From Colwellia sp. 75C3 (GTDB lineage: Bacteria; Pseudomonadota; Gammaproteobacteria; Enterobacterales; Alteromonadaceae): a stretch of 64,000 nucleotides of DNA. The translations under genes and the position numbers were made by a program. The notes below the pieces were generated by a model. It saw only the letters and a program-made list of their open reading frames with translations, was not told the origin of the DNA and made no database searches. Every line of letters begins with the position of its first letter. Position 1 is the stretch's first letter. Below, piece by piece: positions 1-64,000 of this stretch. The DNA is taken from contig NZ_PJAU01000050.1 in assembly GCF_002836255.1 (NCBI RefSeq), positions 1-64,000 on the forward strand, in the 5' to 3' direction.

Positions 1-1094
1 TCACTATGTGCTAAAAACTCATTAGGTTGATGGGCTTGCTCAATAGAGCCAGGACCAAGCACTATAGTTTGACAACCTAGTTGTTGAATATATGGCGCTT
101 CAGTAGCGTAATTAACCGCACAACAACTATGGCCACTAATCTCTTCGGCAATATCGATAAGGGTACTTGGTTTCTTTTGCTCAAAACTAGGTGAACTTGG
201 ATGCAACTCTGCGAAGGTGATTCGACTGGGGTAAAGTTCGGCTAAAGGTTTTAAGGCTTCGCTCAGCCAATTAATCAATTCGTCATCACTCATGCCAGGC
301 AGTGAACGTAAATCAATATCTAAATTACAATGACCACAAATTCTATTGGCATTATCTCCACCAGAAATGGCGCCAAAATTTAGCGTTGGAGCAGGCACAT
401 CAAATGCATTATTTTCGTAACTGAGCTGAAATTTTTCTTTTAACTCAATCAACTGACCAATGACTTTATGCATAATCTCTATAGCATTAATGCCAAGATT
501 TGGTTTGCTTGAATGGCCAGATTTACCTTCAACACTAATACGGTGTGACATATGCCCTTTATGCATAATCACAGGCACTAAATTGGTTGGCTCTCCAATA
601 ATGGCAACATCAGGTTTTATCGCTTGGCTTTTAGCAAAAAAACGTGCGCCAGCCATAGTCGTTTCTTCATCAGCGGTCGCAAGAATATATAATGGCTTTT
701 TAAGCTGAGTAATGGGTAAGTTTTTACATACTTGCAAAATAAAAGCGAAAAATCCTTTCATATCACAAGTACCTAAACCAAAAAATTTATCTTCCTGGTT
801 AAGGACTTTATGTGGGTCCGATTGCCAACTGTTTTCATCAAAGGGAACCGTGTCACTATGGCCTGCTAATAACAAACCGCCTTCACCATTGCCTAACTTG
901 GCAAGTAAGTTAAATTTATTGCTTGTATCAGGTACTGCTTGAATTTCAATGGTAAAACCAAGTTGCTCAAACCAAGTGGCTAATAGTTGTATCACTTCTT
1001 TATTTCCTTGGTCCCAACTTGGTTGTGTTGAGCTGATGGAAGAGCAAGCGATTAACTGGCTTAAGCTTTGACTGAAATTAGGCAGTTGTGTCAT
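1..1094 (-). CDS. argE: Acetylornithine deacetylase ArgE (3' end cut by window edge)
   Basis: Zinc peptidase-family (M20) enzyme that removes the acetyl group from N2-acetylornithine to give ornithine in the cytoplasmic arginine pathway. I translated it from the minus strand. It starts MTQLPNFSQSL at the ATG whose complement is 1092-1094 and stays open to base 1, so the C-terminus lies outside the window. Visible family motifs are AGHSDTVPF (metal histidine and aspartate), GTCDMKGFFA (bridging aspartate) and ADEETTMAGAR (catalytic glutamates). It is transcribed divergently from argC, the usual gammaproteobacterial arrangement. Its presence means ornithine is made by the linear deacetylase route. 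Confidence 0.95.
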   Translation of the reverse strand, partial: MTQLPNFSQSLSQLIACSSISSTQPSWDQGNKEVIQLLATWFEQLGFTIEIQAVPDTSNKFNLLAKLGNGEGGLLLAGHSDTVPFDENSWQSDPHKVLNQEDKFFGLGTCDMKGFFAFILQVCKNLPITQLKKPLYILATADEETTMAGARFFAKSQAIKPDVAIIGEPTNLVPVIMHKGHMSHRISVEGKSGHSSKPNLGINAIEIMHKVIGQLIELKEKFQLSYENNAFDVPAPTLNFGAISGGDNANRICGHCNLDIDLRSLPGMSDDELINWLSEALKPLAELYPSRITFAELHPSSPSFEQKKPSTLIDIAEEISGHSCCAVNYATEAPYIQQLGCQTIVLGPGSIEQAHQPNEFLAHS

Positions 1095-1110
1095 ATAGAA
1101 CCTATAAATT

Positions 1111-1154
1111 ATTGAATAAATACTTAAATAGTTATGCTGATTAGTTGCATAACT
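1111..1154. promoter_or_regulatory. argE/argC divergent control region with candidate operator
   Basis: The 124-bp gap between argE and argC contains a perfect 8-bp inverted repeat, AGTTATGC (1130-1137) and GCATAACT (1147-1154), with a 9-bp spacer. Next to it, 1111-1128 (ATTGAATAAATACTTAAA) resembles an ArgR box (TGAAT-W4-ATTCA) with two mismatches. ArgR control of argECBH in E. coli acts in the same place. That these are ArgR sites is an inference. Confidence 0.4.
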
Positions 1155-1218
1155 ACCCATGCGATGTTACCTTAGCTTTATAGTGTAAATAACCTGCTTT
1201 AATAAGGCTACTTCAAAA

Positions 1219-2280
1219 ATGACAAAGGCTATACCCGATTCGAATAACAGTATGCAAAAAGTGGCAGTTATTGGCGCTAGTGGCTATGCAGGAGCAGAGC
1301 TTGTAGGCTTATTATGCCAACATAGTCATGTACAAATTTGTCATTTAGTTGTTTCTGAAAATAGTAGTTCAGAAGGTAAGTTGTTTAGTGATTTACATGG
1401 TCGATTTCAAAGTCTATGTGATTTACCGCTAGAAGCGTTTTCATCTGCATGGTTTGATCAATGCGCAGCAGAATTAGATGTGGTCTTCTTTGCTACACCT
1501 CATGAATTCAGCGCTGATTGGGCACAAGCATTTGTCGATGCTGGCGTTAAAGTTTTTGACCTTTCCGGTGGCTTTAGATTAAAAGATGCTAATGATTACC
1601 CGAAATACTATGGTTTCGAACATGCAAATGTCGATGCGTTAGCCGTAGCCAAATATGGCTTAGCTGAATGGCAGCAAGATGATATTGCTAGTACAAATTT
1701 GGTTGCTGTTCCGGGTTGTTATCCAACGGCAAGTTTGCTTTGTTTGAAACCACTTACTAGTAACAATTTAGCTGTAGAAAATTCATTGGTTGTGGTTAAT
1801 GGCATAAGTGGTGTGAGTGGTGCTGGTAGAAATGCCTCATTAGCAACTAATTTTAATGAAGTGAGTTTAAAAGCTTATAACGTATTGCAACATAGACATC
1901 AGCCTGAAATATCTCAAGAAGCGGCTATAGGCGTTATATTTAATCCGCATTTAGCACCTTATAAACGAGGTCTTTTAGTAACCGTAACCTTGCAATTAAA
2001 TGCAGGGGTTACAAATACTCAGGTTAAGCAAGCTTTTGAACAGGCATATAGTGATAAACCTTTAGTAAGATTAGTAGCTAGTTGGCCTGAAATAGGTAAT
2101 GTGGCTTATACGCCGTTCGCTGATGTGCATTGGCAGTTTGACGAAGACAAGCAGGTTGTGGTGGTAAGTTGTGCCATTGATAACTTACTTAAAGGCGCGG
2201 CTTCACAAGCTGTGCAATGTTTTAATATTTCACTTGGTTTGGCCAGTGAATTTTCGTTAATCAGCAATAAAACGAGTTAA
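1219..2280 (+). CDS. argC: N-acetyl-gamma-glutamyl-phosphate reductase ArgC
   Basis: Reduces N-acetylglutamyl phosphate to the semialdehyde with NADPH, the third step of arginine synthesis. The dinucleotide-binding motif IGASGYAGAE follows the N-terminus and the catalytic cysteine is Cys167 in VPGCYPTA. The protein has 353 residues, about 20 more than typical, because the chosen start precedes the usual MQKVAVIGASG. An internal ATG at 1252 would give a standard N-terminus, but neither start has a strong ribosome-binding site. It is first in a tight argC-argB-argF run, with argB nine bases after its stop. Confidence 0.96.
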   Translation: MTKAIPDSNNSMQKVAVIGASGYAGAELVGLLCQHSHVQICHLVVSENSSSEGKLFSDLHGRFQSLCDLPLEAFSSAWFDQCAAELDVVFFATPHEFSADWAQAFVDAGVKVFDLSGGFRLKDANDYPKYYGFEHANVDALAVAKYGLAEWQQDDIASTNLVAVPGCYPTASLLCLKPLTSNNLAVENSLVVVNGISGVSGAGRNASLATNFNEVSLKAYNVLQHRHQPEISQEAAIGVIFNPHLAPYKRGLLVTVTLQLNAGVTNTQVKQAFEQAYSDKPLVRLVASWPEIGNVAYTPFADVHWQFDEDKQVVVVSCAIDNLLKGAASQAVQCFNISLGLASEFSLISNKTS

Positions 2281-2289
2281 GGAGTAATA

Positions 2290-3108
2290 ATGAACAGCCC
2301 ATTGCTTAAGCCAAAAGCTAAATCAAGCGTTACATCAGTGCTAAAACCATTAGTCATTAAAATTGGCGGGGCCATTCTTGAAAAAGAATCAGCACTGAAT
2401 GCTTTATTTAGCGTGATTTCACAGCTGAAAAATAAGCAAGTGGTTTTGGTTCATGGTGGTGGCTGCGTAGTAGATGAAATGTTAGCGCAAGCTGGTTTTA
2501 CCACTGAAAAAAAGCACGGTTTACGTGTAACGCCTAAAGCGCAAGTCGCGCTAATAAGTGGTGCTCTTGCTGGTACGGTAAATAAAGCTATTGTTGCTAC
2601 GGCTAACAGTATGGATTTAGCCGCGGTAGGTTTATCGTTAAATGATGGCGATATGATCAGCTGTACTTTATCCACTCAAGATTTAGGTCAGGTAGGCGTA
2701 CCACAAACGAATAACAGTAAGTTATTAGACTGTTTGCTAAAGGCAAAGTTTTTACCTGTTATTTCTTCAATTGGTGCTCTGGATAATGGTGATTTAGTGA
2801 ATGTAAATGCCGATGATGCCGCCGTTGCTATTTGCCAGTTACTCAATGCGGAACTTTTGTTACTCACCGATGTTAATGGTGTTAAAGGCGCAGATGGTGA
2901 GTATTTACCGACACTTAATGCGGAGCAAGCTCAAAACCTAATTAAGCAGGGCGTTATTGCCGGCGGTATGACAGCGAAAGTCAATGCTGCTTTGCATGCC
3001 GCCCAACAGTTACGACGAAGTATCGCGGTTGCCAGTTGGCAATCGCCAGAGCAAATTAGCCAATTACTTGATGGTTACGGTGTTGGTACACAAATTCAGC
3101 CAAACTAG
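2290..3108 (+). CDS. argB: Acetylglutamate kinase ArgB
   Basis: Amino-acid-kinase family enzyme that phosphorylates N-acetylglutamate. It shows KIGGAILE near residue 25, the VHGGG nucleotide/substrate loop, NVNADDAA and LTDVNGV. Length is 272 residues, with about 20 extra N-terminal residues before the kinase fold. The start is supported by TAAGGAG seven bases upstream. It sits nine bases after argC and 53 before argF, so the three are probably co-transcribed. Confidence 0.96.
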   Translation: MNSPLLKPKAKSSVTSVLKPLVIKIGGAILEKESALNALFSVISQLKNKQVVLVHGGGCVVDEMLAQAGFTTEKKHGLRVTPKAQVALISGALAGTVNKAIVATANSMDLAAVGLSLNDGDMISCTLSTQDLGQVGVPQTNNSKLLDCLLKAKFLPVISSIGALDNGDLVNVNADDAAVAICQLLNAELLLLTDVNGVKGADGEYLPTLNAEQAQNLIKQGVIAGGMTAKVNAALHAAQQLRRSIAVASWQSPEQISQLLDGYGVGTQIQPN

Positions 3109-3161
3109 TTTTAAGCAACGTTATCATCAAAAGCTTTAAAGAAATATTAAGAGAAAATACT

Positions 3162-4103
3162 ATGTCGACAAATACTGCATTCCAACAATTAAACAATTTT
3201 TTGGCTGATGATCAGTTAAATAAAACCGAATTATTAGCATTAATCGAATTAGCGATTAACATTAAGAAAAATCCTACGGACTATAGCCAAGTATTAGCTG
3301 GCAAGTCAGTGGCAATGATCTTTGAAAAACCGTCCCTAAGAACACACGTCAGTTTTGATATGGGCATTAATAAGTTAGGTGGCCATGCATTATATTTGGG
3401 TCAACAAAATGGTAAGTTAGGCGAGCGTGAACGAGTGAGTGATTACGCAAAAAACTTGTCTTGTTTTGCTGATGTTATTGTTGCAAGAGTATTTAGCCAT
3501 GAATCTATTCAAGGTTTAGCTGAGCACGCAAGTATTCCTGTTATTAATGCGTTATGTGATGTTTATCACCCTTGTCAGGCATTGGCTGATTTTGTCACGC
3601 TATCAGAGAGCTACCCAGATTTAAGCCAAGTAAAATTAGCCTATGTGGGAGATGGCAATAATGTATCTAACTCATTAATGATCATGGCAGCAACGTTAGG
3701 GGTAGATTTTACTTTAGTATCCCCACCAGGACATGAAGCACAAGCAGACATAGTTGAAAAAACTAAAAAACTTGCCCAAGCGTCAGGCAGTAAGCTAATA
3801 CTTACCAATGATATCGACGCCATTGGTAAACAAGATGTCATTTATACCGATACTTGGATTTCTATGGGTGATGAAGATTCAACTAAGAAAGCTGAAATTT
3901 TAGCTAAGTTTGCACCTTATCAAGTAAATCATGCTCTGATGGTAAAAGCGCAAGCGAGCATGGTATTACACTGCCAACCTGCGCATTTGGAAGAAGAAAT
4001 AACGACTGAGTTATTTGATAGTGAATTATCAAAAGTATTCCAACAGGCAGAAAATAGAATGTGGGCACAGAACGCCGTGTTAGTCGCACTATTCACTAAT
4101 TAA
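3162..4103 (+). CDS. argF: Ornithine carbamoyltransferase ArgF
   Basis: Transfers the carbamoyl group to ornithine to form citrulline. The carbamoyl-phosphate loop reads EKPSLRTH near residue 57, where the textbook motif is STRT. The carbamoyl-binding HPCQALADF and the ornithine loop WISMGDED are present. The C-terminal loop reads HCQPAH near residue 270 where E. coli has HCLPA. SLRT also occurs in acetylornithine transcarbamylases, but argE upstream and the SMG loop favour true ornithine carbamoyltransferase. Length is 313 residues, normal for the family. Confidence 0.93.
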   Translation: MSTNTAFQQLNNFLADDQLNKTELLALIELAINIKKNPTDYSQVLAGKSVAMIFEKPSLRTHVSFDMGINKLGGHALYLGQQNGKLGERERVSDYAKNLSCFADVIVARVFSHESIQGLAEHASIPVINALCDVYHPCQALADFVTLSESYPDLSQVKLAYVGDGNNVSNSLMIMAATLGVDFTLVSPPGHEAQADIVEKTKKLAQASGSKLILTNDIDAIGKQDVIYTDTWISMGDEDSTKKAEILAKFAPYQVNHALMVKAQASMVLHCQPAHLEEEITTELFDSELSKVFQQAENRMWAQNAVLVALFTN

Positions 4104-4213
4104 TCACTGTTCTAACTATTTGAGGCGATAGCGGCGTCAAAAGTACTCATTGACTAACGTCAACTCCGTGCTTTTTTCTTGCTCTAGCATCAAATAGCAT
4201 AGCGAACAGTGAT
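4103..4213. repeat. Long imperfect palindrome between argF and argG
   Basis: Nested complementary segments span this interval: ATCACTGTTC (4103-4112) with GAACAGTGAT (4204-4213), then CTATTTGA with TCAAATAG, then AAAAGTAC with GTGCTTTT (one G-T pair), then TTGAC-TAAC-GTCAA at the tip. Together they could fold into one hairpin of about 110 nt. The left arm begins at the argF stop codon. It could be a mobile or dispersed palindromic unit, an mRNA-stabilising hairpin or an attenuator. There is no second copy in the window. Confidence 0.7.
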
Positions 4214-4333
4214 AAATTAGAGGTAGTGTGAACAAATAACCTAAGACATTTATTAGCAGTAATAATGAAATAATTTAGACTAAGTTGGTAATAATACTAA
4301 CTAGTCATACCCAAAAATTTAAGAGAGAAGAAA

Positions 4334-5590
4334 ATGGCTTTAACTAAGAAAAAAATCAAAAAAGTAGTATTGGCATACTCAGGTGGATTAGATACTTCAG
4401 CGATCATTCCATGGTTAAAAGAAAACTATGACGGCTGTGAAGTCATCGCATTTTGTGCTGATGTTGGTCAAGGTGATGAAGAGCTTGAAGGGGTTAAAGA
4501 AAAAGCCATTGCTTCAGGTGCATCGGAATGTTACGTAGTTGATCTAAAAGAAGAATATGTAAAAGAATATATCTACCCAATTTTAAAAACTGGCTCTGTT
4601 TACGAAGGTCAATATTTATTAGGTACGTCAATGGCACGACCTATTATTGCTAAAGCACACATAGAAATAGCCCTTAAAGTTGGCGCTGATGCCGTTTGTC
4701 ATGGTTGTACCGGTAAAGGTAACGACCAAGTACGTTTTGAAGCTTGTTTTGCTGCACTAGCGCCAGAGCTGACAGTAATTGCGCCATGGCGTGAGTGGGA
4801 TATGGTTTCTCGTGAAGACTTACTTGATTACTTAGCAGAACGTGATATTCCTTGTGCTGCTTCATTAACCAAAATTTACAGCCGTGATGCGAATGCTTGG
4901 CATATCTCGCATGAAGGCGGAGAGTTAGAAGACCCATGGTGTGAGCCATCAAAAGAAGTATGGACGATGACGGTTGATCCAATGGATGCGCCAGATGTGC
5001 CAGAAAAAGTACAATTAAGTTTTCTTGAAGGCGAATTAGTTGCTATTGACGGAAAAGACTTTTCTCAAAGTGGTGCCGGTGCTTATGAAGCGCTAATGTA
5101 CTTAAACGAGAAAGGTGCTGCACACGGTGTCGGCAGAATCGATATTGTTGAAAACCGTTTGGTTGGTATGAAGTCTCGAGGTTGTTATGAAACACCCGGT
5201 GGAACAATTTTAATGGCTGCTTACAAAGGTTTAGAAACACTTATTCTAGATAAAGAGTCACTTAAATACCGTGAATCTGTCGGTCTTGAATTCTCTCATG
5301 TTATTTATGATGGTCGTTGGTTTACACCACTTGCTAAAGCACAGCTAGCTTCAGCTGCATCGTTTGCTGAAAAGCTAACAGGTGACGTGGTTGTTAAGTT
5401 ATACAAAGGCATGGCGCAAGTGATTCAACGTCGTTCACCAAATAGCTTGTATTCTGAAGCATTTGCAACGTTTGGTGCTGATGATGTTTATGACCAAAAA
5501 CACGCTGAAGGATTTATTCGTTTGTTCAGCTTATCAAGCCGTATTACAGCGCTTTCTCAAAATGGCTCACTAAAAGATAAGGCAGAATAA
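4334..5590 (+). CDS. argG: Argininosuccinate synthase ArgG
   Basis: Joins citrulline and aspartate using ATP. The N-terminal PP-loop AYSGGLDTS (residues 14-22) is the ATP pyrophosphatase signature, and [13 protein letters not shown] and [10 protein letters not shown] are further conserved blocks. Length is 418 residues, normal for the bacterial type. The start has AAGAGAGAAG just upstream. It follows a 230-bp gap holding a long palindrome, so it may have its own promoter, and it is followed after two bases by argH(A), with which it should be co-transcribed. Confidence 0.97.
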
Positions 5591-5592
5591 CC

Positions 5593-7536
5593 ATGGCTTT
5601 ATGGGGCGGAAGGTTTAAAGAGAAGGCGAGTTTACAATTTAAGAAATTTAATGACTCGCTACCGGTAGATTACCGCATGGCCGTACAAGATATTGTTGGC
5701 TCAATCGCTTGGGCGCAGTCAATTCACGAAGTTGGTGTAATAAACGATGATGAATTGCTTCGTTTAACGGCAGCCCTACAAGAGTTAAAAGCGTCGGTAG
5801 AAGAAAATCCAAAGCAAATTTTGTTATCTGATGCGGAAGATATTCATAGCTGGGTCGAAATTCAGTTAATTGAAAAAACCGGTGATTTAGGCAAGAAACT
5901 CCATACGGGTCGTAGTCGTAACGACCAAGTAGCAACTGATTTAAAGCTTTGGTGTAAAGAAACTGGCGGTGAACTATTGTTTGCTTTAGTGAACTTACAG
6001 CAAGCTATGATGAATTTAGCTGAACGTGAAAAAGATACTGTGTTACCGGGTTATACCCATTTACAGCGCGCACAACCGATAACGTTCGGTCATTGGTGTT
6101 TAGCATATGTGGAAATGTTTAACCGTGATATTGGTCGTCTCAAAGATGCGCTATATCGTTTAGATGTTTCGCCGCTTGGCTCTGGCGCATTAGCAGGTAC
6201 CGCATATCCAATTGACAGAAATGCCTTAGCTAACCGTTTAGGTTTTAGAACCGCGACCATGAACAGTCTTGATGCTGTATCTGATAGAGATCACGTTATT
6301 GAGTTGTTGGCTTCAGCCAGTATTTCTATGATGCATTTATCACGTTTTGCAGAAGATTTAATTTTCTACAACTCAGGTGAAGCTGGCTTTGTTGAAATGA
6401 GTGACTTAGTGAGCTCTGGTTCATCATTGATGCCACAGAAGAAAAACCCTGATGCATGTGAATTAATTCGTGGTAAATCAGGACGTGTTTTTGGTGCATT
6501 AACGGGTATGTTAACCACAATGAAAGCGTTGGCGCTTGCTTACAATAAAGATATGCAAGAAGACAAAGAAGGTTTGTTCGACGCGCTTGATACTTGGCAA
6601 GAATGTATGGAAATGGCGGTGTTGGTCGCGGATGGTTTAAAAGTAAACCGTTCACGTACACTAGCTGCAGCACAACAAGGTTATGCTAACGCAACGGAAC
6701 TTGCCGACTATTTAGTGGGTAAAGATATTCCGTTCCGTGAAGCACATCATATTGTTGGCGAAGTGGTATTAGCGGCTATTGATAAAGGTGTACCGTTAGA
6801 AGATTTAACCATAAGCCAACTGCAAGAATTCAGTGATAAAATTGAGCAGGATGTGTATCAACATCTTTCAATTGAATCGACGCTTAATAAACGTGAAGCC
6901 CTTGGCGGTACTTCACGTTCACAAGTTAAAAAAGCGCTGGCGACTACACAGTCAGGTAATGAAGCTATTTTAAATGAGCAAGTTGTTGGTGCGCCAGGTA
7001 AACAACGAATTCAAGTAGCACTTAAACAGGTTAAACAACGTTTAAATGCTCAACGTGCCGCGGCTATGTCGGTTCGTCGAGCAAGAATGTCTGATGTTGA
7101 CAGTATTTTTCAACTGACTACATTTTGGGCTGATAAAGGTGAGATTCTCCCACGTACTCGTGACAATATAATTCACGATATTCAGAACTTTGTCGTAGCT
7201 GAGCTTGATGGTCAGGTTGTTGGTACCGCTTCGCTTTATATCTATCAAACAGGTTTAGCAGAAATACGTTCTGTTGTTGTTGAAGATAATGCGCAAAAGC
7301 AGGGACAAGGTGAGGCCTTAGTTCAGTATTTGTTAGAATTTGCTCATCAAATGGAATTAGAACAAATAATTGTTCTTACTTATATCCCTCAGTACTTTGA
7401 ACAACTTGGTTTTAACTTAATTGATAAAGGATCGCTAGCCGAGAATATTATCGAAGACAGCGAACCAAGTCCTCATAAAGATCCTGCTGATGAAGTCGCG
7501 ATGGAATATATACTCAGTCAGCCTCAACAGGCATAA
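5593..7536 (+). CDS. argH: ArgH(A): argininosuccinate lyase fused to a GNAT acetyltransferase
   Basis: Residues 1 to about 465 are argininosuccinate lyase, cleaving argininosuccinate to arginine and fumarate. The signature [12 protein letters not shown] lies near residue 277, with [13 protein letters not shown] and [14 protein letters not shown] upstream. From about residue 488 ([13 protein letters not shown]) to the end (647) is a GNAT domain with the acetyl-CoA loop [10 protein letters not shown]. Fusions of this kind are known from Moritella and related marine bacteria, where the tail has N-acetylglutamate synthase activity. A separate full argA follows, so the tail may be partly redundant. 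It starts two bases after argG. Confidence 0.96.
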
Positions 7537-7539
7537 TTT

Positions 7540-7746
7540 CAGTGGGAATTAAAAATGATTTAGGCAAGGCATTCGCTTTAACTAATGGTTATTCCATTAT
7601 TAAAGTTAATAACGATGAATAAATCATTTTTAAACCCATCAAAGAAGCTTGTGAGCCAGTTCATTTTGTTGTTGCAGCAATTAAAATAGGGAATAACCAT
7701 TATTTTATTACTGCGCCTAAAACTGAAATGGCCCACAAGCTCTGAA
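7540..7746. repeat. Decayed copy of a dispersed inverted-repeat element
   Basis: This intergenic block is related to the element at 54726-54989. Shared landmarks in the same order are CAG-(T/C)G-(G/A)GAATTAAAA, GGCAAGGCATT, AATGGTTATTCC, AATAACG and a closing AAGCTCTGA. The terminal inverted repeats seen in the other copy are not recognisable here. Internally, AATGGTTATTCC and GGGAATAACCATT can pair, so a transcript would form a hairpin between argH(A) and argA. Confidence 0.6.
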
Positions 7747-7821
7747 AATGCATTTTGAGATTGATTGAGTATATTGTGGGTCAAAGTAAATAGCAGTCAA
7801 TAAAGAGTAATAACTCAAAGA

Positions 7822-9141
7822 ATGGAAAGCATGAATAATAGCGAGCAGAATTACGTAAAATGGTTTAGAAATGCAGCACCCTATATTAATGCGCACCGTG
7901 GAAAAACGGTGGTACTTATGTTTGGTGGTGAAGCCGTTACTCACCCAAATTTTGCTAATATTATTCATGATATTTCATTATTACGTAGTTTAGGTGTGAA
8001 ACTAGTGGTAGTGCATGGAGCACGGCCGCAAATTGAAGATCGTATGCAGCAACGAGGTCTTGAAGCAAGTATTGTAAATAATATTCGTGTCACAGATGCA
8101 CAAACCTTAGTTGCGGTGAAAGATGCTACCGGTTCCTTACGTCTTCATATTGAAGCATTGCTCTCAACTGGCTTAGTTAATTCGCCTATGCACGGATCAC
8201 AAATCCGTGTAAGTACCGGTAATTTTGTTATTGCGAAACCCATGGGAGTTCGCAGTGGTGTTGATTATAAGTACACGGGTAGCGTTAGAAGAATAGATTC
8301 AGATGGTATTAACATGCAGTTGGATTATGGATCTATTGTTTTACTCTCTCCAATCGGTTACTCACCAACAGGCGAAGTATTTAACCTTGCCTTAGAAGAT
8401 GTTGCCACACAAACAGCTATTTCGTTGAAGGCAGATAAGCTTATTGCCTTTACCGAAGACGAAGGGCTTATTGATAAGTCTGGCGAGTTAATTCGTAGTT
8501 GTAGTGTTCGTACAGTAAAAACCTTACTTGATGAAAATGACTGCCATGTGCGTCAATTATTACTTCGCTCTATCATTCAAAGTGGTGAAAATGGCGTTGA
8601 ACGTTGTCATTGTGTCAGTTATCAAAGTGATACCGCATTATTACAAGAGCTTTTTACCCGCGATGGTGCTGGTACTTTGATTGCCAAAGATCATAAAGAA
8701 TTAATTGCTACAGCCACAATAGATGATGTTGCTGGAATATTAGAATTGATACAGCCACTTGAGGAGGAAGGGGTTTTAGTTAAGCGCTCTCGTGAATTAC
8801 TTGAGATGGAAATAGAATGTTTCACTGTTCTCAAAAAAGAAGACGTGATCATCGCTTGCGCTGCTTTATATCCCTACCCTGAAGCGAACTCAGGTGAAGT
8901 TGCTTGTGTAGTTATTGACCCAGACTATCGTAAAGGTAATCGAGGTGAAAGAATTATAAGTGCTTTAGAACTTAGTGCTAAAAAGAAGGGACTAACGTCT
9001 TTATTCTTATTAACAACGGTGAGTGGACATTGGTTCAGAGAACAAGGTTTTATAGAGACATCACTGGAAAGATTGCCTGAAGGGAAAAAGAAGATGTATA
9101 ACTTTCAGCGTAATTCGAAAGTGTTTATCAAAGATATATAA
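7822..9141 (+). CDS. argA: N-acetylglutamate synthase ArgA (classical two-domain form)
   Basis: Acetylates glutamate, the first and feedback-controlled step of arginine synthesis. The N-terminal amino-acid-kinase-like domain (to about residue 290) carries VLMFGGEAV and VVVHGARPQIE and binds arginine in the family. The C-terminal GNAT domain carries the acetyl-CoA loop YRKGNRGERI. Length 439 matches the E. coli type. The ATG at 7831 (MNNSEQ), with GGAAAG just before it, is an alternative start. It is separated from argH(A) by a degenerate repeat element and followed by a strong terminator. Confidence 0.95.
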   Translation: MESMNNSEQNYVKWFRNAAPYINAHRGKTVVLMFGGEAVTHPNFANIIHDISLLRSLGVKLVVVHGARPQIEDRMQQRGLEASIVNNIRVTDAQTLVAVKDATGSLRLHIEALLSTGLVNSPMHGSQIRVSTGNFVIAKPMGVRSGVDYKYTGSVRRIDSDGINMQLDYGSIVLLSPIGYSPTGEVFNLALEDVATQTAISLKADKLIAFTEDEGLIDKSGELIRSCSVRTVKTLLDENDCHVRQLLLRSIIQSGENGVERCHCVSYQSDTALLQELFTRDGAGTLIAKDHKELIATATIDDVAGILELIQPLEEEGVLVKRSRELLEMEIECFTVLKKEDVIIACAALYPYPEANSGEVACVVIDPDYRKGNRGERIISALELSAKKKGLTSLFLLTTVSGHWFREQGFIETSLERLPEGKKKMYNFQRNSKVFIKDI

Positions 9142-9168
9142 AAATTAGTTCTAGATTAACTAAAATAC

Positions 9169-9203
9169 AAAAGCCGTCAGCGTAAAGTTAACGGCTTTTT
9201 TAT
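9169..9203. terminator. Terminator between argA and mrcA
   Basis: AAAAGCCGT (9169-9177) pairs with ACGGCTTTT (9191-9199), followed by further T residues. Convergent genes on both sides (argA rightward, mrcA leftward) and an A-run on the other strand suggest it works in both directions. Confidence 0.85.
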
Positions 9204-9215
9204 TATTAATTCCCA

Positions 9216-11825
9216 TTAAAACAGTTCTTCTTCCTCTTGTTTTTCTTTGTCACCTGATAATATCTCACTGCTGTTATCTTCAACAACATACTCAGTTGGT
9301 ACATTACCAAGACGGAAGTATTCAAACTGACTGGTTTTATCGGTTTTTGTTGTTAACTTTCCGGTTGCTTTATCAATACGCACGGAAACAATATCAACGG
9401 GAGGCTGAAAACCTTCGTCTTCTAGTTCTTCGAGGGCAACACGCATAAAATCAATCCATGCAGGTTGCGCTGATTTACCACCAAATTCGTTACCTGTAGT
9501 TTGGTCTTTACCCAAGTTACTGTTAGAAACGGTTTGACCTAAAATATGACTAGGGTCATCAAAACCTATCCATGAGGTGGTGATTAAACGTTTACTAAAG
9601 CCTGAAAACCAAGCATCTTTGGCTTCGTTGGTTGTACCTGTTTTACCCGCAATATCTCGACGTTTCAGTGCTCTTGCTCGTGAACCTGTCCCTTGCCAGG
9701 CAAACTTGGTATTCCAATCGGCTCCCCAAATAGCTGTATTAAGCGCTTGAGTGATTAAAAAAGCATTTTGTGGACTAATGATGCGAGTTGCTTGTTTTAC
9801 TTCTATAACTGAATCCGAGTCAGAAATGAATAATTCTGGATTATTATTTTGAATGTCACCATTTAAAGTGTCAGCAGTTAAAAATTCATCAGTATTAAGT
9901 GATGCTAGTGCTTGCTCTGCTTCATCAAATTCACTTATTTCAACACAAGGGTCGCAAGCGAGGGCAGGGTTGGCTTGATAAATAATTTCACCATCACTGT
10001 TTTCTATCCGCTCAATCAAATAGGGTTCAATTAAAAACCCACCGTTAGCAAAAGCGGCAAAGCCAGTTGCTACTTCTAAAGGGGTTAAAGAGGCAGATCC
10101 AAGTGCTAATGTTTGACTACGTGGTAAATCACTAGGATTAAAACCAAAAGCAGTTAAATGGTTGATGGTATTGGTAATTCCGATACTTTGTAATAACCGT
10201 ACAGCGACAACATTTTTAGATTGTGCTAGCGCTAATCTTACCCTCAACAGACCAGAATAAACTTCTGGAGAGTTCCTAGGACGCCAAACAACACCTGAAC
10301 TTTTATCCGATTGGTTTATCGGAGCATCGTTGACTAAGGAAGCAAGGGTGAAACCATGCTCTAGGGCTGCAGAATAAATAAAAGGTTTAATATTCGAACC
10401 GACTTGACGTTTAGCTTGCGTAACACGGTTAAACTGACTTTGTTTGAAACTAAAACCACCAACTGCCGCTTTAATAGCGCCATCATCTGGAGATAAGGAT
10501 ACTATAGCAGCACTTGCTGTTGGAAGTTGCCCTAGTCGGTAATTATCATCAGGCATTTTACTGACTAAAATAATATCTCCGTATTTAAGGATATCGGTTG
10601 CAAGTTTTGGTGGCGTACCTTGTTTTTGATCATTGATGTAAGGACGTGCCCAAGCGAGTCCCTGCCACTTTATCGTAGCTGTTTCTGTATTCTGTAGCTG
10701 GATACTGACCGATTTTTCTTCAATCGCAATAACGACAGCGGGTACAAGCATTTGATAATAGTTTGCTTGTGAAAGTGCTTTAGTGATTTCCGCTTGTGTT
10801 AATGGGTGGACTTGGTTGTCTACCGCTATATTTTTTGATGATACTGGAACAGGTCTAAGTGAAGTAAGAGGGCCTCGGTAGCCGTGACGTTGATCGTAAT
10901 TCAATAAATTATTTACCAGTGCTTGCTCTGCTGCGGTCTGCAGTTTTCCCGTTACTGTGGTAAATACTTTGTAGCCTTCGGTATAGGCTTTTTCTTTTCC
11001 ATAACGTTTAAGTATTTCATTATGTGCCATTTCAGCGACATAGGGGGCATTCAATTCAATTTCTGCACCATGCTTTTTACCTGTTATAGGTGCATTTTTG
11101 GCTGTCTGATATTGTAGATCAGAAATATAACCGCTAACTAACATACGTTGTAATACTACAGAACGGCGAGCTTTAGCGCGTTCAGGAGAACGAATAGGGT
11201 TTAACGTTGAAGGCGCTTTTGGTAACCCGGCTAAAACAGCAATCTGAGCAAGGTTAAGTTCATGAATCTCTTTACCATAATAAACTTGTGCTGCGGCGCC
11301 AAAACCAAATGATCGATGACCGAGCTCAATTTTATTAATGTATAACATTAATATTTCATCTTTACTCAGTAAGCTTTCAATATGAAAAGACAGGAATATC
11401 TCACGAATCTTTCGGGTATAGGTTACTTCACGAGTAAGGAAGAAGTTACGTGCAACTTGCATGGTAATCGTACTTGCGCCACCTTTGTCCTGTCCCATTA
11501 ACTTACCAAGGACAGCACGTCCCATACCTATTGGATCAACCCCGAAATGCATATAAAAACGGTCGTCTTCTGTCGCTAATAGTGCATCGATGAGCTGTTG
11601 AGGTACCTGATCAAATGTCAGAGGTGTTCGCTTTTTTTCACCAAATTGGGAAATTAGCAAGCCGTCTCGGCTATAAATTTGCAATGGCGTTTGCCAGTGC
11701 AAGTCTTTTAATGATTCAACGTTAGGTAATTCCGAACGCATTGATAGATATAAACTATAAATGCCAAGTGATGTCAAAATAAACAGTATCAGACTGACTT
11801 TTATTAAATATTTGATTGAAAACAC
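9216..11825 (-). CDS. mrcA: Penicillin-binding protein 1A (bifunctional peptidoglycan synthase)
   Basis: Inner-membrane enzyme that polymerises lipid II and cross-links peptidoglycan. One N-terminal membrane helix (residues 6-28) is followed by the GT51 glycosyltransferase domain with catalytic Glu86 in ATEDDRFYMHFG. An OB-like region follows, then the transpeptidase with SxxK at Ser477 (GSNIKPF), SKN in AQSKNVV and KTG at Lys728. The 869 residues suit gammaproteobacterial PBP1A. The start codon is GTG. It is divergent from pilM, the standard neighbour pair in this group. Confidence 0.96.
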   Translation of the reverse strand: MFSIKYLIKVSLILFILTSLGIYSLYLSMRSELPNVESLKDLHWQTPLQIYSRDGLLISQFGEKKRTPLTFDQVPQQLIDALLATEDDRFYMHFGVDPIGMGRAVLGKLMGQDKGGASTITMQVARNFFLTREVTYTRKIREIFLSFHIESLLSKDEILMLYINKIELGHRSFGFGAAAQVYYGKEIHELNLAQIAVLAGLPKAPSTLNPIRSPERAKARRSVVLQRMLVSGYISDLQYQTAKNAPITGKKHGAEIELNAPYVAEMAHNEILKRYGKEKAYTEGYKVFTTVTGKLQTAAEQALVNNLLNYDQRHGYRGPLTSLRPVPVSSKNIAVDNQVHPLTQAEITKALSQANYYQMLVPAVVIAIEEKSVSIQLQNTETATIKWQGLAWARPYINDQKQGTPPKLATDILKYGDIILVSKMPDDNYRLGQLPTASAAIVSLSPDDGAIKAAVGGFSFKQSQFNRVTQAKRQVGSNIKPFIYSAALEHGFTLASLVNDAPINQSDKSSGVVWRPRNSPEVYSGLLRVRLALAQSKNVVAVRLLQSIGITNTINHLTAFGFNPSDLPRSQTLALGSASLTPLEVATGFAAFANGGFLIEPYLIERIENSDGEIIYQANPALACDPCVEISEFDEAEQALASLNTDEFLTADTLNGDIQNNNPELFISDSDSVIEVKQATRIISPQNAFLITQALNTAIWGADWNTKFAWQGTGSRARALKRRDIAGKTGTTNEAKDAWFSGFSKRLITTSWIGFDDPSHILGQTVSNSNLGKDQTTGNEFGGKSAQPAWIDFMRVALEELEDEGFQPPVDIVSVRIDKATGKLTTKTDKTSQFEYFRLGNVPTEYVVEDNSSEILSGDKEKQEEEELF

Positions 11826-11951
11826 AGCAAAAGACCAATAAGTGGATTAAAATGTAAGATATTACTAGTATATCGTGTAAAAGCATGTAATAAATGTATT
11901 TATGCGTATTTTGCGTCTAAAATAATTACAAAAATAAAATTGTAGGTCTTT

Positions 11952-13031
11952 ATGCTAGACAAACTATGGAAAAAGAAAAGTTCAATGATGGTGGGAATCG
12001 ATATTGGTTCTCATTCTGCGAAAGCTGTATTGTTGAGTCAGGGAAGTGAAGGTTTTGTAATAGAAGACTTTGCTATTGAACCTATGCCACGAGGATCCGT
12101 TGTAGATCGAGAAATTCAAGATATTGAAGCGGTCGGGGCAGTTGTTGCCAAAATACGCAAGAAAATCTCATCTAAGGCTACCGAAGCTGCAGCAGCTGTA
12201 TCAGGGCAAACTGTTATCACTAAAGTAATCTATATGGATGTTGCTTTGACAGAGGATGAGCTTGCTAGCCAAATAGAAATTGAAGCAGATAGCCTCATTC
12301 CATTCCCTCTTGATGAAGTCAGTTTAGATTTTGAAACCCTGGATGTTAACGAGTCTGATCCGAGTAAAGTGAATGTATTACTTAGCGCAGCGCGTACTGA
12401 GTCTATTGAAGCGCGTGTCGCAGCATTAGAGGCTGGAGACTTTCAAGCAAAAGTAATTGATGTTGAATCTTATGCTGTTGGTCGAGCTTACGACCTATGC
12501 TTAACACAACTGCCTGAAGATGCGAAAGATAAGGTAGTGGCAATTGTTGATATTGGTTCAACGGTTACACTTTTCTCCGCTACTGATGCGGGTAAGCATA
12601 TTTATAGTCGAGATCAAATGTTTGGAGGTGAGCAATACACTCGTTCTATTGTCTCTTATTACAATAAATCCTTTGAACAAGCAGAAGAGGCAAAAACCAC
12701 TAACGATTTACCACCTAATTATACCTTTGAAGTATTGGCACCTTTTCATACAGTGTTAATGCAGCAAATACGTCGCGCAATTCAAATGTTTTTGACTACA
12801 AGTGGCCAGGGAAAAGTTGATTATTTATTGATTTCCGGCGGAACAGCGGCATTAGAAGGTATCGAAACATTACTTACCGACGAATTAGGTATCCATACAG
12901 TTATTGCTAATCCTTTCAATGATATGTCTTATGGTGACTCAATTGAACAAGACGAGCTTGCTAATGTTGCGCCTCAATTAATGGTGGCAACAGGTTTGGC
13001 CTTAAGGAGCTTTACGCCATGGCACATATAA
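11952..13031 (+). CDS. pilM: Type IV pilus assembly protein PilM
   Basis: Actin-like cytoplasmic ATPase that anchors the type IV pilus inner-membrane alignment complex by binding the PilN N-terminus. The nucleotide-binding VGIDIGSHSAKAVLLS is near the N-terminus, VAIVDIGSTVT forms the second phosphate loop and LISGGTAALEG the adenosine motif. Length 359 is typical. It opens the pilMNOPQ operon, and the pilN start overlaps its last codons by 13 bases. Confidence 0.97.
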   Translation: MLDKLWKKKSSMMVGIDIGSHSAKAVLLSQGSEGFVIEDFAIEPMPRGSVVDREIQDIEAVGAVVAKIRKKISSKATEAAAAVSGQTVITKVIYMDVALTEDELASQIEIEADSLIPFPLDEVSLDFETLDVNESDPSKVNVLLSAARTESIEARVAALEAGDFQAKVIDVESYAVGRAYDLCLTQLPEDAKDKVVAIVDIGSTVTLFSATDAGKHIYSRDQMFGGEQYTRSIVSYYNKSFEQAEEAKTTNDLPPNYTFEVLAPFHTVLMQQIRRAIQMFLTTSGQGKVDYLLISGGTAALEGIETLLTDELGIHTVIANPFNDMSYGDSIEQDELANVAPQLMVATGLALRSFTPWHI

Positions 13032-13588
13032 ACCTACTCCCTTGGCGCGAAGCGGCACTAAAGGCGCAGCAAAAAGAATACTTTACCATTTTAGCTGCGG
13101 TTGGTTTATTTACCTTAGCATTGGTTCTATGTACTAACTTTTATTTTCAAGCGCGTATTGATGGTCAGAATAGTAAAAATCAATACCTAAAAAATGAAAT
13201 TGCACAACTTGATATTCAAATTGCTGAGATAAAAACCTTAAACGATAAAAAATTGGCACTACAAAAACGCATTAATGTTGTTGAGCAGTTAGGACGTAGC
13301 CGAAATGTAGGTACGCAAGTACTTGACGAAATAGCTAAGATTATTCCGAATGGTATTTATATTATTGAACTTGAAAAACAAGGTAATATCTTACAGGTTA
13401 CAGGGAAAAGTGAATCGAACAATCATTTAGCTAACATGATTCGCGCGGTTGAATTATCAGACCTATTTGTTGATGCGACCCCTGAGTCTATAACGGCTGA
13501 TGATGGATCTCCTAAACTGCTTAGTAGTTTCAAAATGAAAGTTAAAATTAAAGGTTTAGAAAATTATACTAAGAAAGGGAGCAAATAA
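13019..13588 (+). CDS. pilN: Type IV pilus assembly protein PilN
   Basis: Bitopic inner-membrane protein of the pilus alignment complex. The short cytoplasmic N-terminus MAHINLLPWRE carries the INLLPWR motif that docks on PilM. One membrane helix (about residues 23-43) and a coiled coil follow, then the periplasmic domain that pairs with PilO. AAGGAG inside the end of pilM (about 13003-13008) supports this start. Its stop overlaps the pilO start by one base. Confidence 0.96.
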   Translation: MAHINLLPWREAALKAQQKEYFTILAAVGLFTLALVLCTNFYFQARIDGQNSKNQYLKNEIAQLDIQIAEIKTLNDKKLALQKRINVVEQLGRSRNVGTQVLDEIAKIIPNGIYIIELEKQGNILQVTGKSESNNHLANMIRAVELSDLFVDATPESITADDGSPKLLSSFKMKVKIKGLENYTKKGSK

Positions 13589-14184
13589 TGAAGTTTGACG
13601 CATCCCAGTTTGATAACCTTGAACTTGATAATATCGGGCAGTGGCCAGCAGCTGCAAAGTTGCTTTTAGCGATTTTTTTAGCGGTAACCATCGCGTTTTT
13701 AGGTTATATGGGCTTAATTAGCGACCAAATTAAACAACTTGATCGTGTTGTTGCTGAGGAAAGTACTTTAAAGGAGTCTTATCGTGCTAAATATCATGTT
13801 GCGGCTAATTTAGAGTTATTTCGAGCTCAAATGGTGGAAGCAGAAGATACTTTTGCCAACCAACTCCGACAATTACCTAATAGTCATCAAATCCCAGGAC
13901 TATTAGATGATATTACTTTTGTTGGTACAACGAGTGGTCTAGACTTTGTAAAGTTAGAATGGCAACCAGAAGTTGTTAAACAAATTTATATCGAATTACC
14001 GATTGATATTGAAGTAATAGGTCCTTATCACTCATTTGGACAGTTTGTGAGTAAAATTGCGGACTTGCCAAGAATTGTGACTCTGCATGACTTTAAAATA
14101 AGTATTTCACAAGGTGATAGTGAAACTTTAAATCTAAAGTTGCAGGCTAAAACCTACCGTTATCAAGGGGATGCAGTTAAATGA
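13588..14184 (+). CDS. pilO: Type IV pilus assembly protein PilO
   Basis: Partner of PilN in the inner-membrane alignment complex. It has a short cytoplasmic segment, one membrane helix (about residues 25-45, LLAIFLAVTIAFLGYMG), a coiled coil and a ferredoxin-like periplasmic domain. Length 198 is normal. It overlaps pilN by one base and pilP by four, so translation is probably coupled along the operon. Confidence 0.95.
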   Translation: MKFDASQFDNLELDNIGQWPAAAKLLLAIFLAVTIAFLGYMGLISDQIKQLDRVVAEESTLKESYRAKYHVAANLELFRAQMVEAEDTFANQLRQLPNSHQIPGLLDDITFVGTTSGLDFVKLEWQPEVVKQIYIELPIDIEVIGPYHSFGQFVSKIADLPRIVTLHDFKISISQGDSETLNLKLQAKTYRYQGDAVK

Positions 14185-14738
14185 CAACCCATAGTTTAAC
14201 ATATAATACGTCAAAAATTTTCAGTGTCATTGCGCTTACTTTGCTCTCAGGTTGTTTTGACGATACTACTGAAATAAAAACGCATATGGCACAGGTGAAA
14301 GCGACCACTACTAATTATATTGATCCCATGCCTGAGGTACACCCATTTAATCATATCGCTTATTCAGCAGATGATTTACGTAGTCCATTTGTATTACCTA
14401 GACCTGAAGCTATTCAGCAAAAGATGCAACAAATGGCGGGATGTTTAAGTCCTGATAATAATCGTCGTAAACAACCATTAGAAAAATATGCTTTAAGTGA
14501 CTTAACTATGCGCGGCACCCTTGGTGATGCAAGTATGCTCTGGGCTCTACTGGAAGCTTCTGATTTAAGTCTACATAGAGTTGCGTTAGGAAATTATCTT
14601 GGCTTGTATAATGGCCGAATTACACAGGTGAGTGCAAAAACAGTGAAAATAATTGAATTAGCTCCAGATGGTGCAGGATGTTGGGTAGAGCGTGAAGCTA
14701 CATTGAATATTGTGCAATCTGAAGAGTCAAATAAGTAA
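14181..14738 (+). CDS. pilP: Pilus assembly lipoprotein PilP
   Basis: Inner-membrane lipoprotein that links the PilN/PilO complex to the PilQ secretin. The lipobox LLSGC places the lipidated cysteine at residue 25. After a flexible linker, the homology domain begins around LEKYALSDLTMRGTLGD. The 185 residues and position between pilO and pilQ match the family. It overlaps pilO by four bases. Confidence 0.94.
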   Translation: MTTHSLTYNTSKIFSVIALTLLSGCFDDTTEIKTHMAQVKATTTNYIDPMPEVHPFNHIAYSADDLRSPFVLPRPEAIQQKMQQMAGCLSPDNNRRKQPLEKYALSDLTMRGTLGDASMLWALLEASDLSLHRVALGNYLGLYNGRITQVSAKTVKIIELAPDGAGCWVEREATLNIVQSEESNK

Positions 14739-14749
14739 AGGAATTAATA

Positions 14750-16864
14750 ATGCTATTTAATCAAACGAACAATTATAAAAGCTTTACTGCTGTTAAAGAA
14801 CTCTGGCTTACCACTGTATTTTTATTGTCTGCAGTATTGCTGTCATTTTCAGTCACTGCTGCTGAAGGTGATTCGGTAAATAACAATGAATTGGTTGGTA
14901 TTTCATATAATACAATTCAAAGTGATCAAATTGTGCTTGTTTTCAGTTTTGCACAAAATATCACTAGTCTACCTGAAGTCAAAACTTCGATGACGCCTGC
15001 TTTTGTTGAAGTGACTTTTGACGCAAATGCCTTTGATAAAGACCAAAAAGAAACGCTAGTGAATCATGCCGGTGTAAAGTCAATTAATCTAAATGCTACA
15101 ACAGGAAAAGTTGTTGCATTGATTAGTTTAGAGAAACTTGCTGTTTTTGATGTCTCATTAAATAATGATAAAGAATTTTCTATTACCTTTAATTATGGGG
15201 AATCAGCTGAAGTTGTTGAAACACTGAGTCCTGCAGGTGACGAGTTTATTAACCATATAGAGTCGATTGATTTTAGGTTAAATGCTGAAAATGAAGGACA
15301 AATTTTAATTTATTTGAAAGATAACATGCTCGCTGCTGATGTTAATGACAAGCTAGGTAAATTAAATGTTGAATTTCATAACACCGAAATTGTTGACGAT
15401 TTACTTTACAAATTAGATGTAACTGATTTTGGGACACTAGTTACCAGTATTGAGACTTTCAAAGAAGGGCGTAACGCACGCTTAGTTATCGAAGTGGATA
15501 GTAACTTTATATTTACCCAGAAACAGGAAGACAATTTATTTATTCTAACGGTAAAAGAAAAAGCGGTAAAAGAGCCTAGCTATATAGGTGAGTCTGATGA
15601 TTTTAATGGCCGTAGTATTTCATTAAGTTTTCAAGATATCCCCGTACGTACTGTTTTACAGATTATTGCTGATTATAATGAATTTAACTTAATTATCAGC
15701 GATACCGTGACAGGTAATATCACCTTACGTCTTGATGGCGTTCCTTGGGATCAAGCGTTAAGTATTATCTTAAAAGTGAAAGGTTTAGATAAACGTATGC
15801 AAGGTAATATCTTAATGGTAGCTCCTGCTGATGAATTAGCTGCTCGTGAAGCGCAAACTTTGCAGGCTAAGCAACAAGTTGAAGAGTTAGCTCCTTTGTA
15901 TTCTGAGTATGTTCAAATTAATTATGCTAAAGCAGCTGAGTTTGCAGAGTTAATTAAAAATGAAGATACTAGCATCTTATCTCCTCGTGGTAGCGTGTCA
16001 GTTGATGAGCGTACCAATACTTTACTAATACGCGATACAGCCAGAAGCATTGAAGACATTAAACGTATGGTCACTATTCTTGATGTTGCTGTTCGACAGG
16101 TTGTTATTGAAGCTAGAATGGTTACAGTCAAAGATAATATGAATGAAGAGCTTGGTATTCGTTGGGGTGTAACTAATACCGATGGCGAGTATTCAACTTC
16201 GGGTAGTATTGAAGGAAATGGTACTGCTAGCGGAGCAAGATCAAATACTCCAGGAGTACCTACAGTTCCTTCGCTTGGTGATGGGTTAAATGTAAACCTT
16301 CCAGTCGCCAATGCCGCAGGAACAATTGCTTTTCAAATTGCTAGGTTAGCTAATGGAACAATTTTAGATCTTGAACTTTCAGCGCTAGAAAAAGAAAATA
16401 AAGGTGAAGTGATTGCTAGCCCGCGAATTACTACTGCAAATCAAAAGGAAGCTTACATCGAGCAGGGTGTTGAAATTCCATACCAAGAAGCCGCTTCGAG
16501 TGGTGCAACAGCAACACAGTTTAAAAAGGCAGTCTTGAGTTTGAAAGTAACACCACATATAACCCCAGATGATAAAATTATTCTGGATTTAGTTATAACC
16601 CAAGATACAGTATCTGATATCACCAGTGGTTCAGCACCCGCTATAGATACTCAGCGTATTGGCACTCAGGTTTTAGTTAATAACGGTGAGACTATCGTTT
16701 TAGGTGGTATATATCAGCAAGCTATTATTAGCACAGTATCTAAAATTCCATTGTTAGGTGATATCCCATACCTAGGTTGGTTATTTAGAAATACAAGCCA
16801 GTTAAATGAGAAAAAAGAACTGTTAATATTCGTTACACCGAGAATTGTAACGGAACACTTTTAG
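14750..16864 (+). CDS. pilQ: Type IV pilus secretin PilQ
   Basis: Outer-membrane channel through which the pilus fibre passes. A signal peptide (cleavage probably after VTAAEG near residue 39) is followed by two AMIN-type repeats (about 45-280), an STN domain (from about ISLSFQDIPVRTVLQII), a secretin N0/N1-like domain and the C-terminal secretin barrel. The signature IPLLGDIPYLGWLFRN is near the end. Length 704 is typical. It is the last gene of pilMNOPQ and is followed by a terminator. Confidence 0.97.
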   Translation: MLFNQTNNYKSFTAVKELWLTTVFLLSAVLLSFSVTAAEGDSVNNNELVGISYNTIQSDQIVLVFSFAQNITSLPEVKTSMTPAFVEVTFDANAFDKDQKETLVNHAGVKSINLNATTGKVVALISLEKLAVFDVSLNNDKEFSITFNYGESAEVVETLSPAGDEFINHIESIDFRLNAENEGQILIYLKDNMLAADVNDKLGKLNVEFHNTEIVDDLLYKLDVTDFGTLVTSIETFKEGRNARLVIEVDSNFIFTQKQEDNLFILTVKEKAVKEPSYIGESDDFNGRSISLSFQDIPVRTVLQIIADYNEFNLIISDTVTGNITLRLDGVPWDQALSIILKVKGLDKRMQGNILMVAPADELAAREAQTLQAKQQVEELAPLYSEYVQINYAKAAEFAELIKNEDTSILSPRGSVSVDERTNTLLIRDTARSIEDIKRMVTILDVAVRQVVIEARMVTVKDNMNEELGIRWGVTNTDGEYSTSGSIEGNGTASGARSNTPGVPTVPSLGDGLNVNLPVANAAGTIAFQIARLANGTILDLELSALEKENKGEVIASPRITTANQKEAYIEQGVEIPYQEAASSGATATQFKKAVLSLKVTPHITPDDKIILDLVITQDTVSDITSGSAPAIDTQRIGTQVLVNNGETIVLGGIYQQAIISTVSKIPLLGDIPYLGWLFRNTSQLNEKKELLIFVTPRIVTEHF

Positions 16865-16880
16865 AATCTTGCGCTAAGGA

Positions 16881-16925
16881 AATCCATTAAATGCCGTGTT
16901 ATTTCGACATTTAATGGATTTTTTG
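16881..16925 (+). terminator. Terminator after pilQ
   Basis: AATCCATTAAATG (16881-16893) and CATTTAATGGATT (16908-16920) form a perfect 13-bp stem with a 14-nt loop, followed by a T-run. It separates the pilus operon from aroK. Confidence 0.9.
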
Positions 16926-17105
16926 TTTTAATAAGTGAGTTTTTAACAAAGATAACGTTATTGTTGCTTGCTATTTATGCATAACAATTGCGATAATTAC
17001 GCCCTTGAAATTTCCGAGGGAGACCTCTTTTGCGTCAAAAGCTCTATTTCATTGTATTTCGACTTTTGACTGTTCTGTAAACACAACGAGTATTAAGTAA
17101 ATCTA

Positions 17106-17624
17106 ATGGCAGAAAAACGTAATATATTCCTTATAGGCCCTATGGGTGCTGGTAAAAGCACTATCGGTAGAGAAATAGCAGACCGATTACATCTTGAGTT
17201 TTTTGACTCTGACCAAGAAATAGAGCGCCGTACAGGAGCAGACATTGCTTGGGTTTTTGATCTTGAAGGTGAAGAAGGTTTCCGCAAAAGAGAAGAAACG
17301 GTAATTGAAGACTTGAGTGAGAAACAAGGTATTGTTTTAGCTACAGGTGGTGGTTCGGTAATCAGCACTAACGTTCGAAATCACTTGTCTGCTCGCGGTA
17401 TCGTTGTTTATCTTGAAACAACGATTGATAAACAAGTTGCTCGTACGCAACGTGATCGTCGTCGTCCACTTTTACAAACATCTGAAGAACCACGTACAGT
17501 TTTGGAAAACTTGGCTGTTGAGCGTAATCCGTTTTATGAAGATATCGCAGATATTATCGTACAAACTGATGATCAAAGTGCCAAAGTTGTTGCTCATAAA
17601 ATTATAGAGCGTCTCGACTTCTAA
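17106..17624 (+). CDS. aroK: Shikimate kinase AroK
   Basis: Phosphorylates shikimate at the 3-hydroxyl in the aromatic amino acid pathway. The Walker A motif GPMGAGKST (residues 11-19), the shikimate-binding FFDSDQEIE and FRKREE, the ATGGGSV loop and the lid RDRRRPLL are all present. The 172 residues equal the E. coli AroK length. The 180-bp gap upstream should hold its promoter. aroB follows after 35 bases, the usual aroKB pair. Confidence 0.97.
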
Positions 17625-17659
17625 TTTAAACTCGCGTTGGAACCTAGTAGTAACCTGAT

Positions 17660-18724
17660 ATGGCAATTCTTAATCTTGACTTAGGCACGCGTAGTTATCC
17701 TATCTATATTGATTCAGGTCTGATAAATAAAACAGACCTGCTTTCATCACATATTCGCGCTAAACGTGTATGTATAGTAACAAATGATATTGTAGCGCCT
17801 TTATACCTAGATTCATTAAAAGCGAAGTTAACAGACTTTGCCGTAGATGAAATCATACTTCCCGATGGTGAAGCTGAGAAAAGTTTAGCTAACTTTGAAG
17901 TTATTATGTCCCACCTGCTTACAAATGAGCACGGTAGAGATACAACTTTAATTGCTTTAGGTGGCGGTGTTATAGGTGATATAACTGGCTTTGCAGCAGC
18001 ATGCTATCAGCGTGGTATTGATTTTATACAAATTCCAACAACATTACTTTCACAAGTGGATTCATCAGTTGGTGGAAAAACGGCAGTAAATCATCCATTA
18101 GGTAAAAACATGGTGGGTGCTTTTTACCAACCTAAAGCTGTTTTTATTGATATTGATAGTCTTACAACTTTACCCATTCGCGAATTTAATGCAGGAATGG
18201 CCGAAGTCATTAAATATGGAATTTTAGGTGATAAGTCATTCTTTGTATGGCTTGAAGATAATATGTCAGCGATTAAGGCTGGTGACAAAGTTGTATTAGC
18301 GCAGATGATTGAACGATGTTGCCAGTGTAAAGCTGACATTGTTGCCAGTGATGAAACTGAAGCGGGTATCAGAGCACTATTAAACCTAGGTCATACCTTT
18401 GGCCACGCAATCGAAGCAGAGCAAGGTTACGGTAAGTGGTTACATGGTGAAGCTGTTGCTACTGGCATGGTACTTGCTGCTAAGTTAGCAGTAGCAATGA
18501 ATTTGCTTGAAGTGTCAGAACTTCGACGTATGGAAAAACTGATAGCAGCGTTTGATTTACCTGTAACTGCTCCTCAAGGCATGGGTTTCGCTGAATTTAT
18601 CCGCCATATGCGTCGAGACAAAAAAAATATAGCCGGTAAGCTTAGGTTTATAATACCAACAGCTATTGGCCAATCTGAAATTCGTGACGATGTCACTCAG
18701 GATACGCTTCAAGAAATTCTATAA
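17660..18724 (+). CDS. aroB: 3-Dehydroquinate synthase AroB
   Basis: NAD- and metal-dependent cyclisation of DAHP to 3-dehydroquinate. Conserved blocks are [23 protein letters not shown], the substrate loop [17 protein letters not shown], and the metal-binding histidines in [12 protein letters not shown] and [10 protein letters not shown]. Length 354 is normal. It lies between aroK and the damX-like gene, as in other gammaproteobacteria. Confidence 0.97.
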
Positions 18725-18785
18725 TTAACTTTTCTCGTCGGCGAGCAGCCTGCGAGACGAATTTAAAGCATAGAAAGGATTAAGC

Positions 18786-20207
18786 ATGTCTGCAGCCGCA
18801 AACACCTCATCGGCATACCATACACCACAAGGACTAACAGAGAGTGACTCAACGTTAGTCGATGGTAATATAGGTATTAGCGTAACTTCACGTATCGATT
18901 ACAACTTACGTTTTACTCAACAAGCGGTGCTAGTTGTAGGTAATAATGCGGAACAGTATTCACAATTAGCTAGTCAATTTCTTGTCAATCTTTCTACTGT
19001 AAAACCTTCTGCCGGCGAACTTGCTCATCAAGATAATCACATTAATGTAGCGTTTGTTTCAGCCTCTTCAAAGTTAAATGATATTCAAATACGATGTCGA
19101 TTAATCGAACAGTTATTTGTGAATACCTTATTTGATCCAGAGCAATCGCTCGCGGTAAGTGTTTTACGATTTGCTAAACAGCACGGTGAAGCAATTTCTA
19201 TCGTAATAGACCATGCACATGCTCTTTCATTGCAGGTTAAATATGAATTATGTCAATTAGTGAACTTAGCCAAAAAAAGTAAGCTCACGATTAACGTGGT
19301 ACTTTTCGGTTTAACGGAAGCAGCCCAACAACTCGCGATTAATAAAAGTTTGTTCAAGAATAAAATGGCTATTATTGATGCCGCAACAGGTCAAGTTATT
19401 AGCTTAGATGATAATAAAATTATGCTTAAAAAGGATGTGAGTCCTTTATCGTTAGGGCAAAAGGTAAGTTTGGTTAGTGCTATGCTGCTTGTTGCTGTTG
19501 CACTATTCTGGATCTATTTATTAATAGCTGAGGATGTGAATCAGCAGACTTTCAGCAGTACGGATCAGACTGTTCTGGAAAAGCATAGCGAGCAAACTTT
19601 ATTACCGACTAAATTAACCGACAGCTCAGGTAATAAGCCGGCAAGACAAATGCAAAAGAAACATAAAACTGAAGTAATGGAATCGTCACTTGCATTAACT
19701 GCATCAGAAGTTATAAACCTAGCAACGAGTGAAGAGATTAATCAGGCCTTAATGGCTAATATCTTAGTTGCACCTATTGAGATATTACCCGCTGAAGCTG
19801 GTGATGTTCTGCAAGCATTAGTTATCGCGGACAATAAGAGCGATGCTAATGTTGCTCGTGCAACAACTAAAGAAGCAGCTAATCAAACTCAAACAGTTGA
19901 AATCACTAATAGCTATTATCAAACGAAAGCAGAAGAATATGAAAATGGCTATGTCGTGCAAATTGCTGGCTTTTCTGATGAAAATTTATTGAAACGATTT
20001 TTAGCACTTTACCCAGAAAAGAATTTTCATAGCTACCAGAGGCAGCTTAATGGTAAAAGTTTTACAGTTATAACCTCAAAGGTTTTTAAAAATAAAACGG
20101 AAGCTAAAGCAACAATCCAGTCGTTACCAATACAACTGATCGAACGCAAACCTTGGGTCAAGTCTATTTCGTCCGTTATCAATGAAATTAATACCTTTAC
20201 GCGATAA
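18786..20207 (+). CDS. damX: DamX-like SPOR-domain cell-division protein
   Basis: Probable septal-ring membrane protein. The N-terminal half (about residues 40-210) resembles the AAA/ExeA-like region of DamX-family proteins, but the expected P-loop position reads VVGNNAEQYS and lacks the GKT/S signature, so ATP binding is doubtful. One membrane helix spans about residues 227-250. After a low-complexity linker, a C-terminal SPOR domain (from about residue 388, NGYVVQIAGF) should bind denuded septal peptidoglycan. The slot between aroB and dam supports the name. Confidence 0.88.
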   Translation: MSAAANTSSAYHTPQGLTESDSTLVDGNIGISVTSRIDYNLRFTQQAVLVVGNNAEQYSQLASQFLVNLSTVKPSAGELAHQDNHINVAFVSASSKLNDIQIRCRLIEQLFVNTLFDPEQSLAVSVLRFAKQHGEAISIVIDHAHALSLQVKYELCQLVNLAKKSKLTINVVLFGLTEAAQQLAINKSLFKNKMAIIDAATGQVISLDDNKIMLKKDVSPLSLGQKVSLVSAMLLVAVALFWIYLLIAEDVNQQTFSSTDQTVLEKHSEQTLLPTKLTDSSGNKPARQMQKKHKTEVMESSLALTASEVINLATSEEINQALMANILVAPIEILPAEAGDVLQALVIADNKSDANVARATTKEAANQTQTVEITNSYYQTKAEEYENGYVVQIAGFSDENLLKRFLALYPEKNFHSYQRQLNGKSFTVITSKVFKNKTEAKATIQSLPIQLIERKPWVKSISSVINEINTFTR

Positions 20208-20435
20208 TTCAAGCTACAATCCGCTCTTAATTTATTAAATGAAGCTACGGCTTAAGTCTGCAGCCAGAATAATAAAGATCAAGCATAGTTGATGAAGGAG
20301 ACTACTCATACTTAGTTGTAATGAGAGGATACTTCGACAATATATTTCTGCCCAGATCTATGCAAAATATATAACTGCTATTATTCTCCTGAAAATAACG
20401 CCAGCATAAATGCAGTATTGGCAATAAGGTTTAGA

Positions 20436-21272
20436 GTGAGTAAAGATACATTGCAAACCAATATGCGATCGGCCTTAAAATGGGCAGGTGGAAAGAAACG
20501 AGTTATTGGTGATATCCTAAAAGTTTTGCCAGTTAAAGGCAAAAAAAGATTAGTTGAACCTTTCGTTGGTGGTGGCTCTGTTTTCTTGAATATAGACTTT
20601 GATGAATATCTGTTAATTGATATGAATAAAGATCTTATCGCTCTATTTAATATTATCAAAAATCAATCGGCTGAATTTATAAATGATGCTGAAAAGTACT
20701 TTAATGGTGATTATAACCATGCTGAAAAGTATTATGAATTACGTAAGCAGTTTAATGAAACCAGTGATTCATACCAACGCTCAATACTCTTTTTATATCT
20801 AAATAGGCATGGTTATAACGGTTTATGTCGTTACAATAAAAGTGGCGGTTATAATGTCCCTTTTGGAAGATATAAGCACCCTTACTTTCCAAAAGCTGAA
20901 ATAGAGTTTTTCTCAAAAAAAGCGCAAAGAGCAACGTTTATTCAAGGGGATTTCGAAACTGCATTTTCTCAACTTAGAAGTGATGATGTTGTTTATTGCG
21001 ATCCACCGTACTCGCCAATTAATAGAACGGCTAATTTCACCGCTTATGCAGGAAACTCGTTTACGGATGCAGATCAAATTAGATTAGTCGCTTGTGCCGA
21101 AAAAGCAAAACTGCAAGGTGTACCGACTATTATTTCTAATCATCACGTAGATTTTACCCGTGAACTATACAAAAATGCGGATAAGAGAGAGTTTTTTCAA
21201 GTACAACGTTCAATCAGTCCAAAGGGAAAAGGACGAGTCAAAGTCAAAGAAGTATTAGCACTCTATAAGTAA
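20436..21272 (+). CDS. dam: DNA adenine methylase Dam (GATC)
   Basis: Transfers methyl from S-adenosylmethionine to adenine, in GATC for this family, for mismatch repair and replication control. Motifs are the N-terminal LKWAGGKKRV, FVGGGSVFLN (SAM-binding) and the catalytic DPPYSP. I prefer the GTG at 20436 because AAGG lies six bases upstream. The reading frame opens earlier at a TTG (20418), and an ATG at 20463 (MRSALKWAGG) would match E. coli Dam length more closely. It follows damX after a 228-bp gap in which I see nothing else. Confidence 0.94.
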   Translation: MSKDTLQTNMRSALKWAGGKKRVIGDILKVLPVKGKKRLVEPFVGGGSVFLNIDFDEYLLIDMNKDLIALFNIIKNQSAEFINDAEKYFNGDYNHAEKYYELRKQFNETSDSYQRSILFLYLNRHGYNGLCRYNKSGGYNVPFGRYKHPYFPKAEIEFFSKKAQRATFIQGDFETAFSQLRSDDVVYCDPPYSPINRTANFTAYAGNSFTDADQIRLVACAEKAKLQGVPTIISNHHVDFTRELYKNADKREFFQVQRSISPKGKGRVKVKEVLALYK

Positions 21273-21326
21273 GCGTTATATTGGTATTAATAAAGCATCA
21301 AGCGAATCTAACAATTCAACAGGGCT

Positions 21327-22451
21327 TTACTTACGTTCCTTAGTAACTTGATTCGGACCTAGTTCTTTGAGTGATAAAACCCCTATCTTACCTTCAGCCC
21401 CTGCAGCAAGAAATACATTGTCATCACTCGCTAAACTATAGAATCCTCGGGAATCTTTAGCGTTTTCATTTGGCTGTGCGCTAACAAGTGCTTGCCAGGT
21501 ATTTCCTGCATCATACGATATATCAGTCGCCGTTTTACCTGAGGCCAGACAAATCGAATCTTGGCACGACATCGTTGTCCTTAATCCTGTACTACCAGTC
21601 TTGATCGATTGCCACTGCCCATTAGCTAGCTTAGCCATATTCGGGTACTTCTGTCGACGTTGTAGGTAATCTCCGCCTATGACAAATGGCTGTTCTAGAT
21701 GGTTCAAGGCGACACCATAACCACCAGAGGTCTGTGTATTTTTATATAGTGGTACAGAGTTACGCTGCCAAGTTTCACCGTAGTCATCACTTACATAGAC
21801 AGAGGCAGAGAAACCGCCGGTGGCAATCCATGCTTTACCATTATTACCAACAATGATGCTATTACCACTGGCAGCAAAGGCAGACTCTTTTGTTAAAATC
21901 TTGGGTATTTTATTTTTAGCAATTCTACGAAAGGTTTTACCACCATCGTTCGTTTTTTTAATAACATAATAACCATCAACTGGGTCGCCCATTAGCAAAC
22001 CCCGCTTATCATTCCAAAAGGCAATAGAATTAAAGAAACCCAATTTATCTGTGTTTTGATAAAGTAATTGCCAGCTGTTACCCGCATCAGTTGTTTTGTA
22101 AAGTGTCGAAAGCTCACCAGTACCAGCAGCCATCACTATCGCGGTTTTATTATCGAAAAGTTCAATATCTCGAAAATCCATTTTTAGTTCTGCTGAAATA
22201 GATTTATCTTGCCAAGTGGTTCCTCCATCTTGGCTGACAAAAACACTATTAGCACTGCCTGTTACCCAGTAAGAGTTTTGCTTTATTGCGGTACCGCGTA
22301 ATGAGGCTTTATTGGGGATATGAGAGTATGCCCATTTGGGTGACTCATTATTCATACTTAATTTATAAATGCTTGCTGAGAATAAAGTAGAAGAGAAAGT
22401 AGCAGTAATTAACAGCGCAGATAGAGTGGTTCTATTAAGCATATTAGTCAT
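21327..22451 (-). CDS. Exported YCF48/BNR-repeat beta-propeller protein
   Basis: An N-terminal signal peptide (to about residue 27, SALLITATFSSTLFSAS) is followed by repeated Asp-box motifs: SQDGGTTWQ, TTDAGNSWQ, TNDGGKTF, SDDYGETWQ and SYDAGNTWQ. These mark a sialidase-like or YCF48-type propeller. No sialidase catalytic arginine triad was identified, so an enzymatic role is not claimed. Bacterial relatives are often annotated as oxidoreductase or photosystem-assembly-like proteins without proof. It is convergent with dam and ends 54 bases from it. Confidence 0.8.
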   Translation of the reverse strand: MTNMLNRTTLSALLITATFSSTLFSASIYKLSMNNESPKWAYSHIPNKASLRGTAIKQNSYWVTGSANSVFVSQDGGTTWQDKSISAELKMDFRDIELFDNKTAIVMAAGTGELSTLYKTTDAGNSWQLLYQNTDKLGFFNSIAFWNDKRGLLMGDPVDGYYVIKKTNDGGKTFRRIAKNKIPKILTKESAFAASGNSIIVGNNGKAWIATGGFSASVYVSDDYGETWQRNSVPLYKNTQTSGGYGVALNHLEQPFVIGGDYLQRRQKYPNMAKLANGQWQSIKTGSTGLRTTMSCQDSICLASGKTATDISYDAGNTWQALVSAQPNENAKDSRGFYSLASDDNVFLAAGAEGKIGVLSLKELGPNQVTKERK

Positions 22452-22551
22452 TTATTATATTATGGGTCCTAAGAGAATAAATTATTAACTTTTAATAGCA
22501 AGCTTTTTGTATACGATATATCGTTTGCTTGAGTAGAGGAGAGTCTTTAGT

Positions 22552-22629
22552 ATGAAAGCTTTACTTTGGCAGGAAGGTATTGAATTTATGGGCTATCTAT
22601 CGGGCTATAATTATTTACCATTTAGGTAA
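22552..22629 (+). CDS. Possible 25-residue small protein
   Basis: ATG at 22552 is preceded by GAGGAGAG at good spacing and encodes MKALLWQEGIEF followed by a short tyrosine-rich tail. It lies in an otherwise empty stretch upstream of the BNR-protein gene. No family is recognised. It could be a leader peptide, a relic of a longer gene, or chance. Confidence 0.25.
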   Translation: MKALLWQEGIEFMGYLSGYNYLPFR

Positions 22630-22640
22630 TTACACGGTTT

Positions 22641-22814
22641 TTAGCTTGGCATAACTAAGCTAACAACTGCTATCAAGCAAGCTATAAAAATTAGTACCGC
22701 GAGCAGACCGGCAATAATAAAGTGCGAGAGCTTACCTTGAGACAAATCTCGCTTACGGTTATTGTTATTTTGCACGCCAAAGAAAGCAGCAGCAACACTT
22801 TTAAAAGTATCCAC
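22641..22814 (-). CDS. DUF2970 small membrane protein
   Basis: Minus-strand frame of 57 codons starting at GTG (complement of 22812-22814) and ending TAA. The translation contains FKSVAAAFFGVQNNNNRKRD, then GKLSHFIIAGL and one membrane helix ending VVSLVMPS. The order AAFFGVQ, charged stretch, H-(F/I)-I-x-G and helix is that of DUF2970 proteins, which are usually 55-70 residues. No ATG exists in frame before the upstream stop, so GTG is the likely start. Function is unknown. Confidence 0.65.
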   Translation of the reverse strand: MDTFKSVAAAFFGVQNNNNRKRDLSQGKLSHFIIAGLLAVLIFIACLIAVVSLVMPS

Positions 22815-22848
22815 TATGCTGGTTTGGGCGATGAAAGATAACGTCGCT

Positions 22849-23139
22849 TTAATGGAGGCTATAATGAATCAACTCCACAAAATCTAAATAATGTAAATGC
22901 GTTGATTTACTTTCACCAGATAACCAAGATAACCAGCTCTTATTTGACATATTACTTGTGCGGCATGGATGATTTATATGGTTCATTGGTAAGTTTGACT
23001 CTACAACCAAGCATGAAGCAAGTAATTGGGCTTGTATACGTTGGCTGGCAGTTTGTTTGTTCAGAGTAAACAGAATAACTAGAGTAAGAGTTAAAGCAAA
23101 AAATAATTGCTTAAACTTTGAAAAAGAAGAATTTGTCAT
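22849..23139 (-). CDS. Hypothetical small exported or membrane protein
   Basis: Reads MTNSSFSKFKQLFFALTLTL and then about 75 residues with two cysteines and a tryptophan-rich SWLSWLSGES segment. Residues 9-28 form a hydrophobic helix that could be a signal peptide or anchor. The frame is open further upstream to 23187, but the first ATG there lies inside an inverted repeat. I chose 23139 because the hydrophobic segment then sits at the N-terminus. No family is recognised. It precedes the DUF2970 gene on the same strand. Confidence 0.4.
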   Translation of the reverse strand: MTNSSFSKFKQLFFALTLTLVILFTLNKQTASQRIQAQLLASCLVVESNLPMNHINHPCRTSNMSNKSWLSWLSGESKSTHLHYLDFVELIHYSLH

Positions 23140-23176
23140 AATCCGTTTTGACATTTGTATATACTTTAAACTAAAA

Positions 23177-23207
23177 GAGGTGAACAATTATAAGCTATGT
23201 TCACCTC
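23177..23207 (-). terminator. Hairpin downstream of the TorF-like gene
   Basis: GAGGTGAACA (23177-23186) and TGTTCACCTC (23198-23207) form a perfect 10-bp stem with an 11-nt loop. In the leftward direction it is followed by a short T-rich stretch (TTTTAGTTT), so it may terminate the gene at 23264-23932. The T-run is weak. Confidence 0.5.
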
Positions 23208-23263
23208 AATGTCTTTGCTTGTTTTTTATTCTAATATCTAAACATTACTTTGAGTAATTATGC

Positions 23264-23932
23264 TTATAAATCGATATCGATACTATAAGCAACATAGAAC
23301 TTCATATCGTCACTGCTAACACCATCATCGTAATCAGTTTTTGAAACGCCAAAAGTGAAGTTGTCTTTGCTTAACGAAACACCAAAATCAATTGAATCAG
23401 TTGAGAAGTCACCACTGTATGAGCCAAGGTGGAAAGCAAGTTCGGCTTCATTGCTAAGTGTTAAAGCATAATCAGCACTAGCGTAAATGCTATCGCCTGC
23501 ATCAGCTCCTTCAGCAGAAGTTAAAACAGCAACACCTACCGTTAAACCAGTAAAAGTGAAGTTACCGTAAATTTCAGAAAAGTCAGCGTCACCGCTAGTT
23601 GAATCAGGGTAGCCATAATAAATGAAACCAACGTCATAAGACATACTGTCATTGATATCAGCAGAAAAACCGCCATATATATCTAATTCAGTACTCATGT
23701 CGCCCCAAGAAGCGTTTGAAGCCCAAGTACCAACATAAAATCCCGATGTAGAAGCGTAATCGATACCACCAGAAATAGCAGCATCACCACCTGTTTGTTC
23801 AAGGCCACGCCATAAATAGTTGCTGGTAGCTGCCACATTAGCAGATAGCCCTTCGGTAGCTGATGCTTGGAAAGAAAATGCGGAAGTAGCTAATAATGAT
23901 GTCATAGCGATAGTTGTTAATGCTTTTTTCAT
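23264..23932 (-). CDS. TorF-family putative outer-membrane porin
   Basis: Signal peptide of about 25 residues (LLATSAFSFQASA, then TEGLSANV), followed by the family start SNYLWRGLEQTGGDAAISGG and a glycine- and aspartate-rich run of alternating strands ending in an aromatic/acidic terminus (VAYSIDIDL), consistent with a small beta-barrel. TorF/Gcw-type proteins have this RG-(L/V/I) start and about 220-250 residues; this one has 222. Cargo is unknown. It is transcribed away from rpe. Confidence 0.8.
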   Translation of the reverse strand: MKKALTTIAMTSLLATSAFSFQASATEGLSANVAATSNYLWRGLEQTGGDAAISGGIDYASTSGFYVGTWASNASWGDMSTELDIYGGFSADINDSMSYDVGFIYYGYPDSTSGDADFSEIYGNFTFTGLTVGVAVLTSAEGADAGDSIYASADYALTLSNEAELAFHLGSYSGDFSTDSIDFGVSLSKDNFTFGVSKTDYDDGVSSDDMKFYVAYSIDIDL

Positions 23933-24244
23933 AAAAGGTCTCGTTATTGTTTGTTATAAAAAGTGTCTGGCTATTAATTTGCAAACATGATGCCTAGATC
24001 ATTAATTATAGACGTTATTCTGATTTTATCTTTATGCCTTTAATAATCAGCTACTTAGTGTGGTCGTTTATTATTGCACTCATTATTTATTTTCTGCTTA
24101 GTTAATGTGATGGACTATGTTGGTGCGGTTTTTTAGTAAATGATCATAAAAAGTGCAATAGGTTGGCCTGTTGCAATAGCTTGGAACTCGCATTTTCAAC
24201 TAGCATGGGTATAATACCTGCATATTTTTTTAGGAAATTTGCCC
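23933..24244. promoter_or_regulatory. Divergent intergenic region torF-like / rpe
   Basis: A 312-bp gap with no gene seen. A TATAAT at 24210-24215 lies 29 bases before the rpe ATG and is a good candidate -10 box, but no consensus -35 sits at the ideal distance. The left part should hold the leftward promoter of the TorF-like gene. Nothing else was recognised. Confidence 0.4.
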
Positions 24245-24919
24245 ATGTCACCATTTTTAATTGCTCCTTCTATATTATCAGCCGACTTTGCACGTTTAGG
24301 TGATGATGTTGCTAATGTCTTAGCAGCAGGTGCCGACGTTGTTCACTTTGACGTGATGGATAATCATTTTGTTCCAAATTTAACGTTCGGCCCAATGATA
24401 TGTAAATCATTACGTGAATACGGTATAACGGCGCCAATTGACGTGCACTTGATGGTTAAGAACGTTGATACGCTTATTCCAGGATTTGCTGAAGCGGGTG
24501 CGGACATTATTACCTTTCATCCTGAAGCCAGTGATCACATAGACAGAAGTTTACAACTAATTAAAGATAATGGTTGTAAGGCCGGTTTAGTACTTAATCC
24601 AGCGACACCATTGCATTGTTTAGATTTTGTGATGGACAAACTTGACGTTATTTTATTAATGTCAGTTAATCCAGGCTTTGGTGGCCAATCTTTTATTCCA
24701 ACTACATTAGACAAATTACGTTTGGTAAAAGAAAAAATTAAACAAAGTGGCTATGACATCCGCTTACAAGTAGATGGTGGCGTTAAAGCAAATAATATTG
24801 CAGAAATTGCTGAAGCAGGTGCAGATATGTTCGTTGCTGGCTCAGCAATATTTTCTCAAGCTGACTATAAAGTAGCAATCGATGAAATGCGTAGTGAGTT
24901 AGCCAAGGTCTCTCAGTAG
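24245..24919 (+). CDS. rpe: Ribulose-phosphate 3-epimerase
   Basis: Interconverts ribulose 5-phosphate and xylulose 5-phosphate in the pentose phosphate pathway. TIM-barrel motifs are [25 protein letters not shown] (metal histidine and aspartate), [15 protein letters not shown] and VDGGV. The start is the ATG at 24245, preceded by AGGA nine bases upstream; an in-frame TTG six bases earlier is unlikely. In E. coli rpe follows dam and is followed by gph and trpS. Here about 3 kb separates it from dam, and gph is absent. Confidence 0.96.
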
Positions 24920-24979
24920 TTTTGCAATAATCTCTCAATAAACATTAAGTAAAGTATTCAGAATTTAAAGGGTAAAAAA

Positions 24980-25987
24980 ATGACAAGTAAACCTATTGTA
25001 TTAAGTGGCTGTCAGCCGTCAGGCGAGTTAACTATTGGTAATTATTTAGGCGCATTAAAACAATGGGTTAATATGCAGTCAACACACGAGTGTTACTACA
25101 TGCTTGTTGATCAACATGCGATCACTGTTCGTCCAAAAGCCGCCGATTTACGTAACGCAACGTTAGACGGTTTAGCTTTGTATCTAGCTTGTGGTGTTGA
25201 CCCTGAGCAAAGTACTATCTTTATTCAATCACATGTTCCTGAGCATGCGCAATTGAGCTGGGTACTGAACTGCTATACCCAAATGGGTGAATTAAATCGC
25301 ATGACTCAGTATAAAGATAAGTCACAAAAATCTGAAGCGAACATGAATGCTGGTTTATTTACTTATCCAGTATTGATGGCTGCTGATATTCTTCTTTATG
25401 GTGCTGACCGGGTTCCGGTAGGCGATGATCAAAAGCAGCATTTAGAGTTAGCTCGAGACATAGCTACGCGTTTTAATAACCTTTATGGTGATATCTTTAC
25501 TGTGCCGGATCCTTTTATTCCTGAGCATGGCGCCCGTGTAATGAGCTTACTTGAGCCAACTAAGAAAATGTCTAAGTCTGATACTAATCCAGGTAACTTC
25601 ATTGGCTTATTAGAAGACCCTAAAAAAATTGCTAAGAAAATAAAACGTGCAGTAACTGACTCAGATGAGCAAGCCAATATATATTACAGCCTAGAAGAAA
25701 AGCCAGGCGTATCAAATTTATTGTCATTATTATCTTGTGCAACCGGTAAAACTGTTGCCGACTTAGTACCTGATTATGAAGATAAAATGTATGGTCATTT
25801 AAAAGGTGATGTGGCTGATGCGGTAGTCGCTTTGTTAGAGCCAATTCAAGCTAAGTTCCATAAGTATCGTGCAGATGAAGCCTTCTTAGAGCAAGTCATG
25901 CGTAACGGTGCTGAGAAAGCTTCTGCCCGTGCGAGTAAAGTGCTTACTAAGGTATATGATGCGGTAGGTTTTATTCCTCGCCCATAA
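24980..25987 (+). CDS. trpS: Tryptophanyl-tRNA synthetase
   Basis: Class I aminoacyl-tRNA synthetase charging tRNA-Trp. The HIGH-like motif appears as TIGN in [13 protein letters not shown] and the KMSKS motif as KKMSKSD. The conserved [13 protein letters not shown] block supports TrpRS over TyrRS. The 335 residues are normal for the compact bacterial form. It starts 60 bases after rpe with AAAGGG upstream and is followed by a strong terminator. Confidence 0.97.
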
Positions 25988-26061
25988 ATAAAGTAATGTA
26001 GTGCAGGGGGGATAATTTGGCTAGGCATCTAACTCGTCACTTACCCTAGTACTTCATCATG

Positions 26062-26099
26062 AAAAAAGGCTTGTTTTCGAAAGAAAACAAGCCTTTTTT
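26062..26099. terminator. Strong terminator after trpS
   Basis: The arms 26062-26078 and 26083-26099 form a perfect 17-bp stem around a GAAA tetraloop, with an A-run before and a T-run after. It can serve both trpS and the convergent FHA gene. Confidence 0.93.
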
Positions 26100-26136
26100 A
26101 TAATCGCAATAAAAGCGCTATTTGTAGGATATTTTT

Positions 26137-27216
26137 TTAATCTTGCTGAGCTGCTTTGTTAGCTTGTTCGAATAAAGCATTACTTTGTTCTATAAAGCTA
26201 TCAACACTATTGCTTGGAGCAATTAAATAACTGGGTGCCATGATGGTGGCATTGTATTGTGGGTGTGGATTAAACTCTGGTTTTTTACTGTATTGTAATA
26301 AATAACTACCACCGAACAGTAGTGTAGTAATACTTAGCGCCACAACAATTCTACGTTTCGCGCTTACATGAAAACCAATATAACTATTTAGCCAAAACAG
26401 GCAAAAAGCTAGACCAATCGGAACTAGCGCAATAATCAAACCTAGCACTGAATTACTCGCCGAGTTAAACGCAATAATTTCTTCCAATAGATCACTAAGC
26501 CACATCAGAATAAAAAAGGTAAAACTAATGCCAAGCTGGGCTAATATCCGAGGGTCATGTTTGGTGAGGTGAGATACTAACGCCACACCTGCTGGCCATA
26601 CAGCAAAGAGTAAGCTCATACTAAAAGCGCTAACAAACAGTTGGCTTATATTTGTTTCTGTTGGTTGGTTCAAATAGGCAATATTAGCTGCGATAAGTAT
26701 AAACAAAGCAATACTAGTAAATACTGCAACAGGGTGACGAATTAAATCAATTAGAGACTCGAACGGGCTAAAGGCAATAGTATCGGCAACTCTATGGTTC
26801 TTGAAAAGGATCCTTAACTGACTTTTCCCTAAAACAATCACATCACCATCATTAAGTACTTGTTGATGGGCATCTTGCTTTTTACATTCACTGTTTTCTA
26901 AGCTTGTGCCATTAACTGAATTATTATCATTAATACGCCAATCGTCTTGAGAATAGCTTAACGATAAATGCTGAGGGCAAATATGTGGGTCAGTTAAAAT
27001 GATATCATTTTGATAATTTCTACCAATGGTAATATTATTTTGGTTTAGTCTATGACGATGCAACAACTTATGATTACGGGTGATTTCTTCAATAATAATC
27101 TCACCTTGCTCTATCGGTAAGTCATCATTTTCAACTGGCATTGTTGTCTCTGTTTCAATGATCCCAATTTGAGCATCTTTCATCACGTCCATATCTACTT
27201 CCTTGCCTATTTCCAT
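26137..27216 (-). CDS. FHA-domain membrane protein
   Basis: An N-terminal forkhead-associated domain (about residues 45-125) shows the pattern GRNYQND, PQHLSLSY and NSVNGTSLEN, predicting phosphothreonine-peptide binding in the cytoplasm. About five hydrophobic helices follow (residues 165-310), then a short C-terminal tail. Its first 10 bases overlap the end of the HtrA-like protease gene, so the two are co-transcribed and perhaps translationally coupled. No kinase is nearby. The architecture suggests membrane-localised signalling, but the role is unknown. Confidence 0.8.
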   Translation of the reverse strand: MEIGKEVDMDVMKDAQIGIIETETTMPVENDDLPIEQGEIIIEEITRNHKLLHRHRLNQNNITIGRNYQNDIILTDPHICPQHLSLSYSQDDWRINDNNSVNGTSLENSECKKQDAHQQVLNDGDVIVLGKSQLRILFKNHRVADTIAFSPFESLIDLIRHPVAVFTSIALFILIAANIAYLNQPTETNISQLFVSAFSMSLLFAVWPAGVALVSHLTKHDPRILAQLGISFTFFILMWLSDLLEEIIAFNSASNSVLGLIIALVPIGLAFCLFWLNSYIGFHVSAKRRIVVALSITTLLFGGSYLLQYSKKPEFNPHPQYNATIMAPSYLIAPSNSVDSFIEQSNALFEQANKAAQQD

Positions 27217-28478
27217 GATACCGCCTCCATAAACTTACCGGTAAATTCCATAGCATTCTCTTGGCTAACACCGGCTAAAGTAAAGTGACTTACTAAAGCT
27301 TGCTGGTTTTTATCGACACTAGCACCTAAGTACAAAACATCAAACAAACCAGGGAAGTCTTTGTAAGCGCGAGTACAGAAAACGCTTTTGTTGGTAATGC
27401 TCTTACTTGTATTAGCAGTACTGGAAGGCGTAATTAAATCATTGTTACACTGGTATTCACTGACATCATTTTTGCTCGCTCTATTACCGCTACCAGCTCG
27501 AGCTATTTGTTTTTGATATAAATGATAAAATTTATTATCACTTAAGTTTTTTGCCTGCATATAGCGAAATTCAATTTCGACACTGCCGGTAAAAAAGTGT
27601 GATGAAATATAGGTGTTTTCATCTAAAGAACAATTAGCAATGGCAGCTAAAATAAGCGCATCTTTTTTATCCGCATTGGAATCCCCCCAACAGCGAATAA
27701 AGGGTACTTCAATAACAGGGAACATTGCCTTACCGGCAAGTTCTTTACTTTGCCAAGTATTATTAAGCAGTGCTTTCATCAGTTTATTTTGATTTGAAAA
27801 TAACTGTGCTGCCATTTGTTGCTTTATATCTTCAGGTGCTTCTTTGTTGTAATCGTGAAATAGTTTAACCAACTTCTCGTGTGGAACTAAGAAGCCAATT
27901 TGATTGCCAGAGGTAGCGACATTGATGCCCACGACCTGTTCAGATTTATTAACGACAGGTCCGCCACTCATACCTGAATTAATAGAGCCGGTAAAATGAA
28001 TACGCTCATTGAAGGATTCTTTTTTTAAACCATTATAAGTACCAGGTACCACAATCATGCCTAAATCATGAGGATTACCTAAAGCAAATAACTTCTCACC
28101 TTTAATGGGTTTTGTATCCGAAAGCCTGAAGTAGGGCATGTCACCGTCAACCTGACGTTTTACTAACGCTAAATCATTAATAACATCGACACTTACCAAG
28201 TCCATTTCAGCAGTGTTGCCTTGGTGATCTAAGTACTCAATACGATATTTTTCTGGGTGGCGCGCATAGCTAGATATTACATGGTAGTTAGTCGCAATAA
28301 TCCCATCTTTACTGATTTGAAAACCTGATCCGATAGACGATTTCTCCCCGCTGGCTTTATCAATTAGTTTAATTTGATAAAGGGATGGGGTGAGTTGAGC
28401 AAATATTTCTTCTGCTTGCTCAGAAGCAAAAGTAGTGTGACTTAATAGTATAAAAACTAAGGTAAAAAAAGCTTTCAT
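27207..28478 (-). CDS. Secreted trypsin-like (HtrA-type) serine protease
   Basis: A signal peptide (FILLSHTTFASEQ) leads into an S1C protease domain with the catalytic triad His in ATNYHVIS, Asp in NDLALVK and Ser in NSGMSGGPVVN. No PDZ domain follows. The C-terminal half (about residues 230-423) is unrecognised and has several cysteines (RCWGDSN, CSLDEN, YQCNND, FCTRAY) that could form periplasmic disulphides. It is upstream of and overlaps the FHA gene. The substrate is unknown. Confidence 0.85.
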   Translation of the reverse strand: MKAFFTLVFILLSHTTFASEQAEEIFAQLTPSLYQIKLIDKASGEKSSIGSGFQISKDGIIATNYHVISSYARHPEKYRIEYLDHQGNTAEMDLVSVDVINDLALVKRQVDGDMPYFRLSDTKPIKGEKLFALGNPHDLGMIVVPGTYNGLKKESFNERIHFTGSINSGMSGGPVVNKSEQVVGINVATSGNQIGFLVPHEKLVKLFHDYNKEAPEDIKQQMAAQLFSNQNKLMKALLNNTWQSKELAGKAMFPVIEVPFIRCWGDSNADKKDALILAAIANCSLDENTYISSHFFTGSVEIEFRYMQAKNLSDNKFYHLYQKQIARAGSGNRASKNDVSEYQCNNDLITPSSTANTSKSITNKSVFCTRAYKDFPGLFDVLYLGASVDKNQQALVSHFTLAGVSQENAMEFTGKFMEAVSWK

Positions 28479-28684
28479 TCATCTTCCTGTTGATAACCTA
28501 TTCAGCCATTGTGACAGTAAATTTACATTTGTCACCCATAAATCACCTTGCTTGATTTAAGTCATAGTTTCCCTTGTTGAAGACGCGTATGATTTTTATT
28601 CTATATCTATCGTTCCACACCATAATGCAGCATTGAGTGGAATGGTTATAATTGCCTAGTCAATTTTCTATTAAAGAGGTTTGT

Positions 28685-29584
28685 GTGAAAAAATTTATCA
28701 GTATTGTCAGTGCATTGGTATTGAGCGGCTTTGCTCATCTAGCAAGTGCTAGCGATGAGCTTTGCCTTGCCAGCAATAACGACTGTACTTTCGTTTTGTT
28801 AAGTCAAAAAGTCAGTGAAACAGTGGGTGAGACAATTAGTAAGGTGGAGACTTCTCACCATAAAGGAAAAATATCTCAAGGCTCATCATTTACCGAAGAA
28901 AATGAAATGCTGTTACTGGTGAATGAAGAAAGAGCAAAACAACGCTTATCACCTTTTTCTACCTTTAAAATCACGAATAGTTTAATTGCTCTTGATACTA
29001 AGTTGATTGTTAATACAGAACAAAGCTTAACTTTTGATAAAGATAAATATCCAGTGCAAGGGTGGTGGCCATCGGTTTGGAAACTACCAACATACAATCT
29101 TGCCAGCGCATTTAAATTCTCTATGGTGGCTATTTACCGTCAAATGGCAACGGATATAGGGCAAGAGACCATGCAGTCTTATGTCTCAAGCTTTGAGTAC
29201 GGCAACCAAGACATCTCTTCAGGATTAGATAGTTTTTGGCTAAATGGTAGTATGCAAATATCAGCTATTGAACAAGTACTATTTTTACAAAAAATGCATC
29301 GAGGCCAACTATCGATAAGCAAAGACAGTATTGATACGCTAAAAGAAATCATGCTGGTTGAAAAAAACGCTAACTACTCGCTCTACGCAAAAACAGGAGC
29401 AGGTAGAGCTAATGATAAAGATAAAAGCAGTAAAGCGATGTTAGGTTGGTATGTTGGTTTTGTTGAAAATGATAAAGGTGTGCATTATTTCGCCTTTAAC
29501 TTTACCCGAGAAAACTATAAAAAAATGAAAGCTGTCCGTATTAAAATAGCCAGAAATCATTTGAAAAAAGCAGGTGTTATTTAG
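28685..29584 (+). CDS. Class D (OXA-type) beta-lactamase
   Basis: Periplasmic serine beta-lactamase family. Motifs in order are STFK with catalytic Ser92 and the lysine carbamylated in the family, S-M-V at Ser146 (class D SxV), YGN at Tyr172 and KTG at Lys236. I start at GTG 28685 because it gives a clean signal peptide (VKKFISIVSALVLSGFAHLA) with AGAGG upstream; the frame opens 33 bases earlier at a TTG. Length is 299 residues. No mobile element flanks it, so it looks like a resident chromosomal gene. Substrate range cannot be read from the sequence. Confidence 0.92.
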   Translation: MKKFISIVSALVLSGFAHLASASDELCLASNNDCTFVLLSQKVSETVGETISKVETSHHKGKISQGSSFTEENEMLLLVNEERAKQRLSPFSTFKITNSLIALDTKLIVNTEQSLTFDKDKYPVQGWWPSVWKLPTYNLASAFKFSMVAIYRQMATDIGQETMQSYVSSFEYGNQDISSGLDSFWLNGSMQISAIEQVLFLQKMHRGQLSISKDSIDTLKEIMLVEKNANYSLYAKTGAGRANDKDKSSKAMLGWYVGFVENDKGVHYFAFNFTRENYKKMKAVRIKIARNHLKKAGVI

Positions 29585-29642
29585 TCTTTTACGCTTGTCT
29601 CTTCACCCTTATTTGACCTAGCGCAAGTAAGCAACTTTTAGG

Positions 29643-29661
29643 GTGCGACACTTTGTCGCAC
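29643..29661. promoter_or_regulatory. Palindromic operator candidate upstream of the TonB receptor
   Basis: GTGCGACA-CTT-TGTCGCAC is a perfect 8-bp inverted repeat 91 bases before the receptor start and 59 after the beta-lactamase stop. It lacks a T-run, so it reads more like a dimeric regulator site than a terminator. The regulator is not identified. Confidence 0.45.
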
Positions 29662-29751
29662 ATTGCCCATTTCCCTTTGTTTTCAAATGTAATCACTTAC
29701 AAAATAGCGGTATACCTAAATTTATTTAATATTACCCGTAAGTGAATCACT

Positions 29752-31965
29752 ATGAATTTTACTCTAAAACCTCTTGCTATCGCGATTAACCTGATTGTAT
29801 TAAGTAGTTGTGCTTTAGCACTGCCAGTCTTAGCATTCAATTCTTCAGCAAATATGGCCCAAGGCACTATTAAAGATATTGAAGTTATCACTATCTCAAA
29901 TCAGCGTCATAATACCCTAGATGATAATCAAAGTTATGCGCAAGGAAAAACCACTGAAGCTGATTTAGCTAATTGGTTAGCTTCAGTACCAGGCGCAAAT
30001 ATTAATAGCAATGGCCCTATTACTGGTATCGCACAATATCGTGGTTTATTTGGTGATAGAGTAGCAACCTCCCTTGATGGCCACCCTATTGTTGGTGCAG
30101 GCCCTAATGCGATGGATACGCCGTTAAGTTATTCAACACCACTTATTGTTGATTCAATGACGGTTTACCGTGGTATTGCACCCGTCTCTGCGGGCATGAA
30201 TACGCTAGGTGGCGCTATTGATATTAAAATGCGTAAAGCAGAAGTGATTGGCTCAGACACCACTCAAGTTAGTGGTGATTTACAGGCCGGCTATCGTAGT
30301 AACAATAGTGCTAGTACACTTTCTGGTGTTACTAATATTGCTAAAGGCGATGTTGCTGTACTGCTTTATGGTAATACCCAAGCGGGTGATGATATGGAAA
30401 GTGGTGACGGTACTGTAATAGCCCCCACTGAATTTGATAAAACCCAAGCAGGTTTTGATATCAGACACTCAGTTGAAAGTAACACCATTGGTTTAAGTTA
30501 TCACTACACCAAAACGACCGGCTCAGGTACGCCGGCGCTACCGATGGATATTGAGTATATTGAAAGTCAGCGCATCAACGTAGATGGTGACTTTCTTATG
30601 GGAGAGTGGCAAGGAGAATGGTCGCTTGGTTATCTCGATGCCGATCACGGTATGACTAATTTTCTTATGCGCGCTCATGATCCAATGAAAAAACGTCGTA
30701 ATACCGCAATTGCAGATACCACTGATTTTAAATTCGTATTAAATCGTGAATTGAGCTTTGGTGACTTTTCTTTAGGTGAAATAGCGTTTGGCATTGATGG
30801 CTACATGGCGACCCATGACTCTGTTATCACGAACCCAAGTAACGATATGTTTGAGGTTGTTAACTTTAACAACGTCACAGATGATCGTGTTGCCTTTTTT
30901 ACCGAGTGGCAAAATACATATCGCCAAACAACTATCCAGTTAGGTGTACGAGTAAAACATGCGAAATCGAATGCTGATGAAGTTCACGGCAATATGCCAA
31001 TGAACATGACGATGGGTGACATGAACTCAGGTATGGGCGATATGCCTGCTATGGATTCTGGCATGGCAATGCCTAGCATGGGTACTTTAATGAGTGATCT
31101 TGAGGATGACTTTAATAATGCCGACCGTGAAGTGTCAGATACTAACGTTGATGTTGCCCTTAGTACAGAGACTCAACTCAGTGAGTCATTATCACTTTAT
31201 ATTGGTGCAGGTGTTAAAAACCGCGCGCCATCGTATCAAGAGCGTTACTTGTGGACACCAATGGAAGCCACTGGTGGTTTAGCTGATGGTCATACTTATA
31301 TTGGTGACATTAATCTTGAATCAGAAACCGCTTATCAAGGTGACCTTGGCTTAACGTGGCAAAGTAGCGACTTCATGATTGCGCCGCATGTCTTTTATCA
31401 AAATATTGATAATTACATTCAAGGTACGCCAATGGGAATGGACGATATGGCGGCTTCTTCCATGGCATCAATGATGTCAGGCGATGATAACGCACTTAAA
31501 TTTAGTAATGTTGATGCTAAGTTATACGGTGCGGATGTTAACTGGTATTACAATATTAATGATAGCTTCCAATTATCTGGTATTGCCAGCTACGTCAAAG
31601 GTGAACGTCGTGATATTGATGACAACCTTTATCGTATTGCACCACTTAATGGCCAAGTAAGCTTTACTTATCATAGTGATAATATCATTGGTAACGTAAC
31701 GTTAATCGCCGTAGCAGCACAAAATGATGTCTCTGAAACAAATACCGAGCAGGCTACCGCCGGTTACGGTTTAGTTAACATTGATGTCGAATATTTCGTA
31801 AGCAATGATTTTACCCTACGTGGCGGTGTTGATAACTTACTTGATAGAGAATATCAAAATCACTTAGGTGGCTATAACCGCGTTAAAGAAATGGGTACGC
31901 CAGTGATGACAAGATTACCTAGCGAAGGTATGAGTGCTTGGATTGAGGCAACCTATTCTTTTTAA
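29752..31965 (+). CDS. TonB-dependent outer-membrane receptor, methionine-rich (probably copper)
   Basis: Signal peptide, then a plug domain (about residues 50-160, with DLANWLASVPGAN and GGAIDIKM) and a beta-barrel ending in ATYSF, the usual terminal aromatic. Two barrel loops are packed with methionine: residues about 414-447 (NMPMNMTMGDM and onward) and about 559-582 (MGMDDMAASSMASMM). Methionine clusters bind Cu(I), and OprC/NosA-type receptors import copper, so copper is the likely ligand. Length is 737 residues. No copper chaperone or oxidase gene is adjacent. Confidence 0.85.
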   Translation: MNFTLKPLAIAINLIVLSSCALALPVLAFNSSANMAQGTIKDIEVITISNQRHNTLDDNQSYAQGKTTEADLANWLASVPGANINSNGPITGIAQYRGLFGDRVATSLDGHPIVGAGPNAMDTPLSYSTPLIVDSMTVYRGIAPVSAGMNTLGGAIDIKMRKAEVIGSDTTQVSGDLQAGYRSNNSASTLSGVTNIAKGDVAVLLYGNTQAGDDMESGDGTVIAPTEFDKTQAGFDIRHSVESNTIGLSYHYTKTTGSGTPALPMDIEYIESQRINVDGDFLMGEWQGEWSLGYLDADHGMTNFLMRAHDPMKKRRNTAIADTTDFKFVLNRELSFGDFSLGEIAFGIDGYMATHDSVITNPSNDMFEVVNFNNVTDDRVAFFTEWQNTYRQTTIQLGVRVKHAKSNADEVHGNMPMNMTMGDMNSGMGDMPAMDSGMAMPSMGTLMSDLEDDFNNADREVSDTNVDVALSTETQLSESLSLYIGAGVKNRAPSYQERYLWTPMEATGGLADGHTYIGDINLESETAYQGDLGLTWQSSDFMIAPHVFYQNIDNYIQGTPMGMDDMAASSMASMMSGDDNALKFSNVDAKLYGADVNWYYNINDSFQLSGIASYVKGERRDIDDNLYRIAPLNGQVSFTYHSDNIIGNVTLIAVAAQNDVSETNTEQATAGYGLVNIDVEYFVSNDFTLRGGVDNLLDREYQNHLGGYNRVKEMGTPVMTRLPSEGMSAWIEATYSF

Positions 31966-32165
31966 ACTTATTTTGAACAAATGTACTATTGAACTTTGTT
32001 GATAGGGCTTCTTTCCTCTGTTTTTAGACTATTATTATTAATAACCGTCTAATTATTAATATTGCTTTTTGATTGTGTCGCTATGTTAAAGATAATGATA
32101 AAAGCACGGTTAGTACTAGAACAATTAGGTGAGAATATATATTTCCAATGAAGAAGGAAGTCCCT

Positions 32166-34028
32166 ATGAGTTTATTAAAATTCACTGCTTCAGCACTAAC
32201 AGTTGCTGTTTTATCGAGTGTTTCAGCTAATTCAATGGCAGAGCGCTTTATCATTCAAGTTGATAATAATAACAAAGGTGTCGTTAAAGCTCTGGCTAAA
32301 AAATTAGGTGGCGATGTGCACCTTGATGCCCATGGTTTTATCGCTGCAAGTTTTGCAGGCAAGGATCTTACTCAAGTAAAAGGACTTCTTAGTAACCCAC
32401 ATATCAAATTAATTGAAGTCGATCAAAAACGTCATTTAATGTCACTTCCTTATAATGATGTACTTTCAACGGAGGTTGGCTCGTCGCAAATCACCCCTTA
32501 CGCTGTCTATCAATCCCAAGCTGATCAGTTAAGCTTTGATCCTGGTATTGGCATCAAAGTTTGCATCATTGATTCTGGTATTGGGAGAAATACTGACGAC
32601 GAAGGCGAATATCACCCCGATTTTAATTGGGCCAATATTTCAGGCACTAATGATTCAGGCACTGGCGATTGGTTTGAGCATGGCGGCCCTCATGGTACTC
32701 ATGTTGCAGGTACTGTTGCCGCAAAAAATAATGGTGTCGGTGTCGTTGGTATGGCACCCGGTGTTTACCTTCATATAGTTAAAGTATTTAATGAGAGCGG
32801 TTGGGGATACTCTTCAGATTTAGCTAAAGCAGCCAATGATTGCTCTGGCGCTGATATCATTAGTATGAGCCTTGGTGGTGGTGGTACTAATAGCACTGAG
32901 GAAAACGCATTTAAGAACTTTACTGATGCTGGCGGTTTAGTGTTAGCGGCGGCAGGTAACGACAGCAACAATGTTCGTTCATACCCGGCAGGCTATTCAT
33001 CAGTCATGATGATTGGGGCAAATGATGCGGACAATAATATTGCTAATTTTTCACAATACCCAAGTTGTGATATCACCACCGGCAGAGGAAAAAATCGTAA
33101 AACGGTATCTGATGAAACTAGATGTGTTGAAGTCACCGCTGGTGGCGTTAATACCTTATCAACTTATCCGGAAGGTTTAGCAAGAACGGCGAGTTTAACG
33201 GCAACCTCAGGAAGTGATACTCAGAGTATTTATTATGCCTCATCGGTGATGGAAAACTCAGGTACAGCTAATGCAGAAACCTACCCAATGGGGACTGCAG
33301 GAACAACGGATGAGGGGGCTAGTGGTAAAATTTGTCTCATTGATAGAGGAGACAATATATCTTTTCAAACCAAAGTACTTAATTGTGAAAGCTCTGGTGG
33401 TTTAGGTGCCATTATTATTAATAATGTTGAGGGCATGTTATATGGAACTTTAGGAAGCCCTAACGGAACAAGCATTCCTGCGGTTGGTGCGGCATTGGCC
33501 GATAGAACAGCACTGAATGCTTCAAGCAGTGCTGCTGTTAGCATCACCAGCTCAGATTATGGCTATATGAGTGGTACTTCCATGGCTACACCTGCTGTTG
33601 CAGGCGTTGCTGCTTTAGTTTGGTCACATAACACTGGCTGTACTGGTATTGATATTCGCAATGCGTTAAAAGCAACGGCACAAGATGGTGGTGTTTCAGG
33701 AAAAGATGTTCATTTTGGTTATGGTATTGTGCAAGCAAAAGCCGCCAGTGAATATTTAACCGCTGAGGGCTGTGGTATTATTACGGATCCTGAGCCTATA
33801 GATGATATTACTTTAACGGCTAGTTTTAAAGGAAAGAAAGTGAACTTATCTTGGTCTGGTCTAGCAGGTACTGTTGTTGACATATTTCGAAATGGTATAA
33901 ACATTTCGACCACAGCCAATGATGGCAGTTATAATGATCGTATAAATGAAAATGTTAATTCATATACCTATCAGGTGTGTGAAGAAGGCACCGAAGTTTG
34001 TAGTGAATTTGTTACTGTTGATTTTTAA
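32166..34028 (+). CDS. Secreted subtilisin-family (S8) serine protease
   Basis: Signal peptide, inhibitor-like propeptide (about residues 25-90, RFIIQVDNNNKGVV) and S8 catalytic domain with Asp in VCIIDSGIG, His in HGTHVAGTV and Ser in GTSMATPAVAG. A PA-type insertion lies between His and Ser (GKICLIDRGD through NNVEG). A C-terminal fibronectin-like module (from about DPEPIDDITL) ends the protein. The ATG at 32166 is preferred over 32148 because AGGAAG precedes it. Probably an extracellular protease for nutrient scavenging. Confidence 0.93.
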   Translation: MSLLKFTASALTVAVLSSVSANSMAERFIIQVDNNNKGVVKALAKKLGGDVHLDAHGFIAASFAGKDLTQVKGLLSNPHIKLIEVDQKRHLMSLPYNDVLSTEVGSSQITPYAVYQSQADQLSFDPGIGIKVCIIDSGIGRNTDDEGEYHPDFNWANISGTNDSGTGDWFEHGGPHGTHVAGTVAAKNNGVGVVGMAPGVYLHIVKVFNESGWGYSSDLAKAANDCSGADIISMSLGGGGTNSTEENAFKNFTDAGGLVLAAAGNDSNNVRSYPAGYSSVMMIGANDADNNIANFSQYPSCDITTGRGKNRKTVSDETRCVEVTAGGVNTLSTYPEGLARTASLTATSGSDTQSIYYASSVMENSGTANAETYPMGTAGTTDEGASGKICLIDRGDNISFQTKVLNCESSGGLGAIIINNVEGMLYGTLGSPNGTSIPAVGAALADRTALNASSSAAVSITSSDYGYMSGTSMATPAVAGVAALVWSHNTGCTGIDIRNALKATAQDGGVSGKDVHFGYGIVQAKAASEYLTAEGCGIITDPEPIDDITLTASFKGKKVNLSWSGLAGTVVDIFRNGINISTTANDGSYNDRINENVNSYTYQVCEEGTEVCSEFVTVDF

Positions 34029-34075
34029 ACACTGCAAAAGTAATTAGTCATCCTTAATTAGATGCAAAAAAAGTG

Positions 34076-34107
34076 AAAAAGCCAAGACTTTAGGTCTTGG
34101 CTTTTTT
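34076..34107 (+). terminator. Terminator after the subtilase gene
   Basis: AAGCCAAGAC and GTCTTGGCTT form a perfect stem (34079-34088 with 34094-34103) with a 5-nt loop, a preceding A-run and a following T-run. Confidence 0.9.
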
Positions 34108-34732
34108 ATGGATACTCTATTTATCTGATGATAGCGATAGCGTTTATTCTCTCAGTTTACCCCTCTTTATTAAAATCGATGATCCCTTCAACAAGCACCG
34201 TAATATTTGCTAGCTTATTACTCGGTGAAATGGATCTGTATTCATTAATGTCTTAGCGTAATAAGACGAAAATGAGATACACCTAAACCTTATTTAGGTG
34301 TTTGCAATACGGACCATTTGTTCGGAGATTTATTCACCTAAATGACAAGTAATCGCCCAAATATTGCAAAGGTGTACATAACCAAACTCCAGTAGTTCAT
34401 CGCATTCAAATTCATTCTGGAAATAATGGATGCAACTTACTGCCCAGTGCTGATCATATTCCACTCGTTACTTCAGCAGTAATCACTAACATTACGTTCT
34501 ATCTTAGGCGTAGTATGCCTAAAATACTGTTTTGAGTATTTTACTAAATAGAATGATTTTTAGGATAGCATTTCATCTCCAGTAGCATTACGATAAATTA
34601 AAGCATGTTTCATAGAGCTAGAATGCTAAGTGATGTATTTCACTCATTTGGTGTAAGTACAAAACTAATAAAATATTAGCTTTATAAAACCGTCCATTTA
34701 ATTATTTACCGAAATAAAAGTAAGGTCGCACC
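34108..34732. other. Gene-free stretch with hairpins and a gene relic
   Basis: No intact gene is seen. It contains a hairpin CACCTAAA-N5-TTTAGGTG (34280-34300), a degraded 3' end of a GGDEF-EAL gene on the minus strand (34338-34417, listed separately), and two small overlapping hairpins near 34504-34542 (TTAGGC/GCCTAA and AAAATACT/AGTATTTT). The right end must carry the promoter of the dipeptidase gene. Confidence 0.6.
34338..34417 (-). pseudogene. Remnant of the 3' end of a GGDEF-EAL gene
   Basis: The bases align with the last ~80 bp of the intact GGDEF-EAL gene at 41694-44285. Shared runs include ACATAACCAAA and AGTAGTTCATCGCA, and the segment ends at the same TTAG/CTAG stop region. On the minus strand it reads NEFECDELLEFGYV, against KELNCDELQGFWLC in the intact protein, and then drifts out of frame. 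It is too short to be functional. Both copies have the same orientation and flank a block of about 7.3 kb. Confidence 0.75.
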
Positions 34733-35863
34733 ATGGAACGAAGAGAATTTATTAAAAACATTGGTTTAGGTGTTTCAGCTAGTACGTTAATGGCATGTGC
34801 TGCGCCAATAAAAATGATAGCGGCACAGCCAGAAAAACGGCTATTTATCGATGGCTTATCGTTTGTTCCTTCCGACCATAATGATATTGAAGCGTCAGGT
34901 TTAAATGCTTTTATTGCAGATATTTCTGATATTGAAGCAATTGCGAGACCTGATGGAAGTATGAACTATAAACGTACCTATCAAGCATGTATGAAAAGTA
35001 TTAAGGAGAAAAAGACACAATTAGAGTCTTCTCCTGAAATATTTATGATTGCAAAGTCAGGGAAAGATATAGAGACAGCGAGAAAAAATAATCAGTGTGC
35101 GGTGTTTTTACAAATTCAAGGTGCAGACTGTGTGGAAGATGGGTTGCAGCAAGTTGATGAGTTTTATGAGCAAGGACTTAGAGTTCTACAACTTACCCAT
35201 CACTATAATAATGTATATGCAGGAGGGGCGTTAAGTGTCGGTAATGCGGGCTTATCAAATGAGGGTTTAGCGCTTATTGATAAGTTAGAAGCAAAACATA
35301 TGTTAATAGACTTATCTCATTCTAGTGATGCTAGTGCAGAACAATCTTTAGCCCGAGCTAAAGGGCCTATTGTACAAACACATGGTGCAGCACGTGCCAT
35401 TATTAATAATTCTCGTTGTTCCCCCGATCATATCATTAAAGGCATAGCTGAAAGTGGCGGCGTTTTTGGTGTATTTATGATGTCTTGGTGGTTAACTAAT
35501 GAAAAAGTACCTCGATCTGAGCACTATATAAATCATTTAAAGCATATTAAAAATATTGCAGGAGCGGATGCAGTTGCAATCGCAAATGACTACCCCTTAA
35601 GAGGTCATGAAAAAGCATTAGCTTCAGGAAATAATAACAAAATTGCTATCGATGGCTACAAACAATGGTGGGAATCTATTGGGAAAACAGGCGTGTTAGG
35701 TTTTGAGCGAGAAGCAAACCACATTATCATCCCTGAACTTAATCATATTAAACGTATGCACTCGATAGAATATTTATTAACAAAATCTGGGTTTACTAGT
35801 AATGAAATTGATAAAGTGATGGGGCAGAATTGGCAAAGAGTACTTAATGATGTGCTTGTTTAA
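34733..35863 (+). CDS. Membrane dipeptidase-like protein (peptidase M19), Tat-exported lipoprotein
   Basis: The N-terminus MERREFIKNIGLG has a twin-arginine motif followed by LMAC, so it is probably exported folded by Tat and lipidated at Cys22. M19 features are LTHHYNNV, DLSHSSDAS and QTHGAARAI, which supply family metal histidines. The usual first DxHxD block reads DGLSFVPSDHND and the late motif ANDYPLRG, so metal binding may differ from renal dipeptidase. AAGG precedes the ATG. Length 376 is typical. Confidence 0.85.
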   Translation: MERREFIKNIGLGVSASTLMACAAPIKMIAAQPEKRLFIDGLSFVPSDHNDIEASGLNAFIADISDIEAIARPDGSMNYKRTYQACMKSIKEKKTQLESSPEIFMIAKSGKDIETARKNNQCAVFLQIQGADCVEDGLQQVDEFYEQGLRVLQLTHHYNNVYAGGALSVGNAGLSNEGLALIDKLEAKHMLIDLSHSSDASAEQSLARAKGPIVQTHGAARAIINNSRCSPDHIIKGIAESGGVFGVFMMSWWLTNEKVPRSEHYINHLKHIKNIAGADAVAIANDYPLRGHEKALASGNNNKIAIDGYKQWWESIGKTGVLGFEREANHIIIPELNHIKRMHSIEYLLTKSGFTSNEIDKVMGQNWQRVLNDVLV

Positions 35864-35967
35864 AACGAATATAGCATTATTTTCAGTGATTAAAATACTG
35901 GTTTTATACTGTTCACCATTTGAAGGTATTAGATATTCAAATGGTTTTTATTAATAAGGATATTTGA

Positions 35968-36360
35968 ATGCTTAATTTTAAGCAGCAACAAGCTGAGCAC
36001 TATTTACTAAATAAAGTTGAAACCACGTTAGACTTTCCTTTTGGTGACGATGTTAAAGTCTTTAAAGTGAAAAACAAAATGTTTGCTACTTTGGCCATTG
36101 GAAAAATGGGCAAGGGTGATGGAGATAAACAAGACTGGTGGATGAACTTAAAGTGCGATCCAGATGAAGCTGTTATGTTACGTGATATATTTTCGTCAGT
36201 GGTTCCTGGCTATCACATGAACAAGCGTTTGTGGATCACAGTCATTTTAGATGGTTCAATTCCTCAAGGTGAGATTGAGCGAATGATGGATAACTCGTTT
36301 AAGTTAGTAGTCAGTAAAATGACCAAGAAAGATCAACAGTCTATCTTGGTGCACTTTTAA
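35968..36360 (+). CDS. YjbR/MmcQ-family protein (intact copy)
   Basis: 130-residue protein of the YjbR/MmcQ fold, a CyaY-like alpha/beta family whose DNA-binding label has little functional proof. Family features are the N-terminal LLNKVETTLDFPFGDDVKVFKV, a central WWMNLKCDPDEA and the C-terminal GYHMNKRLWITVIL, then MMDNSFKLVVSKM. AAGGAT lies seven bases before the start. Its last 47 codons (36217-36360) recur as five fragments at about 41.5, 44.5, 47.9, 53.1 and 57.2 kb, all on this strand. It ends five bases from the convergent glucosylglycerate phosphorylase gene. Confidence 0.88.
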   Translation: MLNFKQQQAEHYLLNKVETTLDFPFGDDVKVFKVKNKMFATLAIGKMGKGDGDKQDWWMNLKCDPDEAVMLRDIFSSVVPGYHMNKRLWITVILDGSIPQGEIERMMDNSFKLVVSKMTKKDQQSILVHF

Positions 36361-36365
36361 AAGGT

Positions 36366-38117
36366 TTATGCCATTACATTACTGATCCAAACCGTTTGAT
36401 AAGGCGTTAATAGTAGCTCCTGTGTTAAGTTATTGATTTCTTTTTTGCTAATAAGCTCAAACCAAGATTCCGTGATAATTAAATTCAGTTCACTTAAGGG
36501 TAGTGCTATCACTTGGTCAGAAATATTACTTACACAAAATATACTTTGTTTTCTGTCTTGGCTTTGACGCCAAAACCCAAAGAGTTGTAAACCTAAATGG
36601 AGGGTAAATTGTGTCGCATTGGGATGAAATGCTGATTGTGTAATGCGAGTATTTAATAGTACTTTTAACGTTGATAGTACTTTTGCATGATGTAAATCTT
36701 TATCAGCGAGCGCTTCTTCCAAAGCCTCTTCTTGCCAACGATGTCGATTAATAGAGCGGTTATGATGGGTATTTGCTAATTTTTTATAGTCGTTTTGAGT
36801 GCCAAGCAGGCTATGTATATAGATTCCAGGTATACCTTCAAGGGCAAACATAATGGCATGAGCACAAATAAAACGTTCAAAATTCCATTCATCTTTACCG
36901 TTAACAGTGCCTTGCATCGCATCATAGAGTGAAATATTCATCTCATAGGCTTTTTGCTCGCCATTATCAGACGTGCGCCATGAAATTTTACCGCCAAAAT
37001 TCTCTACTGTGTGCACCAAATTATCAAGTTCACTTTCACTTAATAAACCTTCTGCAGGACGTAAACCAATACCGTCATGTGAAGCAATAAAATTAAAGTA
37101 CATGGTGCCGTCTTGTGAGGGAGGCATACTCATTAACCAGCGTTTTAAATATAAACAATTACCAGTGAGCAAAGTATTTAATAGTAAGGGCGGCAATGAA
37201 AAGTTATAAATACCGTGAGCTTCGTTTGCATTACCAAAGTAGGTCAGGTTTTGGGTATTAGGGATGTTGGTTTCGGTAATGATAATGGCTTGAGGCTCAG
37301 CCGATTCAATGAGTGTTCTCAATAATCGAACAACCTCATGAGTTTGGGGTAAGTTGACACTGGCTGATCCTACAACTTTCCATAAAAAGGCGATGGCGTC
37401 TAAGCGAAATATTTTCACGCCCATATCGAGGTACTGCCTGATGATTGACGTAAAGGCTTTTAATACTTCAGGATTACGAAAGTCAAAGTCGACTTGGTCA
37501 TGACTAAAGGTACACCAGACAAATTTTTTGCCCTTACCCGTTTCTACTTCTTTCAATAAAGGGGATGTTCGCGGGCGAATGACATCCGATAAATTATCAT
37601 CGGGTAGTGCAGTGAAAAAATAATCGCTACCTTGGCCTTCACCTTTAACAAAGTTATCAAACCATGCACTACGACTAGAGCAATGGTTAATAACAAGATC
37701 AGACATCAAGTGATAGTCCTTACTTATACACTCTATATCTTGCCATGTTCCCAATGACTCATTAACCGACGAATAATCAATAACGGCAAAACCATCATCG
37801 GAGCTGTAAGGAAAAAACGGTAAAATGTGCACACTATTAATGGTATTTTCAATAGTACGATCTAAAAAATGCTTTAACGTTTTTAATGGCGATTCATCTG
37901 CTTTGATAATGCTATCGCCGTAGGTGATTAAAATAATATCTTTTTCAGACCATTGGTTACTATAAGGTTTTACAACCGCTACCTCACTCGACAATCGCAT
38001 AGTGTTAAGCAGGCCTTGGGCAATATCATCAAACGATTGCTCAAGGGCAACATCTTTATAAATAGTAGCAAGCTGCTGAGTTAGCTTGTTTTTTAGTTGA
38101 TTAACCTGCATTTGCAT
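36366..38117 (-). CDS. Glucosylglycerate phosphorylase-like GH13_18 enzyme
   Basis: GH13 sugar phosphorylase of 583 residues. The nucleophile aspartate is in [12 protein letters not shown], the acid/base glutamate in IIITETNIP and the transition-state aspartate in [10 protein letters not shown]. Sucrose phosphorylase and glucosylglycerate phosphorylase share this fold. The operon with a glucosyl-3-phosphoglycerate synthase, a phosphatase and a glycerate kinase points to glucosylglycerate + phosphate giving glucose 1-phosphate + glycerate. It is the last gene of the operon, 29 bases after the synthase. Confidence 0.88.
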
Positions 38118-38146
38118 AGTTTTATACCCCTTAAATACTCAGGACT

Positions 38147-39373
38147 CTATTTTTGACTAAATTCTTGGTTGTCTAATTCAACCGCTTCTTTTAATTGTGA
38201 AAGAATATCTGGAATAGCACTTACCACACGGTTCCACGAAGGAATAAAAGGCGTTTCCATGGGTTGTTCTAAGAACGTGCTTCCAGCGGTTAATATATTT
38301 TCAGCGAACATTTCTACTGCTTTTTCTTCACTATGAATATCAAGTTTAAGACCATTCATCATGGCGTCATTTCGATAGGTTTCCACGTAATCTAAGGCAA
38401 TACGATAGTAGGTTGCTTTTAAAGTTCTAAACTTTTCAGTGGTGAATGTTTCACCTTGTGTGGCGAGTTTACGAATAAATGCTTTACTGATATCTATCGA
38501 CATTTTAGATAAACCGGCAGTAGAATCATCTAAAGACATATCCTGATGTTTATGATCATAGGTTGATGCTATATCGACTTGGCAAATACGGTTTGGTGAA
38601 TAGTTACGGTACATCTCAGATAACACACCAATTTCTAAGCCCCAATCACTTGGGATACGGATGTCGTTTAATACATCTCGTCGAAAAGAAAACTCACCGG
38701 CTAATGGGTACAAGAAACTGTCCATGTATTCAAGGTAATCGCAATGACCTACTGTTTTTTTCAGTGCTTTAATTAATGGGGTAACCAATAAGCGCGAAAC
38801 ACGACCATTAATTTTTCCGTCCGCGACACGCGCATAAAAACCTTTAGAAAATTCATAATTAAATAATGGATTGGCAACGGGATAGAGTAGCCGGTCAAGC
38901 AAGTCTCTTTCATAAGTCAAAATATCACAGTCATGCAACGCGATAGATTCTGCTTTGCCTGAGGCCAAAATATAGCCCATGCAATACCAAACATTTCGGC
39001 CTTTTCCTAATTCTTTAGGGGCTAAACCAAGAGCTTGTAATTTTGCATCAATCGCTTGTAATCGTGGACCATCATTCCACAATACACGGTGATGCTGAGG
39101 TAATTGACCAAAAAAGGATAGCGCATGTTTATACTGTTCGAGATCCGCTCTGTCCAAGCCGATAACAATTTCAGATAAGTACTTCACGTCTTTAATTTTA
39201 TTAATTATATCAGGTAAGGCTTTGCCTTCTAATTCAGAGAATAAAGACGGTAACATAAGCCCTAAAGAACGAGTCTTTGAGAAGGTTAATAATTCATCTG
39301 CCATGTCCAATGGGTCACGTTGAGCCAAATTATGCAATGTAGTCACTGTGCCATTTTGATAAAAATCAGCCAT
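38147..39373 (-). CDS. gpgS: Glucosyl-3-phosphoglycerate synthase (GT81-like)
   Basis: Retaining GT-A glycosyltransferase, 408 residues. It shows VIGLDRAD after the first strand, a metal-binding HDCDIL as the DxD-type motif, and NYEFSKGFYARV and SDWGLEIGVLSEM, seen in GpgS and mannosyl-3-phosphoglycerate synthase relatives. Predicted reaction: NDP-glucose + 3-phosphoglycerate to glucosyl-3-phosphoglycerate. Glucose rather than mannose is inferred from the neighbouring phosphorylase. Its start overlaps the upstream phosphatase gene by eight bases. Confidence 0.87.
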   Translation of the reverse strand: MADFYQNGTVTTLHNLAQRDPLDMADELLTFSKTRSLGLMLPSLFSELEGKALPDIINKIKDVKYLSEIVIGLDRADLEQYKHALSFFGQLPQHHRVLWNDGPRLQAIDAKLQALGLAPKELGKGRNVWYCMGYILASGKAESIALHDCDILTYERDLLDRLLYPVANPLFNYEFSKGFYARVADGKINGRVSRLLVTPLIKALKKTVGHCDYLEYMDSFLYPLAGEFSFRRDVLNDIRIPSDWGLEIGVLSEMYRNYSPNRICQVDIASTYDHKHQDMSLDDSTAGLSKMSIDISKAFIRKLATQGETFTTEKFRTLKATYYRIALDYVETYRNDAMMNGLKLDIHSEEKAVEMFAENILTAGSTFLEQPMETPFIPSWNRVVSAIPDILSQLKEAVELDNQEFSQK

Positions 39374-40235
39374 GATTTTCTCCTGAGTTAAGTGAAGGTA
39401 AAGATGAAACTAGTTGATTAGCTAAAAGTGTTTGGATTGCATCAGCCCAACCCTCTGGACCGTATAATTGAGTTTTAGTGGTTTTATACTGACGGTATAA
39501 TATTGGAAAATCATGAACAGGAGAGCGTACTTGTACCGCTATATCTGCTGCTTCTAACATAGCACTATCATTTTCTCCGTCTCCTAAGGCAATAGTGAAG
39601 ATAGAAATGTTATCGAAATGCTCGCGGTATCGTTCAGTTAACCAAAGAAGTGCTTGCCCTTTATCGCAAAAATCCCCGACATGAATAAATCTTCCTCCTT
39701 GAACCACATTTGCACCTAAGCTAATCAATCGATCGACAAAGGATTTTTTAGTCGCTTCATCGCCTAGCCAATGAAGCGGCTCAGCAAATTGTCGTTGTTT
39801 AGCTCGTTCAGTTTCAGCTAAATTTAACCCGGTGATTTTGCACAACTCTGTTGCTGATAAGGTTGAAAAGCTCTGGTAGTCAGCGCTAAATTCATCAGCG
39901 TGATCTGCTAATAAAGTTATCCAATGTTGCCTAGGTAAACTAAATGATTTTACCCAATAACTATCAATAAGGATCGTATCCGCAGGCTGTGTTTTGAAGG
40001 TGTTTATTGGTATGTATATCGCAGCACCATTTTCTATAATGAATGGTGTATTTAAATGAAGTTCACGCTGAATTATTGTTAATTCAGCGAGTGTTTTACT
40101 GGTATTTAAAATGACTGGTACCCCTGCACTTTCCAATTGCTGGAGTGTTTTTTCTGCGGCGGTTGATTGATAAGTGAAGTGGTCAAGCAGCGTGCCATCT
40201 AGATCACTGAAAATAAGCGTTTTCAACTTCCTCAT
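39366..40235 (-). CDS. Glucosyl/mannosyl-3-phosphoglycerate phosphatase (HAD family)
   Basis: HAD phosphatase of 289 residues with motif I FSDLDGTLLD, motif II NTSKTLAEL, motif III lysine in ATKKSFVDR and motif IV GDGENDSAMLE. The IIENGAAIYIP block is typical of MPGP/YedP-type phosphatases. It should release phosphate from glucosyl-3-phosphoglycerate to give glucosylglycerate, a compatible solute. It overlaps the synthase by eight bases and the kinase by four, a tightly coupled operon. Confidence 0.88.
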   Translation of the reverse strand: MRKLKTLIFSDLDGTLLDHFTYQSTAAEKTLQQLESAGVPVILNTSKTLAELTIIQRELHLNTPFIIENGAAIYIPINTFKTQPADTILIDSYWVKSFSLPRQHWITLLADHADEFSADYQSFSTLSATELCKITGLNLAETERAKQRQFAEPLHWLGDEATKKSFVDRLISLGANVVQGGRFIHVGDFCDKGQALLWLTERYREHFDNISIFTIALGDGENDSAMLEAADIAVQVRSPVHDFPILYRQYKTTKTQLYGPEGWADAIQTLLANQLVSSLPSLNSGENHG

Positions 40236-41113
40236 ATACTTTCCGTTATAGATATTTTTGTGATTTGACGGTCGTAATTTAAGTAAAAAATAGCGTCAGC
40301 TGATTGTGGAAATGTCTTACAACCTTGAACGCTAAGTCTCTGGAAAAATTGAGTGAAATTGAGTATTTCTGCGGGAGACATAATTTTTGAATTTATTAAA
40401 TCGATATTTCTGTCTTTTAATTTTTGTTCTTGCTCTAAACGCCATTTATATACGCAATCGAATGAAGGCGCTTGCAGTGCTAACCAGAAATCCATTTTTT
40501 TATATAAAGGTTTATAAGCGATTTTAAGTTGTTGATTAACATAATCTCGCCATTCCCCGGTTTTATCATATTGGGATTCAAGTTCATTGATTGGCGCTTT
40601 TAGTTGCTCTACTGTTTGTGGCTCTACGCCCCAGCACCAACCTTCGACTATGATTATATCTGCGGGTTTTTCAATGTTCGGCCATTGTTCTTCAGGATAA
40701 GGGTTATCAGTAGCTTTGTTGAATTTTTGAATAGAAAACCCTGTTTTCTTTTCCTTCAACTGGGTTAACACATGATTAAGTTCAACAACATCATGTGTTC
40801 CTGGTACGCCTCGTGTTGCTAATAAAGGGTGAATGTCGTGTGCTAACGTGCTGCGCTTTTCGCTCGAAAAATAAAAGTCATCTAAGGACATCACCACAAC
40901 ATTGAGTTGGTACTGTGTCGTTAAATAGGTGGCAATGAAATCAGTTAATGTTGACTTACCACTTCCCTGACAACCATTTATACCGACAAAATAAGGCTCT
41001 TTATTTTGCGTAAATCGGTTAAATATCTGATCCGCCAATGGTTGGTAATATTCGTTGACCGTAAGTTTAAATTCTTCAGGTAAGTTGTGTTGTTTAATAA
41101 AAGTTGAAAGCAT
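40232..41113 (-). CDS. D-glycerate 3-kinase-like P-loop kinase
   Basis: The Walker A motif GINGCQGSGKST and the block SLDDFYFSSEKRSTLAHD, then RGVPGTHD, match plant-type glycerate kinase (GLYK) and bacterial homologues. Predicted to phosphorylate the D-glycerate released by the phosphorylase back to 3-phosphoglycerate. The frame opens at a TTG (41140). I chose the ATG at 41113 (MLSTFIKQHN) because GGA lies at suitable spacing; an ATG at 41122 is also possible. It is the first gene of the four-gene operon. Confidence 0.85.
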   Translation of the reverse strand: MLSTFIKQHNLPEEFKLTVNEYYQPLADQIFNRFTQNKEPYFVGINGCQGSGKSTLTDFIATYLTTQYQLNVVVMSLDDFYFSSEKRSTLAHDIHPLLATRGVPGTHDVVELNHVLTQLKEKKTGFSIQKFNKATDNPYPEEQWPNIEKPADIIIVEGWCWGVEPQTVEQLKAPINELESQYDKTGEWRDYVNQQLKIAYKPLYKKMDFWLALQAPSFDCVYKWRLEQEQKLKDRNIDLINSKIMSPAEILNFTQFFQRLSVQGCKTFPQSADAIFYLNYDRQITKISITESI

Positions 41114-41522
41114 TATTTCCATCCTAAATAAAAAATACAAGTTATGGTTGTTATATCAAATCTTATGCCATTCTAGTTATAACTTAATTATTTATTATAA
41201 TCCCTTGTAAAATAATGATTATTTATATTTATGTGATTTGTTGTTATGTGTTTTTAATCTATTGAAAGTGCACGGTTTTAAAACAATTGCCAAATGTTGG
41301 TGCAATTAAAAAACAGTAATTAAGCAATTAAATAGTGTGTGGACTGTATTTTAGATAACAACATGCCACAAATAAATTTTGATAAATATGACTAACTCAT
41401 TACAACATGTCATTGTGATTAACAAAGCCGCTTAGCATGCCAAATTTTCAACGTAGTTAATCGAAGGGAGAGGTTTTATTAGCAGTATTTAGTTGTCGAG
41501 CTAATTTTTAGTGCAACGATAG
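41114..41522. promoter_or_regulatory. AT-rich upstream region of the glucosylglycerate operon
   Basis: About 400 bp with no gene seen on either strand. The promoter of the leftward operon must lie in its left part, where TAATT/TATAAT-like sequences are too common in this AT-rich DNA to pick one. It ends at the yjbR remnant starting at 41523. Confidence 0.4.
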
Positions 41523-41672
41523 ATGAATAGAAGATTTTGTAATACCGTGATTCTTGACAACCCAATCCGAACAACTGAGCTTGAGGTGATGATTGATAAC
41601 TCATTTAAGTTAGTCGTCAGTAAAGTGACCAAGAAAGATCAGCAGTCTATTCTTTTGCATATAGGCAGTTAG
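41523..41672 (+). pseudogene. yjbR 3'-end remnant 1
   Basis: An open frame of 49 codons reads MNRRFCNTVILD, then IDNSFKLVVSKVTKKDQQS and ends LLHIGS. It matches the last 47 residues of the intact yjbR product and begins at the same methionine codon. Upstream bases (TTTTTAGTGCAACGATAG) share nothing with the intact gene. Many differences are at third codon positions. It ends 21 bases from the convergent GGDEF-EAL gene. Confidence 0.9.
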
Positions 41673-41693
41673 CTTCTGTTATATGCGTATTGG

Positions 41694-44285
41694 TTATCTA
41701 GATGACAACCAATCGCCAATGTCTTGTAAAGACTTCGGTTTACATAACCAAAACCCCTGTAGTTCATCGCAGTTAAGTTCTTTCATAAGTTGATACGTCT
41801 CTGTATCTTCAACACCTTCAGTGACAACTTTATATCCTAGGCCATGCGCCATATCAATTGATGCTTTAACGATAATACGTGAACTTTCGCTGTTAGTTAT
41901 ATCTAGAATCAAAGAACGATCCAGCTTAATTTCTGAAGCAGGAAGTTGCTTCAGATAAGATAATGAAGAGTAACCTGCACCAAAATCATCAATAGAAATT
42001 TTTAAGCCAAGTGACGTCAGTTGATTCAAAGCTATTAGCCCTGCTTCAGGTTCATCCATCGCGGCAGTTTCTGTCAATTCAAGAAAGATCTTCGATGGAT
42101 CTACTTGGTACTTTTCTAATATTTCTTCAATTCGGTCTTTCAGTCGCTCACTTAACAAGTCTTTCGCTGAGATGTTGATAGACATATTGCCTGAATAGCC
42201 AATACTACGAAGCCATTGAAGATCTTTCGCTGCACGCTCAATGACCCATAAGGTCAGCTTTTTAATAACACCGGTTTGTTCTGCCAAAGGCACAAAGTCA
42301 GCAGGTGAAACAAATCCTTGTTTGGGATGTTGCCAACGAATCAATGCTTCTAAACCGACAACTGTATTGTCCTTTAAATTTAGCTTCGGTTGATAATGCA
42401 ATGTAGGTTCATCATTCTTGAGTGCCTCTCTTAAATCAGACATGAGAGTTAAACGACTTTCATTATAAATATCCAACGCATGATCATAATAACGAATGTG
42501 ATCGGTCGAATTATGTGAACTTTCCATTGCCACTAATGCATTACGAATTAATTGCGCTGCATCAAGACCATGTTCAGGGTAAAGCGCACCACCAATTAAG
42601 GGCTCAAGCTCTATGGAAAGCAAATCCATTTCAATGGGTAATGAAAGCTTTTTGGTAAAACTCTGGTACTGTTCTCGGTTTTTTACAAAGATATTTTGCC
42701 TTATCAATACCCCAAAAGTATCGCCAGTTAACTGAAATATAGCATCCGTAGCCCCTGGTGAATGTGTTGAAGTAACCACGCCGGGCATGCGGCTGAGAGA
42801 TTGATTTAGACGTTCTGAAATCGTTCGGAAGATTCGCTCTACACTTGAAATACCTAATGTTCTCGTGATTTCATTTATACGTGTGACTCTTGCAACAAAG
42901 ATAACAAAACGCTCATGTTTGTGTTTGCTAAACATAGTGTTTGCCAGCACTTCAAAACGGTTTCGGTTGGCTAAGTTCGTAATGGGATCGCGCATCATTG
43001 TTTCGGATAGCTGGCGCTGAATTGCGAGTCGCTGCTGCTCTTTTTGTATGTTTGCAGCTTGGGCAATAATTTTGTCTTCTCTTTCTCTATACAATCGGTC
43101 AGCCAAAGCTAATGTTAGGATTAAGGCTTCTAAACCGGATCCTAATTGCATCGCATATTCGGTAAAAAAGTTGTTCTGTAGAATACCTGATGATCGCCCT
43201 GCAGTTGCGGCGAAACCGATAGTTAAAGGTATCCAAGCAATGGTAAAAAATACACCTGCTCGTCTTTTAGCCCACCATGAGATAGGACCGGCAAAAAACA
43301 AAACAACAAATAAAACCACTGCAGAAACGGCTGATATCCGAACCGCCGTGTTGTAATCAAAAAATACGGCAGCAACCATATTAAAATATTCGAAATAGAT
43401 CATGCCACGAAGGGCCATATCCAATACACGACTATGTTGTTTGGTTTGCAAGAATTCACGCGCAAACAGTAAGGAGAATAATGCAAGGAAAGGCATTGAA
43501 GATAGAAATAGTTGGCTATTAACTGCTGGCAAGTCAGGAAAAAATAATTGCTGGCCATAACCTCTAAAGGTAATGAAAAATAGAATATAACCTGTCGTTG
43601 CTAATGAATAGTACAGATACAACTTTTCACGCAAGGTAAAAAATATAGCCAAATTAATTAGAATGATGATGAAAAGGGAGCCGTAGTAGAAAAAATGGAA
43701 TTTTTGTTCTTTAGCCGCAAATTCGAAAAAATTATTCTCTTGCCATATTCTGACTGGCAATATCATAGAGCCTTGGGTCTTTATTCGAGCATATAGATCT
43801 ACGTTTTCACCTGCTTGCAATTGAAAACGAAATAACATGTTAGGGTGTTCAATATCGCGAGGATAAAAGGGCTTACTGTCACCAATATCTAAGGATCGAA
43901 CTGAGCCATCCGGCTGTATGGCATAAAAAATCACATCATCTAGCAGTGGATATGCTATTTCAAAGACAAGGTTTTTAGTCTTGATTTCAGCATTATTAAT
44001 ATTTAGACGTAACCAGAGCTGTGAGTGACTAAATCCAAGAGATATGTTGCCTTTTTCTGTCTTTGTCCATTGTGCGTCAGGCAATTTGATTATGCTTTCA
44101 AAGCTATGCCCTTTATCTGCATCTTCAAAATATTCAAACGTGACATTAGCATCGGAGGGGGTGGCTTCATTAATAGAATTAATTGGCAGACTAGTACTTG
44201 AAGCACTAGCGCACGACAGAGTAAAAATAACTAGGAGCCAAGTCAGGATAGTTAACTTAATACGCTTTAATTGAGGTTTATACAC
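41694..44285 (-). CDS. 7TM-DISM sensor with degenerate GGDEF and intact EAL domain
   Basis: 863 residues: signal peptide, periplasmic 7TMR-DISM extracellular domain (about 35-185), seven membrane helices (about 200-400), short coiled coil, GGDEF domain (about 435-590) and EAL domain (about 610-860). The GGDEF signature reads TGDTF, so cyclase activity is unlikely. The EAL domain keeps LEALIRW, NISAKDL, LELTETA, IDDFGAGYS, KLDRSL, TEGVED and LQGFWL, so c-di-GMP phosphodiesterase activity is expected. Its last ~80 bp are duplicated at 34338-34417. Confidence 0.92.
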   Translation of the reverse strand: MYKPQLKRIKLTILTWLLVIFTLSCASASSTSLPINSINEATPSDANVTFEYFEDADKGHSFESIIKLPDAQWTKTEKGNISLGFSHSQLWLRLNINNAEIKTKNLVFEIAYPLLDDVIFYAIQPDGSVRSLDIGDSKPFYPRDIEHPNMLFRFQLQAGENVDLYARIKTQGSMILPVRIWQENNFFEFAAKEQKFHFFYYGSLFIIILINLAIFFTLREKLYLYYSLATTGYILFFITFRGYGQQLFFPDLPAVNSQLFLSSMPFLALFSLLFAREFLQTKQHSRVLDMALRGMIYFEYFNMVAAVFFDYNTAVRISAVSAVVLFVVLFFAGPISWWAKRRAGVFFTIAWIPLTIGFAATAGRSSGILQNNFFTEYAMQLGSGLEALILTLALADRLYREREDKIIAQAANIQKEQQRLAIQRQLSETMMRDPITNLANRNRFEVLANTMFSKHKHERFVIFVARVTRINEITRTLGISSVERIFRTISERLNQSLSRMPGVVTSTHSPGATDAIFQLTGDTFGVLIRQNIFVKNREQYQSFTKKLSLPIEMDLLSIELEPLIGGALYPEHGLDAAQLIRNALVAMESSHNSTDHIRYYDHALDIYNESRLTLMSDLREALKNDEPTLHYQPKLNLKDNTVVGLEALIRWQHPKQGFVSPADFVPLAEQTGVIKKLTLWVIERAAKDLQWLRSIGYSGNMSINISAKDLLSERLKDRIEEILEKYQVDPSKIFLELTETAAMDEPEAGLIALNQLTSLGLKISIDDFGAGYSSLSYLKQLPASEIKLDRSLILDITNSESSRIIVKASIDMAHGLGYKVVTEGVEDTETYQLMKELNCDELQGFWLCKPKSLQDIGDWLSSR

Positions 44286-44469
44286 GAAGTTATATATATC
44301 CTTTTAGTACAAACATAGCACAATAGTAAAAACATAACAGAAATGTCTTAAGTAGCTGAGTATCGGAAGACGCGCTATTTATGAGCTATTCAACAGTGTG
44401 GTATTGAGAAAGACTAACTTTAAGTTAATAGGCTAATTACTAGATAGGATCAAAATATTACGGAATAAC
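44286..44469. promoter_or_regulatory. Upstream region of the GGDEF-EAL gene
   Basis: AT-rich and without a gene. It should hold the leftward promoter. No specific operator was recognised. Confidence 0.3.
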
Positions 44470-44597
44470 GTGAACAATTATGGCTCAATTTCACAAACTA
44501 TTTTTACCTTAAGTTATTGAGCCTATGAAAGATAACTCATCAGCGTTGGATATTGGAAAATGACCAAGAAAGAAAAAGCATCTCTCTTGGTGCATGT
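44470..44597 (+). pseudogene. yjbR 3'-end remnant 2 (frameshifted)
   Basis: The firm match is 44516-44594: ATTGAGC, GATAACTC, AAAATGACCAAGAAAGA and TCTTGGTGCAT occur in the order and spacing of the yjbR 3' end, with one base lost between GATAACTC and AAAATGACC. The 5' part (GTGAACAA, TTATGG, CTCAATT) is a weaker match and suggests the copy again begins at the MNKRLW codons. It ends close to the convergent hydrolase gene. Confidence 0.75.
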
Positions 44598-44618
44598 GTT
44601 ATCTCTTAACAATACTTA

Positions 44619-46124
44619 TTATCTTTGGGGTGCGAATTTTGGTAATTTGATAGTAATTGATTGTGTTGCGATTTCTTTATCACTTAAGAACAATTTAATC
44701 ACTTCAGTGACTTCGGGCGAAACCATGAAAAGGTTATGCCCGGCATTAATTACTTTTACTTGCGTTAAATTCGATAAGCCCTGCGTAGCCAACTTTTGCG
44801 AGTTAATGTAAGTTCTTCCATCTAATGTGCCAGTCAATAAAAGGGTAGGAATATCACTAATGGGATCTTCTCGAAAACTATCTCCCAAATCTAAGCCTGT
44901 TACTGCTTTATTTAAATGTGGCATTGGAAAGTTAAGTGCTAAGCCGAGTAGTGATGTTTTTGCTTGTTCATTAACTAATGCCAACCTTTCATCGGTAATA
45001 CCTGATGCAATATCCATAGCAAATGACATAGCATCAAATGAAATGGGGGTATTTGAAAAATAACCACGTTTTAATACTTCAACCAACATAGTATCACTGC
45101 CTTGTTCTAAGCTTTTATACAACATCAATAAGTGTTTTACACCGCGCTGAGGATCTGAAATCATCGAAGAGGCGATAATTTGTAAGTGTACTTTTTGAAA
45201 TAACATGTCAATGTTAGAGGCACCTCTTTGAGGAATACTCATTGGCATCGGGCTTTCATCTAATTTTTTGTGTACGCTGTGTATCAGTTTAACAATGTCT
45301 GGATACGCACTTTTAGCCTCTGGCTGAGTATTTATCGCTTGTTGTAATCGTGCAAAATAGGCATTAGTTTCTGCAGGTAATTTCACTGTTTGGTTTAATC
45401 CTTCCGCACTGGCAATAACGACTTTATCAATTTTTCCTTTTAGTTCTTTCATTGCTGAAAAAGCAAGGTGGCTGCCGTAAGATATTCCCCATAAGGTTAC
45501 TTTTTTTGCTTGTAGGTGCTTTCTTAAATCATCTATATCTAAAGCGCTTTGCGTTGTTGTATAACCTAAAATATCAACACCTTCGCTTTGCCAAAACTTG
45601 ACACATTCATTGGCTGATTTTTGGTATAACTGAGTTACACTATTGTTGGTTAATTTAGTTGTTAGCGGTAACGTTTGTGATGAAACACATTTAGGCGCTG
45701 TTTTAGATGCACCGGTACCTCGTTGGTCTAATGCTATTACATCACCAAACTCTCTTAACGCCATAAACAAAGGAAAGCGAAAGTTTGGATATTTAGCTGT
45801 ATCTATTCCTGAGCCTCCAGGGCCGCCCGATAAATAAATTATTGGTGAGCCATTTTTATTACCTGTTGCTGGAAAGCGAACATATTTAACGGGAATTGTT
45901 CGACTCGCTTTATTACTGCGATTTTCAGGAACCGTGATAAAACCTTCATAGGCATCCGTCTTTATGCCATCCATAGTTTCGAAAATAATGGCATTTTCAT
46001 TACTATAAATAACGTGTTGCGTGGTGGTTTTTTGGTTATCATTTGCTTGAATGTTAGCGGAAGCGATAGTTAATAATGCCGCAAGTGATAATAGATGATG
46101 TTTATTTAATCCAAAATTTATCAT
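44619..46124 (-). CDS. Secreted alpha/beta-hydrolase, tripeptidyl/prolyl aminopeptidase-like (S33)
   Basis: 501 residues with a signal peptide (LAALLTIASANIQA). The oxyanion block LSGGPGGSGID, the nucleophile elbow WGISYGSHLA (Ser in GISYG), the aspartate in LTGTLDGRT and the histidine in INAGHNLFM form the catalytic set, with a C-terminal TAP-like segment. Probably releases N-terminal residues from peptides in the periplasm or outside. It is divergent from the LytTR gene, whose putative operator lies in the shared gap. Confidence 0.85.
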   Translation of the reverse strand: MINFGLNKHHLLSLAALLTIASANIQANDNQKTTTQHVIYSNENAIIFETMDGIKTDAYEGFITVPENRSNKASRTIPVKYVRFPATGNKNGSPIIYLSGGPGGSGIDTAKYPNFRFPLFMALREFGDVIALDQRGTGASKTAPKCVSSQTLPLTTKLTNNSVTQLYQKSANECVKFWQSEGVDILGYTTTQSALDIDDLRKHLQAKKVTLWGISYGSHLAFSAMKELKGKIDKVVIASAEGLNQTVKLPAETNAYFARLQQAINTQPEAKSAYPDIVKLIHSVHKKLDESPMPMSIPQRGASNIDMLFQKVHLQIIASSMISDPQRGVKHLLMLYKSLEQGSDTMLVEVLKRGYFSNTPISFDAMSFAMDIASGITDERLALVNEQAKTSLLGLALNFPMPHLNKAVTGLDLGDSFREDPISDIPTLLLTGTLDGRTYINSQKLATQGLSNLTQVKVINAGHNLFMVSPEVTEVIKLFLSDKEIATQSITIKLPKFAPQR

Positions 46125-46233
46125 GAACTTTCCTTTAAATAGAGTGTGTTTTCTGGAATCATTAAATCCGCTTATTTAGACTAATGCATGTTATATTCCG
46201 TTAAGTGCATCATTTTTATGGGTAAAACGTATG

Positions 46234-46263
46234 AGCGGTATGAAAAAACCGATAAGCGGTATG
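46234..46263 (+). promoter_or_regulatory. LytTR-type direct repeat (9-12-9)
   Basis: AGCGGTATG occurs at 46234-46242 and again, identical, at 46255-46263: two 9-bp repeats with a 12-bp spacer, a 21-bp period. LytTR proteins such as AgrA and AlgR bind paired 9-bp repeats with this spacing. The site ends 11 bases before the start chosen for the LytTR gene, so binding could block its expression or act on the divergent hydrolase. Confidence 0.55.
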
Positions 46264-46274
46264 GTGATTTAATA

Positions 46275-47810
46275 ATGAAAAAGGTAATTTTTAGCGGTAT
46301 TCTTTGTTTATTGCTGTTTTTTATCAGCGTAAACAAGGTTTATGCTCAATCAATTATTTCAATTGATAATGAATCGATTGTTGTTTGCTTGGCAATATCG
46401 GCCTTTACGACACCACCTACTTTTGATGAAGATAATTGTCATAGCCAACATTTATCTACCGTTGATCCTCAAAACAAAGCTATTTGGTTGAAAGCCAACT
46501 TACCTGTAACGCAACGTTACTTACAACGGCAGCAACCCTCGGGTTTATTTGTTTTTGCTAAGATGTCGAGCGAAGTGTTTTTTAATGGCCAGCGACTGGG
46601 TAATAACGGCACACCAGATGTACTTTCAAATAAAGAGTTTGTCGGTCAAATGGATGTCAGGTTTTATGTGCCGCCCAAGTTAATCAAGCAAGGTGATAAT
46701 GAGGTTATTATTTATGCTTCTTCACATCACGGCTTTATATCGTTAGCAAGCCCAATTCATTTTATTGGCTTAGCTGAATACGACGACCCACAGTCATTTT
46801 TCCAACGTGATTTATGGCTTTTATTAAGTTTATTAGGTGCGTTATTATTGGGGAGTATTGCGTTAGCAACCATCGCATTTCAATCGGAAGATAAAAAAAG
46901 CACACTGCTACTGTTACTTATGGCGGTGTTATCCAGTGGGCAATTATTTATTGAAGTTAGTCGAGCGCTGTTTAGCTATAGTTACCCTTTTCAGGATTTA
47001 AGATTAATCACTATAACGTTGTTCGCTTTAGGTTTTGGTTTTAGTTTTTTGGCTTTTTCACTTCAAAAATATAATAGCTCACACACTAAAACTTGGTTGT
47101 TAAGTACATTGTTATTAAGCATGTTAGCGGTAACGTTAATTCCGGGTTTTGACGGAAAGACCGCAATGGCTATTTTGGTTCCCACCTTAAATAGTTTGAT
47201 ATTTATCAGCGCTAAATACTTTAAAGAACGCGATAAAAAATTATTAACCGTGGTATGTATTTACGCTTTTTTCTCACTGAGCATAGTACTGACGTTTTCT
47301 TCTTTTCATGCTAATTATTTTTACTACATTGTTACGGCAATGATAACTTTCTTCGTCATTAATAAAGCCAATGAGCTAGTTAAAGAAAAATATCTTAGAA
47401 AAAAAGAAAGTGAACAAGTATTAAAGTTACAGCTGAAGTTAGAGCAAATTCAGCAAAAAAGTACGCCGACAAAATTAAAGTTAACCAGTGCAGGAAAAAC
47501 TGAATTCCTACTTACCCAAGATGTTGAATATTGCAAAGCTGCCGGCGATTATGTTGAAATCTTCCTTGTTAATAAACAGCTCTCTTTATTTAGTGGTACG
47601 TTAAAAGCCATAGAGGAACAATTACCTGCAACGTTTATCAAGGTGCATCGTTCTTATATTGTTAATTTAGAACAAGTCGTTTCAATCTTGTCTAATAAGC
47701 AAGGAGCGACAAGTGGTGGATTGTTAATGTTACAAACAGGTGCTGAAGTTCCCGTTAGTCGAAGAATACTACCAAGGGTACGAGAGGTAGTGAAAGGCAA
47801 TGTGGAATGA
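46275..47810 (+). CDS. Membrane-bound LytTR transcriptional regulator
   Basis: Starting at ATG 46275 gives a signal peptide (MKKVIFSGILCLLLFFISVN), a periplasmic domain (about residues 25-175), roughly seven membrane helices (about 180-375), a short coiled coil and a C-terminal LytTR DNA-binding domain (about 400-505, with VEYCKAAGDYVEIF and FIKVHRSYIVNL). The frame is open 87 bases upstream, but that would bury the signal peptide and place the direct repeat inside the gene. The layout suggests a one-component sensor-regulator tethered to the inner membrane. Confidence 0.85.
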   Translation: MKKVIFSGILCLLLFFISVNKVYAQSIISIDNESIVVCLAISAFTTPPTFDEDNCHSQHLSTVDPQNKAIWLKANLPVTQRYLQRQQPSGLFVFAKMSSEVFFNGQRLGNNGTPDVLSNKEFVGQMDVRFYVPPKLIKQGDNEVIIYASSHHGFISLASPIHFIGLAEYDDPQSFFQRDLWLLLSLLGALLLGSIALATIAFQSEDKKSTLLLLLMAVLSSGQLFIEVSRALFSYSYPFQDLRLITITLFALGFGFSFLAFSLQKYNSSHTKTWLLSTLLLSMLAVTLIPGFDGKTAMAILVPTLNSLIFISAKYFKERDKKLLTVVCIYAFFSLSIVLTFSSFHANYFYYIVTAMITFFVINKANELVKEKYLRKKESEQVLKLQLKLEQIQQKSTPTKLKLTSAGKTEFLLTQDVEYCKAAGDYVEIFLVNKQLSLFSGTLKAIEEQLPATFIKVHRSYIVNLEQVVSILSNKQGATSGGLLMLQTGAEVPVSRRILPRVREVVKGNVE

Positions 47811-47879
47811 GAAAACAATGAAGTGAATGGTTATGCGATCCAAGTAATAACAATAATTATCAGATATATAGGTAGTCTA

Positions 47880-47999
47880 GTGATTGTTGGTGACTCAATT
47901 ATAAAAGGGTAGAACGTTCGTATGATGGGTAACTCGTTTAAGTTGGTGATGAGGAAAATGACCAAGAAAGATCAGCCATCAATTTTGACACATTTGTAA
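47880..47999 (+). pseudogene. yjbR 3'-end remnant 3
   Basis: From ATG 47922 it reads MMGNSFKLVMRKMTKKDQPS and ends ILTHL and a stop, matching MMDNSFKLVVSKMTKKDQQSILVHF. Before that, GATTG and GACTCAATT, then CGTTCGTATGATG, preserve the preceding codons with small indels. It lies 70 bases downstream of the LytTR gene, on the same strand. Confidence 0.85.
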
Positions 48000-48025
48000 T
48001 GTACTATCCCTTAGGCCTTCATACC

Positions 48026-48057
48026 AAAAAGCACCAAACTTGTGAATGGTGCTTTTT
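48026..48057. terminator. Bidirectional terminator
   Basis: AAAAAGCACC and GGTGCTTTTT form a perfect 10-bp stem with a 12-nt loop between the yjbR remnant and the convergent lipoprotein gene. Confidence 0.85.
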
Positions 48058-48093
48058 GTAAATTGGCATAATTAAGCCGTTACTTAAATATGC

Positions 48094-49698
48094 CTAGTGG
48101 TAGGTAATAGTAAATACCGAGACTGGTGGAACAGGCTCTTCATTTTCATGGTCACCTAAAATATAGACTTGCCCATCTCTTATCGCTAAATCACTCGGGT
48201 CAGTAACATCTTCATTATCTAGATCAAATACCGCGATAATTTCACCGACTAAGTTTAGTTGAATTACCTTAGTAAATGTTTCAGATAAAACATAAACATG
48301 ACCATCACTATATTGAACACCTTGTGCATCGTAAGCAAAAATACTGCCATTGGTTTCTTCAGGGAAAGTAATATCGTGTTTTTCTTTTAAGGAGAAGTCA
48401 CGGTTCAAAATGATTAATACATCTTTATCGTCTTCATTACCTTGGTCAGGCACTAAGAAGTATTCCCCTGAACTTTCATCCTTTCCTAAGCCGGAATAAC
48501 GATAGCCATGACCATCATCATTCTTTACATCAATGTGATGTTCTTTTGTTAACTCATAGACATCGTTGACTTTATTAAACTGTCCAACTAAACCCGTATC
48601 CGTTAAGGCGAAAAATTCATCTACGCCGCCCACAATGGCTTCAGTACAGCCTTGATTACAGTTAATACTGTCAAAATTAATTTCAACACGTGATGTTTTA
48701 TTGAAGTCACTATCAAGGGTAAACATTTCTGCTTGGTCAGTAATTATCATCCAAGTATCATCAAACATTGACCAAATACCTGATGGCTGCACGATGTCTT
48801 CAGATAATGGATATTGTGCAACTAAGGTTAACTCACCGCTATCTTCAATCGGTCCTGCGCCAATGAGATCGTCTTTATCCATAACTAAGTAAATATTATT
48901 TTCTATATCACTGGTTGAAACGGCAATACGGCCATCGGGCATTAAGCTAATATCATTAAAGGCTGTTGTCTCAAAGCCTTCTAAGTACCAAGAGTCGTTG
49001 TGCGTTAATGTAGAACCCTCGGCCTCGTAAAGCATTACCATGTCGTTGTTGTCAGCTTCGGCTAATAAGAAAAATTTCTCTTCAGTAATCGAGATGCCGT
49101 TAACGGCAATATCTGCGGTTAATTCATAGTTAATTGATTGCTCAGTTTCTGCATTGAAATGTACTAATTGATGGGCTACTTGGTCATATAACCAAATGTT
49201 TTTATTGCCTTCTTCATCAAGCGTAAGCTCGGTAAACTCTGCACCTTCGTTTACAGTCCATTGGGTGGTTTTGTCTGTACTACGATTATATTGAGAAAGT
49301 ACATTGTCACCCGAGACAAACCAAATGAGATCTTCCTGACGTTCAAGGTCTACCGCGTTCATTGCTTCGTTCGACTGTTGTGCTACGGAGTGATAAAACA
49401 ACTCATTTGAATCACCATCTATAAAACCGTACTCTTTATTTGCTTGGTGTATATCAAACATTGGCCAATTGATATCTATGCTAGTAATCGCATCAACTAC
49501 CTGCTCTTCTTCAGGGTAGGTTACGTACATGGCTAATGGAAAGTCATCTACCATAGAAGAGCCTTCAATGGGCAAAACTAATTCAAGTGCTGGGTTAGTT
49601 GGCACTGGCGTTATAGGGGTAGTACTTGAATCATCATCACTATCACATGCAGATAAAAGTGAGATAAGAGATAGGGCTATTAGTGATTTTTTAAACAT
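48094..49698 (-). CDS. Lipoprotein with beta-propeller (SdiA-regulated-like) domain
   Basis: Lipobox LLSAC puts the lipidated cysteine at residue 18, followed by an acidic, threonine-rich linker. The rest (534 residues in all) is a repeat-rich propeller. The C-terminal third (SGLGKDESSGEYFLVPDQ, KEKHDITFPEET, DPSDLAIRDGQVYILGD) resembles SdiA-regulated domains. No enzymatic motif is visible. A TTGACA-N5-TTGACA box lies about 47-63 bases upstream of its start, the same box found before the LpxO-like gene and the response regulator, suggesting common control. Confidence 0.75.
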   Translation of the reverse strand: MFKKSLIALSLISLLSACDSDDDSSTTPITPVPTNPALELVLPIEGSSMVDDFPLAMYVTYPEEEQVVDAITSIDINWPMFDIHQANKEYGFIDGDSNELFYHSVAQQSNEAMNAVDLERQEDLIWFVSGDNVLSQYNRSTDKTTQWTVNEGAEFTELTLDEEGNKNIWLYDQVAHQLVHFNAETEQSINYELTADIAVNGISITEEKFFLLAEADNNDMVMLYEAEGSTLTHNDSWYLEGFETTAFNDISLMPDGRIAVSTSDIENNIYLVMDKDDLIGAGPIEDSGELTLVAQYPLSEDIVQPSGIWSMFDDTWMIITDQAEMFTLDSDFNKTSRVEINFDSINCNQGCTEAIVGGVDEFFALTDTGLVGQFNKVNDVYELTKEHHIDVKNDDGHGYRYSGLGKDESSGEYFLVPDQGNEDDKDVLIILNRDFSLKEKHDITFPEETNGSIFAYDAQGVQYSDGHVYVLSETFTKVIQLNLVGEIIAVFDLDNEDVTDPSDLAIRDGQVYILGDHENEEPVPPVSVFTITYH

Positions 49699-49743
49699 TG
49701 TTTTTGCTCCGTAATATTTTGTACTGCAACAGTAGCAAGGCGG

Positions 49744-49765
49744 TTGTCAACGATGTGTCAATGGC
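49744..49765 (-). promoter_or_regulatory. OmpR-type tandem box upstream of the lipoprotein gene
   Basis: In the direction of transcription it reads ATTGACACATCGTTGACAA: two TTGACA half-sites 11 bp apart (TGTCAA at 49745-49750 and 49756-49761 on the + strand). The same box, in the same orientation relative to the gene, precedes the LpxO-like gene and the response regulator. Confidence 0.6.
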
Positions 49766-49804
49766 TTTTGTAAATACTGTATTTTTATTATTAAAAGGTA
49801 GATA

Positions 49805-49838
49805 CAAAAAAAGCCCGTACTGCTAAAGCAACACGGGC
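49805..49838 (-). terminator. Terminator of the LpxO-like gene
   Basis: On the minus strand GCCCGTG and ACGGGC close a stem that also pairs TGCT with AGCA, followed by a run of seven T. It lies about 50 bases after the stop codon of the hydroxylase gene. Confidence 0.85.
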
Positions 49839-49887
49839 AAGGGGGAAAACGGTAGTGAGTTAAATGACAATACTCGCTATTTTCAGC

Positions 49888-50856
49888 TTAAAAAAGGGCG
49901 AGTAACATGGTGATTACACTGATTATTAAGCTTAATAAGAGTAAAAGTAACATAGTATTAAACAACCACTTTATCGGGTAATAAACACGGGGTTTTTTCT
50001 TTTTAAGTTGTTTAGCTGAGGCTAAAAATGGCGTAACTTTAGCAAACAATTTGTTCACAATACCCGCTTGGTCTCCTTCTATATTCGGTACCAACATTTG
50101 TGTAATGAGCTTTTTGTAAAAAAAGTTGATGAGCTTGCCAAAGATGTTCATTGGTCTTTCTACATCACACATAAGAATGAGTCGGGTTTCATCGGTGTTA
50201 TTTTCTACATAGTGTAAATAAGTTTCATCAAACATGAAGGCTTCACCATTGCGCCATGATTGACTCTTACCATCAACATTAATAAAACACTGGTCACTAT
50301 TTGGTGTATCTAAAGCCAGATGATATCTTAATGAACAAGCTGCGGGATCTAAGTGTCGAGTTAATTTAGAGCGTGGCGGTAATACGGTAAACATGGCACC
50401 ATTAATCGCCGGGATTTTATTGATTAACGCGACAGTATTAGGGCAGTGTGCTAATGCTGAATTAAGTGTTGTGCCATACCAAGTACAATAAAATTTACTC
50501 CAACCATACTTATAAAAAGTGCGAAAGCCGACATCATAAAAGCTATCATTTTGCTTATTGGTGGTTTGCTCAAAATAGCCATTGTCTAATAACGCCTTAG
50601 CTTCTTTAGCGATCACTTGCCAGTTATCTTCAAGCATCGTTAAATGATCAAAATGACTGGTTTTAATGAAAGGAGTAGATGCCCACTTTTTAGTTGCCAT
50701 ATATAACATTACGTTAAGCGGCGCAAAAATAGGCCAGCCTTTTCGTAAATATTCTACAGCACTCGCAAATTTTACAGCGCCTCTGAAATGGTAAACATAG
50801 ATGGCGGAGCAAATAGAAAACAAGACTAATAGCATTGTGATGGTATTAACATTCAT
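49888..50856 (-). CDS. Aspartyl/asparaginyl beta-hydroxylase family, LpxO-like lipid A hydroxylase
   Basis: 322 residues with a membrane helix at each end (residues 5-24 and about 298-320). The central Fe(II)/2-oxoglutarate dioxygenase domain shows PPRSKLTRHLDPA, SLRYHLAL, FDETYLHYVEN and a following arginine (ETRLILMCDV). These match LpxO, which hydroxylates the secondary acyl chain of lipid A. The divergent two-component system and shared operator suggest envelope-stress control of lipid A. The substrate is inferred. Confidence 0.82.
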   Translation of the reverse strand: MNVNTITMLLVLFSICSAIYVYHFRGAVKFASAVEYLRKGWPIFAPLNVMLYMATKKWASTPFIKTSHFDHLTMLEDNWQVIAKEAKALLDNGYFEQTTNKQNDSFYDVGFRTFYKYGWSKFYCTWYGTTLNSALAHCPNTVALINKIPAINGAMFTVLPPRSKLTRHLDPAACSLRYHLALDTPNSDQCFINVDGKSQSWRNGEAFMFDETYLHYVENNTDETRLILMCDVERPMNIFGKLINFFYKKLITQMLVPNIEGDQAGIVNKLFAKVTPFLASAKQLKKKKPRVYYPIKWLFNTMLLLLLLSLIISVITMLLALF

Positions 50857-50905
50857 GGCTTTAATTACGTGTAGCTTAATAGAGGTACACAGTGTAAAAG
50901 TTAGC

Positions 50906-50971
50906 TTGTCAATAAAGTGTCAATGCTACGGGCTTAACGAAGGGCGTTAAGCATTGACACTTTATCGACAA
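50906..50971. promoter_or_regulatory. Large palindrome with two inverted OmpR-type boxes
   Basis: Arms 50906-50927 and 50950-50971 are complementary at 21 of 22 positions, with an inner CTTAACG/CGTTAAG pair. Each arm holds a tandem box: ATTGACACTTTATTGACAA facing the LpxO-like gene and ATTGACACTTTATCGACAA facing the response regulator. A TATTAT at 50981-50986 could be the -10 box of the regulator operon. Most likely it is the autoregulatory, divergent operator of the adjacent response regulator. Confidence 0.65.
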
Positions 50972-51059
50972 AGCGTTCTGTATTATATTTTAACTAGCCT
51001 AGCAAACTTATGCTTTAGCTAAATATAATGCTGTTGATGAATACACTCAAAGGAAAAAC

Positions 51060-51785
51060 ATGGCTTCTCCAATCGCTACAATGCGCGTATTAATCGCGGA
51101 AGATAATTTAGATATTGCTGAAAATATTGGCGATTTTTTAGAGATGAATGGTCATCATGTCGATTATGCTTATGATGGTTTAATGGCTGTTGAGCTCTTT
51201 AATCAGCATGATTTTGATGTCGTGGTGATGGATATAATGATGCCTAAAGTCGACGGCCTTAAAGCCACTGAACAAATTAGGCAAAGCCCCCGAGGTGATG
51301 TACCTATTATTATGCTAACTGCTAAAGATACTTTAGCGGAGAAATTAGACGGTTTTACGGCTGGCGCGGATGATTATCTTGTGAAGCCTTTTGCTATGCC
51401 AGAGCTTTATGCGCGCCTTCAAGCACAAGTGAGAAAGTCACAAACGAGTTACCACCACCAATTTTCGGTTGAAAATATTATGTTAGATCATAATGATAAG
51501 TCAGCCGCTATCAGTGGAAAGCCATTAGTGCTCAATCCAACAACGTTTAAAATCATGTGGCAACTTGCCAAGGCCTATCCAAACCTTGTCGCTAAAGCTG
51601 AGCTAGAATTTTTATTGTGGGGAGATTTACCTCCAGAGAACGATATTTTACGGAGCCATATTTATAACTTAAGGCAGTCACTGGCTAAATGTAATGATGA
51701 TATTTCAATACTTGCGAAACATGGGCAAGGTTATCAACTTGTTCTAAAAAATAAGCTCGCGAGTACGCATAAGTTGAGTAAATAA
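51060..51785 (+). CDS. OmpR/PhoB-family response regulator
   Basis: 241 residues. The receiver domain has the acidic pair in AEDN, phospho-acceptor Asp58 in VVMDIMMP, IIMLTAKD and LVKPFAMP. The C-terminal winged helix ends RSHIYNLRQSLAKC and GQGYQLVLK. It pairs with the histidine kinase gene starting one base after its stop. OmpR-family regulators bind tandem repeats 11 bp apart, as found in its own upstream region and before two neighbouring genes. Confidence 0.94.
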   Translation: MASPIATMRVLIAEDNLDIAENIGDFLEMNGHHVDYAYDGLMAVELFNQHDFDVVVMDIMMPKVDGLKATEQIRQSPRGDVPIIMLTAKDTLAEKLDGFTAGADDYLVKPFAMPELYARLQAQVRKSQTSYHHQFSVENIMLDHNDKSAAISGKPLVLNPTTFKIMWQLAKAYPNLVAKAELEFLLWGDLPPENDILRSHIYNLRQSLAKCNDDISILAKHGQGYQLVLKNKLASTHKLSK

Positions 51786-51786
51786 C

Positions 51787-53055
51787 ATGGTTCATTTAAG
51801 TTTAAGTCAGCGTGTTAAGGTGACCTTTATTACCAGCTTTATACTGTTATCATTGATTAGCTTAGTGCTACTTTTTGCGACGACTAAAGGCATAGAAGAC
51901 TATATTTTTGAGCGAGAGCTAATACTCAATATAGAGCAATATCAACAAGCTGAACGTCGTGGTGAAAAAACGCTATTACCCACCGTCATTACCGTTTATT
52001 CCGATGTGTCTGAACTACCTGATAATTTAGGGATATATATAGATGAAACGGCTATCGGTGTTTATGAGCTAGACCACCCCGAAGACTTAGATTACCACTA
52101 TGCTATTACAGAAAACGCAGCAAAAAATCAGCAAATATTTTTATTTGACGTTAATCGCATTGAGCTATCCGAAGACTTAGAGAGAGAAATGTTTAGGTAC
52201 TTGCTCATTGGTTTTATTGTGCTCTTTATTGTCTTCTTTTTAATTTTTCAATTAGTGGTTAAGCGCGCATTAGCCCCTATGTTTCAGTTGATTGAGCAAG
52301 TAAAGCAGCAAACATACCAACCTAAAACAAAACAAAATCATGATTTTAAATATCAGCATCCAGAAGATAATGAGCTAGGACTTTTATATAAAACATTTGG
52401 TGATTACAGTAAACGTATTGAAAAGTTTATTCAACGAGAGCAAGAGTTTTCAGGTTTTGCCAGTCATGAATTACGTACACCAGTTATGATCATTAAAGGC
52501 GCCACTGAGCTATTACAGTTACAGCAAGATGAATGTAAACACTTAGCCAAACCATTAGCGCGCATCGAAAGGGCAACCCACAGCATGGAAGGTATGATTG
52601 AAATGCTATTAAGTTTGTCACGAGAACAATATCGTACTCAATCTCAGTTACAGCCAATTGATGCAACATTTTCCCAAGTACTTCACTCTTTTAAAGAACA
52701 GGCGTTATTAAAAAGTAAAGTGGTACAGGTCGTCGGTGAATTATCATCCACTATTCAGATTGAGAAAATACCCGCTGAAATTATATTTTCTAATATTATT
52801 AAAAATGCCATTCAACATGCAACGGCTTCGGGTATCGAGATTAAGCTAACAGATAAAACATGCGTAATAAGTAATAGCGTTATGAAAGCGCAGCCAGGGC
52901 CTACTTCTTTGCCAGAACAAGGTTATGGTTTAGGAACATTGATTATTGAAAGGATTTGTTTACAGCATCATTGGCAATATAAGACATGGATTGACAATGA
53001 TCATTATTTCGTTGAAATTTCCTTTGATGAGCCTCAAGTTTTTAACTGTGTATAG
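51787..53055 (+). CDS. Sensor histidine kinase
   Basis: 422 residues with two membrane helices (about residues 12-32 and 135-157) around an acidic periplasmic loop (LSEDLEREM near its end). The dimerisation helix has phospho-accepting His227 in ASHELRTPVM. The ATPase domain has an N-box (IIKNAIQHAT) and a G-box (GYGLGTLIIERIC), but the D-box region is short. No HAMP domain is obvious. Linkage to an LpxO-like gene suggests a PmrB/PhoQ-like envelope sensor, an inference only. Confidence 0.9.
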   Translation: MVHLSLSQRVKVTFITSFILLSLISLVLLFATTKGIEDYIFERELILNIEQYQQAERRGEKTLLPTVITVYSDVSELPDNLGIYIDETAIGVYELDHPEDLDYHYAITENAAKNQQIFLFDVNRIELSEDLEREMFRYLLIGFIVLFIVFFLIFQLVVKRALAPMFQLIEQVKQQTYQPKTKQNHDFKYQHPEDNELGLLYKTFGDYSKRIEKFIQREQEFSGFASHELRTPVMIIKGATELLQLQQDECKHLAKPLARIERATHSMEGMIEMLLSLSREQYRTQSQLQPIDATFSQVLHSFKEQALLKSKVVQVVGELSSTIQIEKIPAEIIFSNIIKNAIQHATASGIEIKLTDKTCVISNSVMKAQPGPTSLPEQGYGLGTLIIERICLQHHWQYKTWIDNDHYFVEISFDEPQVFNCV

Positions 53056-53061
53056 TGAAGT

Positions 53062-53205
53062 ATGAATAAACGTTTATGGAATACAATCATTCTTGATTGC
53101 TCAATTCCCCAAGGTGAAATTGAGCGCATGATGGATAATTCGTTTAAGCTAGTGGTAAGTAAAATGACCAAGAAAGGTCAGCAGTCGATTTCTATTCATT
53201 ATTAA
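53062..53205 (+). pseudogene. yjbR 3'-end remnant 4 (open 47-codon frame)
   Basis: An uninterrupted frame MNKRLWNTIILDCSIPQGEI, then MMDNSFKLVVSKM through to a stop, is exactly the length of the C-terminal 47 residues of the intact yjbR product and begins at the same methionine. Most base changes are at third codon positions. It starts six bases after the histidine kinase stop with no good ribosome-binding site. Whether it is translated is unknown. Confidence 0.9.
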
Positions 53206-53238
53206 CCAGTGCTACACTGTTAAAATCAATTCAACCAA

Positions 53239-53640
53239 ATGATTAAATACGTGCGTTTATTTAATAAATCACTTTGTTTTTTAGCATTTCTATTGCTAAT
53301 TGTAACGCTAGGGGGCATGACCACTTCCAGTGAAATTAATCATTCAGTTGAGTATAAATTGCCTATTGCTGAAATTGATAACCTCGTTAATAGCGTTGCT
53401 ATTTTTGTTAATATTAATCAGGCTGCAAATTTCAATCATTTAAATCAAATTACTTTTGATTATATTCTGGTTGTTCTATTAGTTTTATTTTTGGTCTGTG
53501 TTGTAAATTATCAATGGTATAAGCCAACCACATCACCACCTCCTTGGTATATAGCTTTAAGGCATGGGTCGCGTTTAAAAATCTCAGGCTGGAAAACCAG
53601 TAACTTGCAGTATAAAGCTCAGCTAACCTACTCACATTAG
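53239..53640 (+). CDS. Hypothetical small membrane protein
   Basis: 133 residues with hydrophobic segments at about 10-28 (SLCFLAFLLLIVTLGGM) and 74-92 (YILVVLLVLFLVCVVNY), separated by about 45 polar residues, then a basic tail. No family is recognised and no clear ribosome-binding site is seen. The first segment could be a signal peptide. It lies between a yjbR remnant and the S41 peptidase gene. Confidence 0.5.
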   Translation: MIKYVRLFNKSLCFLAFLLLIVTLGGMTTSSEINHSVEYKLPIAEIDNLVNSVAIFVNINQAANFNHLNQITFDYILVVLLVLFLVCVVNYQWYKPTTSPPPWYIALRHGSRLKISGWKTSNLQYKAQLTYSH

Positions 53641-53700
53641 TTTCATGTTCTATTTTATTCATAGCTGCTAAACGATGTTTAGCGGTTAATTTAGTTATAC

Positions 53701-54702
53701 ATGAGAATAAATAAAATGAAAAAAATTAAAATAATATTGATGTATGTTTTACTCTGGTTGAGTATAGGTTTTTCACAAGCATCAGACTTAAATAGGGAAA
53801 GTCTAAACGATACCTTGTCTAAAGAAAATATCGAGAAAGCGATTAGTAATATCATACTACTTTTGGAAAAAGAGTATATTTATCCAGAAAAAGCACTGTT
53901 AGTAGAAGAAGAGTTGAGACGTAAATTAGTCAATAATGAGTTTGATAAAATTAGTGATTGGTATTCTTTTATAAGAAGTCTTAATGCAATTATACGAGGT
54001 ATTAGTGGTGATATGTACCTTGATATCGTTGAAACCAACCCTTCACTTACTCTTGAAAAAGCGCAAAAGAAAAGTGTGTTTAATATCCAGGATAGCTATG
54101 GAGTTGGTGGTGTAGATCTCCTTTCAGGTAATATAGGCTATATGAGGATGAATTACTTTTATCAAAATCATAATGCAAAAAATGAAATTTTTCACGCATT
54201 AAAAGAGTTATCTAAAGTGGACGCATTGATCATAGATTTACGGGATACGGAAGGTGATTCGATACCATTAGCGCAATATTTTATGAGTTTTTTTATAAAA
54301 GAAGGCACAATACTAAGTGAAATTCTTTATGACAAACAAAATAAGAGAAAGCGATTAAGAGCGTTTGAAAATAGTGGTAATGATAAGTTTAAGCATGACT
54401 TTCCTATTTATATACTTACATCGTCATTTCTTTCAAGTTCAGGAGAGTTTTTTTGCTATACCCTTAAGCATTTCAAAAAAGCCGTTATCGTTGGTGAAAA
54501 AACCATGGGCATTGCTCATGTGCTACAAAATCAGAAAATAAACAATTACATCAGTTTAAATATTCCAATAGCTATTCCTATAAATCCAACTACTCATTCG
54601 AATTGGGAAAAAACAGGTGTGACACCAGACTTAGATGTTGCAGCCAATTTAAGCTTAGATGCGGCTCATAAAATGGCAAAACAATATTTAGGTATATTTT
54701 AA
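53701..54702 (+). CDS. S41-family (C-terminal-processing-like) peptidase, exported
   Basis: A signal peptide (IILMYVLLWLSIGFSQAS) precedes an S41 core: NIGYMRMNYF, DALIIDLRDTEGDS, and the nucleophile region LTSSFLSSSGEFF followed by VIVGEKTMGIAH. No PDZ domain is evident, as in the retinol-binding-protein-like branch. Length is 333 residues. Two in-frame ATGs (53701 and 53716) are possible starts; the second puts the signal peptide closer to the N-terminus. Confidence 0.82.
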   Translation: MRINKMKKIKIILMYVLLWLSIGFSQASDLNRESLNDTLSKENIEKAISNIILLLEKEYIYPEKALLVEEELRRKLVNNEFDKISDWYSFIRSLNAIIRGISGDMYLDIVETNPSLTLEKAQKKSVFNIQDSYGVGGVDLLSGNIGYMRMNYFYQNHNAKNEIFHALKELSKVDALIIDLRDTEGDSIPLAQYFMSFFIKEGTILSEILYDKQNKRKRLRAFENSGNDKFKHDFPIYILTSSFLSSSGEFFCYTLKHFKKAVIVGEKTMGIAHVLQNQKINNYISLNIPIAIPINPTTHSNWEKTGVTPDLDVAANLSLDAAHKMAKQYLGIF

Positions 54703-54725
54703 CTAGCATTATATTCGATAAATTA

Positions 54726-54989
54726 ATACCAAATTGATTAAGTTCTTTCCCACTCAGCGAGAATTAAAAGGCTTAGAGGCAAGGCATTGATTGAAGAGAA
54801 TGGTTATTCCCTTATCAAAATCAATAACGCCGCATAAAAGCCTTTTAAAATCGCCCTTGGGAGCTCATTGCTAAACTGATAACATCACAAAATTAATGAA
54901 ATATAGAATAACTATGTTTAACAAATTTTGTTTGTTCTAAGCTCATCAATGAAGCTCTGAGTAGGGAAGAAATTTAATCAAATTGGTAT
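54726..54989. mobile_element. MITE-like element with terminal inverted repeats
   Basis: Ends are imperfect inverted repeats of about 31 bp: ATACCAAATTGATTAAG on the left, and the complement of TTTAATCAAATTGGTAT on the right, each continuing to a CTCAG/CTGAG. Total length is 264 bp with no coding frame. The interior matches 7540-7746. A non-autonomous transposon-like or structured dispersed repeat fits; no transposase is in the window. Confidence 0.7.
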
Positions 54990-55059
54990 AAGTAATGAGA
55001 TTCATTATGAGCGAACGATATAAGCCGTAAATAGTGTTTTTTAAATATTAATATTCTGG

Positions 55060-55091
55060 CTAATGAAAGGCCAATAATGGCCTTTCATTAG
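55060..55091 (-). terminator. Hairpin after the DUF885 gene
   Basis: CTAATGAAAGGCC and GGCCTTTCATTAG form a perfect 13-bp stem with a 6-nt loop, 30 bases beyond the DUF885 stop. No T-run follows directly, so it may stabilise the mRNA end rather than terminate alone. Confidence 0.6.
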
Positions 55092-55120
55092 TTATGTAAA
55101 TCAATAAATAAGTGTGAAGT

Positions 55121-56947
55121 TTATTTTTTCAATGTCTCCGCTATATAACCATCAATAAAACGTTCCAAAATATTAAGAGGGACTGCGCCATTTTTAAGCA
55201 CAACATCATGAAAATCACGTAGATCAAATTTATCACCTAATGCGATTTTTGCTTTCTCGCGTAATTCTAATATTTTCATCATGCCTACTTTATACGATGT
55301 TGCTTGGCCAGGCATTACTATGTATCGTTCAATTTCAGAAACTACATCTGATTGCGCCATACCTGTATTTGCTTTCATATAAGCAATAGCTTCTTCTCTG
55401 TTCCATTTTTTATAATGTATTCCAGTATCAACCACTAAGCGAACAGCTCTAAATAATTCAGCTTGTAGGCGACCAATGTTGTCAAATGGGTCGTCTTGAA
55501 AGCCCATTTCCCATGCTAAGTATTCACTGTATAACGCCCAGCCTTCTACATAAGCGGTAAATGGTGAAAACATTCTAAATAATGGTAAGCCTTCTAACTC
55601 CATCGCTACAGCAATTTGAAAATGATGACCAGGAATACCTTCATGGTAAGCTAGGGTTCTCATTGAATATTTTGGTGTTGCTTTAATATCATATAAGTTT
55701 GCAAAAAAGCGACCTGGGCGACTGCCATCTATTGCTGGTTGTTGATAATAAGCACCAGGAGCAGTTTTTTCTTTAAATTCTGGAATTCTAACAACTTCCA
55801 TACCAGCATTAGGGCGAATTCTAAATGCTGAGTCTAAACCGGCATCTATTTCATCAAGAATTTTTTGATAATCAATTAAAATCTGTGCTCGACCAGCATC
55901 ACTGTCTTCATAATAAAAGCTTTCCTGTGCTGCTAAACTTTCGATAGCAGTGGTAAACCCTTGAGACACATCATAATCTTGGCTGGCAAGAATAGTCATT
56001 ATTTCTGACTGAATACGTTCCACTTCTTTTAAGCCAATATCATGTATATATTGGGGGGTGTAATCTGTAGTAGTGAAAAATTTTAACGAGCTTGCATAGG
56101 CTGCTTCTCCGTTTGGTAAACGCCAGAAACCATCATCGGTTGTTGCTTTTGATTGTAAGTTAGTAAAGTAATCAATCAGTAACTTGTAGGCAGGGTGCAC
56201 ATTTTCAGCAATATTAACTTTCGCTTTGGCTAATAATTTTACTTGAGCAGTGTTATCAATGTTGCCACTGTCTATCATTTTCTTTGCGAGTGATGTATAC
56301 AGAATATTTTCTTCTATTGGTTTATCTACTAAAGCATTCATCTCTTCAAGAACACGTTTAATAACAAACAACGGTGGTATAATTCCCTTCTCTTCTCTGA
56401 GTTTTATTCCTTCAAGTTCTTGAGTAAATTTCAATTTTACTCGTGCTAAACGAGATAAGTAGTTTTCTACATCATCAGTGCTATTGATTTGATGTTGAGC
56501 TTCCATAAAGCTTGGGTATCCATTTTGAATACCAAACAATTGGTTTACAGGGTAACTGTGATAACGAAATTGTTCAGCTTCTTTTGCAGAATCTAATAAA
56601 TACATCGCAATTTCTTTAGAAAGAAGATCTGCTTCGCTTAAACTATCGTCTTCATAATAGCTAAGTGTTTTATGCACTTCTTTTAATTTGATAAATAGCT
56701 CATCTGTTTTAGCAAGGCTAGCATCATCAAGTTCACCGTTATGCCCAGTGATACCTAATGACTCTAAAAAGCCTAAAGACGTTAATGTTTCAGGGCTTTC
56801 AAATGCCATCTTCAATACTTCTCGATCGACAAAAGATCTAAATCTCATCGGCTTATCAGAATTCCATTCGTAAGCAGCGAAACTACCACCAATAACGATA
56901 GCTGTGAGTAATAAAAGCCCAAGCCATTTAAATATTTTTTTAATCAT
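55121..56947 (-). CDS. DUF885-family membrane-anchored or exported protein
   Basis: 608 residues with an N-terminal hydrophobic segment (LLLLTAIVIGGSFAAY). The signature YHEGIPGHHFQ and the later glutamate in YVEGWALYSEY are the metal-ligand-like residues of DUF885, a gluzincin-like family thought to be metallopeptidases. Length is typical. It probably acts in the periplasm on peptides. It is convergent with the S41 peptidase gene across the MITE-like element. Confidence 0.88.
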   Translation of the reverse strand: MIKKIFKWLGLLLLTAIVIGGSFAAYEWNSDKPMRFRSFVDREVLKMAFESPETLTSLGFLESLGITGHNGELDDASLAKTDELFIKLKEVHKTLSYYEDDSLSEADLLSKEIAMYLLDSAKEAEQFRYHSYPVNQLFGIQNGYPSFMEAQHQINSTDDVENYLSRLARVKLKFTQELEGIKLREEKGIIPPLFVIKRVLEEMNALVDKPIEENILYTSLAKKMIDSGNIDNTAQVKLLAKAKVNIAENVHPAYKLLIDYFTNLQSKATTDDGFWRLPNGEAAYASSLKFFTTTDYTPQYIHDIGLKEVERIQSEIMTILASQDYDVSQGFTTAIESLAAQESFYYEDSDAGRAQILIDYQKILDEIDAGLDSAFRIRPNAGMEVVRIPEFKEKTAPGAYYQQPAIDGSRPGRFFANLYDIKATPKYSMRTLAYHEGIPGHHFQIAVAMELEGLPLFRMFSPFTAYVEGWALYSEYLAWEMGFQDDPFDNIGRLQAELFRAVRLVVDTGIHYKKWNREEAIAYMKANTGMAQSDVVSEIERYIVMPGQATSYKVGMMKILELREKAKIALGDKFDLRDFHDVVLKNGAVPLNILERFIDGYIAETLKK

Positions 56948-57214
56948 AGTGTCCTCTAATTGCGCTACTTATTAAGCTATTTAAATCATGAGCTTAATAG
57001 TTAAAATGTATTTTGGTCGAATTGAATCTAACAAAATATTAACATTAAGTAAAAGAAAATGAATATTTCACAAAAGCAACAATACTACTTGGCAATGAAC
57101 AGAAACTCTAAGCGGTAGTTCTTGAATTAATTGATGTACTCTAATTAGTGATAATACTCAGATTAATGTGTAGTGATGTGCAGCATTTTGAAAATTGAGA
57201 ACGTTAATGTTTAC
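56948..57214. other. Gene-free region upstream of the DUF885 gene
   Basis: AT-rich and without a gene on either strand. The leftward promoter of the DUF885 gene should lie near 56950-57010. Nothing else was recognised up to the yjbR remnant at 57215. Confidence 0.35.
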
Positions 57215-57334
57215 ACGATTAAACGTTTATGGAATAGAATCATTCTTGATGGTTTACTTCTACAGAGCGAACTTGAGCGTATGATGGATAATTCATTTAC
57301 GTTAGTGGTGAGTAAAATGGCCAAGCGTGTCTAA
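57215..57334 (+). pseudogene. yjbR 3'-end remnant 5 (start codon lost, truncated)
   Basis: ACG-ATT-AAA-CGT aligns with ATG-AAT-AAA-CGT of remnant 4. It continues RLWNRIILDG, LERMMDNSFTLVVSKMAKR and then a premature stop. The first codon is mutated ATG to ACG, so it cannot start there. Faint similarity to the last codons (ATATTCAT) continues to about 57350. Confidence 0.88.
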
Positions 57335-57440
57335 ATATTCATCTTTAATTATAATCGTTTTTAGAGGATGGTACTTTCGACCTTAATGGTAGTTCATTCG
57401 TCAAAGCAATCGTTCATTTCTTTCACTTAGGCCGTACATA

Positions 57441-57872
57441 ATGAAAATTTCACTGCTCTTTTTACTGTTACTAACTTGTATTAGCTGTAGCGATGAGGCT
57501 GAGTTTTACTCGGTTGAGAGTTTCAATGACTCATTCACTAATGGCTTATTTATTTCAAAATTAATGAATAATAATATTCCATATCAATACGACTACCAGA
57601 TGGGGGAGGACTATGTTTTAGTGCACTTTAGTTTTAAAGAGAGCTTAATCCAACTGCGTAAAGACAGTTTAAAAGAAGCAAAGTCACTTTCACTAATAAA
57701 TCTTGAAAATGAATGTAGTCAGCAAAACTTATCTCAAAAATTCAAAGAATCTGATGTTTTTCATATGACTTTGAATAAACGAAGTATTCCTATGATTAGG
57801 GTGACTAATAAGGATCACAGTAGTCAAAAGGTATCCGCTATTTTAAATGCATATGATTGGCGCTGTGATTAA
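57441..57872 (+). CDS. Hypothetical lipoprotein
   Basis: 143 residues beginning MKISLLFLLLLTCISC, a signal peptide with a plausible lipidated cysteine at 16, although position -3 is cysteine rather than leucine. The mature part is acidic and then lysine-rich, with a C-terminal DWRCD. No family is recognised. It stands alone between a yjbR remnant and the sulfatase gene. Confidence 0.6.
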   Translation: MKISLLFLLLLTCISCSDEAEFYSVESFNDSFTNGLFISKLMNNNIPYQYDYQMGEDYVLVHFSFKESLIQLRKDSLKEAKSLSLINLENECSQQNLSQKFKESDVFHMTLNKRSIPMIRVTNKDHSSQKVSAILNAYDWRCD

Positions 57873-58160
57873 TCAATTATTATGCTTTAGACTCTAAGTT
57901 ATTACTAAATACTGAGATGACCACTACAGGTACTGTAGGTCCATGTAGGCAAAGTATTAATCTGTAGTAACATCTTTAAAATTATGATGTTCTTGGTTTC
58001 CATCAATTTTACATAACTTTACGCTTGCTTTACCCAACCTCACTTATATTAGTGCAAACTAAGTTGATGAAATATGATGACGCTAATTTTTAATAAAAAA
58101 TAAAGCTAAGCTGTATTTTATAGGTTCATTTCATCTTTCTGCTAAGAGGTTGCGATTGTC
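57873..58160. promoter_or_regulatory. Intergenic region before the sulfatase gene
   Basis: 288 bp with no gene seen. It contains a short palindrome CTACAGGTACTGTAG near 57922, and the sulfatase promoter should lie on its right side. AGAGG near 58144 is the likely ribosome-binding site. Confidence 0.35.
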
Positions 58161-60401
58161 ATGTTAAACACATTACGTTTTCTTATACTCAGTACCCTAT
58201 TTGTTATCCTTGCTAGTTGTGGCGGAGGGTCCACAGAAGAAGCTGAGGATCCAATAGTCATTCCAGTAGGAATCCCAGTCGAAGCGCCAATAGAAAGTCC
58301 GATCGAGCCGCCTGCAGAAGATGATAATGCACTAGTACAACCTAATATCTTGTTTATCATCTCTGATGATCAAGGCTTAGATGCCTCTGCTCAATATGAT
58401 TTTAGTGACGATGTACCACAAACCCCTACGTTAAATATGCTGGCGCAACAGGGTATTACTTTCGAAAATATGTGGGTAACGCCAGCATGTTCAACAACGC
58501 GTAGTACTATTATTACCGGTAAATATGGGATTAATAATGGCGTTGAGTCCTTACCTGGGAATCTGTCAGCAGAACATGAAATATTACAACAGTATTTAAA
58601 GGGTAATGCCACTTCTGACAATTATCAGTCGGCAGTGTTTGGTAAATGGCATATAGGTGGCACTAGTGCAACACATCCCAATGATATTGGCGTTGATTAT
58701 TATGCGGGTAATATAGGGAATTTATCTGACTACTACGATTGGTCACTTACTATCAATGGCGTGGTAGAAAACTCCACCGAATATCATTCAACTAAAATTA
58801 CTGACTTAGCCCTTAACTGGGTAAGTGAACAAACAGCACCTTGGTTTGCATGGGTAGCTTATTCTGCACCACATTCGCCTTTTCATTTACCACCAACATC
58901 ATTACATAGTCGAGATTTATCAGGAATATCCACTGATATCATTAACAACAAACGTGATTATTATTTAGCTGCGATTGAAGCGATGGATACCGAAATAGGG
59001 CGACTGTTAGATACCTTAGACAAAGATACGCGCAACAATACTATTATTATTTTTATTGGCGACAATGGTACGCCCAAGGCGGTTATAGATACTGCCGCTT
59101 ATAGTGCAACTCACAGTAAATTCAGCTTATATCAAGGCGGTGTAGCTACTCCGTTTGTTGTTTCAGGAAAAGGCGTTTCACGTATAAATGAGAGAGAAAC
59201 AGCCTTAGTTACCGCAACTGATTTGTATGCAACCATAGCAAATGTTGCCGGCGTAACTGATACTAAAATACATGATAGCCAAAGCTTTAAGTCGCTCTTC
59301 TCAGAGCAAGGAATATATGAGAGAAGCTATGTTTATACGGCATATAAATCTGAAGCAGTAACAGGGTGGACAACCCGTTCAGATAACTACAAGTTAATCG
59401 AGTTTGATGATGGAATACAAGAGTTCTATTCATTACAAGATGGCTTTTCAGAATCTGAAAATTTATTACCGACCAGTGACTATGTATTACTTGAAGCCAT
59501 AAGAAATTTAGAAAGCTTTGCTACGGTCACTCAAGGAGATGTCTCTGAGGTTACTGAAGGAGCTATCGATATCACTAATGCGATATTGGAGAGCAAAAGT
59601 CAAAACTGTCTAGATTATATTGAGCAATTTACCTCAACGGTGAATGACATAAATAAAGGTCTTGTATTTCAGGGTGATCTTGTTATTTCTCAGATAGGCG
59701 ATAAATGTGTTTTTAATACCAATGCCATTCCTAACCACGACTTTAATGATGGCGGTAGCGCATTTCCTAACAATGTGAGTGAACAAAATGATCAGTTTGA
59801 AATTACTGTATCCCCAACTAAAGCCAGTCAATTTACCCCGCTCTCTTTACAAGTAGACAATGCGATATTACTGAACGGTGTTAAGGTCGATCTTTTAGCT
59901 GCGGGTTGTTATGGCATAGGAAATGGAAAAGTTGGCTGTAATGATATGGCTCAAGCATGGCGTTATGATCCAATGCATGAAGCGAATGGTTTTGCGGTTG
60001 ATTCACATAATGCGCATGCACAGCCTGATGGCACTTACCATTATCACGGATCACCATTAGCACTATTTGATGATACGGATAATCAAGAGTCCCCTGTGGT
60101 TGGTTTTGCCGCGGATGGTTTTCCGATATTTGGCTCAAATTTTAATGATGAAGGTACTATTCGCCAAGCGCAATCAAGCTACCGCTTAAAATCAGGTAAT
60201 CGTCCTAATGGTGAAGGTGACCCCGGAGGCAGTTACGATGGAAAATATCGTGATGATTATGAATATGTTGAAGGACTTGGGGATTTAGATGAATGTAATG
60301 GTATGACAAAAGATAGCGCATATGGCTATTACATTACGCAGAGTTATCCTTATGTGTTGGCATGTTTTTCCGGAACGCCAGACAATAGTTTTACCAAGTA
60401 G
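58161..60401 (+). CDS. Lipoprotein sulfatase fused to a YHYH domain
   Basis: 746 residues. Lipobox LASC gives a lipidated Cys20 and is followed by a proline- and glutamate-rich linker. Residues about 57-410 are a sulfatase/alkaline-phosphatase-fold domain: NILFIISDDQG (metal aspartates), ACSTTRSTIITGKYG with Cys110 at the formylglycine position, GKWHIGG and FIGDNGTPK. Standard Cys-type sulfatases have CxPxR; here it is CSTTR. The C-terminal region (about 520-746) is a YHYH domain, with DGTYHYHG at 624-631 and FAADGFPIFG. Substrate is unknown; sulfated marine polysaccharides are plausible. Confidence 0.88.
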   Translation: MLNTLRFLILSTLFVILASCGGGSTEEAEDPIVIPVGIPVEAPIESPIEPPAEDDNALVQPNILFIISDDQGLDASAQYDFSDDVPQTPTLNMLAQQGITFENMWVTPACSTTRSTIITGKYGINNGVESLPGNLSAEHEILQQYLKGNATSDNYQSAVFGKWHIGGTSATHPNDIGVDYYAGNIGNLSDYYDWSLTINGVVENSTEYHSTKITDLALNWVSEQTAPWFAWVAYSAPHSPFHLPPTSLHSRDLSGISTDIINNKRDYYLAAIEAMDTEIGRLLDTLDKDTRNNTIIIFIGDNGTPKAVIDTAAYSATHSKFSLYQGGVATPFVVSGKGVSRINERETALVTATDLYATIANVAGVTDTKIHDSQSFKSLFSEQGIYERSYVYTAYKSEAVTGWTTRSDNYKLIEFDDGIQEFYSLQDGFSESENLLPTSDYVLLEAIRNLESFATVTQGDVSEVTEGAIDITNAILESKSQNCLDYIEQFTSTVNDINKGLVFQGDLVISQIGDKCVFNTNAIPNHDFNDGGSAFPNNVSEQNDQFEITVSPTKASQFTPLSLQVDNAILLNGVKVDLLAAGCYGIGNGKVGCNDMAQAWRYDPMHEANGFAVDSHNAHAQPDGTYHYHGSPLALFDDTDNQESPVVGFAADGFPIFGSNFNDEGTIRQAQSSYRLKSGNRPNGEGDPGGSYDGKYRDDYEYVEGLGDLDECNGMTKDSAYGYYITQSYPYVLACFSGTPDNSFTK

Positions 60402-60524
60402 TGATATAAAATGCATCGTTATTTAAGTCATGGGTAGATGGGAATGTAGTTTATTTCACACTAGAGCGCACTTACCTTAACTGTAACTGTTAACTCCCTA
60501 GTGTATTAAAGATAAAACCGTAAA

Positions 60525-61049
60525 TTAATTATTATCCAAAAAACTTCTCACTTCGTTAAGTGCAGTGACTGAAAATCCATCATCGTAAAAATAGAGAATA
60601 ATGCCATTCTTATCTAGCAGTACAACTCGTGCATTATTAGGATTTTCATTACCAGTGAAGGCTTGTACTTTATCACCATCTTTATAAACAGTAACAACCC
60701 CTTTCCATAGCGGTTTTGGAATACCAGAACGCATACCATTATTAATCAAGGTACTGAACATTTGTGGAAACAGTCCTTGAATAGTCGGTAGTTCATAGGC
60801 CGCGACTTTTGTTTTAGTCATGTCTAAACCGATTAACCAGCGATCAATATCAAACTGTGAGTTTTGTTTATAACCAATGAGTAATAACGTGAAGTCTTCC
60901 TTAAAATCTTCCGGCATATTCATGTTGTTTTTTTCAAGTGTTTGGCCACTGATAGAAGGAAAAGATTTTCCGGTAATATCTTGGTTTGGGTGATTAGTGC
61001 TACAGGCCGTTAGCAAACTAATGAAAAGACATAAAATAATAGTACGCAT
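60525..61049 (-). CDS. Lipoprotein with probable thioredoxin-like fold
   Basis: 174 residues. Lipobox LLTAC gives lipidated Cys16. The mature domain has the pattern of a thioredoxin/peroxiredoxin fold (DFTLLLIGYKQNSQFDIDRW, later ARVVLLDKNGIILYFYDDGF) but no CxxC or peroxidatic cysteine, so redox activity is unlikely. It resembles ATP10/YtfJ-type proteins only in general layout. Function is unknown. Confidence 0.65.
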   Translation of the reverse strand: MRTIILCLFISLLTACSTNHPNQDITGKSFPSISGQTLEKNNMNMPEDFKEDFTLLLIGYKQNSQFDIDRWLIGLDMTKTKVAAYELPTIQGLFPQMFSTLINNGMRSGIPKPLWKGVVTVYKDGDKVQAFTGNENPNNARVVLLDKNGIILYFYDDGFSVTALNEVRSFLDNN

Positions 61050-61140
61050 TTATACGTTCTCGTTTGTTATTACAATTATCTAACCTATACGATGCACTAA
61101 AGGATTTAGCTCATAACGGTTCAGGTTTTTTCTACTGTTT

Positions 61141-61169
61141 TTATATTTGCTTATATTTGCTTATATTTG
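61141..61169. repeat. Short tandem repeat, three 10-bp units
   Basis: TTATATTTGC is repeated almost three times in tandem (61141-61150, 61151-61160, 61161-61169). It lies in the region between the lipoprotein gene and the CIA30 gene and could vary in copy number between strains. Confidence 0.8.
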
Positions 61170-61255
61170 ATCTTAATGTGTCGTTATATCGTAAGAATAT
61201 GATGAACCATTATATTCTCAACCTAAACACTCAAGTGATTACCTCATAACAAATC

Positions 61256-61741
61256 ATGATAGATTTTATTAATAAACATGAAGTTGATAAATGGCAAATA
61301 ACCAACGATGCGGTTATGGGCGGATGTTCTAATGGCAACATCAGCATTAGTGAAGAGCAAGGTATTTTCACGGGTAATATTTCACTAAAAAATAACGGTG
61401 GTTTTAGTGCCGTTTATCGCACCGTGAATTCACTGAATATTGGTCTTGAACATGTCACCATTGATATACAAGGTGATGGCGAAACTTACCAGGTTAGGTT
61501 GATAGTTAATGTTAGTGGTTACCGAATGGCTTATAAACACAGTTTTAATAGTATTGCTGGTCAGCGTCAGAAAATTAGATTTACACTGGCTGATTTTCAG
61601 GCGTCATTTCGTGGCCGTAATATCATGACGGCAGCAGTACTTAAATCGGAAGACATTGACCAAGTTGGGTTTTTAGTCACAAAAAAGGTAACAGGCCCAT
61701 TTTTACTATCCATTTTTAGTCTTAAGTTTGGCAGGAGTTAA
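61256..61741 (+). CDS. CIA30-family (NDUFAF1-like) protein
   Basis: 161 residues with the family features: the start WQITNDAVMGGCSNG, NNGGFSAVYRTV, GDGETYQVRL, a central FRGR, and a C-terminal VTGPFLLSIFSLKF. CIA30 domains form a galactose-binding-like beta-sandwich. In mitochondria NDUFAF1 assists complex I assembly, but bacterial members have no proven role. It precedes the TIGR02450 gene by three bases, so the two form an operon. Confidence 0.88.
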   Translation: MIDFINKHEVDKWQITNDAVMGGCSNGNISISEEQGIFTGNISLKNNGGFSAVYRTVNSLNIGLEHVTIDIQGDGETYQVRLIVNVSGYRMAYKHSFNSIAGQRQKIRFTLADFQASFRGRNIMTAAVLKSEDIDQVGFLVTKKVTGPFLLSIFSLKFGRS

Positions 61742-61744
61742 GCG

Positions 61745-61960
61745 ATGAACAAAGTTAATCCTAAAGCGCTCATCCACAGTAAATGGACCAAGGTCGAAGT
61801 CACCAATAAAGAAAAACACTTTATCATCACAGAGGTTAAATTTGATGAAGACCAAAAGGTTGTTGACTGTGTCATAGAGGCAGTAATGACTAAAAAGGAC
61901 TATGCGATTGATTGGCGTGAACTAAAGCTTAGCGATACGTGGCAAATAGGCTGGCAATAA
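61745..61960 (+). CDS. TIGR02450-family small conserved protein
   Basis: 71 residues with the family pattern NPKALIHSKWTKVEVTNKEK at the N-terminus and DWRELKLSDTWQIGWQ at the C-terminus. Four conserved tryptophans are notable for the size. Function is unknown. It lies three bases after the CIA30 gene and is probably translated from the same mRNA. Confidence 0.88.
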   Translation: MNKVNPKALIHSKWTKVEVTNKEKHFIITEVKFDEDQKVVDCVIEAVMTKKDYAIDWRELKLSDTWQIGWQ

Positions 61961-62032
61961 ATAATAAAGCCCATTTAACTAATATTTTACTCGCGATAGT
62001 TATACCTATTAGCGTTGTTATTAAAAATAATA

Positions 62033-62905
62033 CTAGCCAATCAAATCAATAATGACCGATTTAATATACTTAGTGCGGCTATTTTCAAAAGAATGACGAT
62101 TTTGGCAAAGGTATAAGGTTTCATTAACGGTATGTTTTAAATAATGTATGGTGATGTCATCTTGCTTATGAAAAGCATTCACGGCATGTGAGGGCAAGAC
62201 AGTAAAACCTAAGCCTCGACTAACGGGTTCTAAAATTAAGCTAATTTGATTAGAAAATCCGGAATGTCGAAACTGATTAATATGTTCAAATTCACTATAG
62301 TTTTCACTTAATAATTGTTGTGTATGATGCTCAGCATCAGGATGACTTATAAATCCAAGCTCACTTAATACTTTCCAGTTAACGACGCTAATGTTTCTTG
62401 AAGTGATTAAAACTAACGGCTCTACTGCTATTGGGGTACTCATTAAGGCTGGGCTTTTAGTCTGCTCAGTGAGTAACCCAATATCCACTTTTCTATCTAT
62501 TAAGTCTTGTTCTATGCTTGAGTTTGGCGCAAAACGATAATCAATAACTAATGTTGGATTCTGTTGTTGAATATCCAACAATTGTGGATATAACTTCAAA
62601 CCAACACTGCCAGGTGTTGTTATTTTTACTGTTCCAATTAATGGTTCATCTTGTTTAATTGATGCAGCCATTTCTTCAGATGTTTTCAGTAATTCTTGAC
62701 CCTGTTGATAGAGTTTCATTCCTGCATCAGTGAGTGAAAAAGACTTACCTTCGCGAAGTAATAATAAGGTGTCTAGATACTGCTCCAATTTCTTTATGTG
62801 CTGACTAACGCCAGATTGCGTCATAAATAACTTATCAGCGGTTTTTGTAAAATGGCCGATATCAACAAGGCAGCAGAAGGTTTTTAACCAAACAAGATTT
62901 ATCAT
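62033..62905 (-). CDS. LysR-family transcriptional regulator
   Basis: 290 residues: an N-terminal winged helix (HFTKTADKLFMTQSGVSQHI, then KKLEQYLDTLLL) and a C-terminal substrate-binding domain beginning at about TVKITTPGSVGLKLYP. The effector cannot be read from the sequence. An inverted repeat TTTACG-N15-CGTAAA (62941-62967) lies 36 bases upstream of its start and could be its own operator. Its target may be further left or outside the window. Confidence 0.92.
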   Translation of the reverse strand: MINLVWLKTFCCLVDIGHFTKTADKLFMTQSGVSQHIKKLEQYLDTLLLLREGKSFSLTDAGMKLYQQGQELLKTSEEMAASIKQDEPLIGTVKITTPGSVGLKLYPQLLDIQQQNPTLVIDYRFAPNSSIEQDLIDRKVDIGLLTEQTKSPALMSTPIAVEPLVLITSRNISVVNWKVLSELGFISHPDAEHHTQQLLSENYSEFEHINQFRHSGFSNQISLILEPVSRGLGFTVLPSHAVNAFHKQDDITIHYLKHTVNETLYLCQNRHSFENSRTKYIKSVIIDLIG

Positions 62906-63195
62906 TACAAAATGCTCTCACAACTATAGATTATGATAATTTTACGTAATTAATTGTGTTGCGTAAATGGTATTCATCTATATAGAGCCGATTAAAAATA
63001 CCTTTGGTAATATTTAAGAAATGTATAGCCACCGTTATGAATTATCTTATGCTGCGGGCGCTTATTAATTATATAAAGAACAAACGTTAGATGAGAAGCC
63101 TTAGCACGTTATAAAGTGCTAAGGCTTACTTGTTATGGTTAGCTGAATCAGTTATTAAAGTCTGTTAACTATTGCTTTAATTATAACTATTAACG
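62906..63195. promoter_or_regulatory. Gap with LysR upstream repeat and a perfect hairpin
   Basis: No gene is seen. It contains TTTACG (62941-62946) and CGTAAA (62962-62967), and a perfect 12-bp hairpin, AAGCCTTAGCAC (63096-63107) with GTGCTAAGGCTT (63116-63127) around an 8-nt loop. The hairpin probably terminates the leftward gene at 63196, although the following T-rich run is short. Confidence 0.55.
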
Positions 63196-63726
63196 TTAAT
63201 AACTCCGCTGTCTATTTCTAATCACAGCACACGCTATTTTATCCCACGCTAAACTATTATAACTGGCGACCATGTCATGTTTTACTTCATTCCATAAAGG
63301 CTGCAACGCTTTATTTAGTTTAAATACGGCAACATAATCGTGCTCTACTACAATAAATTGATTTTTATAAGGCAGCAGCCATTTTGATGTCACACTTTTT
63401 AGCAAAGTCTCTTCAGCTTGCGAGTAATCGGCAAACCATTCATTAATAAAACCGCCACAGTTTTCTGGGTAAAAGAAAGTGCCCATGTTTATCATCACTA
63501 ACGATGGTCTCGCACCAGATAAAAGCTGTTGCGCTTCATGCCAATCTTTAAAGCCTAATTCAATGGCAACTAGAGCTAAGCAGTGTTTAAGTTTTAATTC
63601 ATCGAGTGAAGTAACGGCAATTTTTTTTAACGGTATTTTCATACTATTTACTAAGCTAGGCTCTGACTTTAATGCTTTTAATAACTTCTTGGCTTGGGTT
63701 TTTACTTCGTTTAATGCGTATTCCAT
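63196..63726 (-). CDS. Conserved hypothetical protein
   Basis: 176 soluble residues. The N-terminal segment KLKHCLALVAIELGFKDWHEAQQLL resembles a short helical module found at the N-terminus of some glyoxalase-superfamily and ankyrin-containing bacterial proteins. The rest (ENCGGFINEWFADYSQAEE and onward) is not recognised. No signal peptide or membrane helix is present. No function is assigned. Confidence 0.7.
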   Translation of the reverse strand: MEYALNEVKTQAKKLLKALKSEPSLVNSMKIPLKKIAVTSLDELKLKHCLALVAIELGFKDWHEAQQLLSGARPSLVMINMGTFFYPENCGGFINEWFADYSQAEETLLKSVTSKWLLPYKNQFIVVEHDYVAVFKLNKALQPLWNEVKHDMVASYNSLAWDKIACAVIRNRQRSY

Positions 63727-64000
63727 TGTATACCTCTACTTCAACTCAATGCTTGTATGAAATGAAAAGGTATTAGCTAAGGATAATTCGAAGCTAGCAG
63801 TAAAAGTGTTTATTGATAATAGGTTGTATGCTTCACATATAACCAAACATATCATTAGCAAAAAGAGCTTGCCGAATGTAGATGTGCATTTGGTAGTAAT
63901 ACAGTGGTTATAGTTGGTTTTTAATTCTATTTTTGGGAAGTATTCAGGGCAAGCCTGATGATTTTCTTGAAAGATCACAATTCAATTCCTCTAAGTAAAT
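63727..64000. other. Right edge, no supported gene
   Basis: A minus-strand frame of 80 codons (63736-63978) exists but shows no family, no ribosome-binding site and an unusual composition, so it is not called. The left part should contain the promoter of the gene at 63196-63726. Confidence 0.4.

Follow-up and report, generated by a model that had tools for sequence, protein, structure and literature searches.

ColR, an OmpR-family regulator, governs genes of the envelope, pagL among them (in P. putida, PagL and DgkA), and its published consensus, YYNASNNYTTTTTSAC, consists of two half-sites 11 bp apart, the second of which is TTSAC (PMC2689224). The ColR/ColS pair acts in lipid A remodelling, and ColS carries an ExxE motif just proximal to its second transmembrane helix, TM2 (PMC8306577). 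Tandem operators of similar layout include the cre/blr tag of CreB/BlrA, TTCAC-N6-TTCAC (PMC4689548), and the pho box, in which two direct-repeat units of 11 nt are bound head-to-tail (PMC4415409). A MipA barrel and a lipoprotein that have been proposed as polymyxin co-sensors are under the direct control of ParRS in P. aeruginosa (PMC10936184), and an envelope-stress regulon of Burkholderia also includes a MipA/OmpV gene (PMC9426598).

The window analysed here, a stretch of 64,000 nucleotides from Colwellia sp. 75C3, carries a two-component system that, as judged from its DNA sequence, very probably activates its own operon, an lpxO-like gene, a lipoprotein gene and a mipA gene through the operator TTGACA-N5-TTGACA. 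The genes of the module are:

48094 to 49698, minus strand: lipoprotein gene, 534 aa, lipobox LSAC-D (open reading frame)
49888 to 50856, minus strand: LpxO-like Fe/2OG hydroxylase, 322 aa (PF05118, 8.9e-47, profile positions 1-157 of 157)
51060 to 51785, plus strand: OmpR-family response regulator, 241 aa (PF00072, 7.6e-30; PF00486, 4.9e-10)
51787 to 53055, plus strand: sensor histidine kinase, 422 aa, two transmembrane helices (PF00512, HisKA; hydropathy)

The response regulator combines a receiver domain with a winged-helix Trans_reg_C domain, placing it in the OmpR/PhoB family. Neither it nor the kinase reaches any of the NCBIfam equivalog cut-offs shown, the regulator scoring below those for PmrA (127 of 330 bits), PhoP (97 of 336), QseB (110 of 345) and CpxR (109 of 341). 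The kinase has an ExxE motif (EDLE, 129-132) just before TM2, ExxE being a common word and weak evidence. The hydroxylase is the sole PF05118 gene in the genome and retains the HxD...H iron ligands (H168, D170 and H215). Its best NCBIfam match is LpxO, with 299.8 bits over nearly the full length; the 500-bit equivalog cut-off is not reached, and the enzyme is therefore named LpxO-like only. It presumably hydroxylates lipid A.

The lipoprotein has no Pfam or NCBIfam match, and homologues occur in only 2 of 394 other genomes of the order sample; the box was not found at the only other homologue, in G341. An earlier description of the protein as an exported propeller lipoprotein holds in part: the lipobox is there, and the AlphaFold model is all-beta (mean pLDDT 64, built on a three-sequence alignment), while a beta-propeller fold itself is plausible only. 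In E. coli, an Asp directly after the lipobox Cys is an inner-membrane retention signal. The lipoprotein has this Asp and so may be located close to the kinase, facing the periplasm. The module's immediate left-hand neighbour, at 46188-47810, encodes a membrane protein whose C-terminal domain is of the LytTR DNA-binding type (PF04397, 7.3e-19).

Upstream of the lipoprotein gene, the lpxO-like gene and the regulator gene lie the following elements:

49744 to 49762, minus strand: tandem box of the lipoprotein gene, ATTGACACATCGTTGACAA, unchanged in the Psychromonas contig
49729 to 49734, minus strand: TACTGT, -10-like hexamer, 10 nt past the lipoprotein box
50906 to 50924, minus strand: tandem box of the lpxO-like gene, ATTGACACTTTATTGACAA (sequence match)
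50891 to 50896, minus strand: TACACT, -10-like hexamer, 10 nt past the lpxO box
50953 to 50971, plus strand: tandem box of the response regulator, ATTGACACTTTATCGACAA (sequence match)
50981 to 50986, plus strand: TATTAT, -10-like hexamer, 10 nt past the regulator box

All three boxes have the coordinates and orientations that had been read for them, each directed at its own gene with an 11-bp period. The 22-bp inverted repeat with one mismatch that had also been described is present, its arms at 50906-50927 and 50950-50971 being identical at 21 of 22 bp. The lpxO and regulator boxes stand back to back, 28 bp apart, one for each divergent promoter. At every one of the three window boxes, exactly 10 nt separate the second half-site from a TANNNT hexamer, the position required of the -10 if an activator box takes the place of the -35 element. 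These hexamers are weak to moderate, with 3 to 5 of 6 consensus matches; such -10s fit an activated promoter and leave room for chance at single sites.

The first-pass annotation had counted three sites. All three are present, and the count was too low, as there are at least four. The third exact match in the genome (G000:C44:72373), far outside the window on another contig, precedes an ORF of the MipA/OmpV family (PF06629, 1.8e-31, 110.5 bits), and TAAGAT stands 10 nt past its second half-site; the spacing rule had been drawn from the three window sites before the sequence of this one was read. The box here is ATTGACAT, so the C after ATTGACA, which had been taken as fixed, varies. Of 38 congeners, 37 lack this mipA gene at E<=1e-10, and its homologues elsewhere are at most about 32% identical. 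Upstream of these distant homologues, TTSACR tandems appear in 4 of 8 cases (p<=0.005, mononucleotide shuffles), not all of them with the -10, a hint and nothing firmer that mipA control through TTSAC-reading regulators may predate the window module. Tandems resembling TTSACR-N5-TTSACR lie upstream of the mipA homologues at L226, L229, L230 and L233.

The evidential weight lies with exact half-sites combined with the -10. Loose forms of the box were rejected as evidence, their numbers being at chance level when one to three mismatches are allowed: ATTGACA-N5-TTGACAA with up to three mismatches gives 15 matches in the window against 13.8 expected, and TTGACA-N5-TTGACA, allowed one mismatch at most, is found 19 times genome-wide, its reversed pattern 32 times. 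Exact TTGACA-N5-TTGACA, by comparison, occurs three times in the 5.4-Mb genome, twice at the window locus, and exact ATTGACA-N5-TTGACAA has three genome matches against 0.15 expected. A composite of box plus -10, ATTGACANNNNRTYGACAA-N9-TANNNT, was scanned over the same 5.4 Mb. The first-pass annotation had proposed a genome scan as its check, and the box is indeed not frequent: the composite has four exact matches, none with one mismatch, one with two (inside a long reading frame) and 29 with three, the last a chance-level number, and its reversed control has 35 matches in all. Under a first-order Markov model of the window, 0.0026 exact matches are expected genome-wide, a somewhat flattering value in that the R, Y and TANNNT positions were picked knowing the sites. 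Within the window, composite matches with at most two mismatches average 0.04 over 100 dinucleotide shuffles. At the sequence level, the four-promoter regulon is thus well supported as real but unproven.

Comparison across lineages ties the box to its regulator. Among 395 genomes of the order, six contain the pattern TTGACA-N5-TTGACA-N10-TANNNT, and the reversed control gives four matches in all. Outside the two genomes that hold the module, the strict pattern has five matches in four genomes, and two of these five, in one genus of another family, directly precede an OmpR-family regulator 37-39% identical to the window regulator. Six orthologues of that other-genus regulator were found among 146 genomes of its family; in all six the box lies 118-130 bp upstream with TANNNT 10 nt on, and the intergenic DNA has otherwise diverged. 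The neighbours there are a TonB receptor and ExbBD/TonB-like genes. Since the neighbours differ, it is the regulator that the box follows, not a common group of targets. All ten promoters compared have TA...T at spacing 10, and no other spacing between 5 and 22 has it in more than one of them; half of the ten (mipA, G534, G479, G482 and G528, that is, mipA and four of the six regulator orthologues) were chosen without regard to this spacing.

The TTGACA form is known from only these two independent regulator lineages. Most other regulators of 38-46% identity, fetched by name, have no clear strict box upstream, and no LpxO or MipA gene stands beside the distant regulator homologues in the fetched loci. 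The regulators at L031 and L073 have TTCAC forms directed at the divergent gene. In G087 (L217, 8075), a perfect TTGACA-N5-TTGACA-N10-TANNNT precedes an operon for an efflux periplasmic adaptor and RND protein; a close relative of the window regulator was not found in that genome. A literature search on a TTGACA-type OmpR box returned no relevant match. The rarity of the box and its tie to a regulator in an independent lineage support what had been proposed from the window sequence, namely that the half-sites are tandem and OmpR-type, that the system regulates itself, and that the LpxO-like and lipoprotein genes are under its control.

The module may also have moved recently. The window regulator was not found in 38 congeners at E<=1e-56, and a protein 99% identical to it occurs in Psychromonas sp. 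Urea-02u-13, of another family, where DNA corresponding to 47925 to 53141 is 96% identical, the three boxes and their -10s are unchanged, and box, regulator and local targets occur together. This identity reflects either recent exchange or contamination, two origins that are not separable because nearly the whole 6.7-kb Psychromonas contig aligns to the window. Two partial repeats mark the module boundaries:

47856 to 47999, plus strand: partial yjbR 3'-end repeat, left boundary of the module
53062 to 53205, plus strand: partial yjbR 3'-end repeat, right boundary of the module

A full-length yjbR (PF04237) lies at 35968-36360, and partial copies of its 3' end, about 144 nt long, begin at 41523, 47856, 53062 and 57215, with a weaker one near 44555. 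Across 35968-57358 the partial copies are spaced 4-6 kb apart and each closes a segment of unrelated genes, the regulon module being one of these segments. In the Psychromonas contig the module is joined directly to the sulfatase segment, without the 53.1-57.3 kb region. The yjbR 3' end thus looks like an exchange hotspot, going by the arrangement of its copies. No yjbR repeats were found at the mipA locus.

The same genome encodes a paralogous regulator-kinase pair (C55:256787), whose regulator is 38% identical to that of the window. Its boxes, TTCACA-N5-TTCACA-N10-TANNNT, precede an ABC-transporter operon and the gene leading into the pair, which on our own reading of the sequence is probably PfpI/DJ-1-like:

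G000:C55:250622 and G000:C55:255471 (L203, 623 and 5472): paralogue box sites

A congener (G006, L201) and a genome from another family (G051, L202) have these genes too, flanked by comparable TTCAC boxes. The two systems share promoter geometry and, by sequence, autoregulation of the operon; they differ in that the paralogue has TTCACA half-sites and an ABC-transporter operon and a PfpI/DJ-1-like gene as targets. In the recognition-helix region, TTGACA readers have (E/D/N)(S/N)(D/N)-[I/P]-LR[S/T]HIY, and the three clearest TTCACA readers have SD-A-[L/M]RSHIYQLR. With two TTGACA lineages, we offer it only as a hypothesis that the difference between the half-sites tracks I/P versus A after the conserved D. 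Possible, though rather doubtful as a whole, is the further idea that an imported module would use a private TTGACA code, tracking the I/P-versus-A helix residue, to stay insulated from the host network and would capture the distant mipA gene through a single box. Paralogues whose operators differ by one base per half-site would offer a clean case for crosstalk avoidance by horizontally moved signalling.

In the mechanism that we propose, the kinase at 51787 would sense the condition of the envelope, metal ions or cationic compounds being possible signals, and would phosphorylate the regulator at 51060, which in its phosphorylated form would bind TTGACA-N5-TTGACA head-to-tail. If the -10 is taken to span about -12 to -7, the half-sites fall near -39 to -34 and -28 to -23; a usable -35 at 16-18 nt is absent from every promoter, and the half-sites would replace the missing element. 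Promoters served by class II activators, PhoB and PhoP among them, are built in this way, with half-sites upstream of a -10 and no -35; the pho box lies some 10 bp above the -10, in place of the -35. Activation is favoured because the promoters have this layout and no usable -35, and the regulator would accordingly be expected to work by class II activation, as PhoB or PhoP does. Its putative targets are its own operon, the divergent lpxO-like gene, the lipoprotein gene and the distant chromosomal mipA/ompV-family gene. Our best guess at the function is outer-membrane remodelling under envelope stress, in which MipA and the lipoprotein may serve as stress-coping or co-sensing parts. As a compact regulon of four promoters with a sharply defined box, the system makes binding and specificity directly testable.

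Activation by the neighbouring regulator has to be weighed against other readings of the same sites. Repression, including autorepression, is the likeliest of these and still unlikely: since the boxes extend over the -35 region, a protein bound there could obstruct RNA polymerase, yet the -10s have no usable -35 at a distance of 16-18 nt, so that the promoters would be poor when unassisted, and their arrangement matches that of class II activators. A second reading takes the words themselves at face value, TTGACA being the -35 consensus and the sites lying in promoters, so that these would be ordinary sigma-70 -35 elements and their tandem look incidental. The distances speak against it, as the two TTGACA words are 10 and 21 nt away from the hexamers instead of 16-18, and TA...T stands at spacers of 16-18 past the second half-site in no promoter; the tandem is, moreover, exact and rare. 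We regard this as very improbable.

Another resident regulator, either the C55 paralogue or the LytTR protein at 46188-47810, might bind the boxes and leave the neighbouring regulator uninvolved. The paralogue's boxes do share the geometry, and the LytTR protein is encoded next door; however, the paralogue's half-sites are TTCACA, one letter off in both halves, the TTGACA box precedes a homologous regulator in another genus with other adjacent genes, and the box travels with the module in Psychromonas. Such binding therefore seems improbable. The likeness of the lpxO and regulator boxes, with arms identical at 21 of 22 bp, could also stem merely from a recent inverted duplication of the promoter segment, but the sites at the lipoprotein gene, at mipA and in the other genus have nothing in common beyond half-sites and -10, their spacers and flanks being different, which leaves this account very little credence. 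Activation of the four promoters by the window regulator remains the preferred reading.

Set beside the described systems, the window pair resembles ColR/ColS of Pseudomonas (RaxR/RaxH of Xanthomonas) in being an OmpR-family pair with envelope genes, and its kinase is ColS-like in having ExxE just before TM2. Counted by eye, mismatches to the ColR consensus YYNASNNYTTTTTSAC number one in the lpxO box, two in the regulator box and three in the mipA box. Unlike the ColR operator, the boxes here have TTGACA in both half-sites, and the central T-tract is missing at two of four sites. The targets differ as well: an LpxO-like gene, MipA and a propeller-like lipoprotein here, with no lpxE or eptA alongside. 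An lpxE ortholog divergent from the pair, as in ColRS, was not found; the divergent gene is LpxO-like.

The CreB/BlrA tag shares the 11-bp period and the TTSAC core, whereas the window regulator reaches 102.3 bits against the NCBIfam CreB cut-off of 273, and no creD was recognised among the window ORFs around the module. PhoB likewise uses 11-nt tandem units, but its half-sites are CTGTCAT, and the window regulator scores 132 bits against the PhoB cut-off of 296. ParRS-mipBA offers a two-component system with a MipA outer-membrane barrel and a lipoprotein, as here; MipB, however, is a beta-lactamase-fold lipoprotein encoded beside mipA, whereas the lipoprotein here is all-beta by prediction and mipA lies on a distant contig.

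Control of this kind is already known; what would be new, and is as yet unproven, is this example and the one-base operator difference between paralogues. By analogy, the window system resembles ColRS or ParRS in how it would work, ColR being likened through its published consensus. One sensor would thereby be tied to an LpxO-like lipid modification, a MipA-family barrel and an all-beta lipoprotein, in parallel with ParRS-MipA co-sensing.
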